Assembly: GCA_947177795.1 (NCBI GenBank)
Contig: CAMWVR010000010.1
Span: forward strand, 1-38,011
Reading direction: 5' to 3'
DNA length: 38,011 bases
Source of the DNA: an uncultured Clostridia bacterium
GTDB lineage: Bacteria; Bacillota; Clostridia; Christensenellales; UBA3700
In this document: positions 1 through 38,011 of the stretch, in pieces
How positions within the stretch are numbered: the first letter of the stretch is position 1
Layout of the letters: the number at the start of each line of letters is the position of its first letter
Made by a program: the position numbers and the translations under genes
The notes under the pieces: generated by a model
What the model saw: the letters and a program-made list of their open reading frames with translations, nothing else
Database searches by the model: none
Told to the model about the DNA's origin: nothing

Positions 1-2
1 CT

Positions 3-1139
3 TTATTTTCAGGAGCATTTTGTATTGTATCCAAAAATAATGACACAGATGTAGAATTAAGCAAATTAACAGTAATAGACGAGTTTCAAAATGATTATAA
101 GTTTATATCTCCAGACATGGCATGTGAAATTGTTAAGTCAAGGGTAGAAACTATATACTGTGAAAATATAGAAATTGTTAAATGTGATCCAATTTATAAT
201 TTAGACGAGGAACTATTCGGCTATGAAGTTGTATTTGAAACAGTGCTTTATTTAGATAAAATGATAGTGTTAGATACAAATAATTTAGATTTGTTGATTT
301 ACCAATTTACTTTGTACACTTTGAAAGAATCAAATAATTCTAATTCAGATGTTGTAACACTGAAAGAGAATAACATTGATCCGATTAAAAAATATATTAT
401 TTCTCCTTTCGCAATTGGTGAGTATATAGGTAATAACAAAATAAAATTTTCTGAGAATATCATTAATTTGGAGACATTAAAATTAGATATAAATAAATAT
501 TCACCAAAAACTTTGCAGAATACTGTAGACGACGTTATAGTGAGTGATTATAAAAAAGATAAAAACTTTGCTAATTGGTTTGGTAGTGGGAAACAAATTA
601 AAGTAAAAGATCATTTTATTACCGGCGCATTATCTTTTACGGCTGCTAGACAAAATGAATTGCACTACGGCGCTGGAAATTGTGGAGCAACTGCTGCATA
701 TAATATATTAAAGTATTATGAAGATTGTACCAATTATAATATTTTTAGGGGACAAAGCAAAGATGTAGTATATAGCAAAGTAGTAAATTATATGGGAAAA
801 GAAGAGGGGACTACAATTTATCAAATGGCTGAAGGCGTAACAAAGTATATAAACAATGAGACTAGTCAATCGGCAAGTTTTACCCACTATGTTCCGCCAA
901 TGTGGTCTTATTTTAAAGGCGATCTAGATAAAAACAATCCTGTTTTATATACTATATCGGCAAGTGATGGATTCCATGCGATGAGCGCTTTAGGATATCT
1001 TGAAGTGCAGGAAAATAAAACTATATTACCTAAGAAATTTAAGTTTTTGATAGTTGCATCAGGGTGGTATTCGAATTTGGTATACACTAATTTTGATGCG
1101 ATAGACTGGAAGTTGGGTTGTGTAATAAAAGTTAAATAG
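3..1139 (+). CDS. Papain/C39-like cysteine protease-fold protein, 5' truncated
   Basis: The reading frame is open to the left edge of the window, so the true start is missing; the first in-frame ATG is at 117. The first visible residues (LFSGAFCIV) could be the end of a signal peptide, which would make the protein secreted or surface-bound. Counting from the ATG at 117, GNCGATA at residues 187-193 carries a candidate catalytic Cys189, and GFHAMSALGY near residue 286 carries a candidate His287. An Asn/Asp follows at about 325-328. This Cys...His order and spacing fit the papain-like peptidase C39-like fold. The first 180 residues resemble nothing I recognise. The gene is AT-rich compared with its neighbours and ends at the ribosome site of the next gene, so the two are probably co-transcribed. 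Whether it is an active protease or only has the fold is unknown. Confidence 0.65.
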   Translation, partial: LFSGAFCIVSKNNDTDVELSKLTVIDEFQNDYKFISPDMACEIVKSRVETIYCENIEIVKCDPIYNLDEELFGYEVVFETVLYLDKMIVLDTNNLDLLIYQFTLYTLKESNNSNSDVVTLKENNIDPIKKYIISPFAIGEYIGNNKIKFSENIINLETLKLDINKYSPKTLQNTVDDVIVSDYKKDKNFANWFGSGKQIKVKDHFITGALSFTAARQNELHYGAGNCGATAAYNILKYYEDCTNYNIFRGQSKDVVYSKVVNYMGKEEGTTIYQMAEGVTKYINNETSQSASFTHYVPPMWSYFKGDLDKNNPVLYTISASDGFHAMSALGYLEVQENKTILPKKFKFLIVASGWYSNLVYTNFDAIDWKLGCVIKVK

Positions 1140-1150
1140 GAGGTAGCAAA

Positions 1151-1705
1151 ATGATGAAAAAAAAAGTACTTGTTTATTTAATAATTATACTGATAATTTT
1201 GATGGCAGTTTTCTTTGTGTCTTGCATCGGTAGTTTGGCAAAAGAAGAGCCTCTAAAAGATTACGATTTTTCGATGGATAATATTGTCGAGGTGCGGATC
1301 AGCAGTTCGCCAATGTTCATAAACTTACACGGCACCATCTACGGAGTGAAAAAAGGCGATAGTCAAGAAGGTGACGAGGCGATAAGCGCGATTGCCGAGG
1401 CTTGGTCGGTTCTTCAAAAAGATGCGACTTTCAGCAAAGCCAAGAAGTATGACGCAATTACGACAGGAGGTACGTACTATTACGAGTGTATATTTGCTGA
1501 CGGCAACTCAATAAAGATAGATAGAGACAGAGTAGATAATCTTTATTTTAACGAAGGAAGTTCTCTAAGAATTGATTACGATTATCAACTCGATGATTTT
1601 CACAGTATCTATGCCGAGATAATGCAAAAAGAATATATCGTTGGACATATCTCAGTTAATCACTACGACAATTGCGACTGTGACGAACCGCCAAATATAG
1701 CGTAA
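1151..1705 (+). CDS. Small putative lipoprotein of unknown function
   Basis: This is a 184-residue protein. A lysine-rich start and a hydrophobic stretch (residues about 6-24) end in FVSC, so Cys25 is a plausible lipidation site and the protein should sit on the outer face of the membrane. The AGGAGG ribosome site at 1138-1143 overlaps the stop codon of the upstream gene, which points to translational coupling. The mature part is acidic, with a segment that looks like a beta-rich domain (about residues 45-165), and has no motif I recognise. The C-terminus has a Cys-rich stretch (NCDCDEPP). A strong terminator follows directly, so this gene ends its operon. The pairing suggests it works with the upstream cysteine-protease-like surface protein, for example as a partner or inhibitor. 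That role is inference from position only. Confidence 0.6.
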   Translation: MMKKKVLVYLIIILIILMAVFFVSCIGSLAKEEPLKDYDFSMDNIVEVRISSSPMFINLHGTIYGVKKGDSQEGDEAISAIAEAWSVLQKDATFSKAKKYDAITTGGTYYYECIFADGNSIKIDRDRVDNLYFNEGSSLRIDYDYQLDDFHSIYAEIMQKEYIVGHISVNHYDNCDCDEPPNIA

Positions 1706-1717
1706 GATATAAAGATA

Positions 1718-1746
1718 AACGGGAGCGTTACGCTCCCGTTTTTTTC
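1718..1746 (+). terminator. Rho-independent terminator
   Basis: A 10-bp perfect stem (AACGGGAGCG at 1718-1727 and CGCTCCCGTT at 1731-1740) with a TTA loop runs straight into a T tract. It ends the two-gene unit on the plus strand. On the minus strand the same hairpin lies just past nrdG, but the T run there is poor. Confidence 0.92.
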
Positions 1747-1786
1747 TTTTGTGTATATCGTATTTCTTTTGTTGACTAATTAGTTG

Positions 1787-2275
1787 TTATGCGTGCAATA
1801 CCACTTCGCCTGTTTTCAGCGTGGCGGGCACGTCGATTACTCTTTGATTGGAAGAGCCTTTCCAATAGAGTTTTGGGTCTAGGAGTTCGATTTTGAACTT
1901 GCCGTCGACCATTACGTCGAGATATTTGACGATATCCCAATCTTTTATTTCTTCCCACTCATATCCGCTGTAAAGCCAAATAGTCTTTTGGGGATATTTC
2001 TTGCGTATCTCTTTTGCAAGCGCCAATACGCTGTCTCTGTTGGCAGGGTGGAGCGGGTCTCCGCCCGAGAAAGTAATTCCCGATACGTAAGACTTGTCGA
2101 GTTCGTCAAAGATTTCTTTCTTTTCGGCGTCGGTAAATTCAAGTCCGCCGTTGACGTCCCAAGTAATGGGATTTTGGCACTCTTTGCAGTGGTGGTTGCA
2201 ACCTGCGACCCACAGAACTACTCTCAATCCGTCGCCATTGAGCATATCGTCTTTTGTAATATTGTGGTATCGCAT
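1787..2275 (-). CDS. nrdG: Anaerobic ribonucleotide reductase activating protein
   Basis: This 162-residue radical SAM enzyme uses a [4Fe-4S] cluster and S-adenosylmethionine to install the glycyl radical on NrdD. The cluster ligands are visible as Cys26, Cys30 and Cys33 in the CX3CX2C motif (GCNHHCKEC), and the glycine-rich SAM-contact motif TFSGGDPL follows, as expected for NrdG. The start chosen is the ATG at 2275, two bases after the nrdD stop codon, with an AGGAAG ribosome site inside the end of nrdD. Longer in-frame starts would run into nrdD. Length and order are normal for the family. It is the second gene of the nrdDG operon and is presumably controlled with nrdD by the NrdR-type boxes upstream. 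Confidence 0.95.
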   Translation of the reverse strand: MRYHNITKDDMLNGDGLRVVLWVAGCNHHCKECQNPITWDVNGGLEFTDAEKKEIFDELDKSYVSGITFSGGDPLHPANRDSVLALAKEIRKKYPQKTIWLYSGYEWEEIKDWDIVKYLDVMVDGKFKIELLDPKLYWKGSSNQRVIDVPATLKTGEVVLHA

Positions 2276-2277
2276 AA

Positions 2278-4398
2278 TTACATACTCTTCCTGTCTTTTA
2301 TTTCTGCCATTTTTGCTTCGTTGAGACGGGTATCGCCCTTGACTCTCGAGTATGATAGATATCCGTTCATTCTCTCGATTTTCGTGAGGTTTTTGCTTCC
2401 GCACTTGGGGCATACGTCCATGCTCAACTCTTGGTGACCGCAGTCGTCGCAATATGCCAAGGATAGGTTGACGCCTTCATAGAAGCCCATTGCCATTGCT
2501 CTTCTTATGAGTGTGCGAATTGCTTCTTTGTTGTAGTCGATTGGGTATTTTACGTACTGTATCTTTCCGCCGTTGAGCAAATCCCAAAATCTGTTTTCAA
2601 GGTTTTGTTTTTGGATAGGCGAAAGGTCTTCGGACACGTGGCAGTGGAAAGAGTTGGTCACGTAAGGTCTGTCACTTACGTTTTCAACGATACCGTATTG
2701 TTTTCTGAATTGTTCTACTTGCAATCCGCAAAGGCTCTCTGCCGGAGTGCCGTACATTGCATACAATACGTGGTCTTCTTCCTTAAATTCGTTGATTTTT
2801 TTATTGATATATCTCATTACTTCGAGGGCAAACTCGCCGTCTTCGGCAATGGATTTTTTGTTGTGCAACTCTTGCAACTCGTTGAGCGCCGTAATTCCGA
2901 ACGACGCCGTCGACGCCTTGAGAAGAGGAGCTATTCTGTCGCTGTATTTGAGATGACCGCCATAAAAACCGCCTTCGCAGTAAGCGAGCGGATTGGTGGA
3001 CGCTCTCATCTGTCCGAGATACTCGTAAGTGCGCAAGTGAAGTTTGCGGATAAGTTCGAGATAATAGTCAAGCACTTCGTAGAAATCCTTTGATTCCTGT
3101 TTTGCCTTGGCGTATATCATAGGCAAGTGCAGACTTACCGCGCCGATATTAAATCTGCCGACGAAGATAGGTTTGTCGTTTTCGTCCTGCGGATACATTC
3201 CGCCTTTTTCAAACCATGGGGATAGGAAAGCTCTGCAACCCATTGGAGAAATTACTTCGCCGTACTTTTTATATATGCTTGCGACGTATCCTTCGCCCGT
3301 CAGCGAGAGCCAATCGGGGTACATAGTCTTGGAAGAGCAGTCTACGCCCGCTTCGAATACGTCTTCGAGTTCTTTGCCCGGTCCGTGCAAGTTCTCGTCA
3401 TACAAGAATACGATCTTGGGGAAGAGCACGGGCTTTTTGCATTCTTTTTTGCCTTGTCCGCCTTTGCGAACTTCAAGCATACATACGTTAGCCATTTTTG
3501 CAAATCTCGAAGTGCCGAGACCGCCCGTTATCGTGATAAAGGGGTAGTCGCCTCTTGAGGACGCAACGGTATTGAACTTATATTCCCAGCCTTGGAAACC
3601 TTGCATCATATCCTTGCGTACGTCTTTGATAGCTTCTTCTTCGGCTTTTTCCGGGGCAAGACCCATGCCGATATATCTGTCGTATTGTTTTTGGAAAGTT
3701 TTTTCTGCGTAAGGCTCGAGGATTTTATCCACTTGAGGTACGGTAAAGCCGCCGTATTGCTGACTTGCGGCAGAGAGAACTATATCGCCTATTACGTCAA
3801 AAGCCACGTCAAGAGTCTTGGGCTCGTTGTACCAGATATTGCCCATTTCAAATCCGCCTTTGAGCACCGTCGCCACGTCAAAGAGACAGCAGTTCATAGT
3901 ATCTCTTCTTGCCGACATATCGTGGATATAGATATATCCGTCGCGACAAGCTTGCAGTTCGTCCTTGGTCAAGAAGAACTTTTGATAGAGTTCTTTATTG
4001 AGTTGGTTGAATATAAGACTTCTCTTGGTGGATACGAGAGCCGAGTCGGAGTTGGAATTTTCCTTGTCGCCGATATACATGATTGCTTGGCTCTTCTTAT
4101 ATACCTCGTCGAGCATATGTACGAAATCTTGTTTGTAGTTGCGGTAATCTTTATAGCTCTTGGCTACCGCAGGGTTGAGCGATTCGAGAGCGTATTCTAC
4201 GACGTTGTGCATTTCGCTTATGCTGATAAAATCTTTGTTCATAGAAGCGACTTTTTTATTTACGAAATCGCATATAAAATCTATATCTTCATCGCTGAAT
4301 TTTACCAATGCTCTGTAAGCAGACTTGTTGACAGCCGTTACCACCTTCTGGACGTTGTATTCTTCTTTAGTCCCGTCTTTTTTAATTACGTACATCAT
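2278..4398 (-). CDS. nrdD: Anaerobic (class III) ribonucleoside-triphosphate reductase
   Basis: NrdD reduces ribonucleoside triphosphates to deoxyribonucleotides without oxygen, using a glycyl radical made by NrdG. The 706-residue protein starts with an ATP-cone regulatory domain (about residues 1-90, KKDGTKEEYNVQKVV onward), followed by the catalytic barrel with the MNCCLFD segment. The C-terminus has a four-cysteine zinc site (CDDCGH...CPKCGS) and the glycyl-radical loop ERMNGYLSYSR, in which the radical glycine is about residue 679. The start is ATG 4398 (a second ATG follows immediately), placed just after a GGAGAGG ribosome site. An ATG six codons upstream would lie before that site and is unlikely. 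nrdG follows after two bases. The gene marks the host as able to grow anaerobically. Confidence 0.97.
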   Translation of the reverse strand: MMYVIKKDGTKEEYNVQKVVTAVNKSAYRALVKFSDEDIDFICDFVNKKVASMNKDFISISEMHNVVEYALESLNPAVAKSYKDYRNYKQDFVHMLDEVYKKSQAIMYIGDKENSNSDSALVSTKRSLIFNQLNKELYQKFFLTKDELQACRDGYIYIHDMSARRDTMNCCLFDVATVLKGGFEMGNIWYNEPKTLDVAFDVIGDIVLSAASQQYGGFTVPQVDKILEPYAEKTFQKQYDRYIGMGLAPEKAEEEAIKDVRKDMMQGFQGWEYKFNTVASSRGDYPFITITGGLGTSRFAKMANVCMLEVRKGGQGKKECKKPVLFPKIVFLYDENLHGPGKELEDVFEAGVDCSSKTMYPDWLSLTGEGYVASIYKKYGEVISPMGCRAFLSPWFEKGGMYPQDENDKPIFVGRFNIGAVSLHLPMIYAKAKQESKDFYEVLDYYLELIRKLHLRTYEYLGQMRASTNPLAYCEGGFYGGHLKYSDRIAPLLKASTASFGITALNELQELHNKKSIAEDGEFALEVMRYINKKINEFKEEDHVLYAMYGTPAESLCGLQVEQFRKQYGIVENVSDRPYVTNSFHCHVSEDLSPIQKQNLENRFWDLLNGGKIQYVKYPIDYNKEAIRTLIRRAMAMGFYEGVNLSLAYCDDCGHQELSMDVCPKCGSKNLTKIERMNGYLSYSRVKGDTRLNEAKMAEIKDRKSM

Positions 4399-4510
4399 TC
4401 TTCCTCTCCTATTCATTCGTTGCAGGATTGATTATAGCATATAGATACTGCATATGCAAGGCAAATATGCGAAAAAATTTAAAAAAAATTTATAAAATTT
4501 GCTTGACAAA

Positions 4511-4558
4511 CCACAATATGTTGTGATTAGTAATAATATAATTATCTATATGCTGTAT
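4511..4558 (-). promoter_or_regulatory. Pair of NrdR-type boxes upstream of nrdDG
   Basis: Box 1 at 4511-4526 has the core CACAATATGTTGTG and agrees with the NrdR consensus (acaCwAtATaTwGtgt) at 13 of 16 positions. Box 2 at 4543-4558 has the core CTATATGCTGT and agrees at about 10 of 16. The two are 32 bp apart, three helical turns, which is the usual NrdR spacing. A third, weaker copy lies at 4561-4576. The gene-free stretch 4399-4790 also holds the AT-rich nrdDG leader (4399-4500) and the promoter of the sigma-factor gene. A minus-strand promoter for nrdDG with TTGAGC at 4579-4584 is possible but weak. NrdR itself is not encoded in this window. Confidence 0.65.
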
Positions 4559-4690
4559 TATTACAATATGTTATAACAGCTCAAATCGACACATAGCGGG
4601 CTTTTGTTTTGGCGTAATAATTAAAGGATATTTTAGTGTCGAATATTTAGTAGAGGATATGGATTTGGCATATAACGCCGTTAAAATACG

Positions 4691-4719
4691 TTGAAAAAGT
4701 TTTTTCACTATAATATAAT
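4691..4719 (+). promoter_or_regulatory. Sigma-A-type promoter of the ECF sigma operon
   Basis: TTGAAA at 4691-4696 and TATAAT at 4714-4719 are separated by 17 bp. Transcription would start near 4726, about 65 bases ahead of the sigma-factor gene. I see no obvious ECF-type autoregulatory promoter, though such motifs are hard to recognise by eye. Confidence 0.7.
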
Positions 4720-4790
4720 ATAAAAAATATTATCAATATTATATCCAATAAAATCGACGCGTCGGGCGTTTAATAAACGAAGAGGTATTT

Positions 4791-5318
4791 GTGCAAAAGA
4801 ATTTAGATGAGTTGTTGGAGAGGATAAAGAGCGGGGACGAGGACGCTTTCGGGGAGTTGTATAGTCAGACTTCAAGGCAGGTATTTGCATACTTGTTGAC
4901 GATAGTCGACGAATACCACACCGCAGAGGACCTTACGCAAGACACTTACATAAAAATAAGAAAGGGTATCGGCAATTATCGGAGCGGCAACGCTTTTGCT
5001 TGGATTATGCAGATTGCAAAGAATACGGCGCTGTCCGACAAACGGAAAAATTCCCGCGTTACGCCCACGGACTTTGAGAGCGGATATGCAAAAGAGAGAA
5101 GTTACACTCCCGATTTTGACGGTATACCCATTCTTGAGATCATAAGGACGAGATTTGACGACGTCGATCGCAAGATATTGCTTATGCGTCTGTCGGCGGG
5201 ATATAAGCACAAAGAGATATCCGAAGAATTGAAGATACCGTTGGGCACGGTGCTGTGGAGATACAACAAAGCTATAAAGAGCTTGCAAAAAATAATAAAG
5301 GAGGAGTACGGACAGTGA
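4791..5318 (+). CDS. ECF-type RNA polymerase sigma factor
   Basis: This 175-residue protein has the two-domain layout of an extracytoplasmic-function sigma factor. Region 2 covers about residues 10-85 (DAFGELYSQ, then AEDLTQDTYIKI, the -10 recognition and core-binding part). Region 4 covers about residues 115-170, with the helix-turn-helix HKEISEELKIPLGTVLWRYNKAIKSL that reads the -35 element. It starts with GTG at 4791, about 6 bases after an AAGAGG ribosome site. The stop codon overlaps the GTG start of the next gene, which encodes a membrane anti-sigma factor, so this is a classic signal-responsive pair. The sequence does not show which genes it controls. Confidence 0.93.
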   Translation: MQKNLDELLERIKSGDEDAFGELYSQTSRQVFAYLLTIVDEYHTAEDLTQDTYIKIRKGIGNYRSGNAFAWIMQIAKNTALSDKRKNSRVTPTDFESGYAKERSYTPDFDGIPILEIIRTRFDDVDRKILLMRLSAGYKHKEISEELKIPLGTVLWRYNKAIKSLQKIIKEEYGQ

Positions 5319-6601
5319 AAAGAAAAGATATAAAACAACTTTTGAATAGACAGTTGGACGAAATCACGCCGGCAATGTCCGATAGAGTAAAGCGTACTCC
5401 CTTGAAAGCCGTCAGCGAAAAGTCTTGCGGCAAATCGGAAGAGAAAGCAAGATTGAGATTTGTTTTGCCTAAGTGGGCTTACGCGGTTGCGTGCGTCGTG
5501 GTCGTCGCCGTGATAGCGTTGTCTTGCGGACTATATTACGGACTCAAGCCTGCGGGAGAATACGGCGCACCGCAGACGGTATGTTATATCGTCGATATCA
5601 ATCCCAGTATCGTTGTCACTGCGAATAAGGACGGCAAAGTGACTCATATATCTTCGCAAAATCAAGACGGAGATATCGTGCTGTCAAGCAGCGTCTTTGA
5701 CGATTATATGAACATGAGCGTGGAGGACTGCGTCAACGCAATTATCGAGCAATCTGCAAAATTGGGATATATCGATTGCAATTCAAAGGATAATAAAGTG
5801 ACTTTGACGCTTGTAGGCAACGACAGAGACAATGCGATTTCAATCAACGCTATTGCAGTTAAGGCGCAAAACTTTTTGAGAGAACTCAACGTATTCGGCG
5901 TGATAGATACGGCAGTATCCGACGTCAAGACTTACGTGCAGTCCAAAGGTTGGGAGTATACTTCGTCAAGCTTGGACGCATATATCGACAATATAGTTTT
6001 GCAGAGCAAATATGCGCTTGGGGCTGAATACGGCGGAGATTTCGGTAAAGAGGCGGAGAAATATCTCGGGCAGTATTATCAAGATATCGTCAACAAAAAA
6101 GCTCTTTTGGAAAGACTCGGAACAAAACTCGACTCGATAGAGGACGTAGACGGTAACTTCGTCAACTATTGGTGGTATAAAAAAGTCGAAGGTACTTTTC
6201 TTGCTCCGAAGTTGTCGGCAGAGGCTCAGTCGATCGTCGGCGAATGCAATCGGATAGTCGCCGAACTTAAAGACTTGGGTATAGACGTGAGCAACAGCGC
6301 TCAATACGGTTATTACGTTGCAAAATACGCAATCGCAGAGGAGCTGGGTAAGTTTTTCGACGGCGTCAAAGATTATATATACGACAGCGAATTTTTCAAT
6401 ATGTTTTTATCTATCGTAGACGATAAAGACAAAGAGAAATTCGAGGTTTTGAAAGATAAATTGTTCAGCTATTACAACGACGTAGTCGCTCGACTCGAAA
6501 AATTATTTGACGAGAGGATAGATAAGTATTTGGCAGTATTCGAGAATAGACCCTCAATTTCCGATAAAGAATACGACGAGTTCTTGAAAGGTATATCATA
6601 A
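5315..6601 (+). CDS. Membrane anti-sigma factor with RsgI-like extracellular domain
   Basis: This 428-residue single-pass protein starts at GTG 5315. The start overlaps the sigma-factor stop (GTGA) and sits after an AGGAGG site, so the two should be made in matched amounts. A short basic cytoplasmic part (residues 1-53) presumably binds the sigma factor. One membrane helix spans about 54-76. Just outside lies YIVDINPSIVV (residues 91-101). This matches the DxNPS signature of RsgI-family anti-sigma factors, some of which cut themselves between Asn and Pro (here Asn96-Pro97). The rest, about 300 residues, is mostly helical and charged with no domain I recognise, and would be the sensor. No zinc-binding ASD motif is seen in the cytoplasmic part. 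The pairing with an ECF sigma rather than SigI is noteworthy. A terminator follows. Confidence 0.82.
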   Translation: MKRKDIKQLLNRQLDEITPAMSDRVKRTPLKAVSEKSCGKSEEKARLRFVLPKWAYAVACVVVVAVIALSCGLYYGLKPAGEYGAPQTVCYIVDINPSIVVTANKDGKVTHISSQNQDGDIVLSSSVFDDYMNMSVEDCVNAIIEQSAKLGYIDCNSKDNKVTLTLVGNDRDNAISINAIAVKAQNFLRELNVFGVIDTAVSDVKTYVQSKGWEYTSSSLDAYIDNIVLQSKYALGAEYGGDFGKEAEKYLGQYYQDIVNKKALLERLGTKLDSIEDVDGNFVNYWWYKKVEGTFLAPKLSAEAQSIVGECNRIVAELKDLGIDVSNSAQYGYYVAKYAIAEELGKFFDGVKDYIYDSEFFNMFLSIVDDKDKEKFEVLKDKLFSYYNDVVARLEKLFDERIDKYLAVFENRPSISDKEYDEFLKGIS

Positions 6602-6633
6602 AAGACTTTCCCAACATTTTATCCCCCATATAA

Positions 6634-6665
6634 GCCAAGCGGCGTAAAAGCCGCTTGGCGTTTTA
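6634..6665 (+). terminator. Rho-independent terminator
   Basis: A 10-bp perfect stem (GCCAAGCGGC at 6634-6643, GCCGCTTGGC at 6650-6659) is followed by GTTTTA. It closes the sigma/anti-sigma unit. The T run is short. Confidence 0.85.
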
Positions 6666-6698
6666 TATCGCAGTTATACTTTTATAAGACGGATAAAC

Positions 6699-6728
6699 TT
6701 GACTTTGTCTATAAAAGTGTTATATATT
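6699..6728 (+). promoter_or_regulatory. Promoter of the ClC/ABC-F operon, with a short leader ORF
   Basis: TTGACT at 6699-6704 and TATATT at 6723-6728 are 18 bp apart. The leader that follows holds a three-codon reading frame (ATG GAC GAA TAG from 6746) preceded by an AAGG site. It is out of frame with the ClC gene. Whether it is translated is not known. Confidence 0.55.
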
Positions 6729-6797
6729 ATTTAAGGTTGAAAGCAATGGACGAATAGGTGTCATAAAATATATTGTTTTACAGCGTTGAATTTTGCT

Positions 6798-8585
6798 ATG
6801 AAGACACAACAAAGATTAAAGACAATGGGTGAAAAACTCAAAAATATCGTGTTGCCCGTCGTGGCTTACGGCGGTGTGGCGGGAATACTCTCGGGCTTTT
6901 TGGTCGGGTTGTTCAATTTTGCCGCGCGGTATTTGGTCGACGTGTCGGGGAAGATATATCAAAGCGTGATAGAGCACCTTTGGGCAATACCTCTTTTTTT
7001 CTTGGGACTTGCGGCGCTTGCAATGCTCATGGCGTTGTTGCACAAGTTTATCCCCAACGTGCGCGGTAGCGGTATTCCCAACGTCGAAGGCAGTGTGCGA
7101 GGACTGTTGTCTTTTAAGTGGCTGAGGACTTTGTTCGGCACTGTTGCAGGTTCGTTCATCAGCTTTTTTGCGGGACTTCCTTTGGGCAGCGAAGGACCCA
7201 GCGTTCAGCTCAGTGCAATGACGGCGCAAGGCGTGACCGAAGTCATGAAAGCCAAACTGACTTGGCGCAGATACGTAATGGCAGGCGGCGCAGGCGCAGG
7301 TATAGCGGTGGCGTTCAACGCGCCGCTCGCAGGTATAATATTTGCAATGGAGGAGTGTCACAAGCGCATAACGCCGATGATACTTCTGTGCGCATCCTCG
7401 TCGGTAATCTCGGGTACGGCGACGTATAGATTGTTGGGTATGGCTATCAAAGATCCCAAGTGGTCAAGCACTTCTATGCTTTTTGACATCAACGGACTGG
7501 AGGCTTTCGGCGATTTCAAACAAATGAGCTCGGTGGGCGAATTTGCGGCGGTACTAGGCATACTCATTGGCATAGGCGTGATAATAGGAGCGCTTGCGAT
7601 ACTTTTCAATTTTTTGCTGATACGTACGCAAAATCTGTTTGACAGATGCGTAAAACAGTTTCCGTATTGGGCGAGGCTGTTGGTTGCGTTTTTGCTTACG
7701 GGCGCGCTCGGTCTTATATTCACGAAGTGCTTTGAAGACGGCTACGCTTTTCTCAATACGGGCGGACATTCGCTGATAGATTTGCTTTGTCACAGCGGTT
7801 TGAAATATTCGTTCTTTATGCTTTTCGGCGTGTTGATTTTGAGAATGATACTCTTGCTCGTGTGCTATAATTCGGGAGCTACGGGCGGACTCTTCATACC
7901 TATGCTTGCCGTGGGAGCGTTGCTCGGCGCAATGATAGGTACGTTGTTTGTCAAAATGGGTATGGATTCTATGTATTTTCCTGCGGTAATAGTCATATCG
8001 ATGATGACGTTTTTCGGTGCAAGCGTACGCGCTCCCATTACGGCGATAGTGCTCGTCGTAGAACTGTCGGGGTATCAATCGGACTTTTTGCCTGTGGCGA
8101 TATCCATATTCACGGCTTTTCTCGTCGCAGAGATACTCGGCAATACGCCTATATATGACAGTATGGTGGATAGGCTCGTTGAGCAGACTGCGGGCAACGT
8201 GGTCAAAAAAGACTTCGTCATTGCAGTTGAAGACGGAACTTTTGCCGTGGGCAGACAGATCAAAGATATCATGTGGCCGGCAGGCGCGCTCATTACGCAA
8301 GTCGTCAGACAAAACGGCGACAGCCTTATTCCCGAAGGCAAGACGTTATTGCAGGCGGGCGACAAGCTTACGATAGTCGTCGAGAGCGTCGACTTCAACG
8401 AGACGGAGGAGTTTATATCTTATCTCGTAGAAAAAAATAAAGCAAAAAGCGAAAAAGATAACGCCGACGATCATGACGAAGGCGACGGCATGAGCGATGG
8501 CGAGGCTCAAAGCGTCGAGGATACGGCGCAGCCAACTTCAGAGGGCGAGAGCAAAGAGACACGAGACGGAGAGAGTGAAGAATGA
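6798..8585 (+). CDS. ClC-family chloride channel/transporter with C-terminal RCK (TrkA-C) domain
   Basis: This polytopic protein of about 595 residues moves chloride or a similar anion across the membrane. The ClC filter motifs are present: GSGIPNVEG, GLPLGSEGPSV (gating Glu at about residue 132), and GGLFIPML. FNAPLAGIIFAMEE holds the Glu found in proton-coupled exchangers, so a Cl-/H+ antiporter is more likely than a plain channel. After the membrane part comes a TrkA-C-like domain (about residues 470-550, FAVGRQIKDIMWPAGALI...GDKLTIVV), a ligand-binding regulatory module. The last 50 residues are very acidic. The start is uncertain: ATG 6798 is used, TTG 6786 is also in frame, and neither has a clear ribosome site. 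The stop overlaps the start of the ABC-F gene (ATGA), indicating coupling. Confidence 0.92.
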   Translation: MKTQQRLKTMGEKLKNIVLPVVAYGGVAGILSGFLVGLFNFAARYLVDVSGKIYQSVIEHLWAIPLFFLGLAALAMLMALLHKFIPNVRGSGIPNVEGSVRGLLSFKWLRTLFGTVAGSFISFFAGLPLGSEGPSVQLSAMTAQGVTEVMKAKLTWRRYVMAGGAGAGIAVAFNAPLAGIIFAMEECHKRITPMILLCASSSVISGTATYRLLGMAIKDPKWSSTSMLFDINGLEAFGDFKQMSSVGEFAAVLGILIGIGVIIGALAILFNFLLIRTQNLFDRCVKQFPYWARLLVAFLLTGALGLIFTKCFEDGYAFLNTGGHSLIDLLCHSGLKYSFFMLFGVLILRMILLLVCYNSGATGGLFIPMLAVGALLGAMIGTLFVKMGMDSMYFPAVIVISMMTFFGASVRAPITAIVLVVELSGYQSDFLPVAISIFTAFLVAEILGNTPIYDSMVDRLVEQTAGNVVKKDFVIAVEDGTFAVGRQIKDIMWPAGALITQVVRQNGDSLIPEGKTLLQAGDKLTIVVESVDFNETEEFISYLVEKNKAKSEKDNADDHDEGDGMSDGEAQSVEDTAQPTSEGESKETRDGESEE

Positions 8586-10129
8586 GTGTTTTGACAATAA
8601 AAGGACTTACGCATATATTTGATTCCAAGACTTTGTTCAACGAAGCCGACCTGAGCGTCAACAACGGCGAACATATCGGAGTCGTCGGACTCAACGGCGC
8701 GGGCAAGTCTACCTTTATGAATATAATTACCGGCAAGCTTACGCAGGACGCAGGCGAGATCAAGTGGCTCAACGGCATTAGGTGGGGCTATCTCGATCAA
8801 CACGCCGACATCGACAGAAGTCAAAGCGTAATGGAGTATTTGCAAGGATCGTTCGACCATTTGTATCAACTCAATGAAAGACTTGAGAAACTGTACGCCG
8901 ATATGGCAACCGAAGAGGATATGGACAAGCTCGACAAGATGGTCAACAAGTCGGCGTCAATGCAAGAACAACTCGACGAGAGCGGTTTTTACGATCTCGA
9001 TTCCAAGATAAAAAAAGTTGCCAACGGACTTGGCGTAAACAACTTCGGTTACGACACGATAGTAGGCAATCTCAGCGGCGGACAGAGAGCAAAACTTATG
9101 CTATCCAAGTTGCTGCTCGAAGAGCTCGACGTGATGTTGCTTGACGAGCCTACCAACTTTCTTGACTTGGAGCAGATAGAGTGGCTGCGTAAATATCTTG
9201 ACGGCTTTAAAGGTACGTTCATACTCATATCCCACGACACGTCTTTTCTCAACAGCGTGTGCAAGATAATCGTCAATATCGAAAACGGTATGATTAAGAA
9301 ATATTGGGGTAACTACGACGAGTTTATGCTTCAGCACGAGCAAAACGCAAAGCAGTACGCCGACAGTTACGAGCGTCAGCAGAGAGAAATCAAAAAGATG
9401 GAAGACTATATCGCCCGCAACAAAGCGAGAGCGGCGACGGCAGGTATGGCAAACAGCCGCAAAAAGATGCTGGACAGAATAGACGTATTGCAAAAGCCCG
9501 TATCTTTTGAAAAACCAACTTTTTCATTCCCCTATACGTTGCTTGTGACTAAGCATTTGCTTGAAGTCAAAAATCTGCAAGTGGGTTACGACGGCAAAGC
9601 AATACTTCCGCCAATATCTTTTGAAATGGGATCGACGACCAAGCTGTGGCTCAGAGGTACCAACGGACTAGGCAAGACGACGATACTCAAGACGATCATG
9701 AAGAGATTGCCTGCAATAGGCGGGTCTTTCAACTTCAATATCAACAGCAAAGTCAATTATATTGAGCAGGATTTGCAATTCCGCTCAAAGGATATCAATG
9801 CGATTACTTTTATGAACGAGACTTATCCGAGAATGAGCCAAAAGGAAATCCGCACTCAACTTGCCAAAGTGGGTATAAAAAACGATTTGGCTACCAAGTC
9901 TATCGCCAATCTCTCGGGCGGAGAACAGGTCAAGATCAAACTTTGCGCGCTTATGCAAAAGGAGAGCAATATCCTCGTTCTCGACGAGCCTACCAATCAT
10001 CTCGACGTGTCGGCTAAAGAGGCGCTATTCGAGGCGCTTGAGGCGTACGACGGAGCAATCATTCTCGTAAGCCACGAGCCTATGTACGCCGAAAGCCTGT
10101 GTAACGAGATTTTTGACATAGAATTTTGA
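8582..10129 (+). CDS. ABC-F family ATPase
   Basis: This 515-residue soluble protein has two ATP-binding cassettes and no membrane segment, the mark of ABC-F proteins that act on the ribosome. Cassette 1 has Walker A GLNGAGKST, signature LSGGQRAKL and Walker B MLLDEPTNFLD. Cassette 2 has Walker A GTNGLGKTT, signature LSGGEQVKI and Walker B LVLDEPTNHLD. A charged linker rich in Lys and Glu (about residues 240-300) joins them and would reach toward the ribosomal tRNA sites. Members act either in translation (EttA-like) or in protection from ribosome-targeting antibiotics; the sequence does not decide which. It overlaps the ClC gene by four bases, so the two are co-translated, although a functional link is not obvious. 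No convincing terminator is seen after it. Confidence 0.93.
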   Translation: MSVLTIKGLTHIFDSKTLFNEADLSVNNGEHIGVVGLNGAGKSTFMNIITGKLTQDAGEIKWLNGIRWGYLDQHADIDRSQSVMEYLQGSFDHLYQLNERLEKLYADMATEEDMDKLDKMVNKSASMQEQLDESGFYDLDSKIKKVANGLGVNNFGYDTIVGNLSGGQRAKLMLSKLLLEELDVMLLDEPTNFLDLEQIEWLRKYLDGFKGTFILISHDTSFLNSVCKIIVNIENGMIKKYWGNYDEFMLQHEQNAKQYADSYERQQREIKKMEDYIARNKARAATAGMANSRKKMLDRIDVLQKPVSFEKPTFSFPYTLLVTKHLLEVKNLQVGYDGKAILPPISFEMGSTTKLWLRGTNGLGKTTILKTIMKRLPAIGGSFNFNINSKVNYIEQDLQFRSKDINAITFMNETYPRMSQKEIRTQLAKVGIKNDLATKSIANLSGGEQVKIKLCALMQKESNILVLDEPTNHLDVSAKEALFEALEAYDGAIILVSHEPMYAESLCNEIFDIEF

Positions 10130-10187
10130 TAGAGCCTTTAAATAGTTAAAAATTTGTCAAATTTTGCAATTTTAACGCACGGTTATC

Positions 10188-10217
10188 TTGACATTGCTTG
10201 GAGAAGTATTATATAAT
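10188..10217 (+). promoter_or_regulatory. Consensus promoter
   Basis: TTGACA at 10188-10193 and TATAAT at 10212-10217 are 18 bp apart. Because transcription would begin near 10224, the in-frame TTG at 10198 cannot be the start of the downstream gene. Confidence 0.8.
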
Positions 10218-10236
10218 AGTCAAAACGGAGAGCAAT

Positions 10237-10746
10237 ATGGGCTTTACTAAACGACAAAAGATAGCAATTGTAATTTCTTTATGGTTATACTTTCTTTGGA
10301 TAGTAGCGATATCTTCTATCATGCGCGCTCAATTCAAAGGTAAACTTATCAATTGTATTATAGTCGGCGGAATAGGTTGCGCCTTAGTACTCGTTCTCTA
10401 TATTATCGTATTCAGCGGAGCGTATTACGTTCCAAAACGAATCAGCTGTAAGGAAAACATCCAAAAAATCAAAGTCATCTATCGCAGTGAAAATATTTTG
10501 GCGATCTATATCAGTATCGTGGGATTTTTCTTGCTTTCACTCAGCGTGTTGTTGCTTGACAAAGACAAGATTCATTCGGGTAGGCTGGCATGGCTCATTA
10601 CGGTGTCGTCATTGTTTTTCGTTGCGATAGTGATGCTGTGTCTCGACAGTTACCGCAGAATCAAGTCGGCAGTACGCACCTTTGAGTTGCAAGAACAAAA
10701 CGACGGGATTGTGATTGCCGACAATTGCTCGGAAAAAGTAGAATAG
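10237..10746 (+). CDS. Four-helix membrane protein of unknown function
   Basis: This protein has about 169 residues and four predicted membrane helices (roughly residues 7-27, 38-62, 85-108 and 116-136), a short positively charged start (MGFTKRQK) and a soluble acidic tail. The start is ATG 10237, seven bases after a GGAGAG ribosome site. It stands alone between its own consensus promoter and a terminator. I recognise no family. The two central loops are short, so most of the protein lies in the membrane. Confidence 0.7.
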   Translation: MGFTKRQKIAIVISLWLYFLWIVAISSIMRAQFKGKLINCIIVGGIGCALVLVLYIIVFSGAYYVPKRISCKENIQKIKVIYRSENILAIYISIVGFFLLSLSVLLLDKDKIHSGRLAWLITVSSLFFVAIVMLCLDSYRRIKSAVRTFELQEQNDGIVIADNCSEKVE

Positions 10747-10764
10747 ACAGCTTGTTAAAAAAAT

Positions 10765-10793
10765 AAAACGACCGAGAAATCGGTCGTTTTTTT
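10765..10793. terminator. Bidirectional terminator
   Basis: An 8-bp stem (ACGACCGA at 10768-10775, TCGGTCGT at 10780-10787) with a GAAA tetraloop has T runs on both strands. It serves the membrane protein on the plus strand and gdhA on the minus strand. Confidence 0.92.
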
Positions 10794-10815
10794 ATTGCAT
10801 CGATAGTCTTCGTTA

Positions 10816-12159
<1,344 letters not shown>

Positions 12160-12199
12160 TTACGATCCTTTTATAAAAATTAAAATTTTTTGTAAACAC

Positions 12200-12228
12200 A
12201 TTTTAGCACAGCGATATAAATTATTCAA
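12200..12228 (-). promoter_or_regulatory. gdhA promoter
   Basis: On the minus strand, TTGAAT (plus 12223-12228) and TAAAAT (plus 12200-12205) are 17 bp apart, placing transcription start about 40 bases before gdhA. Confidence 0.7.
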
Positions 12229-12358
12229 CAAAATACGCAAAAAAATCTATTAAAATTTAAAAAAATTCAATTTTGCGAACTATATCGAACAATATAACAA
12301 GAGTAAATACCAAATTTTTACAATTGACATATTTTATTAGAAAATCGTCGATTATTAT

Positions 12359-12387
12359 TTGATTATCTTAAAATTATGTAGTATAAT
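12359..12387 (+). promoter_or_regulatory. Promoter of the GtrA-like/H1-like tail gene
   Basis: TTGATT at 12359-12364 and TATAAT at 12382-12387 are 17 bp apart. The divergent gdhA promoter lies about 150 bp away; the AT-rich stretch between shows no clear operator. Confidence 0.7.
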
Positions 12388-12428
12388 TAAAACACTTATT
12401 AAAATATTTATTTTAGGAAGGTGGAGAA

Positions 12429-14009
12429 ATGGAAGACAAAACATTAAATCAAGACCTTGAAAATGCAAAGGTCGAAACAGGTAATGCTCCTAAAGAGACT
12501 CCCAAAAAGAAGAAGGGAGGATTTTTGCAACTCGTAATCTTTATCGTGTTGAGCTTGTTGGGATTTGCCGTGCAAATGATCATCGAGCAGGTTTGCGCGC
12601 GTGTACCGGCGCTGAGAGACCCAGTAAATAATTTACAGATAAATGGCTCAACGTCTTTTGATCTTTTCGGTATATCTACCGTATGGGGTCCGTTCTTCGT
12701 TACGTTGGTAGCGGTATTGTTGTGTAAAATCATCAACTTTGTTTTACATAGAAAAGTGCTGTTTAAACCAAGACACAATCTTGCGTTCGGTATAGTTATG
12801 TATATCTTGTTCAGCGTTGTTTTGTGGTTTGGCTCGGCTTTGGTAAAAGCGCCTGTAAGAGACGCTCTTATGAATTGGACTTGGTGGACGGATCACATAA
12901 CTAATGATCCTGAAGGTTGGGCAGTTACCGCTGCGGTAATGGTATATTCTACAGCCGATCTTATCATTATGTTCTTTGCAGAGAAGTTCTTGATTATGAA
13001 CGATAAACTTTTCAGAAAGAAAGGACAAGAGCAAGTTGCAGTCGCAGAAGGCGTGGCTAACGTCGAAGAACAAGCAGTTGCCGCTGACAGCGCAGTTCAA
13101 GAAAACGCTCAAGCAGTAGCTGAAGAAGTTAAGCCCGTTGAAGATACTTTTGCTCAAGACGCATTCGTCGCTCAAGACAGCGTAGCGGCAGAGCCCGTAG
13201 AAGAGAAAGCAGAGGAGCAAGCAATCGAAGAGCCTATCCAAGAAGAGCCCGCTCCCGTCGTAGAAGAGACGGTAGAAATCGTTGAAGAGGTTGAAGAGAT
13301 TCAAGCTGTCGAAGAGCCTGCTCAAGAAGAAGTAATCGAAGAGATAGTTGAAGAAATCGTAGAAGAGCAAGTCGAAGAAGTTGCTCAAGAGGAAGTTGAA
13401 GCGGAGGCTGTAGCCGAAGTCGTAGAAGTTGAAGAAGCTCAACCCGAGGCTGTCGAAGAGCCTGTAGTCGAAGAGGAGAAAGCTCCCGCTAAGAAGACAA
13501 CCACTGCGAAGAAGACGGCAACTACCGCAAAGAAACCTGCCGCTACTAAGTCAACAGCCAGCAAGACGGCTGCTGCAAAGAAGACTACTACTGCAAGTAA
13601 GTCGACCGCCGCTAAGAAGACGACTGCAGCTAAGCCTGCTGCTAAGGCTGCTGCAAGCAAATCCACAGCGTCTAAGACAACGACTGCCAAGACTGCTACC
13701 GCAGCTAAAAAGCCTGCGGCAAAGACAACGGCTACTAAGGCTACTGCGGCTAAGAAACCTGCCGCTGCTAAGGCTGCTGCGACCAAGACGACGGCGTCCA
13801 AGACTACTGCGGCTAAAAAGCCCGCAACCAAGACTGCGACTACGGCAAAGAAAACTACCGCAGCTAAGCCCGCAGCAAAGACCACGGCAAGCAAGACTAC
13901 GGCTGCAAAGAAGACTACTGCTACCAAGACTGCTGCCGCAGCTAAAAAGCCTGCGACAAAAGCTACTGCAAGCAAGTCGACCGCAGCAAAGAAGACGACT
14001 AAGAAATAA
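12429..14009 (+). CDS. GtrA-like membrane protein with acidic region and histone-H1-like tail
   Basis: This 526-residue protein has three contrasting parts. Residues 1-31 are charged and Lys-rich. Residues about 32-185 hold four membrane helices; the segment KIINFVLHRKVLF resembles the conserved loop of GtrA-family proteins, which are linked to export of lipid-linked sugars. Residues about 200-350 are almost all Glu, Val, Ala and Gln, strongly negative, and might form helices or coiled coil. Residues 351-526 are built only from Lys, Ala, Thr, Ser and Pro (units such as AAKKTT, KPAAK, ASKTT), like eukaryotic histone H1 tails and bacterial H1-like DNA-binding proteins. Both ends should be in the cytoplasm. 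The ribosome site AGGAAGGTGGAG is strong. The tail could bind DNA, RNA or the cell's own acidic region; that is inference. A terminator follows. Confidence 0.8.
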   Translation: MEDKTLNQDLENAKVETGNAPKETPKKKKGGFLQLVIFIVLSLLGFAVQMIIEQVCARVPALRDPVNNLQINGSTSFDLFGISTVWGPFFVTLVAVLLCKIINFVLHRKVLFKPRHNLAFGIVMYILFSVVLWFGSALVKAPVRDALMNWTWWTDHITNDPEGWAVTAAVMVYSTADLIIMFFAEKFLIMNDKLFRKKGQEQVAVAEGVANVEEQAVAADSAVQENAQAVAEEVKPVEDTFAQDAFVAQDSVAAEPVEEKAEEQAIEEPIQEEPAPVVEETVEIVEEVEEIQAVEEPAQEEVIEEIVEEIVEEQVEEVAQEEVEAEAVAEVVEVEEAQPEAVEEPVVEEEKAPAKKTTTAKKTATTAKKPAATKSTASKTAAAKKTTTASKSTAAKKTTAAKPAAKAAASKSTASKTTTAKTATAAKKPAAKTTATKATAAKKPAAAKAAATKTTASKTTAAKKPATKTATTAKKTTAAKPAAKTTASKTTAAKKTTATKTAAAAKKPATKATASKSTAAKKTTKK

Positions 14010-14024
14010 TGCGTTGTTAGCAAT

Positions 14025-14058
14025 AAAAATGCGTCACGATGAAGTGACGCATTTTTTT
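14025..14058. terminator. Bidirectional terminator
   Basis: A 12-bp perfect stem (14026-14037 with 14044-14055, core ATGCGTCAC/GTGACGCAT) is flanked by A and T runs on both sides, so it can end both the H1-like-tail gene and the converging recombinase gene. Confidence 0.92.
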
Positions 14059-14062
14059 ACGT

Positions 14063-14662
14063 TTAAAAGTCTTTATGTAATTTGTGTAAGTGATAATAGA
14101 AAGTAGATTGTTTGACGTCAAGCAGATCTAGAGCGTCCGAGAGGACGATTTTCTTTTCGTTGTAAAGTTCTGTGACTTCGACAAACATTGCCGTATACTT
14201 TTTCTTTGGTCTGCCAAAGCTTATTCCGCGCTGTTTGGCAAGGGCAATACCTTCGGCTTGTCGGGCGCGGATATTCTGTCTTTCGTTCTCGGCGACGAAA
14301 GAGAGCAGTTGCAGGACAATGTCCGAGATAAATTTGCCCACGAGATTGTCGGCTTTGTCCCTCGTGTCAAGCAAAGGCATATCCAGCACCAAGATATCTG
14401 CGCCTATGTGAGAAGTTATCTTTTTCCATTCGTCAATAATCGCCTCATAGTTTCGCCCCAATCTATCTATTGATTTTATGACGAGAAGATCTCCCGCTCT
14501 CAGTCTTTTTATGAGACGCGAGTATTCTTTGCGATCAAAGTTTTTGCCACTTTTTTTATCGCTAAAGATATTGTTTTTTTCAATTCCGAATTTTAAGAAT
14601 TCTTCGATTTGTCTGCCCAGATTTTGATCTGCGGCAGATACGCGTGCATAACCGTATTGCAA
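14063..14662 (-). CDS. Serine recombinase (resolvase/invertase family)
   Basis: This 199-residue small serine recombinase cuts and rejoins DNA at paired short sites. The catalytic serine is Ser9 in MQYGYARVSA. The conserved IKSIDRLGRN arginine motif and the long E helix (LSFVAENERQNIRARQAEGI) are in place, and a C-terminal helix-turn-helix (about residues 150-199, DALDLLDVKQSTFYYHL) should read the site. All family parts are present, so it looks intact. The ribosome site AAGGAG lies about 8 bases before the ATG. It could be a resolvase, an invertase or a domesticated copy. No transposase or invertible segment is seen nearby. The imperfect inverted repeat at 14719-14751, 57 bases upstream, is a candidate target or control site. 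Confidence 0.93.
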   Translation of the reverse strand: MQYGYARVSAADQNLGRQIEEFLKFGIEKNNIFSDKKSGKNFDRKEYSRLIKRLRAGDLLVIKSIDRLGRNYEAIIDEWKKITSHIGADILVLDMPLLDTRDKADNLVGKFISDIVLQLLSFVAENERQNIRARQAEGIALAKQRGISFGRPKKKYTAMFVEVTELYNEKKIVLSDALDLLDVKQSTFYYHLHKLHKDF

Positions 14663-14718
14663 TTTTGTTATCTCCTTTTCTTTTGTATTGTCTTCCTACG
14701 ACTCGCCGTATAGAACGC

Positions 14719-14751
14719 GTTAAAATGCGTCTCGGTTAATACGCTTTTAAC
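14719..14751. repeat. Imperfect inverted repeat upstream of the recombinase
   Basis: GTTAAAATGCGT at 14719-14730 and ACGCTTTTAAC at 14741-14751 are inverted copies with one base of difference in length, around a 10-base centre that holds another GTTAA. The size and place fit a recombinase subsite or an operator. Which of these it is cannot be told from sequence. Confidence 0.45.
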
Positions 14752-14900
14752 AAGGATTGTTCTTCTCGGATCGTCATAGGGGTATGATAAAAGAATAGCA
14801 AATAAATTTTCACAAGTCCAAGATTTTTGAATATTTTAGAAAGTACAAAATAATATTCCAAAAATTAAAAATAAAAATAGTAAAATATTTAATAATGACA

Positions 14901-14940
14901 TAGAAAATTCGATATGTCAAGTATTTTATCGAATTTTCTA
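14901..14940. repeat. Perfect 13-bp inverted repeat abutting the XRE gene's -10 box
   Basis: TAGAAAATTCGAT (14901-14913) and ATCGAATTTTCTA (14928-14940) are perfect inverted copies separated by 14 bases. The right arm touches TATAAT at 14941-14946, a likely -10 element. The placement fits an operator through which the small XRE regulator controls itself; as RNA it would form a stable hairpin. Confidence 0.7.
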
Positions 14941-14952
14941 TATAATAAAGGT

Positions 14953-15165
14953 ATGGAACCTAGTTTTGACGAAATTTTAAAGGAGTTTTTGCTCATCAAC
15001 AACTTGACGCAGACGATTTTCGCCAATGCTATCGGCGTAAGACAAAGTCAAGTCAGCGAATGGCTAAGCGGTAAAGCCAAGCCGGGATACGATACGTTGA
15101 GGCGTATCTCGTTGGCGTTTAACGTTTCTGCCGATTATTTTCTTGGAATAAAGGACAATTTTTAA
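14953..15165 (+). CDS. Small XRE-family transcriptional regulator
   Basis: This 70-residue protein is little more than one helix-turn-helix: FDEILKEFLLINNLTQTIFANAIGVRQSQVSEWLSGKAKPGYDTLRRISLAF, a typical XRE/Cro DNA-binding domain. ATG 14953 is used because it begins the domain at the usual place. The next ATG upstream (14914) lies inside the inverted repeat and would precede the -10 box. With TATAAT at 14941-14946, transcription would begin at about the A of the start codon, so the message may be leaderless; the only ribosome-like bases (AAAGG) are too close to the ATG. An alternative promoter near 14827-14856 would give a longer, hairpin-bearing leader. It likely binds the repeat at 14901-14940. 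Confidence 0.82.
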   Translation: MEPSFDEILKEFLLINNLTQTIFANAIGVRQSQVSEWLSGKAKPGYDTLRRISLAFNVSADYFLGIKDNF

Positions 15166-15188
15166 ATGCGATTAAAAGATAAAAGACT

Positions 15189-15995
15189 TTAGAACTCGTC
15201 TTTTTTGTTGATTGAGTCCATTATATTGTCCAGATACTCATCTTCCTCCGTTTTGTCTGCTTCGGCAGGCATTTTCTTGGAGGTAAATCTACCTATTGGC
15301 GTAGAGTAGGAATCTTCTTCGAAATCGTTGCGGTAAGAGTTGTCACCGGAAAAATCGCTGTCGTCGTAATACTCATTGTCGTCGTAAGAGTCGTATTTGC
15401 CGCCCTCGCGATATTCTTCGTATTCGTATTCCTCTTTGCGCATTGCGTTTAGTCTTTTACGTTCTTGAGCGTAATCTTCTATAAATTTTTGAAGTTTGTT
15501 GCCGACGGCGTAAGGACTTTCTATATCCAATAATTCCACGGACTTGCGTCCGGATAGAGTAATGTCTCCCACCTTGAACAATTTATCTATAAAACCTACT
15601 TTGACGGATACGTGATGTAATTCTGAATAATAATAACTTTTTAGTATACCGCCATCCTGAACAATTACTCTTTGGTTTGTCAGGGCGTATTTTATCAATT
15701 TGTGCTTTCTTCTTGCGCTAAGGACGTTGTGTATCCAAATCCACACGGGCATGAGATGAAAGGCAAAGAATATTATCAAAAATATCAACATACCTTTGGG
15801 AACGTTGGATCTGAAAATCATAGATATTGCAAATCCGTCAAAACACAGCCATATCAAAGCAATAGGCAAAAGTTGTACGCTCTTTGAAAGTATGAACGAG
15901 GCTTTTTGCGGCGCCCCTTGCCAAAGCATTTCTTCATCTTCATTTATCTCCATAGAGATATCTTTATCAAACGAGGTCATAGATTTTTTTGACAT
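15189..15995 (-). CDS. Membrane protein with bacterial PH domain and acidic tail
   Basis: This 268-residue protein has two membrane helices near the start (about residues 36-60 and 68-92). They are followed by a bacterial PH-like (bPH2/YdbS-type) domain at about 98-175, recognisable by LTNQRVIVQDGGILKSYYYSELHHVSVKVGFIDKLFKVGDITL. The last 90 residues are disordered-looking, rich in Tyr, Asp, Glu and Ser. PH domains of this type sit at the membrane, and their role is mostly unknown. The gene has its own promoter and converges on the XRE gene with a 23-base gap and no clear terminator. The start ATG 15995 has a modest GGTG ribosome site. Confidence 0.85.
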   Translation of the reverse strand: MSKKSMTSFDKDISMEINEDEEMLWQGAPQKASFILSKSVQLLPIALIWLCFDGFAISMIFRSNVPKGMLIFLIIFFAFHLMPVWIWIHNVLSARRKHKLIKYALTNQRVIVQDGGILKSYYYSELHHVSVKVGFIDKLFKVGDITLSGRKSVELLDIESPYAVGNKLQKFIEDYAQERKRLNAMRKEEYEYEEYREGGKYDSYDDNEYYDDSDFSGDNSYRNDFEEDSYSTPIGRFTSKKMPAEADKTEEDEYLDNIMDSINKKDEF

Positions 15996-16027
15996 ATTTA
16001 CACCATCTTTGTTTTTTGATTTTATTT

Positions 16028-16056
16028 ATTATAACAATACAACATATTTTCGTCAA
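16028..16056 (-). promoter_or_regulatory. Promoter of the PH-domain gene
   Basis: On the minus strand, TTGACG (plus 16051-16056) and TATAAT (plus 16028-16033) are separated by exactly 17 bp. Confidence 0.78.
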
Positions 16057-16167
16057 TGAAATTATGTGAATTTGAATATGATTGTATGCGTATTACAGCC
16101 ACTTGAGTGTCATAAAGCGATAGCAAAATTATATAATAGAATAGGCAACGTTGAAAAGAGGCGAATT

Positions 16168-17007
16168 ATGAAGACTTTGGGATATTACAACGGGAAATAC
16201 GGCGAAATAGAGGATATGCAGATACCCATGTTGGATAGGGTATGCAGTTTCGGCGACGGGGTATACGACGTGACCTATTCGCGAAATCACAAGATTTTTA
16301 CGCTTGACGAGCATATCGACAGATTTTTTGCAAGCGCAGAGCTTCTTGATATACGCATACCGCACGATAAGGCGGGTATGAAATATCTCTTGCAAGAAAT
16401 GGTCAATAAATGCGACGAGGGAAATCTCGTGATCTGTTGGCAAGCCACGAGAGGTACGGCGATTCGCAGTCATACCTATCCCGACGATATGTTTGCCAAT
16501 ATTTGGATAACTATCCGTCCTTGCGATATCGTAGATATGACGGACAAAGTGGATTTGATTACCGTCGAAGATACTAGATTTTTGCATTGCAATATCAAGA
16601 CGCTCAATCTCATACCAAGCGTAATGGCGGCTCAAAAAGCTATGCGCGCAGGCGCGCATGAGGCGCTCTTTCATCGTGGCGACAGGGTCACGGAATGCGC
16701 TCACGGCAATATACATATTCTCAAGGACGGGACGCTGATAACTCCGCCTGCCGACTGCTATATATTAAAAGGCGTTGCGAGAGATCATTTGATAAAGGCT
16801 TGTCAAAATCTTGATATTCCCGTGCATATAGAGCCTTTTTATTTGCAAGACGTATTTTCCGCAGACGAGGTCATCATCACGAGTTCGGGCTCGCTTTGTC
16901 TTCAAGTGGGCAAAGTCGACGGAGTGTCCGTCGGGGGCAAGGCTGAGAGTTTGATAAAGAAGTTGCAAGCGTATCTGCTTGACGAATTTAATAAGGCGAC
17001 GGAGTGA
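16168..17007 (+). CDS. dat: D-amino-acid transaminase (D-alanine aminotransferase)
   Basis: This 279-residue fold-type IV PLP enzyme interconverts D-alanine + 2-oxoglutarate and pyruvate + D-glutamate, feeding peptidoglycan. It begins with the family's DRVCSFGDGVYDV. The PLP lysine is Lys144 in HCNIKTLNLIPSVMA, which matches the D-alanine aminotransferase pattern (CDIKSLNLL) rather than branched-chain or ADC-lyase forms. The phosphate-binding end IITSSGSLCLQV is also present. The start is ATG 16168, after AAGAGG; earlier in-frame ATGs overlap the promoter. A TATAAT lies at 16132-16137 with a weak -35. The stop overlaps the GTG start of the alanine racemase gene, so the two D-alanine enzymes are translationally coupled. 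Confidence 0.88.
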   Translation: MKTLGYYNGKYGEIEDMQIPMLDRVCSFGDGVYDVTYSRNHKIFTLDEHIDRFFASAELLDIRIPHDKAGMKYLLQEMVNKCDEGNLVICWQATRGTAIRSHTYPDDMFANIWITIRPCDIVDMTDKVDLITVEDTRFLHCNIKTLNLIPSVMAAQKAMRAGAHEALFHRGDRVTECAHGNIHILKDGTLITPPADCYILKGVARDHLIKACQNLDIPVHIEPFYLQDVFSADEVIITSSGSLCLQVGKVDGVSVGGKAESLIKKLQAYLLDEFNKATE

Positions 17008-18137
17008 ATTTGCAAGATTCTATTAAGGCGACGGACAGGACGTACGTTGAGATAGACGTCGAGGCGTTGAGACACAATATCCGCATTGCAAGAGACAGAG
17101 TAGGAAAAACCGTCAAAATAATGTGTCTCGTCAAAGCCGACGCTTACGGACACGGCGCAGTCGCAGTCGTAAAATATTGCCGAGACCTACTCGATTATTT
17201 GGGCGTAGCGACAATCGATGAGGGGATAGAACTTAGGCAAAACGGCGTGGATTTGCCTATACTCGTCGTGGGCGACGTCGCAAAGAGCAGATATGAGGAC
17301 GCTATCGATTGCGATATAGAAATGACGTTTCACTCGTTGGCATGCGCTCATACGCTCAATGACTTTTGCAAGACTGTCGGCAAGCGAGCTAAAGTTCATA
17401 TCGCCGTAGACACGGGAATGGGGCGTATAGGCTTTTTGCCTTGCGAGGTCAATGAGGCAGTCAAAGCTTGCGCTTTTGACAATTTGGAAGTCAAAGGCGT
17501 TTTTACGCATTTTGCAAAAGCCGACGAAGATGACAAATCTTATACTTATATGCAAAAGAGATTGTTTGACGAATTTGTCGAGGGTATGAGAAGAAAAGGA
17601 GTAGACGTCGGACTGCGCCACGTCGCCAACAGCGCAAGCATATTGAATATTGAGCATTACAACTGCGATATGGCGCGTATGGGGATTATGACTTACGGAC
17701 TAAGTCCGTCGTCTGCCGTCAAAGGAGAGGCTTTGCGTCCTGCAATGAGCTGGTATTCGCATATTATTCACGTCAAAACGCTTCCAAAAGGTTGCAGCGT
17801 GAGTTACGGCGGAGACTATATTACAGACGACGATACTGTCGTCGCAACCGTTGCTGTCGGGTACGGCGACGGATACCCCCGAGCGTTGTCGGGTAAAAGC
17901 TATGTACTTGTCAACGGACGAAGAGCAAATGTCATAGGTCGCATTTGCATGGATCAAATGATGATAGACGTCACGCATATAGAGGGCGTAAAAGTCGGAG
18001 ACAAAGTCACGCTTATGGGAAGTGACGGAGATCAATTTATCTCCGCTGAAGAATTGGCAGGGCTTGCAAGTACCATAAATTACGAGATAGTCTGCGGCGT
18101 TGCGCCGAGAGTCCCGAGAGTATACGTCAACTTTTGA
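17004..18137 (+). CDS. alr: Alanine racemase
   Basis: This 377-residue PLP enzyme interconverts L- and D-alanine for cell-wall synthesis. The PLP-binding lysine is Lys44 in VKADAYGHGA, and the C-terminal domain supplies the catalytic tyrosine in GCSVSYGGDY. The conserved VGYGDGYPR and GRICMDQMMIDVT segments are also present, and the length is normal. The GTG start at 17004 overlaps the dat stop (GTGA). The stop lies one base from the stop of the converging SdpI-family gene, with no terminator between, so the two transcripts must overlap. With dat, this gives two routes to D-alanine in one transcript. Confidence 0.96.
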   Translation: MNLQDSIKATDRTYVEIDVEALRHNIRIARDRVGKTVKIMCLVKADAYGHGAVAVVKYCRDLLDYLGVATIDEGIELRQNGVDLPILVVGDVAKSRYEDAIDCDIEMTFHSLACAHTLNDFCKTVGKRAKVHIAVDTGMGRIGFLPCEVNEAVKACAFDNLEVKGVFTHFAKADEDDKSYTYMQKRLFDEFVEGMRRKGVDVGLRHVANSASILNIEHYNCDMARMGIMTYGLSPSSAVKGEALRPAMSWYSHIIHVKTLPKGCSVSYGGDYITDDDTVVATVAVGYGDGYPRALSGKSYVLVNGRRANVIGRICMDQMMIDVTHIEGVKVGDKVTLMGSDGDQFISAEELAGLASTINYEIVCGVAPRVPRVYVNF

Positions 18138-18138
18138 T

Positions 18139-18480
18139 TTAATTTCTCGGTTTTCCGAATTTGCGGCGAATAAGTATTTGTGTTATAATTATCGACGCAA
18201 ACATTGTTATTAACGCCGCCGCCATATCCAACAAGACGACAGTCAAAACGTCTTCGACTAAGCTATTGACAAGGCAAACCGCAGGAATGCAGAAGAGTAT
18301 GCTGATAAGAAGTATCGCAATAGACCAAACTTTGTTGGCAAAATACCATACTCTTTCGTCGGATGTACTTCTTAGAGTTCTGTAGCCAAATACGGAATTC
18401 GGCTTTGGCTTTGCGACAAGCAATATCAATGCAATAATTGAAAAAAGCGTCGGCAAGAGCAAGCCCATTATCCACTTCAT
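18139..18480 (-). CDS. SdpI/YhfL-family membrane protein
   Basis: This 113-residue protein has three membrane helices (about residues 4-22, 48-70 and 76-100). The segment KPNSVFGYRTLRSTSDERVWYFANKVWS fits the conserved N-x-x-x-GYRT...W..AN signature of the SdpI family. The founding member, Bacillus SdpI, gives immunity to the SdpC toxin and acts as a signal receptor, but most family members have no known role and no toxin gene is seen here. The ribosome site AAGGAGGG is strong. The gene has its own promoter, divergent from the arabinofuranosidase promoter. Confidence 0.85.
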   Translation of the reverse strand: MKWIMGLLLPTLFSIIALILLVAKPKPNSVFGYRTLRSTSDERVWYFANKVWSIAILLISILFCIPAVCLVNSLVEDVLTVVLLDMAAALITMFASIIITQILIRRKFGKPRN

Positions 18481-18500
18481 AATTATCCCTCCTTAAATTT

Positions 18501-18529
18501 ATTATAACGAAAAATTGTTAAGCAATCAA
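18501..18529 (-). promoter_or_regulatory. Promoter of the SdpI-family gene
   Basis: On the minus strand, TTGATT (plus 18524-18529) and TATAAT (plus 18501-18506) are 17 bp apart. Confidence 0.72.
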
Positions 18530-18584
18530 TATCATTTCTTGTTATTTTTGCAAGTTTTATGCATAAACTAAAAAATTTTGTCCA

Positions 18585-18613
18585 TTGACACTGTATTGCC
18601 GATATGTTATAAT
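18585..18613 (+). promoter_or_regulatory. Consensus promoter of the arabinofuranosidase unit
   Basis: TTGACA at 18585-18590 and TATAAT at 18608-18613 are exactly 17 bp apart. Such a perfect promoter suggests strong expression unless a regulator intervenes; no clear operator is visible. Confidence 0.85.
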
Positions 18614-18640
18614 CTTCTATATTAAATCACGAGGGATATT

Positions 18641-20926
18641 ATGAGAAAAAAGAGAGTTTTACATACGCTGGCATTGACGCTGATTTTGGCGGTTGGATTG
18701 TGCATATTCTGCGCTTGCGGAGCGCCTAAGAACGTGGAAGCTACGATTTCAAAAGATAATATGGGAGTGGAGATAGCCGACACAATGTACGGATTGTTTT
18801 TGGAAGACATATCCTACGCAGGCGACGGCGGACTTATATCCGAGCTTGTCAACAACGGCAGTTTTGAGTATGAGGCAAACAAGACTGCGTATTGGAATAT
18901 CGACGGCAGTGCGCAAGTAAAAAATAACGGCGGTCTCAACTCCGCAAATCCCTCATATTTGCATTTAGCCGTAGACGGTGAGACCAAACTCGAGAATTTG
19001 GGATACATAGAATATTACGATTATTTGACGAAAAATTACAACCAAGACAAGATGAATACCGCCGATATGGGATTTCACAAAGAAGTGGAATACGACTTGT
19101 CGTTTTACGTACGCTTGAATGATTTTGAGGGGACGTTGTCGGCGGGACTTTCTTCTGAAAGCAACGACGAAAAAATAACTTTGACTCTTCCGTCGCAAAA
19201 GGGAGAATGGGTCAAAGTCAGCGGCGTGTTGAAGAGTAAAGCCACGGAGGACGGCGCCTTGGTATTAACGGCGCAAGGCAAAGGCGAACTTGATATAGAC
19301 TTCGTGTCGTTGGTGCCGTGCGATTCTTACGGATATGCAAGCGAAGAGTGGAAATACGTGTCTTTGCGAGCAGACCTGTACGACGCTCTCGATAAACTTT
19401 CGCCCGCATTCGTCAGATTCCCCGGCGGCTGTCTTGCCGAGGGAGACACCTTTGAACAACTCTTTGATTGGAAAAAGACCATAGGACCGCTTGAGGAGCG
19501 AGAGCAATATCACAATATCTGGCGAGATGAGGACAACGGCAAATACTACAACAATACGTTTGCGCTTGGCTATCACGAATATTTTCAGCTTTGCGAGGAT
19601 CTTGGAGCGGAGGCGTTGCCTATACTCAACGTGGGCATGATATGTCAATTTCAAGCTAAATACAACCAAAATGCAAAGAAATACGCTCAAGGCAAAATGA
19701 GCCAAACCGAGTGGGAAACGTATCTCGACAGCGTTGCGCTGAGACCGGGTACGGCGGAGTTTGACTCGTACATTCAGGATATAATGGATCTGATAGAATA
19801 CGCCAACGGCGACGAGTTCACCGAGTGGGGAGCAAAGAGAGCGCAAAACGGTCATCCCGAACCCTTTAATATAAGTTATATCGGTCTTGGCAATGAGAAT
19901 TGGGGAGAACTGTATTGGCGTAACTTCGACGCTCTTTATAAGGCGGTCAAAGAGGCTCATCCCGAATTGACGATCATTTCGTCGGCGTCCTATCAATTCA
20001 GCGGAGAGAGATTCGACGATTGTTGGGAGCATATTCACAGCGACTATGCCGACACGTTGGTGGACGAGCATTACTATACGTCGCAAAACAAGCTATTCAA
20101 GCACAACTACAGATACGACGGTTATGACAGAGACAGCGCCAAAGTCTTCGTAGGCGAATATGCGGCAAGCAGTTGGGGCATAGGTAAGTATTGGTCGCAA
20201 AACAATCTTTGGTCGGCTGTGGAAGAAGCGAGTTATTTGACTGCGCTCGAGCGCAACGGCGACGTGGTAAAAATGGCGTCTTACGCTCCGACTTTTGCCA
20301 AGATAAACGCGCAGTGTTGGGATATCAATATGATATGGTTTGATTCTCAAGGCATTGTGCTGACGCCCAATTACTTTAATCAAATGCTTTTTGCCAACAA
20401 CACGGGCAGCAGATATATCGACACGGGAATTACTGCCAAAGGCATATATTCGTCGGCTTCCGTAGACGAAGACAGCCAAAGCATCTATGTCAAGATCGTC
20501 AATGTCAACGCCTACGCAATGGACGTGAATTTGGCATTTGACGGCTTTGGAAAAATCAACGCAAGTTCCATGCAATATATGAGCGGACAGAGGGCTGCTT
20601 ACAATGCGCCCGATATGACGACCGTCGTACCGACACAAGCGGATTGCAGTATCGACGGCGACTGCGTGTCGACAAAAATTGACGGACAGAGTATCAATAT
20701 AATACGTATCTATTACGGCGACAACGACGGGTCTTCGGCTTATAATTTGCCTGAGTTGCCGCAGAATATGCAAAAGGAAATCACGGAATTCGACACGTTC
20801 GTCATGACTCCCGAGTTGGGCTTTGTCATAGGTATCATAGGAATATCCATACTCATAGCGCTTGCTTTCGTAGTCATCGCAATAATAGATAAAAAATTGA
20901 TGTACAAAAAGGCAGGGATAAAATAA
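18641..20926 (+). CDS. Membrane-anchored alpha-L-arabinofuranosidase (GH51)
   Basis: This 761-residue surface enzyme should remove arabinose side chains from plant polysaccharides or oligosaccharides. The N-terminus is a signal peptide with a lipobox-like FCAC (Cys26). A beta-rich carbohydrate-binding-like part follows (about 100-230), then the GH51 barrel with RFPGGC. The acid/base is Glu419 in GLGNENWGE, and the nucleophile is Glu506 in VFVGEYAAS. A C-terminal beta domain ends in a membrane helix at about 727-749 and a short basic tail (DKKLMYKKAGIK). Two anchors, a lipid at the start and a helix at the end, are unusual for a glycosidase. The start ATG follows a GAGGG site. No terminator separates it from the next two genes. 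Confidence 0.92.
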   Translation: MRKKRVLHTLALTLILAVGLCIFCACGAPKNVEATISKDNMGVEIADTMYGLFLEDISYAGDGGLISELVNNGSFEYEANKTAYWNIDGSAQVKNNGGLNSANPSYLHLAVDGETKLENLGYIEYYDYLTKNYNQDKMNTADMGFHKEVEYDLSFYVRLNDFEGTLSAGLSSESNDEKITLTLPSQKGEWVKVSGVLKSKATEDGALVLTAQGKGELDIDFVSLVPCDSYGYASEEWKYVSLRADLYDALDKLSPAFVRFPGGCLAEGDTFEQLFDWKKTIGPLEEREQYHNIWRDEDNGKYYNNTFALGYHEYFQLCEDLGAEALPILNVGMICQFQAKYNQNAKKYAQGKMSQTEWETYLDSVALRPGTAEFDSYIQDIMDLIEYANGDEFTEWGAKRAQNGHPEPFNISYIGLGNENWGELYWRNFDALYKAVKEAHPELTIISSASYQFSGERFDDCWEHIHSDYADTLVDEHYYTSQNKLFKHNYRYDGYDRDSAKVFVGEYAASSWGIGKYWSQNNLWSAVEEASYLTALERNGDVVKMASYAPTFAKINAQCWDINMIWFDSQGIVLTPNYFNQMLFANNTGSRYIDTGITAKGIYSSASVDEDSQSIYVKIVNVNAYAMDVNLAFDGFGKINASSMQYMSGQRAAYNAPDMTTVVPTQADCSIDGDCVSTKIDGQSINIIRIYYGDNDGSSAYNLPELPQNMQKEITEFDTFVMTPELGFVIGIIGISILIALAFVVIAIIDKKLMYKKAGIK

Positions 20927-20986
20927 TTTTTGTTTAGCCGATACAAATCTCTCAAATATGTGTAGTATTAGGCGAGAGGTGAGAAT

Positions 20987-21583
20987 ATGACCAAAGGAGA
21001 AAAGCTCGCAATATCGATAGCGGCAATTTTGGGATTTGCGGCGTTTTGTATAGCGTTGATCCCTTTAGGATTAACTATTGGATTTATACTTGGAGACAGT
21101 TCGCGTTTTATGCGCATAGAGCATAACGAGTTGCCGCGCGTAGTCGGCGAAGATTACGTATTTGTGTCGCAAAACTTTTTTGACGAGAATGCGCAACTTA
21201 TCGAATACGACGGCTTTGCCGACGTATTGTATATGGGCAAGGGTGACCGCATTTCAAGAATCGTATTTTACGGCATCTGCTTTGAGGTGATAGGCGATGA
21301 TTGTCCAAATGCAAATGCATTTATCCATATTGAGCCCACGAGTTATGAAGACAATAATAATTTCGCAGAGCGATACGAATTGGGAAATTATAGGGCGGAG
21401 TTTTTTGCAAATAAGATTTGCGACAATGGCAATATGTGCAGAGTGGAAGTGGTTTTTAATATAGAATTAAACGACGTAGATTATTTGCAACAACATGATA
21501 AGTATTTTTTGCAATACAAAGCATTATTCGAAAGTTTGCTTGACAATTTAGTGGGTTATTCGCATTTTATTGCAAATGCGTGA
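20987..21583 (+). CDS. Single-pass membrane protein of unknown function
   Basis: This 198-residue protein has one N-terminal membrane helix (about residues 9-35) and an outward-facing acidic domain that contains four Cys residues (FYGICFEVIGDDC, KICDNGNMC), which may form disulfides. The ribosome site GAGAGGTGAG lies just before the ATG. It sits 60 bases after the arabinofuranosidase gene and 10 bases before the next gene, so it probably belongs to the same transcript. I recognise no domain. Confidence 0.65.
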   Translation: MTKGEKLAISIAAILGFAAFCIALIPLGLTIGFILGDSSRFMRIEHNELPRVVGEDYVFVSQNFFDENAQLIEYDGFADVLYMGKGDRISRIVFYGICFEVIGDDCPNANAFIHIEPTSYEDNNNFAERYELGNYRAEFFANKICDNGNMCRVEVVFNIELNDVDYLQQHDKYFLQYKALFESLLDNLVGYSHFIANA

Positions 21584-21593
21584 CGGGTGGTAT

Positions 21594-22391
21594 ATGAAGA
21601 AAAAAATTAATAAATCAATGGTATTTGGAATTGTCGCATTGGTTATGCTTATTGCCGCCTTCATATTTTTTATTTGTTTCATAGAATTTATGTGGGATGA
21701 CTTATGTGAAAGCCATAGAGTAAAGGTCTTTGAACAAGAAGTGGTAATAGGAGATTTTATTTGCCAAGAATACGACGGTAAAATAAATTTAAAAGGGTTG
21801 TCCGAGGAGGGCAAATTAAAAAGCCATATAATTATTCCGCAGACAATCGACGATAAGAAAGTTTCGATATGGGGATACAAAAGTGCATTGCTTTCAAATG
21901 ACGTCGGCAAATGGGAAAGCCAAAACCTTAAAAAAATCTACGTATTGGGGGACAACTACGTTTATTCCGGATACGCAAGAAACAAGGATATGTTCGGAAA
22001 ATGTCCCCTTTTGGAAAAGATAGTTTTTGTCAACAAAGACAACAGAGATTTATATTTGCTGAAAGCCGGGGATAGGACTGTTTTTGTCAACTACCAAGAT
22101 TATTGCGATTATTACGCTAAGTCTGATATTTGTGGCGCAAACGTATCTTACCACTATAATTATGAAGACGCTCCCAACGACGGATATTATTGGCTGGACG
22201 ATATAGACGGCGGGAAGTTGATAGATTTTATACCCGAAGACCCTAAAAGAGAAGGATATATATTTGACGGGTGGTATAAGGAAGAAGAGTGTCTTAACAA
22301 ATGGGATTTCAGAAATGACTTAATACATAAAGCCGAGTATTTTAATGATTTTATAGAAAACAGACTATACGCCAAATGGATAAAAGAATGA
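21594..22391 (+). CDS. Membrane-anchored protein with one Listeria-Bacteroides repeat
   Basis: This 265-residue protein starts at ATG 21594 (GGGTGG ribosome site). A membrane helix at about residues 9-33 anchors an extracellular part. Its middle resembles leucine-rich/BspA-like surface modules only weakly (IIIPQTIDDKKVSIWGYKSALL, then ...LEKIVFVNKDN). The last 70 residues match one Listeria-Bacteroides (InlB B-type) repeat: DFIPEDPKREGYIFDGWYKE...NRLYAKW. Such repeats are common in surface proteins that bind host or neighbour-cell structures. It is the last gene of the arabinofuranosidase unit and is followed by a hairpin. Confidence 0.72.
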   Translation: MKKKINKSMVFGIVALVMLIAAFIFFICFIEFMWDDLCESHRVKVFEQEVVIGDFICQEYDGKINLKGLSEEGKLKSHIIIPQTIDDKKVSIWGYKSALLSNDVGKWESQNLKKIYVLGDNYVYSGYARNKDMFGKCPLLEKIVFVNKDNRDLYLLKAGDRTVFVNYQDYCDYYAKSDICGANVSYHYNYEDAPNDGYYWLDDIDGGKLIDFIPEDPKREGYIFDGWYKEEECLNKWDFRNDLIHKAEYFNDFIENRLYAKWIKE

Positions 22392-22402
22392 GAGCAAATC
22401 AA

Positions 22403-22440
22403 AACCGCCGCTTACTTATCGGGTAAGCGGCGGTTGTATT
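22403..22440. terminator. Strong hairpin between converging units
   Basis: A 13-bp perfect stem (22403-22415 with 22423-22435, core ACCGCCGCTTAC/GTAAGCGGCGGT) has a 7-base loop. T-rich bases follow on both strands (GTATT on plus, TTTTGATTT on minus), so it can end the converging transcripts; the minus side looks better. Confidence 0.82.
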
Positions 22441-22458
22441 ATGCGGTTGAATTATCTA

Positions 22459-23127
22459 TTAGATATGCAGACGTCTTTTGAGTTCGCCGAGGTATGAGTC
22501 CTTTGCAAAAAATGACAGCGCAAGTACGTCGACAAAACCTCTTGCAGTACATACGTACCAGCCCCAAGTGCAAGTCTTTGTCCAAAGGAATGATACGCCT
22601 ATGCAAATTGCCGAGAGTACGAAGAGCTTTGTCAGCGATATCTCGTAGTTGCCTCGTCCGCCTTTGTGAGCGAGAGTGAGTATCTCGAGCACCGTTTGCC
22701 ATACTAGCACGACTATAGGCATGCCCAGCGTGAAAGCCCAAGGATTGGCAAGTTTTGACGTCCAAATATTGATATAAAAGAGCAAGGCTATTACGCCTAA
22801 AAAGTCCCAAGTCAAGTGCTTGCGTACGCAAAATCTCTTGATAATTGGTCTGCTCACACACAGCCATATCAAGGCAAAACCGAATATGACGTGAATCGAC
22901 CAAGACAAAGTGCGGTTTACCGCAAGATTGATCGCCGCCACCAAGACCATTGTGAAAATTGAGATAAACATGCTTATCTTTAAAAAGAGCTTTCTTTTAG
23001 TCTTGATATTCACTTGGGGATATTCGTATATAGTAGAATGCGTTTCGTCGTGGGCAAACGCTCCGCAAAGAGGGCAGTTTGCCAAGTCGTCGTCGACGTG
23101 AACTCCGCATTTGCGACATTGTTTCAT
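22459..23127 (-). CDS. Zinc-ribbon membrane protein (DUF6320-like)
   Basis: This 222-residue protein opens with a zinc ribbon (Cys4, Cys7, Cys18, Cys21 in CRKCGVHVDDDLANCPLCG). About 25 polar residues follow, then six membrane helices across residues about 46-205. The layout and the pairing with a condensation-fold acyltransferase fit proteins I recall as DUF6320; the family has no known activity. It lies four bases after the acyltransferase gene, with its AGGAGG ribosome site covering the end of that gene. This implies the two proteins work together, perhaps as a membrane-bound acylation module. Confidence 0.7.
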   Translation of the reverse strand: MKQCRKCGVHVDDDLANCPLCGAFAHDETHSTIYEYPQVNIKTKRKLFLKISMFISIFTMVLVAAINLAVNRTLSWSIHVIFGFALIWLCVSRPIIKRFCVRKHLTWDFLGVIALLFYINIWTSKLANPWAFTLGMPIVVLVWQTVLEILTLAHKGGRGNYEISLTKLFVLSAICIGVSFLWTKTCTWGWYVCTARGFVDVLALSFFAKDSYLGELKRRLHI

Positions 23128-23131
23128 TGAA

Positions 23132-24406
23132 TTACCTCCTGTTGCTGTTGACGGTCACTTCGATGCCGTGTTCAGTGAGAATTTTGAAGAAATCTCTCTC
23201 CAAAATCGGGTCTTTGGAAGTGCGAGAGAAAGTCACTACGCTTACGCCGTTGTAGGATGCGCAAGTCATGGAATTGTTCATATATTTTTGCGGACCGAGC
23301 ACAAATTCGAATCTGTCTATATAGTCGTAAAGTTCTTTTGGTGTGACCACGTTGCCTATATTGCTGAAAGTGCAAGACATAAGATTTTCGCCCACCAAAT
23401 AAAACGACATATTCATAAAGAAAGTCTTTAAGAATCTCGGAGCGACTTTGATTATCGGATTTTTTTCCAAAGATACGTTGGAGTTGATAAACTTTTGGCA
23501 GTAATCGGGCGTAATCTTTTCTTTGAGTTGGCTGTCCAATTCTTTTACTACTTCTTCAAAGGTCATTTCTTCGGGGGATAGGTTGGTGTTGTAATATCCC
23601 GCAAAGTTACGCAACGTCTCCGAGCCGAAAATCTTTCTCAGATTGATAGGCACTTGCACTCTGATAGGCTTTTTATGAGTCTTTTTTTCATATAGCTGTC
23701 TTTTCAAAAGCGCATATGCAAGAGCCGCAGTCAAATAGGTGTTGACGGTGCAGCCGAATGATTTAGCGACGCCGTGAAGCTGTTCAAAAGGCATACGGCC
23801 TTGAGTGACGTTGAGGACGCCTCTTTTTTCTCGCTGACCTTTGATTTGATAAGCCGAAGGTTCTTTTCTCGGCAACGTGCCTTTGCTTTTGTCGATAAAA
23901 CGGGAGAAGGAGTCTTCGACTTCTTCGGGAGTCGGGTCGTCGTCGTAATGCAGTATGTCTCCGACGTTTTCTATTTGCGCTCCGCAAAGTTCGCAATATC
24001 TCATGATCAACGTTTTGAGGAAGGTGATATTACCCGTGCCGTCGGTAATGGAGTGGAATACTTCCACCGATATTCTGTGCGAGTGATAAAGCACTCTGAA
24101 GACGTAGTCTCTTCCCGTGAGTCGCATCATTGCGCAAGGGTAATCGGTCTCTTGCTGAATTTTCGGCTTGTGATCCACGAATTGGAAGTAATACCAAAAG
24201 AAGCCTTTTTTCAAAGTCATTCTAAAAGTTGGGAAGCGGTCTATGACGTCGTCTAGCGCCTGCTGAAGAATATCGGGTTTGACTTCTTCTTTCATTACTG
24301 CGGACATACGGAATACGGCGTTCCATCTCGAGCTTCTTGCCGCAGGATATATCTTTGCGGCGTTGTCGAGTTTGAACCATTCCTTGTCGAACATTGCGTT
24401 TTTCAT
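23132..24406 (-). CDS. Condensation-fold acyltransferase (alcohol acetyltransferase-like)
   Basis: This 424-residue soluble protein belongs to the CoA-dependent acyltransferase/condensation superfamily, which moves acyl groups from CoA or a carrier to an alcohol or amine. The catalytic HxxxDG motif is HSITDG (about residues 113-118). The downstream parts VNTYLTAALAYALL, VQVPINLRKIF and FSNIGNV correspond to the second half of the pseudo-dimer. It is not part of a peptide synthetase and stands beside a zinc-ribbon membrane protein. The acceptor is unknown; a lipid or wall glycan is plausible because the partner is in the membrane. The start ATG has an AGGAG site and a good promoter upstream. 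Confidence 0.83.
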   Translation of the reverse strand: MKNAMFDKEWFKLDNAAKIYPAARSSRWNAVFRMSAVMKEEVKPDILQQALDDVIDRFPTFRMTLKKGFFWYYFQFVDHKPKIQQETDYPCAMMRLTGRDYVFRVLYHSHRISVEVFHSITDGTGNITFLKTLIMRYCELCGAQIENVGDILHYDDDPTPEEVEDSFSRFIDKSKGTLPRKEPSAYQIKGQREKRGVLNVTQGRMPFEQLHGVAKSFGCTVNTYLTAALAYALLKRQLYEKKTHKKPIRVQVPINLRKIFGSETLRNFAGYYNTNLSPEEMTFEEVVKELDSQLKEKITPDYCQKFINSNVSLEKNPIIKVAPRFLKTFFMNMSFYLVGENLMSCTFSNIGNVVTPKELYDYIDRFEFVLGPQKYMNNSMTCASYNGVSVVTFSRTSKDPILERDFFKILTEHGIEVTVNSNRR

Positions 24407-24429
24407 ATCTGGGTCTCCTAACTTTATCT

Positions 24430-24458
24430 ATTATACATTGTTTTTCTTCAAAAAGCAA
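24430..24458 (-). promoter_or_regulatory. Promoter of the acyltransferase operon
   Basis: On the minus strand, TTGCTT (plus 24453-24458) and TATAAT (plus 24430-24435) are 17 bp apart. Confidence 0.65.
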
Positions 24459-24577
24459 TACCGGATTCAACTTTTTCATAAATCTGCGCAAGGCGAAGAT
24501 TTTATTTATCGCAGGGTTATTTTTGAGCGTATATATTTATAATTTTACCTATTTTTACAGCGTTTTTTATAAAAGTA

Positions 24578-24607
24578 TTGACAAGAATATAAATTTTAAA
24601 GGATAAT
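24578..24607 (+). promoter_or_regulatory. Promoter of the lipoprotein/hexosaminidase unit
   Basis: TTGACA at 24578-24583 and GATAAT at 24602-24607 are 18 bp apart. Confidence 0.68.
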
Positions 24608-24662
24608 AATAACGGTCGGCTTATTTTGATTATATAAACAGCCGAGAGTTTTGAGGTGTAAA

Positions 24663-25550
24663 GTGAAAAAGATTATTTGTATTACCGTAGCTATCTTGTT
24701 GTTGACAACAGTCGCATTGTCGGCGATCGGATGCGGCGGCAAGGTTGATTTGCAAGCTTCGGATAAGAATCTGGGTAATTATGAAGGCAAGCAAGCAATT
24801 GAAGGAATGAGCGCATTCGATCTTGTCATGGAAGCGTACGACAACTTTTTGAAAGAGCCGAATTACACGAGAGACGAGTATTTTGCATTTTCTTCTTTTG
24901 TGGCGACTCGCAATACTCATCTTATACGCAAGATTGCCGACGGCAAGGTATACAACCAAGAAGTTATTTTTGGCACGGGATTTGATAAAGGCACTTGCGC
25001 AAAGAGATTTTATTATGACGGCAAAACGGCGAGTTATCTTAATAATACCGATGGAAACGATATAGGCTACAACAAGGGTACGGGCGAATTTGCAGTCAAG
25101 AATTGGGGAGAATTTCAACCCTTTGAAGGCGATTTGCAAAAAGAACTTTATGAGCTGAGAGACAAGATTACCACTTACGATATCTATTGCAGAGACAATA
25201 TGTCGCCTGCTCACGACGACGGCGTATATATGACAGACGGTATATATTATTGCACAATCAAGATAGATTGCAGCGAAGATAAAATGAAGACCGTTCAAAG
25301 AGCGGCTCTGGACGAGTTTTTGGATTTGCTCAGCGCAAAAGAAGAAGGATTTGAGATAGAAGATACGACGATAGACTTTGCGATTGCCAAACTCAACGGC
25401 AAGTATAAGTTTCTCATTTGGAGGCGTCACGAAAAATATTCGGGCAAACACAGCTCGGGCATCAAAGTGTCTTGCGAGCAAACTTGCATCAGTTATTATA
25501 CTTACGGCGACGCAGTCATAACGAGCGACGATCTTCTCAACTTGGCTTAA
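24663..25550 (+). CDS. Putative lipoprotein upstream of hexosaminidase
   Basis: This protein has about 295 residues. The GTG at 24663 is chosen because it follows an AGGTG site; the in-frame TTG at 24651 would overlap that site. A signal peptide ends in LSAIGC, giving a lipidated Cys at about residue 24. The mature part has no domain I know; it is acidic, with several aromatic stretches (YYDGKTASYLNN, GIYYCTIKID) typical of beta-rich surface proteins. It lies 41 bases before the GH20 gene with no terminator between, so it may be co-expressed. A sugar-binding role is possible but unproven. Confidence 0.7.
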   Translation: MKKIICITVAILLLTTVALSAIGCGGKVDLQASDKNLGNYEGKQAIEGMSAFDLVMEAYDNFLKEPNYTRDEYFAFSSFVATRNTHLIRKIADGKVYNQEVIFGTGFDKGTCAKRFYYDGKTASYLNNTDGNDIGYNKGTGEFAVKNWGEFQPFEGDLQKELYELRDKITTYDIYCRDNMSPAHDDGVYMTDGIYYCTIKIDCSEDKMKTVQRAALDEFLDLLSAKEEGFEIEDTTIDFAIAKLNGKYKFLIWRRHEKYSGKHSSGIKVSCEQTCISYYTYGDAVITSDDLLNLA

Positions 25551-25591
25551 ACAATAAGATATATCAATATAATTTTGGGGGAGTAAAATCT

Positions 25592-27163
25592 ATGGAGCAA
25601 TTAAAACTAATACCTTATCCGACGAGCGTGGAGATATTCGATGGCAACTTGGTTTGCAAAGAGATATGCTTGGCGGGAGAGCCGTGCTTTGCGCTTGACT
25701 TTTTCAAAGACTTTGCGCAAAAGAATTCTTTGACTTTGTCCGACAACGGCGTGAAGATTCAATATCTTATCGACGGCGATTTGGCTATCGACGAGGAGGG
25801 GTATTTTCTCGAAATATGCCAAGACGGCATTGATATCAAGGCAAAATGTAAGAAGGGATTGAATTATGCTTTTTGTTCGCTCGTTCATCTCTTTTCCAAT
25901 TACGACGGCGTACTGCCGTATTGCAAGATAAAAGACGAGCCGTATTTGAAATTCAGAGGTATGTTGCTCGACAACGGCAGATACTTTTTCCCTGTCGAGG
26001 AAGTACTTAAGTACGTAGATTTTTGTTTTCTCAACAAGCTCAACGTGTTGCATTGGCATTTGACGGAAGATCAAGGTTGGAGAATCGAGATTGACAAATA
26101 TCCTTTGCTCACGCAAAAGGGCAGCAAGCGTTCTCACACCAACTTCGGCATCAAGCCGCACGGCGGATTCTATACCAAAGAGCAAATCAGACAGGTCATA
26201 GCTTACGCCAACGAGCGCAACGTGGAAGTCATGCCCGAGATTGACTTGCCGGGTCATGCTCAAGCGGCGCTTGCTTGTTATCCATACCTCGGTTGTTTTG
26301 ACAGAAAGTTGCCTGTGGCAACGCATTGGGGCGTCAAGCACGATCCGCTTTGCGCAGGCAAAGAGAGCACTTACGAATGGGTATTCGACGTGTTGAGCGA
26401 AGTAATAGATCTTTTTGGCGGCAACACCAAGTATATACATATCGGCGGAGACGAAGTATTCAGGCACAGATGGACTTTGTGCGAGAATTGTCAGGCGACT
26501 ATCGCAAAATACGGACTCAAGGACGAAGAAGAACTGCAAGCGCACTTTATGCGCAGAGTCTGCGATTTCGTCGTAGAAAAAGGCTGTATTCCAATGGCGT
26601 GGAACGGCGTCAATGTCGACAAGACCGTTCATGAAAAAGTGATATGGCAATTCTGGAGCGATGAGCACGGCGGCAGCGAAAGAATGACCAAGAGCCTGGC
26701 GCATCAAAGCGGCGGATACCTTAACAGCAATTCCAAATATAATTACGTAGATTTTCCCTACGGCATGACGAGTCTCAAGAGGAGTTATGAACTAAAGCCG
26801 TTGCCAGAAGACATGCAGCGTGATAAATTGATTGGCGCAGAGCTCACTCTTTGGACGGAGTATATCCCCAACTTCAAGAAGGCTTGCAGATATCTTTTGC
26901 CGCGTACTCCTGCGCTGTCGGAGTGTATGTGGAACAACTGCGAAAAGAATTACGACGAGTTTGAAAAGAGGCTTGTGCCTACTCTTGAGTTGTTTGAAAA
27001 ACAAGGCTATAAGTCTGCGTCGTTAAAGTGGGCGAACCCGTCCAAGTTCTTGGGCAAGTGTCAGACGGCTTGGTTCAATCGCAGAGTATTGCATTGGCAG
27101 GGCTTGCACAACCTCATTGACGACGCTATCGTCACCAAAAAGTATGGCAAAAAAAGGAAGTGA
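25592..27163 (+). CDS. Beta-N-acetylhexosaminidase (GH20)
   Basis: This 523-residue enzyme releases terminal GlcNAc or GalNAc from glycans. It has the N-terminal GH20 partner domain (residues 1-115) and then the barrel, starting at KFRGMLLDNGRYFFP. HWHLTEDQGWR and EIDLPGHAQA line the pocket, and the catalytic pair is Asp287-Glu288 in IHIGGDEV. There is no signal peptide, so the enzyme is probably cytoplasmic and acts on small imported oligosaccharides. The ATG at 25592 follows a GGGGGAG site. The sugar symporter gene starts 190 bases downstream, in keeping with an uptake-and-cleave pathway for amino-sugar oligosaccharides such as chitobiose or mucin/N-glycan fragments. That pairing is inference. 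Confidence 0.93.
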   Translation: MEQLKLIPYPTSVEIFDGNLVCKEICLAGEPCFALDFFKDFAQKNSLTLSDNGVKIQYLIDGDLAIDEEGYFLEICQDGIDIKAKCKKGLNYAFCSLVHLFSNYDGVLPYCKIKDEPYLKFRGMLLDNGRYFFPVEEVLKYVDFCFLNKLNVLHWHLTEDQGWRIEIDKYPLLTQKGSKRSHTNFGIKPHGGFYTKEQIRQVIAYANERNVEVMPEIDLPGHAQAALACYPYLGCFDRKLPVATHWGVKHDPLCAGKESTYEWVFDVLSEVIDLFGGNTKYIHIGGDEVFRHRWTLCENCQATIAKYGLKDEEELQAHFMRRVCDFVVEKGCIPMAWNGVNVDKTVHEKVIWQFWSDEHGGSERMTKSLAHQSGGYLNSNSKYNYVDFPYGMTSLKRSYELKPLPEDMQRDKLIGAELTLWTEYIPNFKKACRYLLPRTPALSECMWNNCEKNYDEFEKRLVPTLELFEKQGYKSASLKWANPSKFLGKCQTAWFNRRVLHWQGLHNLIDDAIVTKKYGKKRK

Positions 27164-27175
27164 GGATCAAAGCGT

Positions 27176-27270
27176 CGTGTGCTATAATTATATTGACGGA
27201 GCTTGCCTTAAATAATTTTCATAAACTTTTAAAAAAACTAACACAAATGCGAGATAGTGTGCTATACTTA
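27176..27270 (+). promoter_or_regulatory. Tandem extended -10 promoters before the symporter
   Basis: GTGTGCTATAATTA (27177-27190) and GTGTGCTATACTTA (27257-27270) are near-identical and 80 bp apart. Each holds a TGn extended -10 box (TATAAT at 27183-27188 and TATACT at 27263-27268) and lacks a good -35. A small hairpin (TGCGCTTGAGCGCA, 27330-27343) touches the symporter's AGGAGG site. Confidence 0.5.
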
Positions 27271-27352
27271 ATAAAGATGCGCAGAATTCGTCGCGCGCAA
27301 TAAGTTTATGATAAGAAAGTGAAATATTATGCGCTTGAGCGCAGGAGGAAAT

Positions 27353-29158
27353 ATGGGAAAACAAAACATCTTCAAAAAAGTCGGTTTTGTAGTGACAGAC
27401 TTTTTCAAGCATTGGAATACTCCTCCCAAAGAGGGATATTACTTGCCAAACAAGGAATTCGTCTCTTACGCCGTAGGCGGAATGGGCGTGCAAGGATTTG
27501 GTATATTGACCCAATACTTTGCAATCAATGTGGGAGTGCATCTCTCGCTCGTCTACAACTTCGACGCGATGATAGTGCAATACACCACTTGGATTATAGC
27601 GTTGCTTACGCTTTTCCGCGCGCCTATCGTCGGTTGGATTATTGACAATACCAATACCAAGTGGGGAAAATACAGACCGTATTTGCTCTTCACGGGCGCA
27701 TTGTGCGTGCTCAGCTATTGGCTGTTGGCATTTATCCCCGATTGGTTCATGCCCGACAACGCCTTAGAGCACACTGCCAAAACGCAGTGGCTGGTAGTCG
27801 GTTCTTATCAGTTGATATTATTTATAGCCACTACGGTCTTTAGTTTCTTCTCATTCGGCAGAACGGGACTTGCGCAGGTTATCACGCCAAATACAAACGA
27901 GCGTACCAAGTTATATTCGGTCGGCGGCGTCATCGACTCGCTCGGACCATCTATAGTACAGATGTTTTTCCCGCTTATTGCAGGCGGAATTTACGGACAA
28001 TCGGGTTCGGTATACGGCGACGAGTTCGGACAGATGACGTCCGATCAGATCCGCAACATGGGCTTGAGACTTACTTACGGTATGGACAATATCAATACAT
28101 ATAAAGTCGTCTTCCCGATCGTCGGTCTTATCTGCGTTGCGCTTTCGCTCGTAATGTTTTTCGGAACTAAAGAGAGAATCATACAAGAGAAGAAAGTTAA
28201 AGAAAAAATCGGATTCTTGACAGGTATCAGAAAGAGTATGAAGAACAGGTATTTCTGGATATTCAATATATCCAATATACTTGCGTTTGGAAGACTTTTG
28301 ATATTCTCTGCGACCAACTACGTCTGTCTATATATTCTCGGCGGACAGTTGGGTACGGCAATGAGAGGTATAATGCCGACGCTTGCATCGGTAGGTTTTG
28401 TGCCCGGAATGTTATTCTCGCCTATTATTCAAAAGAAACTCGGCAAAAAGAATATGACCTTGTTGTCATTTGCCGGATCGACGATAATATCTGCGTTGCT
28501 GTTGATTTTGTTTAAGTTCGCATATCATTCTTCCGTAACGGCTTGGATATATTTCGTCGGAGTATTCCTCCACAATATATTTGCCGCGCTGTGGACGGTT
28601 ACGTCGCCTGCTATGACGGCAGACTATTGCGAATACCAGCAATGGAAGACGGGCGAGAGACTCGACGGATATATGTCACAGTTTTCATCTGTAATCACGA
28701 CGGTGTGCGGAATGTTGTCGAGTTGGTTGACCACCACGCTTTTGATCAAATTCGCAGGCGCTGCATCGGCAGAAGATTACGGCGAAGAAGGCGTAATGCA
28801 AAGCGTATTGATCATATGGGGCATACTCAGTATCGTTTGCGGCGTGCTTGCAATACTTCCATTCCTTTTCTGGAATTTGACGGAAAAGAAACAGCTTGAA
28901 ATGGCAAAGGACATCAAGATAAGAGGATACAAAGAACAATTAGAATCCAACACGTTGGCTCAAGAGAATGTCATTGAGGCAGTAGGTCTTGGCGTATTGA
29001 CGGCAGAGCAAGCGTTGGAAATGGGCTTCTCATTGGAAGAGAATGCTGAGGATAAAAACGCTGTTTTGGAAACGACCGAGCAAGAACAGCTTACAGTCGA
29101 CGAAGTGACGACTGACGAAGTCGCAGAAAAGTCTGACGAAGAAAATAAGTCGGAATAA
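27353..29158 (+). CDS. GPH-family (MFS) sugar:cation symporter
   Basis: This protein has about 601 residues and 12 predicted membrane helices. It belongs to the glycoside-pentoside-hexuronide group (MelB-like) that brings in sugars with Na+ or H+. The signature between helices 2 and 3 is clear: GWIIDNTNTKWGKYRPYLL. A central loop with many Lys residues (KERIIQEKKVKEKIG) separates the two halves. The C-terminal 90 residues are a long acidic, soluble extension (rich in Glu, Asp, Val and Thr) that could be regulatory. The ATG at 27353 follows a strong AGGAGG. It is probably the importer for the substrate of the GH20 enzyme upstream, or of the arabinosidase. A strong terminator ends the unit. Confidence 0.9.
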   Translation: MGKQNIFKKVGFVVTDFFKHWNTPPKEGYYLPNKEFVSYAVGGMGVQGFGILTQYFAINVGVHLSLVYNFDAMIVQYTTWIIALLTLFRAPIVGWIIDNTNTKWGKYRPYLLFTGALCVLSYWLLAFIPDWFMPDNALEHTAKTQWLVVGSYQLILFIATTVFSFFSFGRTGLAQVITPNTNERTKLYSVGGVIDSLGPSIVQMFFPLIAGGIYGQSGSVYGDEFGQMTSDQIRNMGLRLTYGMDNINTYKVVFPIVGLICVALSLVMFFGTKERIIQEKKVKEKIGFLTGIRKSMKNRYFWIFNISNILAFGRLLIFSATNYVCLYILGGQLGTAMRGIMPTLASVGFVPGMLFSPIIQKKLGKKNMTLLSFAGSTIISALLLILFKFAYHSSVTAWIYFVGVFLHNIFAALWTVTSPAMTADYCEYQQWKTGERLDGYMSQFSSVITTVCGMLSSWLTTTLLIKFAGAASAEDYGEEGVMQSVLIIWGILSIVCGVLAILPFLFWNLTEKKQLEMAKDIKIRGYKEQLESNTLAQENVIEAVGLGVLTAEQALEMGFSLEENAEDKNAVLETTEQEQLTVDEVTTDEVAEKSDEENKSE

Positions 29159-29170
29159 AGAAAAATAATC

Positions 29171-29207
29171 AAATTGGGACGGAGTTTTCTCCGTCCCAAT
29201 TTTTTTA
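29171..29207 (+). terminator. Rho-independent terminator
   Basis: A 14-bp perfect stem (29171-29184 with 29189-29202, core TTGGGACGGAG/CTCCGTCCCAA) with a TTTT loop is followed by a T run. It is one of the strongest hairpins in the window. Confidence 0.95.
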
Positions 29208-29238
29208 TATATTGCAGTGTAATTTTCTGACGATAGTG

Positions 29239-29287
29239 TTGACATATAATATAACACATGTTATACTCTAAATAACAGGTGTTATTT
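29239..29287 (+). promoter_or_regulatory. Promoter with two tandem TetR-type operators
   Basis: TTGACA (29239-29244) and TATACT (29262-29267) are 17 bp apart. Operator 1 (29250-29265) reads TATAACA-CA-TGTTATA and covers the -10. Operator 2 (29270-29287) reads AAATAACA-GG-TGTTATTT. Both share ATAACA-nn-TGTTAT, and their centres are 21 bp apart, two helical turns. This should let the downstream TetR-family protein repress its own operon. Confidence 0.8.
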
Positions 29288-29307
29288 TTATTTTGGAGAC
29301 GTATATA

Positions 29308-29859
29308 TTGAATAAGAAAATTACAAAGGACGATATATTGAATTGCGCCGTAGAACTTATAAGACAAGATATTGAGGTGAGCGCAAGAAATATTGCAAAG
29401 CGGCTGGGTTGCTCGACTCAACCGATATACTCGATGTTTAAGAATATGGCGGAATTGGAAGGAGAATTAAATTTGTGTATTCTACAAATTCACAAGACTT
29501 ACATAGCGCAATACTCCGATAAAAACGGTATTTCCGGCTATAAGGCTTTTGGAATGGGCTTTGTGAAATTTGCTAAGATGGAAAAACAACTTTTTTCTCG
29601 ACTTTATATCCAAAGACCGTTTGATATAAAATGGCTTGAAGAAGACGCGTATTTCATCGAAGTAATCAAGACTATTCAAGAAGAATATGGCGTCTCGCAC
29701 CGGCAGGCATTGCAATTCCATTTAGATATGGCTATTTACTCTTACGGTTTGGCGGTTATGCAACACGCAGACAGCGGTATGTCTGACGAAGAGATTTCAC
29801 AAAGACTGACGGCTCAGTTTAGAGCGCTTTATAAATTGTATTTTGACGACAAGGAGTGA
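29308..29859 (+). CDS. TetR-family transcriptional regulator
   Basis: This protein has about 183 residues and an N-terminal helix-turn-helix (residues about 5-45, ITKDDILNCAVELIRQDIEVSARNIAKRLGCSTQPIYSMFKN), a normal TetR DNA-binding head. The ligand-binding body behind it is less conserved. TTG 29308 is taken as the start because it lies 9 bases after TGGAG; the in-frame TTG at 29293 overlaps that site. It begins a three-gene unit with an ABC exporter, so its ligand is probably a compound that the exporter removes. The two operators in front of it support self-control. Confidence 0.88.
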   Translation: MNKKITKDDILNCAVELIRQDIEVSARNIAKRLGCSTQPIYSMFKNMAELEGELNLCILQIHKTYIAQYSDKNGISGYKAFGMGFVKFAKMEKQLFSRLYIQRPFDIKWLEEDAYFIEVIKTIQEEYGVSHRQALQFHLDMAIYSYGLAVMQHADSGMSDEEISQRLTAQFRALYKLYFDDKE

Positions 29860-29860
29860 T

Positions 29861-30781
29861 ATGAAAAATATAATAGAAATCAAAGACTTAAAGAAACATT
29901 TTAAAGAAGTCAAGGCAGTAGACGGCATATCCTTTTGCGTAAAAGAGGGCGAGTTGTTTGCCTTTTTGGGACTTAACGGCGCAGGCAAAAGCACGACGAT
30001 AAACATCGTATGCAACCTACTTGAGAAAGACAGCGGAGAAGTGTATATCGACGGATTGTCCATTGACGGTAATATGCAGAAGATAAAGCCGATACTCGGA
30101 GTAGTCTTTCAAGAAAACTCTTTGGACGTCAAGTTGTCCGTATACGACAATTTAAAGTTTAGAGCGGGGCTTTACGGACTCAATGGCAAGGACTTCAAAG
30201 ACAGACTCAACTATCTTGCTGACAGATTGCAGTTTGCCGATCTTTTGAAAAGACCGTTTGGCAAACTGTCGGGCGGACAGCAACGCAGAATTGACGTTGC
30301 AAGAGCGTTGATACATTCGCCAAAGATTTTGATTTTGGACGAACCTACGACAGGACTTGATCCCAATACTAGAATTACCGTATGGGAATTTCTCAATGAA
30401 TTGAGGTCGAGTATGGGCTTGACGGTGCTTCTTACGACGCATTATATGGAAGAGGCGAGCGATGCCGATTACGTAGTAATAATCGACAGCGGAAAAATCG
30501 TAGCCAGTGATACGCCTAATAATCTCAAAAATCAATACGCTTATGACTTTATCAAAATTTACGACTTTTCTCAAGAGTTGAAAGAGCGTTTTGCAAACGA
30601 CGGCGTCGTATTCAAAGAAGAGAGCGGGCATTTGCTTATTGAAGTAAAAGAGATATCCAAGGCAAAGGAGATTTTGACGACTTACGCCGAGTATATCGAC
30701 GATTTTGAAGTGATAAAGGGCAAGATGGACAACGTCTTCCTCAACGTCACGGGCAAGCAGTTGAAGGAGGAGATGAAATGA
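29861..30781 (+). CDS. ABC transporter ATP-binding protein (drug-exporter type)
   Basis: This 306-residue ATPase powers the ABC-2 permease encoded next. Walker A is GLNGAGKST, the signature is LSGGQQRRIDVARAL, Walker B is ILILDEPTTGLD, and the H-loop is TTHYMEEA. A C-terminal extension of about 80 residues, common in DrrA-like multidrug ATPases, follows. ATG 29861 has an AAGGAG site and starts one base after the TetR stop. The gene ends with an ATGA overlap with the permease. Together they form a complete single-operon exporter. Confidence 0.95.
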   Translation: MKNIIEIKDLKKHFKEVKAVDGISFCVKEGELFAFLGLNGAGKSTTINIVCNLLEKDSGEVYIDGLSIDGNMQKIKPILGVVFQENSLDVKLSVYDNLKFRAGLYGLNGKDFKDRLNYLADRLQFADLLKRPFGKLSGGQQRRIDVARALIHSPKILILDEPTTGLDPNTRITVWEFLNELRSSMGLTVLLTTHYMEEASDADYVVIIDSGKIVASDTPNNLKNQYAYDFIKIYDFSQELKERFANDGVVFKEESGHLLIEVKEISKAKEILTTYAEYIDDFEVIKGKMDNVFLNVTGKQLKEEMK

Positions 30782-31710
30782 AAGATAGATTGAGTAGATT
30801 CGGATATATGTTGGGGCGTAATATAAAAGTGTATTTTAAAGACAGATTGACCTTTGTATTTTCGCTTATGACGCCGCTGACACTGGTAGTTTTGTTTTTA
30901 CTGTTTCTGCGCGGAGTATATGAAGACTCGCTTGTCAATTCGCTTCCCGAAGGGTTTGAGTTGAGCAAAAAAGTCATCAACGCATTTACGGGTAGTTGGC
31001 TTTTTTCTTCAATTATGACGACTTCGTGCATTACTATTGCTTTTTGTTCCAATATGCGTGTTGACGACAAACTCAAAAAGACGTTGCGCGGCTTTGAGAT
31101 TGCTCCGATAAGCAAGTTTTCTTTGAGTTTGAGCTACACGATATCTAATTTTATCACGACTTTGCTTATATGTACTATCGTACTAGTCATCAGTATGATA
31201 TATTTGGCAATAGTCGGATGGTATTTGACTTTCGTTGACGTTTTGATTATCGTCGTAGATATGCTTTTGACCGTCATTATGGGATCTTTGATTATATCAA
31301 TCGTTGGCGTATTTATCAATTCGCAAGGCGCGTTGAGCGGAATCTGCACTTTGGTGTCGTCGATGTACGGTTTCTTATGCGGAGCGTATATGCCCATATC
31401 TTCGATGGGCAAGGGAATACAAAACTTCGTGGGATTTATTCCCGGCACCTATTCTACGGTGATATTCCGTCAGGCGTATATGAACGGTATACTAGACGAA
31501 ATCGGCAAGGACGTTCCTGCTCAAGCAGTTGATGCGATTCGCAAAGGCTTTGACTGCGAGTATTATTTCTTTGACCACAAAGTCGCGCCTTGGGTAATGT
31601 ACGTCGTGGTAATCGTCACTATAGCCGTATTGCTTGCGATATATTTGGCGCTAAATTTGCGTGTAAAAAGCAAAGCCGCCGACAATAAAAATGTGGGTTC
31701 AAAAATTTAA
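30778..31710 (+). CDS. ABC-2 type transporter permease
   Basis: This 310-residue membrane protein has six predicted helices (near residues 21-43, 73-90, 115-140, 146-180, 190-235 and 265-295). It carries the ABC-2 arrangement, with a large loop after helix 1 and the conserved GAYMPISSMGKGIQNFVGFIPGTYST segment. With the ATPase encoded before it (four-base overlap) it should form a homodimeric exporter. Substrates of such systems include antibiotics, lipids and peptides; the TetR control suggests an inducible export of a toxic compound. Confidence 0.92.
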   Translation: MKDRLSRFGYMLGRNIKVYFKDRLTFVFSLMTPLTLVVLFLLFLRGVYEDSLVNSLPEGFELSKKVINAFTGSWLFSSIMTTSCITIAFCSNMRVDDKLKKTLRGFEIAPISKFSLSLSYTISNFITTLLICTIVLVISMIYLAIVGWYLTFVDVLIIVVDMLLTVIMGSLIISIVGVFINSQGALSGICTLVSSMYGFLCGAYMPISSMGKGIQNFVGFIPGTYSTVIFRQAYMNGILDEIGKDVPAQAVDAIRKGFDCEYYFFDHKVAPWVMYVVVIVTIAVLLAIYLALNLRVKSKAADNKNVGSKI

Positions 31711-31722
31711 TCGCAAAAATAT

Positions 31723-31751
31723 TTGACACAGTCAGCATATTCATTTATAAT
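31723..31751 (+). promoter_or_regulatory. Consensus promoter of tRNA-Thr
   Basis: TTGACA at 31723-31728 and TATAAT at 31746-31751 are exactly 17 bp apart, giving a leader of about 80 bases before the tRNA. Confidence 0.88.
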
Positions 31752-31780
31752 AACTAAGACAGCGTTGAATGTTGACGATT

Positions 31781-31810
31781 GCAGTCGGGAGCGCACGTCC
31801 TTCAAGGACG
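31781..31810 (+). other. tRNA-like relic (D arm and anticodon arm) in the pre-tRNA leader
   Basis: Positions 31781-31810 align with 31848-31881 of the tRNA downstream. GCACGTCCTT and AAGGACG are identical, the D-arm part is similar, and the anticodon loop is shorter. The hairpin CGTCC-TTCAA-GGACG (31796-31810) has the same stem as the real anticodon arm. No matching T arm or acceptor stem follows, so it is not a working tRNA. Confidence 0.55.
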
Positions 31811-31838
31811 CTTGTATTAGTAAATAAGTTCAGAGTAT

Positions 31839-31914
<76 letters not shown>

Positions 31915-31920
31915 ATATAA

Positions 31921-31951
31921 GTCCCCTCAAAAGAATTGAGGGGACGTTTTT
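31921..31951 (+). terminator. Terminator of the tRNA transcript
   Basis: A 10-bp perfect stem (GTCCCCTCAA at 31921-31930, TTGAGGGGAC at 31936-31945) is followed by GTTTTTA. Confidence 0.92.
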
Positions 31952-32005
31952 AGTTATTCGATTGCCGTTATCGGCAAAAATCATACTTTTAATTCAAGAA
32001 GAGTG

Positions 32006-32034
32006 TTGCAATTTTGCCGATAATGTGCAATAAT
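32006..32034 (+). promoter_or_regulatory. Likely promoter of the Fic/msrA operon
   Basis: TTGCAA at 32006-32011 and AATAAT at 32029-32034 are 17 bp apart; transcription would start near 32041, just before the ribosome site. Confidence 0.5.
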
Positions 32035-32052
32035 ATTATCGAGGTAAGTGTT

Positions 32053-32943
32053 ATGAAATTTATATCGGTCAGTCAAATAGCGAAGAAGTGGAATTTGTCC
32101 GAGCGCAGCGTAAGGAATTATTGCGCTATGGGGAAAGTGGAGGGCGCTTATCTCGTGGGCAAGACGTGGAATATTCCCGAGGATGCCCAAAAGCCGAATA
32201 GAGTAAACAAACGCATTGAAATGCCGACTACGTTGCTGGATATACTTATGGCAGAAAAAAAAGCAAAATTATCAGGCGGTATCTATCACAAAATACAGAT
32301 TGAGTTGACCTATAATTCTAATCACATAGAGGGCAGTAGGCTTACGCACGACCAGACACGATATATTTTCGAAACCAATACTATCGGAGTTGAAAAAGGT
32401 TTTGTTAAAGTTGACGATATTGTTGAGACTGCTAATCATTTTAAATGTATAGACTTGATTTTGGACAATGCGAAGCGACCGATTACCGAGGCTTTTATCA
32501 AAGAGTTGCACCGCGCTTTAAAAAACGGTACGACAGACTCGCGAAGAGATTGGTTTGCGGTGGGTAATTACAAAAAATTGCCAAATACAGTTGGGGATAA
32601 GGTCACGACACTGCCCGAAAACGTCGCAAAAGCAATGAAAGAATTGCTTTTGGAGTACAACGCAGAGAGAGAAAAGTCCTTTGACGATCTTTTGGATTTT
32701 CACTATAGGTTTGAGAATATTCATCCTTTTCAAGACGGCAATGGCAGAATTGGCAGACTTTTGTTGTTTAAGGAATGTCTTAGATACGATATAACGCCGT
32801 TTATCATCGACGAAGAATTAAAGACGTTTTATTATCGAGGACTCAACGAGTGGAATAGCGAAAGAGGTTATTTGAGAGAAACTTGTCTTGCGGCTCAAGA
32901 TAAGTTTAAAAAATATTTGGATTATTTTAAAATCAAGTATTAG
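32053..32943 (+). CDS. HTH-Fic family protein (predicted AMP transferase, self-inhibited class II)
   Basis: This 296-residue protein joins a short DNA-binding head to a Fic domain. Residues 1-50 (FISVSQIAKKWNLSERSVRNYCAMGKVEGAYLVGKTWNIP) match an excisionase/MerR-like helix-turn-helix. The Fic active site is complete: HPFQDGNGRIGR at 224-235, with catalytic His224. Fic enzymes usually move AMP from ATP to a protein hydroxyl. The inhibitory motif SxxxE(G/N) is present in front of the Fic core as SNHIEG (residues 89-94), so this is a class II, normally inhibited form. The ATG at 32053 follows GAGGTAAG. The gene lies 8 bases before msrA, so the two share a transcript. The target protein is unknown. 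Confidence 0.9.
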   Translation: MKFISVSQIAKKWNLSERSVRNYCAMGKVEGAYLVGKTWNIPEDAQKPNRVNKRIEMPTTLLDILMAEKKAKLSGGIYHKIQIELTYNSNHIEGSRLTHDQTRYIFETNTIGVEKGFVKVDDIVETANHFKCIDLILDNAKRPITEAFIKELHRALKNGTTDSRRDWFAVGNYKKLPNTVGDKVTTLPENVAKAMKELLLEYNAEREKSFDDLLDFHYRFENIHPFQDGNGRIGRLLLFKECLRYDITPFIIDEELKTFYYRGLNEWNSERGYLRETCLAAQDKFKKYLDYFKIKY

Positions 32944-32951
32944 GAGAGATA

Positions 32952-33425
32952 ATGGAAACAATTTATTTTGCAGGCGGATGTCTGTGGGGAGTGCAGCATT
33001 TTATCAAAAGCTTGCCCGGCGTGGTCGAGACAGAGGCAGGAAGAGCAAACGGTACGACAAATACTCTTGACGGGGAATACGACGGATATGCAGAATGCGT
33101 AAAGACGGTGTTTGATTCCGATCAAGTGTCGCTAAAAGAGTTGATAGGTTATTTTTTTGAGATAATCGACCCGTATAGCATAGATAGACAAGGTATTGAC
33201 GTCGGGAGGAAATACCGCACGGGTATCTATAGCACAGATGACAAACATTTGGAGATTGCAAAGAGCTTTATTGCCAAAAGAGAAGATCGCGCGCAAATAA
33301 AGGTAGAGGTGCTGCCTTTGACAAATTACGTAAGGAGCGCCGAAGAGCATCAAGACAGGCTGACAAGATTTCCAAATGATTACTGCCATATTCCAAAGGA
33401 TATATTAAATAAATATAGAAAATAA
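32952..33425 (+). CDS. msrA: Peptide-methionine (S)-S-oxide reductase
   Basis: This 157-residue enzyme repairs oxidised methionine in proteins. The catalytic cysteine is Cys10 in FAGGCLWG; the usual Phe of GGCFWG is Leu here, a mild variant. The EYDGYAECVKT region, the YRTGIY segment and AEEHQDRL follow as in MsrA. A C-terminal Cys in DYCHIPKDI could resolve the reaction. The length is typical for a single-domain MsrA with no MsrB part. It is the second gene after the Fic gene, with a GGAGAG site in the 8-base gap, and a terminator follows. Confidence 0.93.
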   Translation: METIYFAGGCLWGVQHFIKSLPGVVETEAGRANGTTNTLDGEYDGYAECVKTVFDSDQVSLKELIGYFFEIIDPYSIDRQGIDVGRKYRTGIYSTDDKHLEIAKSFIAKREDRAQIKVEVLPLTNYVRSAEEHQDRLTRFPNDYCHIPKDILNKYRK

Positions 33426-33430
33426 GAAAT

Positions 33431-33460
33431 ACGCTCTCAAAATTAGGGAGCGTGTTTTTT
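33431..33460 (+). terminator. Terminator after msrA
   Basis: An 8-bp stem (ACGCTCTC at 33431-33438, GGGAGCGT at 33446-33453, one G-T pair) is followed by GTTTTTT. The next promoter starts three bases later. Confidence 0.85.
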
Positions 33461-33462
33461 TA

Positions 33463-33491
33463 TTGACATATATTCTATTTTTTGCTAAAAT
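33463..33491 (+). promoter_or_regulatory. Promoter of the structured leader RNA
   Basis: TTGACA at 33463-33468 and TAAAAT at 33486-33491 are exactly 17 bp apart, giving a transcript start near 33498 and a leader of about 255 bases before the next coding region. Confidence 0.78.
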
Positions 33492-33497
33492 GAAATT

Positions 33498-33665
33498 GCC
33501 AAATTAAAGCAGAATAGAAATAATCCCAATGGGTATAGTTTTGGTAGAACTATATCTGAAATCGTTACTTAATTTCTCATTGGGAAGTTCTGTTTTAGTT
33601 TGGCGACTAGCGATGAACGGTATATTCTGCGGTGTCGTTCTTCGCAAGGGGAACGGCATCTTTTT
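33498..33665 (+). ncRNA. Structured leader RNA with aptamer-like three-way junction and attenuator
   Basis: Three stems meet in a tight junction. P1 is TCCCAATG/CATTGGGA (33524-33531 with 33578-33585). P2 is GGTATAGTT/AACTATATC (33532-33540 with 33548-33556). P3 is GAAAT/ATTTC (33558-33562 with 33572-33576). The joins are 0, 1 and 1 base. Loop P2 (TTGGTAG) and loop P3 (CGTTACTTA) can pair over four bases (GUAG with UUAC). Further down, GCGATGAACG (33610-33619) can pair 9 of 10 with CGTTCTTCGC (33636-33645), the 5' side of the terminator, so terminator and antiterminator exclude each other. This is the layout of a riboswitch or attenuator. It matches none of the classes I could compare from memory. 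It could instead be a free small RNA of about 170 bases. Confidence 0.65.
33631..33665 (+). terminator. GNRA-capped attenuator terminator
   Basis: A 13-bp stem (33631-33643 with 33648-33660, including a few G-U pairs) is closed by a GCAA tetraloop and followed by TTTTT. It lies about 90 bases before the next gene, inside its leader, so it can only serve as a conditional stop or as the end of a small RNA. The 88 bases to the ATG hold one weak hairpin (CGACAA/TTGTCG, 33696-33720) and an AGAAGGGG ribosome site. Confidence 0.85.
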
Positions 33666-33753
33666 ATTTATGATATTATATTTAAGATGCTAATCCGACA
33701 ACAAACGGCTTATATTGTCGTAAGTTTGCAAATTTTACAGAAGGGGATTTACA

Positions 33754-34461
33754 ATGAAGGTTTTGACGAAAGAATTATTAAGGGATATGGAACTTTTTGA
33801 ATTATGTTTTGCATTAAAAGATTGCAGAAAGAAAACAATGCCTGTGATAGTATTGGAAGAAAACAAAACTGATTTTTTGACTTTGCCAAACACGTTTGAT
33901 TATTTCGACGGTTGCATAGAGCGCGACGACATTTTGTCGCAATACGTAAATAGAATAAGAATCATATCTTACTTACCCCAAGAAATTTTGCAACGAGTAA
34001 AGGACAAGCGTTTGCTCGCATTGGGGCATGCGGAGCAAGACGTAAAAAAGGCGATATTGGATTACGCAAAAGGCAAAATTTATTTTGCCAACAGCGCAAC
34101 CAGCGTCAGTCTTGAAGATTCGATAGACAACACTGTCGGATTGACTATAGAAAGACAGTTTGCAAAACATGCGCAATTTTGCTCGGTAGAAGAGTTGTTT
34201 GACGGAGTAAATATCATAAGCGTCTGCAAAAAAGCAAAAGATCTATTTATTAAATTGGATAATAAAGAGACGATTGCTTTGACGAGCGTCGAGACCTTGG
34301 AAGAGGAAATCAAGCCCGACGACACCTTCGTGCAGTTGTTTGAATTACATAAGGTCAAGCGGAAATACGAGTTGCACTTTATATTGATGACAAAAGATTC
34401 AGATTTGATCAAGCATTTTCATTACGTTACGTATAGATTCAAGGATATGAGATTCGTTTAG
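33754..34461 (+). CDS. Cytoplasmic protein of unknown function under attenuator control
   Basis: This 235-residue soluble protein has no signal peptide or membrane helix. Its start fits the ribosome site AGAAGGGG, 7 bases before the ATG. It is mixed alpha/beta in look: helical at the start (LTKELLRDMELFELCFALKDC), a strand-rich middle (KKTMPVIVLEENKTDFLTLP), and a Lys/Glu-rich second half. I see no catalytic motif and recognise no family. It is the only gene between the structured leader and the promoter at 34490, so the leader's signal, whatever it is, presumably governs this protein alone. Its function would therefore be the best clue to the ligand. Confidence 0.7.
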   Translation: MKVLTKELLRDMELFELCFALKDCRKKTMPVIVLEENKTDFLTLPNTFDYFDGCIERDDILSQYVNRIRIISYLPQEILQRVKDKRLLALGHAEQDVKKAILDYAKGKIYFANSATSVSLEDSIDNTVGLTIERQFAKHAQFCSVEELFDGVNIISVCKKAKDLFIKLDNKETIALTSVETLEEEIKPDDTFVQLFELHKVKRKYELHFILMTKDSDLIKHFHYVTYRFKDMRFV

Positions 34462-34489
34462 TCCAATCGACTTAACTCAACAAAATTTA

Positions 34490-34518
34490 TTGACAATTGC
34501 CTATAAAAGAGTTATAAT
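34490..34518 (+). promoter_or_regulatory. Consensus promoter
   Basis: TTGACA at 34490-34495 and TATAAT at 34513-34518 are exactly 17 bp apart. The leader to the next gene is about 90 bases and holds only a small AGTC/GACT hairpin. Confidence 0.85.
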
Positions 34519-34613
34519 ACTTATCGGTTATGTAAGTAAATAGGGGTTTGCTTGCAAAAGGTATGTGTGAATAGGAAAGAAGATCGAAGTCGTTAAAGAC
34601 TGTGGAGGATTTA

Positions 34614-35483
34614 ATGAAATATTGGTGGATATCTTTGATCATTATAGCAATTGCGGCGTTGATGGTTGCGTCCGCTTGGTTGTTGAGAAAGAACCGAAAG
34701 GCTAATATGATCACGCTTTTTGTAGTTTCGTTTGTATTACTTATTTTTAAATCGATTCAATTCGGCATAGAAAGATCGCTCAATCATTATCCAATAGAGT
34801 TTTCGCATATGTCTTATTTCATTTTGGGCGCGACGATGACCGTCGGCGTCAAGAAATTGCGTCCTTTTGCAGGACTTTGCGCATTCCTTTCGGGACTTGC
34901 ATTTGTGCTTGCGGGTATTTTCTCGCCTGCGCCGATATATGAAGATGCAGAAAGTACTTTCAATTGGGTGTCGGGTATCATCCAGCACGAAGTCTTGTTG
35001 TTTGCAGGTCTTTTGATCATATTCAACACCGACAAATACAATATCAAAGATATATGGATAGCTATATTAGGCATAGTCGTAATGTTCGTCTTCTCGGTGT
35101 TGGTATACAACAGAATTCTTTATCCCAATTTGGCAGACAAAAATCACGACAATATGATAATTATATTCATCCTTTACGGCACTATATTAAAGTACGTCAT
35201 GCCTGCGGGATACGTCGTGCCGATTTGGCTCAGAGTGATTACTATAATAGTCGAAGTGATTTTGCTTGGATTGATACTTTGGGGATTCTATTTTGTCAAC
35301 AACAAGTGCTACGACAAAAAAATCAAGAAATATCCCGATTTCATCGGCAATAACGATGAGTACAGCGCAATAGCTCTTGTCAAATATATTGTAAAGAAAG
35401 TCAAAGACAAAAAGACTGCGCAAGAAGTTGCGGCAGGTTTGACTCAAGAAGAAAGCCAAGTCAAAGAAGACGATAAAGAATAA
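34614..35483 (+). CDS. Polytopic membrane protein of unknown function (YwaF-like topology)
   Basis: This protein has about 289 residues, seven predicted membrane helices up to about residue 235, and a charged cytoplasmic tail (about 50 residues, Lys/Glu/Asp-rich). The pattern EFSHMSYFILGATM...HEVLLFAGLLIIF, with paired His residues in helix regions, resembles YwaF/TMEM164-type proteins, but only loosely. ATG 34614 is used: GGAGG lies 5 bases before it, while the in-frame GTG at 34602 would overlap that site. It has its own consensus promoter and terminator. Confidence 0.72.
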   Translation: MKYWWISLIIIAIAALMVASAWLLRKNRKANMITLFVVSFVLLIFKSIQFGIERSLNHYPIEFSHMSYFILGATMTVGVKKLRPFAGLCAFLSGLAFVLAGIFSPAPIYEDAESTFNWVSGIIQHEVLLFAGLLIIFNTDKYNIKDIWIAILGIVVMFVFSVLVYNRILYPNLADKNHDNMIIIFILYGTILKYVMPAGYVVPIWLRVITIIVEVILLGLILWGFYFVNNKCYDKKIKKYPDFIGNNDEYSAIALVKYIVKKVKDKKTAQEVAAGLTQEESQVKEDDKE

Positions 35484-35518
35484 TAAAGAGTCTGATTCTA
35501 ATAAATCGACAAATTAAC

Positions 35519-35553
35519 AAGCCAATCGAAAGATAATTCGGTTGGCTTTTTTG
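35519..35553 (+). terminator. Rho-independent terminator
   Basis: The stem AAGCCAATCGAA/TTCGGTTGGCTT (35519-35530 with 35537-35548, one G-T pair) is followed by a T run to 35552. Confidence 0.92.
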
Positions 35554-35588
35554 TCTATAAAATTCTAATTTAATGCCGATTTTACCAC

Positions 35589-35713
35589 ATTCCAAAAAAA
35601 GTATACTTTTACTGACTGCCTGCGAAAAGGCGTATTTTTACGATTACATTATACTTCACGAACGTTAATTTTGCAATATCTTTGGGTCAGTAAAAGTATA
35701 CCTTTTTTGGAAT
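35589..35713. repeat. 125-bp element with 28-bp inverted ends (MITE-like)
   Basis: Arms at 35589-35616 and 35686-35713 are inverted copies matching at 27 of 28 positions, beginning ATTCCAAAAAA and ending TACTTTTACTGAC. The 69-base centre has one short hairpin (GCC/GGC) and no gene. The size and ends fit a small non-coding mobile element, but no clear target-site duplication is seen and there is no second copy in this window. It lies in the gene-free stretch 35484-35973. Confidence 0.6.
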
Positions 35714-35855
35714 TTTCGTACGCAAAACAGAGTTTGTAATATATTAAAAAAATATACAAATTTTGGTATAGAAGAAGCTTGTGTATAGAAAATTCTATTA
35801 ATACTGCGGAAAGGGGCAATAGACAAGTATAATTCACAGTGAGAAAGTGTCAGAT

Positions 35856-35942
35856 ATAGACCTGTCATTTCGAGCGAAGTCGAGAAATCTCAAACCTTAT
35901 GATGTCACCTTGAGCAAAACGAAGTGAAGTCGAAAGGTCTAT
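35856..35942. repeat. REP-like double repeat with inverted ends
   Basis: Two diverged units in the same direction follow one another: TGTCATTTCGAGCGAAGTCG at 35864-35883, continuing to about 35893, and the related 35903-35940 (TGTCACCTTGAGC...GAAGTCGAAAGG). The pair is enclosed by ATAGACCT (35856-35863) and AGGTCTAT (35935-35942). Intergenic repeats of this GTCAnnTnGAGC kind are known from many unrelated bacterial genomes. The element ends 31 bases before the next start codon. Confidence 0.65.
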
Positions 35943-35973
35943 TTAAAAAATTGTACTTAAGAGAGGAAGAACA

Positions 35974-38011
35974 ATGAATTTAGCAAAGACAAAAGCAAAG
36001 TATTTGAAATACGCAATACTTATTATATTGTTATGTTTTACGGTGGGAGTGATAAGCGCATGCATGCCGTTTAGTATATCTATACCCGATAAGTTGGAAG
36101 AAGATGCGATAGACGATACGACAGTGAATATTACCACTAATGAAAGCGACGGTTTCGGCGAATTTGGCGAGGGATACTCATACGTATTTACCGATAAAAA
36201 TTTAATTGACAGTTACAGAGCAGGCGATCCCAATACGTTGTATGACGTAAACATACAAGAAGTAAATAAGACGGCTACGAGAGGCTCGCAAGCAAATCCG
36301 TACGTCATTGCATCAATTGACGATTGGGAGACGTTAGTTAAATTTTGCGGGACAGATTTAAATAAAAGTACGGGGAAATATTTTGTACTTGCAAACGATT
36401 TGGATTTTGACGGCGAAACTTTTCATCCAATTGGTAAATTCGGCGGTACATTCTATGGAATGGGACACAAAATGATTAATATCGATTGCGCTGATTGGCA
36501 ATATTGGGATGGAAGCTCTTATACGTCGATAGGTACAACAGGAGTGACAAATTCGGGCTTTGGCATATTTGGTAGCATTACAAATGCTACTATTACGGAT
36601 TTGATCAATCAAGATTTTAGTTTTAGGGATGTACCAAAAACGACTGCCGGTGGCGTAAATTCAGGTTATGGTCCATATGTTGGCGGAATTGTGGGAATTT
36701 CATTTGGGAATAATTCAATATTAAATTGCCATGTCAAAGGGGAAATCATAGCGGGAGATTCCTTTGCAACGTATATTACTATGGGTGGTATTGCTTCATC
36801 TCATGCAGCAAGCGGCAATAATAAAAATTTGATAATATATAGGTGTTCGGCAGACTGCATATTTTCTGCGAAATCAAATTCTAATCATGGAGTTATGGCA
36901 GGTGGCATGTATGGAGATGCGTGGGCTTCGATTACAGTATTGGATTGCGTAGGCAATATTAGTGTAGATTCTACCATTCCTAGTACTACGGGTAACGTGT
37001 ATATAGCTTCTATAGCCGGTTGGAGTGAAACGTCATCAGATACATTTCGATTTGAGAATACAGTTGGAAAAGTAGACGTCAGTAGCGCTAAATTAAATAG
37101 CTCCGGCGCATTGTTTACGACGAACGGAAATGATATTACTTGCTCAAACGCTTATGGAGAAGGATTGACAGGCTCAACCACTAAATTGTCTTTGCGTCCT
37201 TGTATTGCTTATGCGACTGCTCCCACTAAAGGTTTTAGCAATATAAATGTTGTGAAAACTACAGATTATGCGGCTTTCGCTTCGTCAACTCGAGTTGACG
37301 CATTGGCAAATTTCCCCAACGAACCGACCGAATTTGCTTCGTCAGACGATATGCTTTCTAAAGCAAAAAGTTTTTTTGATGAAAATTATCCGCAAATTTG
37401 GGATACAAGTAAATTAGGTAGCTATGACCCGGATAATTCTCCTGTCCGTAATTATCTTAAAGTCAACGTTCGCTATTACAATCGCACTGTTAGTGGCGGA
37501 GGTGAGACGTTGACGCCGCTTTGCTATACGGCAAATAATAATGGAAAGTATCAAGAAGTAGTTATAGGTCAAGCATTAGATATAATTCCTTCGTCGGAGT
37601 GGGCGGCAAATCATAAATTCTTGGGGTGGTCAACCGAGAAAGACAGTTGGGGGAAAATATATACCAATACAAATGGATTGGCTGGTGAAGTAGACCTATA
37701 CGCAGTGTGGGAGTATACGGGAGACACAACGCAGAGTATATCGGTTACCAACGCAACAGTAGACCCAAATAATTCGGATTTGTACACTAGGGTATACGAG
37801 AAGAATCAAAAAGTAACTTTGACGAGTAGTATAAATATCAAAGATATGAATTCGCCTGCGCAAGATTATCAATGGTACAAGAAGACAAGCGGTACGGAGA
37901 GCGAAAAAGTCACGGGAACAAGTGGCACGTATCTATTGCAAGACGTAAAAGACAGTGGAACGTATATGCTTGAGTTCACGTATCATTCGGCGGTAGAGCC
38001 GTTGTGGTACG
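35974..38011 (+). CDS. Large lipoprotein adhesin-like protein, 3' truncated
   Basis: The frame is open from ATG 35974 (AGAGAGGAAG ribosome site) to the window edge, 679 codons and continuing. The signal peptide ends in VISAC, so Cys30 is probably lipidated. After a spacer, residues about 110-320 carry GLUG-like repeats (GTFYGMGHKM, FGIFGSITNATITDL, YVGGIVGISFGNNSILNC, VMAGGMYGDAWASITVLDC) that should form a beta-helix-like surface domain. A Listeria-Bacteroides-type repeat follows at about 495-590 (HKFLGWSTEKDS...DLYAVWEY), then the start of an Ig-like domain (YQWYKKTSG...GTYMLEF). The base composition is AT-richer than in the neighbouring metabolic genes. Its role in sticking to host, food particle or neighbour cells is inferred from domain type. 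Confidence 0.82.
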   Translation, partial: MNLAKTKAKYLKYAILIILLCFTVGVISACMPFSISIPDKLEEDAIDDTTVNITTNESDGFGEFGEGYSYVFTDKNLIDSYRAGDPNTLYDVNIQEVNKTATRGSQANPYVIASIDDWETLVKFCGTDLNKSTGKYFVLANDLDFDGETFHPIGKFGGTFYGMGHKMINIDCADWQYWDGSSYTSIGTTGVTNSGFGIFGSITNATITDLINQDFSFRDVPKTTAGGVNSGYGPYVGGIVGISFGNNSILNCHVKGEIIAGDSFATYITMGGIASSHAASGNNKNLIIYRCSADCIFSAKSNSNHGVMAGGMYGDAWASITVLDCVGNISVDSTIPSTTGNVYIASIAGWSETSSDTFRFENTVGKVDVSSAKLNSSGALFTTNGNDITCSNAYGEGLTGSTTKLSLRPCIAYATAPTKGFSNINVVKTTDYAAFASSTRVDALANFPNEPTEFASSDDMLSKAKSFFDENYPQIWDTSKLGSYDPDNSPVRNYLKVNVRYYNRTVSGGGETLTPLCYTANNNGKYQEVVIGQALDIIPSSEWAANHKFLGWSTEKDSWGKIYTNTNGLAGEVDLYAVWEYTGDTTQSISVTNATVDPNNSDLYTRVYEKNQKVTLTSSINIKDMNSPAQDYQWYKKTSGTESEKVTGTSGTYLLQDVKDSGTYMLEFTYHSAVEPLWY

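Follow-up and report, generated by a model that had tools for sequence, protein, structure and literature searches.

Trp-type attenuators consist of a chain of overlapping helices in which alternate pairs of segments (1:2, 2:3 and 3:4) give either a terminator or an antiterminator. The RNA at positions 33496-33665 of the window (the whole stretch of 38,011 nucleotides analysed, from an uncultured Clostridia bacterium) shows the same kind of chain, but differs in having one extra segment, a pseudoknot within the chain, a basal stem at +1 and no leader peptide above chance: upstream open reading frames with a ribosome-binding site occur in 8 of 71 RNAs of the family, against 7.4 expected from shuffled sequences. 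The ribosome is therefore unlikely to be the sensor, and ribosome-mediated attenuation of the trp type is rejected. Terminating riboswitches of Firmicutes (purine, SAM-I, preQ1, c-di-GMP) combine a strong promoter, a structured body and an antiterminator that overlaps an intrinsic terminator, as does the RNA described here. In contrast to these riboswitches, it has no Rfam match, the conservation of its unpaired bases is thin, and one segment of hairpin P3 (S1) pairs far downstream with the antiterminator strand. T-box leaders also choose between terminator and antiterminator in Firmicutes leaders, whereas the downstream genes of the present family are unrelated to amino acids; the T-box sequence AGGGUGGNACCGCG is found in none of the 71 RNAs and neither the window nor the related loci give an Rfam T-box match, so that this class is rejected as well. 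Type III toxin-antitoxin systems of the ToxIN type are built from a structured RNA, a terminator and then an endoribonuclease gene. These elements and the gene order are similar, but the RNA shows no tandem short internal repeats and the genes that follow it encode surface or SLOG proteins rather than an endoribonuclease.

Searched against Rfam 15, the whole window gives nothing at the gathering threshold except one tRNA, two sets of related loci (7 and 19) give no family at that threshold, and relaxed thresholds return only chance-level matches for the leader and its relatives. No earlier description of the family was found in the openly licensed literature, and a text search of two genome surveys from the Breaker laboratory (PMC11109978, PMC8632094) retrieves no matching terms. 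Our best call, for a literature made up of openly licensed papers, is that 33496-33665 belongs to a new RNA family within a known kind, the attenuator-type leaders, and possibly to the riboswitches. Comparison of the sequences makes it very probable that this is a family of cis-acting leader RNAs from gut Clostridia that operates by transcription attenuation. Readings as a 6S-like, tracrRNA-like or retron-like RNA, prompted by the length of the closed hairpin and by the resemblance of S1:S2 to a repeat:anti-repeat pair, were dropped: there is no Rfam match, and the surroundings of the copies read show no gene for an effector, a reverse transcriptase or CRISPR.

Promoter, fold and covariation

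The window copy comprises the following features:

33463-33491, + strand: sigma-70 type promoter with an extended -10 element (TTGACA / TG.TAAAAT), from a promoter scan; the TG is present in 93 of 105 family members
33496-33606, + strand: basal stem P1 (5' arm 33496-33515, 3' arm 33587-33606), starting at about +1 of the transcript; from the fold and covariation in 82 distinct RNAs
33524-33585, + strand: stem P2 (33524-33531 with 33578-33585); from the minimum-energy fold and inverted repeat I15
33531-33557, + strand: hairpin P3, segment A (33531-33542) with 33546-33557, S1 being partly buried; from the fold and from cognate pairing that exceeds swapped pairing in the family
33543-33566, + strand: S1, conserved GGTAG segment and 5' half of the pseudoknot with S2; from complementarity, covariation and partner swaps
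33609-33630, + strand: S2, pre-terminator segment, partner of S1 (pseudoknot) or, via 33610-33619, of 33636-33645 (antiterminator); from complementarity, covariation, swaps and direct reading of the sequence
33631-33665, + strand: intrinsic terminator with a 13-bp stem (33631-33643/33648-33660), GCAA loop and T run (33661-33665); from a terminator scan, the fold and covariation (helix 3)

The promoter (TTGACA at 33463-33468, a 17-nt spacer, TAAAAT at 33486-33491) scores 11 of 12 matches in the scan and lies between the RNA and the end of msrA (33425), which is 70 nt ahead of it. For the RNA 33498-33665 the folding energy is -61.7 kcal/mol, whereas shuffled versions average -35.6 (z = -6.4) and none of 200 is as stable. 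The minimum-energy structure of this RNA is a long stem with a three-way junction, followed by the 13-bp terminator with TTTTT; this terminator (33631-33660 plus the T run) is the only one in the scan. The antiterminator is formed by 33610-33619 (GCGATGAACG) and 33636-33645 (CGTTCTTCGC), where 9 of 10 positions pair by direct reading, and it uses bases of the terminator 5' arm, which makes the two structures mutually exclusive. The window RNA is probably transcribed and terminated. The initial annotation had placed the promoter, junction, antiterminator and GCAA-capped terminator correctly, and its statement that the two late structures cannot coexist is borne out. It had described the core as a compact junction with paired loops; the junction is indeed recovered in the minimum-energy fold, but the core goes beyond it, being a pseudoknot in a chain of exclusive helices. 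This long-range pairing of 33543-33566 with 33609-33630 (6+6+6 bp in the window copy, between 33544-33566 and 33609-33630) had been missed.

Across the family, the RNA is about 155-230 nt long (median 174) and its consensus order is an extended -10 promoter, P1 at about +1, P2, P3, the P1 3' arm, S2 and the terminator. S1 forms the 3' half of P3 and begins with GGTAG or GGTAA. Among 82 distinct RNAs, P1 pairs 2-7 and 9 are formed in 100%, and pair 4 occurs as all four Watson-Crick types (GC 48, CG 19, AU 12, UA 3) with zero mismatches; here and below, relatedness among the sequences is ignored, which inflates such counts as a measure of independent events, yet the variety of pair types from family to family is clear. 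The most diagnostic covarying element is the S1:S2 pseudoknot, a complementarity of about 10-18 bp with a bulge, present in nearly every copy with sequences that differ between copies (for example AAUACC/GGUAUU, AAUGCACC/GGUGCAUU and GUGUGUC/GACACGC). In an alignment of 32 RNAs, 97.7% of the cells of S1:S2 and the terminator are paired, compared with 90.9% in shuffles; sliding the partner by 1-3 columns lowers pairing to 27-62%, and in the inner S1:S2 helix all four of four pairs are changed on both sides. G-U pairs are tolerated in the family helices. Strong conservation is seen at few unpaired positions; the motif AATA near J1/2 is found in 46 of 71 RNAs, against a maximum of 37 in shuffles. 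Compensatory covariation in P1, S1:S2 and the terminator makes this a structured RNA family. The initial annotation had offered covariation of the stems at homologous loci as a test of its proposal, and the stems do covary there, P1 in the 82 RNAs and S1:S2 with the terminator in the 32; its suggestion of novelty agrees with the Rfam searches of the leader region and related loci, strict and relaxed.

Spread of the family and downstream genes

A DNA-similarity search of 99 relatives recovers five more copies of full length, spread over four congeneric genomes (two in G001, one each in G002, G004 and G008), and shorter 3' matches in G002, G004 and G016 (same genus) and in G060 (a different family). 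At the level of the order, a small covariance model (R1) built on the 3' portion of the RNA has matches in 40 of 396 genomes and 14 of 142 genera, several of them in tandem; low-scoring R1 matches that lack S1 or are plain terminators (L041, L044, L079, L036) are left out of the evidence. A second covariance model (R2) has matches in 60 of 391 genomes and 39 of 223 genera of the class, with a maximum of six per genome. In a phylum-level sample of 299 genomes the only covariance-model match is in the window's own genome. Scanning named genomes with a sequence pattern yields 62 contigs, nearly all labelled gut Clostridia, Oscillospiraceae, Ruminococcus or similar. One carrier record is labelled Bacteroides sp. 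(L169) and is probably a mislabelled bin; one carrier in the scan is cultured, Agathobaculum desmolans ATCC 43058, which makes the RNA testable at once. A phage origin is rejected because one pattern scan of viral contigs, with an exact pattern that covers part of the family diversity, finds no copy. If the leader reading is correct, a major class of animal gut bacteria carries a widespread structured leader RNA that is absent from Rfam.

Tandem RNAs occur as two to four direct copies, each with its own promoter and terminator and no genes between them (L053 in G182:C27, L059/L035 in G146:C25, L056 in G325:C11, L057 in G396:C35, and L140). Such arrays look like the outcome of repeated local duplication. 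Behind some tandem copies the downstream gene is reduced to a few codons. At two loci, tyrosine recombinase-like genes recognized by eye lie directly upstream of the RNA-SLOG unit (L008, 1773-3041; L012, 1-1269), which suggests that some copies travel on integrated elements.

A start codon lies at most 60 nt from the terminator at 82 of the 153 places examined. In SLOG-associated copies the T run is followed directly by the ATG of a YpsA SLOG family gene, the ATG often being at the T run itself, while other genes have a ribosome-binding site and an ATG 13-30 nt beyond it. A scan of 87 downstream proteins finds BspA-type leucine-rich repeats in 22, YpsA SLOG in 7 (at the threshold used; more SLOG-like proteins score below it), Listeria-Bacteroides repeats in 6 and zinc ribbons in 4, and many of the rest show, by eye, a signal peptide or a lipoprotein-like N-terminus. 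Apparently, the RNA governs BspA-type and other surface proteins, and it may offer a handle on how mostly uncultured gut bacteria choose the surface proteins that they show. YpsA-family loci number 27 in 25 genomes and about 10 of them have the RNA directly upstream; SLOG genes as a group thus do not always come with the RNA. The SLOG association may point to a nucleotide-type signal. Small proteins of 75-78 aa with no assigned function also recur downstream of the RNA (L091, L098, L105, L140, L156).

A proposed switching chain and its alternatives

In a partner-swap test, the pairing of a segment with its own partner was compared with its pairing to the partner from a dissimilar family member. 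Cognate S1:S2 pairing reaches -17.0 kcal/mol against -8.1 for swapped partners, and in 49 of 60 RNAs it is better than 95% or more of the swapped pairings. The corresponding values are -11.7 and -7.0 kcal/mol for S2:T5, the antiterminator (38 of 60 RNAs reach the same 95% mark), and -13.4 and -8.6 kcal/mol for A:S1, which is P3. Control pairings of the S2 3' half with T5 and of S1 with T5 show no notable difference, and the 45 nt preceding A give no cognate advantage. Each of the four overlapping helices A:S1, S1:S2, S2:T5 and T5:T3 is thus maintained.

From these pairings a switch can be proposed. The transcript would begin at or beside stem P1, and the segments A, S1, S2, T5 and T3 would follow in this order, each pairing with its neighbours only: A:S1 as P3, S1:S2 as the pseudoknot, S2:T5 as the antiterminator and T5:T3 as the terminator. 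Since the helices are mutually exclusive, P3 together with the antiterminator would constitute the ON state, in which polymerase passes, and the pseudoknot together with the terminator the OFF state, in which it stops. A terminator before the gene and an antiterminator exclusive with it are both present, and on this ground the RNA would be a transcription attenuator of the general kind. Its chain of helices would be a clear-cut case, found in nature, of switching by RNA strand exchange in several steps. Beyond the pairings and their conservation, we infer that something tips the balance between the two sets; given the thin conservation of unpaired bases, this may be a small molecule or else a protein or another trans factor.

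As a special case of the leader reading, the RNA may be a riboswitch in the strict sense, a serious though tentative possibility in which the attenuator is set by a small molecule bound to the P1-P2-P3/pseudoknot body. This would fit a pseudoknot that is coupled to antiterminator and terminator without a leader peptide, and the presence of the RNA, in many families, before many genes of one theme (SLOG nucleotide-binding proteins and surface or secreted proteins). However, unpaired bases are weakly conserved, and S1 and S2 are very variable in sequence within the window's order, which leaves few fixed ligand contacts. Moreover, c-di-GMP is the obvious guess for surface genes, but no GGDEF domain is found in 19 of 37 carrier genomes, including that of the window (G000, 97% complete), so that it is unlikely as a general ligand; with the lack of an Rfam match, this leads to rejection of a c-di-GMP riboswitch. 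In its full form, the proposal, a serious possibility though short of probable, would be a new riboswitch class of gut Clostridia, present in as many as six copies in one genome. It would respond to a small signal, in general other than c-di-GMP, and control surface and SLOG proteins via a four-helix strand-exchange cascade with a pseudoknot.

The other special case, in which an RNA-binding protein or another trans factor sets the attenuator, is only slightly less likely. Conservation resides mostly in helices and short motifs (GGTA, and GCAAC around the P1 end), as in protein-bound leaders, and the three-state architecture is compatible with such a factor, but no conserved protein partner has come to notice.

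It is unlikely that the RNA is not a leader but a standalone small RNA, or one whose read-through is antisense to a neighbour. P1 closes its 5' end at +1 and the strong terminator its 3' end, the tandem copies have their own promoters and no genes between them, and a convergent Cro/CI-type helix-turn-helix (HTH) gene comes next in G001, G008 and G161, so that read-through there would be antisense to it. Against this, a same-strand start codon lies within 60 nt at most places, in SLOG loci at the T run itself, and a conserved antiterminator would be useless for an RNA that needs only to end. A DNA recombination site (attC-like or an invertible element) in place of an RNA is highly improbable: the long inverted repeat, the tandem duplication and the tyrosine recombinase-like gene beside some copies (L008, L012) would be expected of one, but transcription is favoured by the promoter geometry, by the G-U pairs in the helices, by the T run of the terminator and by the strand-specific position ahead of genes. 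Scarcely credible is a mere msrA terminator with chance structure, which the nearby end of msrA might suggest; as the main explanation it is refuted by the covariance-model spread and the covariation, given that the RNA has its own promoter in between, follows unrelated genes in relatives, and shows covarying P1 and pseudoknot in dozens of other gene contexts.

The 33754 gene and related loci

While attenuation remains the preferred reading for the family, the relation of the window copy to the next gene is a separate matter. Two further features are relevant:

33668-33722, + strand: block that recurs in near-identical form ahead of a SLOG-like gene in G001 and G008 and contains the palindrome CGACAA-N13-TTGTCG (33696-33720); from comparison with these two genomes
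33754-34461, + strand: gene after the leader, encoding 235 aa, with no relative in Pfam, NCBIfam, PADLOC or solved structures

The lack of any match in these libraries agrees with the earlier description of the gene as one without known function. A role in a defence system is rejected, PADLOC matches being weak only. Among 99 relatives, homologues occur only in G001 and G008, where the order is the RNA, a convergent Cro/CI-type HTH gene, a block like window 33668-33722, the start of a SLOG-like gene, and the homologue. Because a convergent gene follows the RNA in G001:C56, G008:C17 and G161:C10, the RNA cannot be a simple leader at these places. The last of them belongs to another family and carries two RNAs, convergent HTH genes and then a SLOG gene. 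This order of RNA, convergent Cro/CI-type HTH gene or genes and SLOG-like gene recurs in two bacterial families (L003, L004, L054/L194), and read-through of the RNA there would be antisense to the HTH gene.

The simplest reading of the comparison is that the window lost the HTH and SLOG-like genes, which would have brought the RNA beside the 33754 gene; the window copy may thus be displaced relative to the sister genomes. The 33754 gene probably keeps its own promoter, with the block 33668-33722 as its likely separate promoter/operator region, and the palindrome is likely the operator of the HTH protein lost from the window. The initial annotation had the leader control this gene. Such control is not established and appears doubtful in this genome, since a convergent Cro/CI-type gene intervenes in the sisters and the homologue has its own conserved upstream block, with a palindromic operator-like site in 33668-33722. 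Of the earlier attenuator or riboswitch proposal, what stands is an attenuator-type leader with covarying stems that is absent from Rfam; the sensing of a metabolite and the assignment to the 33754 gene are less secure. Further downstream, window 34602-35483 encodes a predicted membrane protein that matches the TMEM164 family (Pfam PF14808, E 8e-9), a family that to our knowledge is unusual in bacteria.
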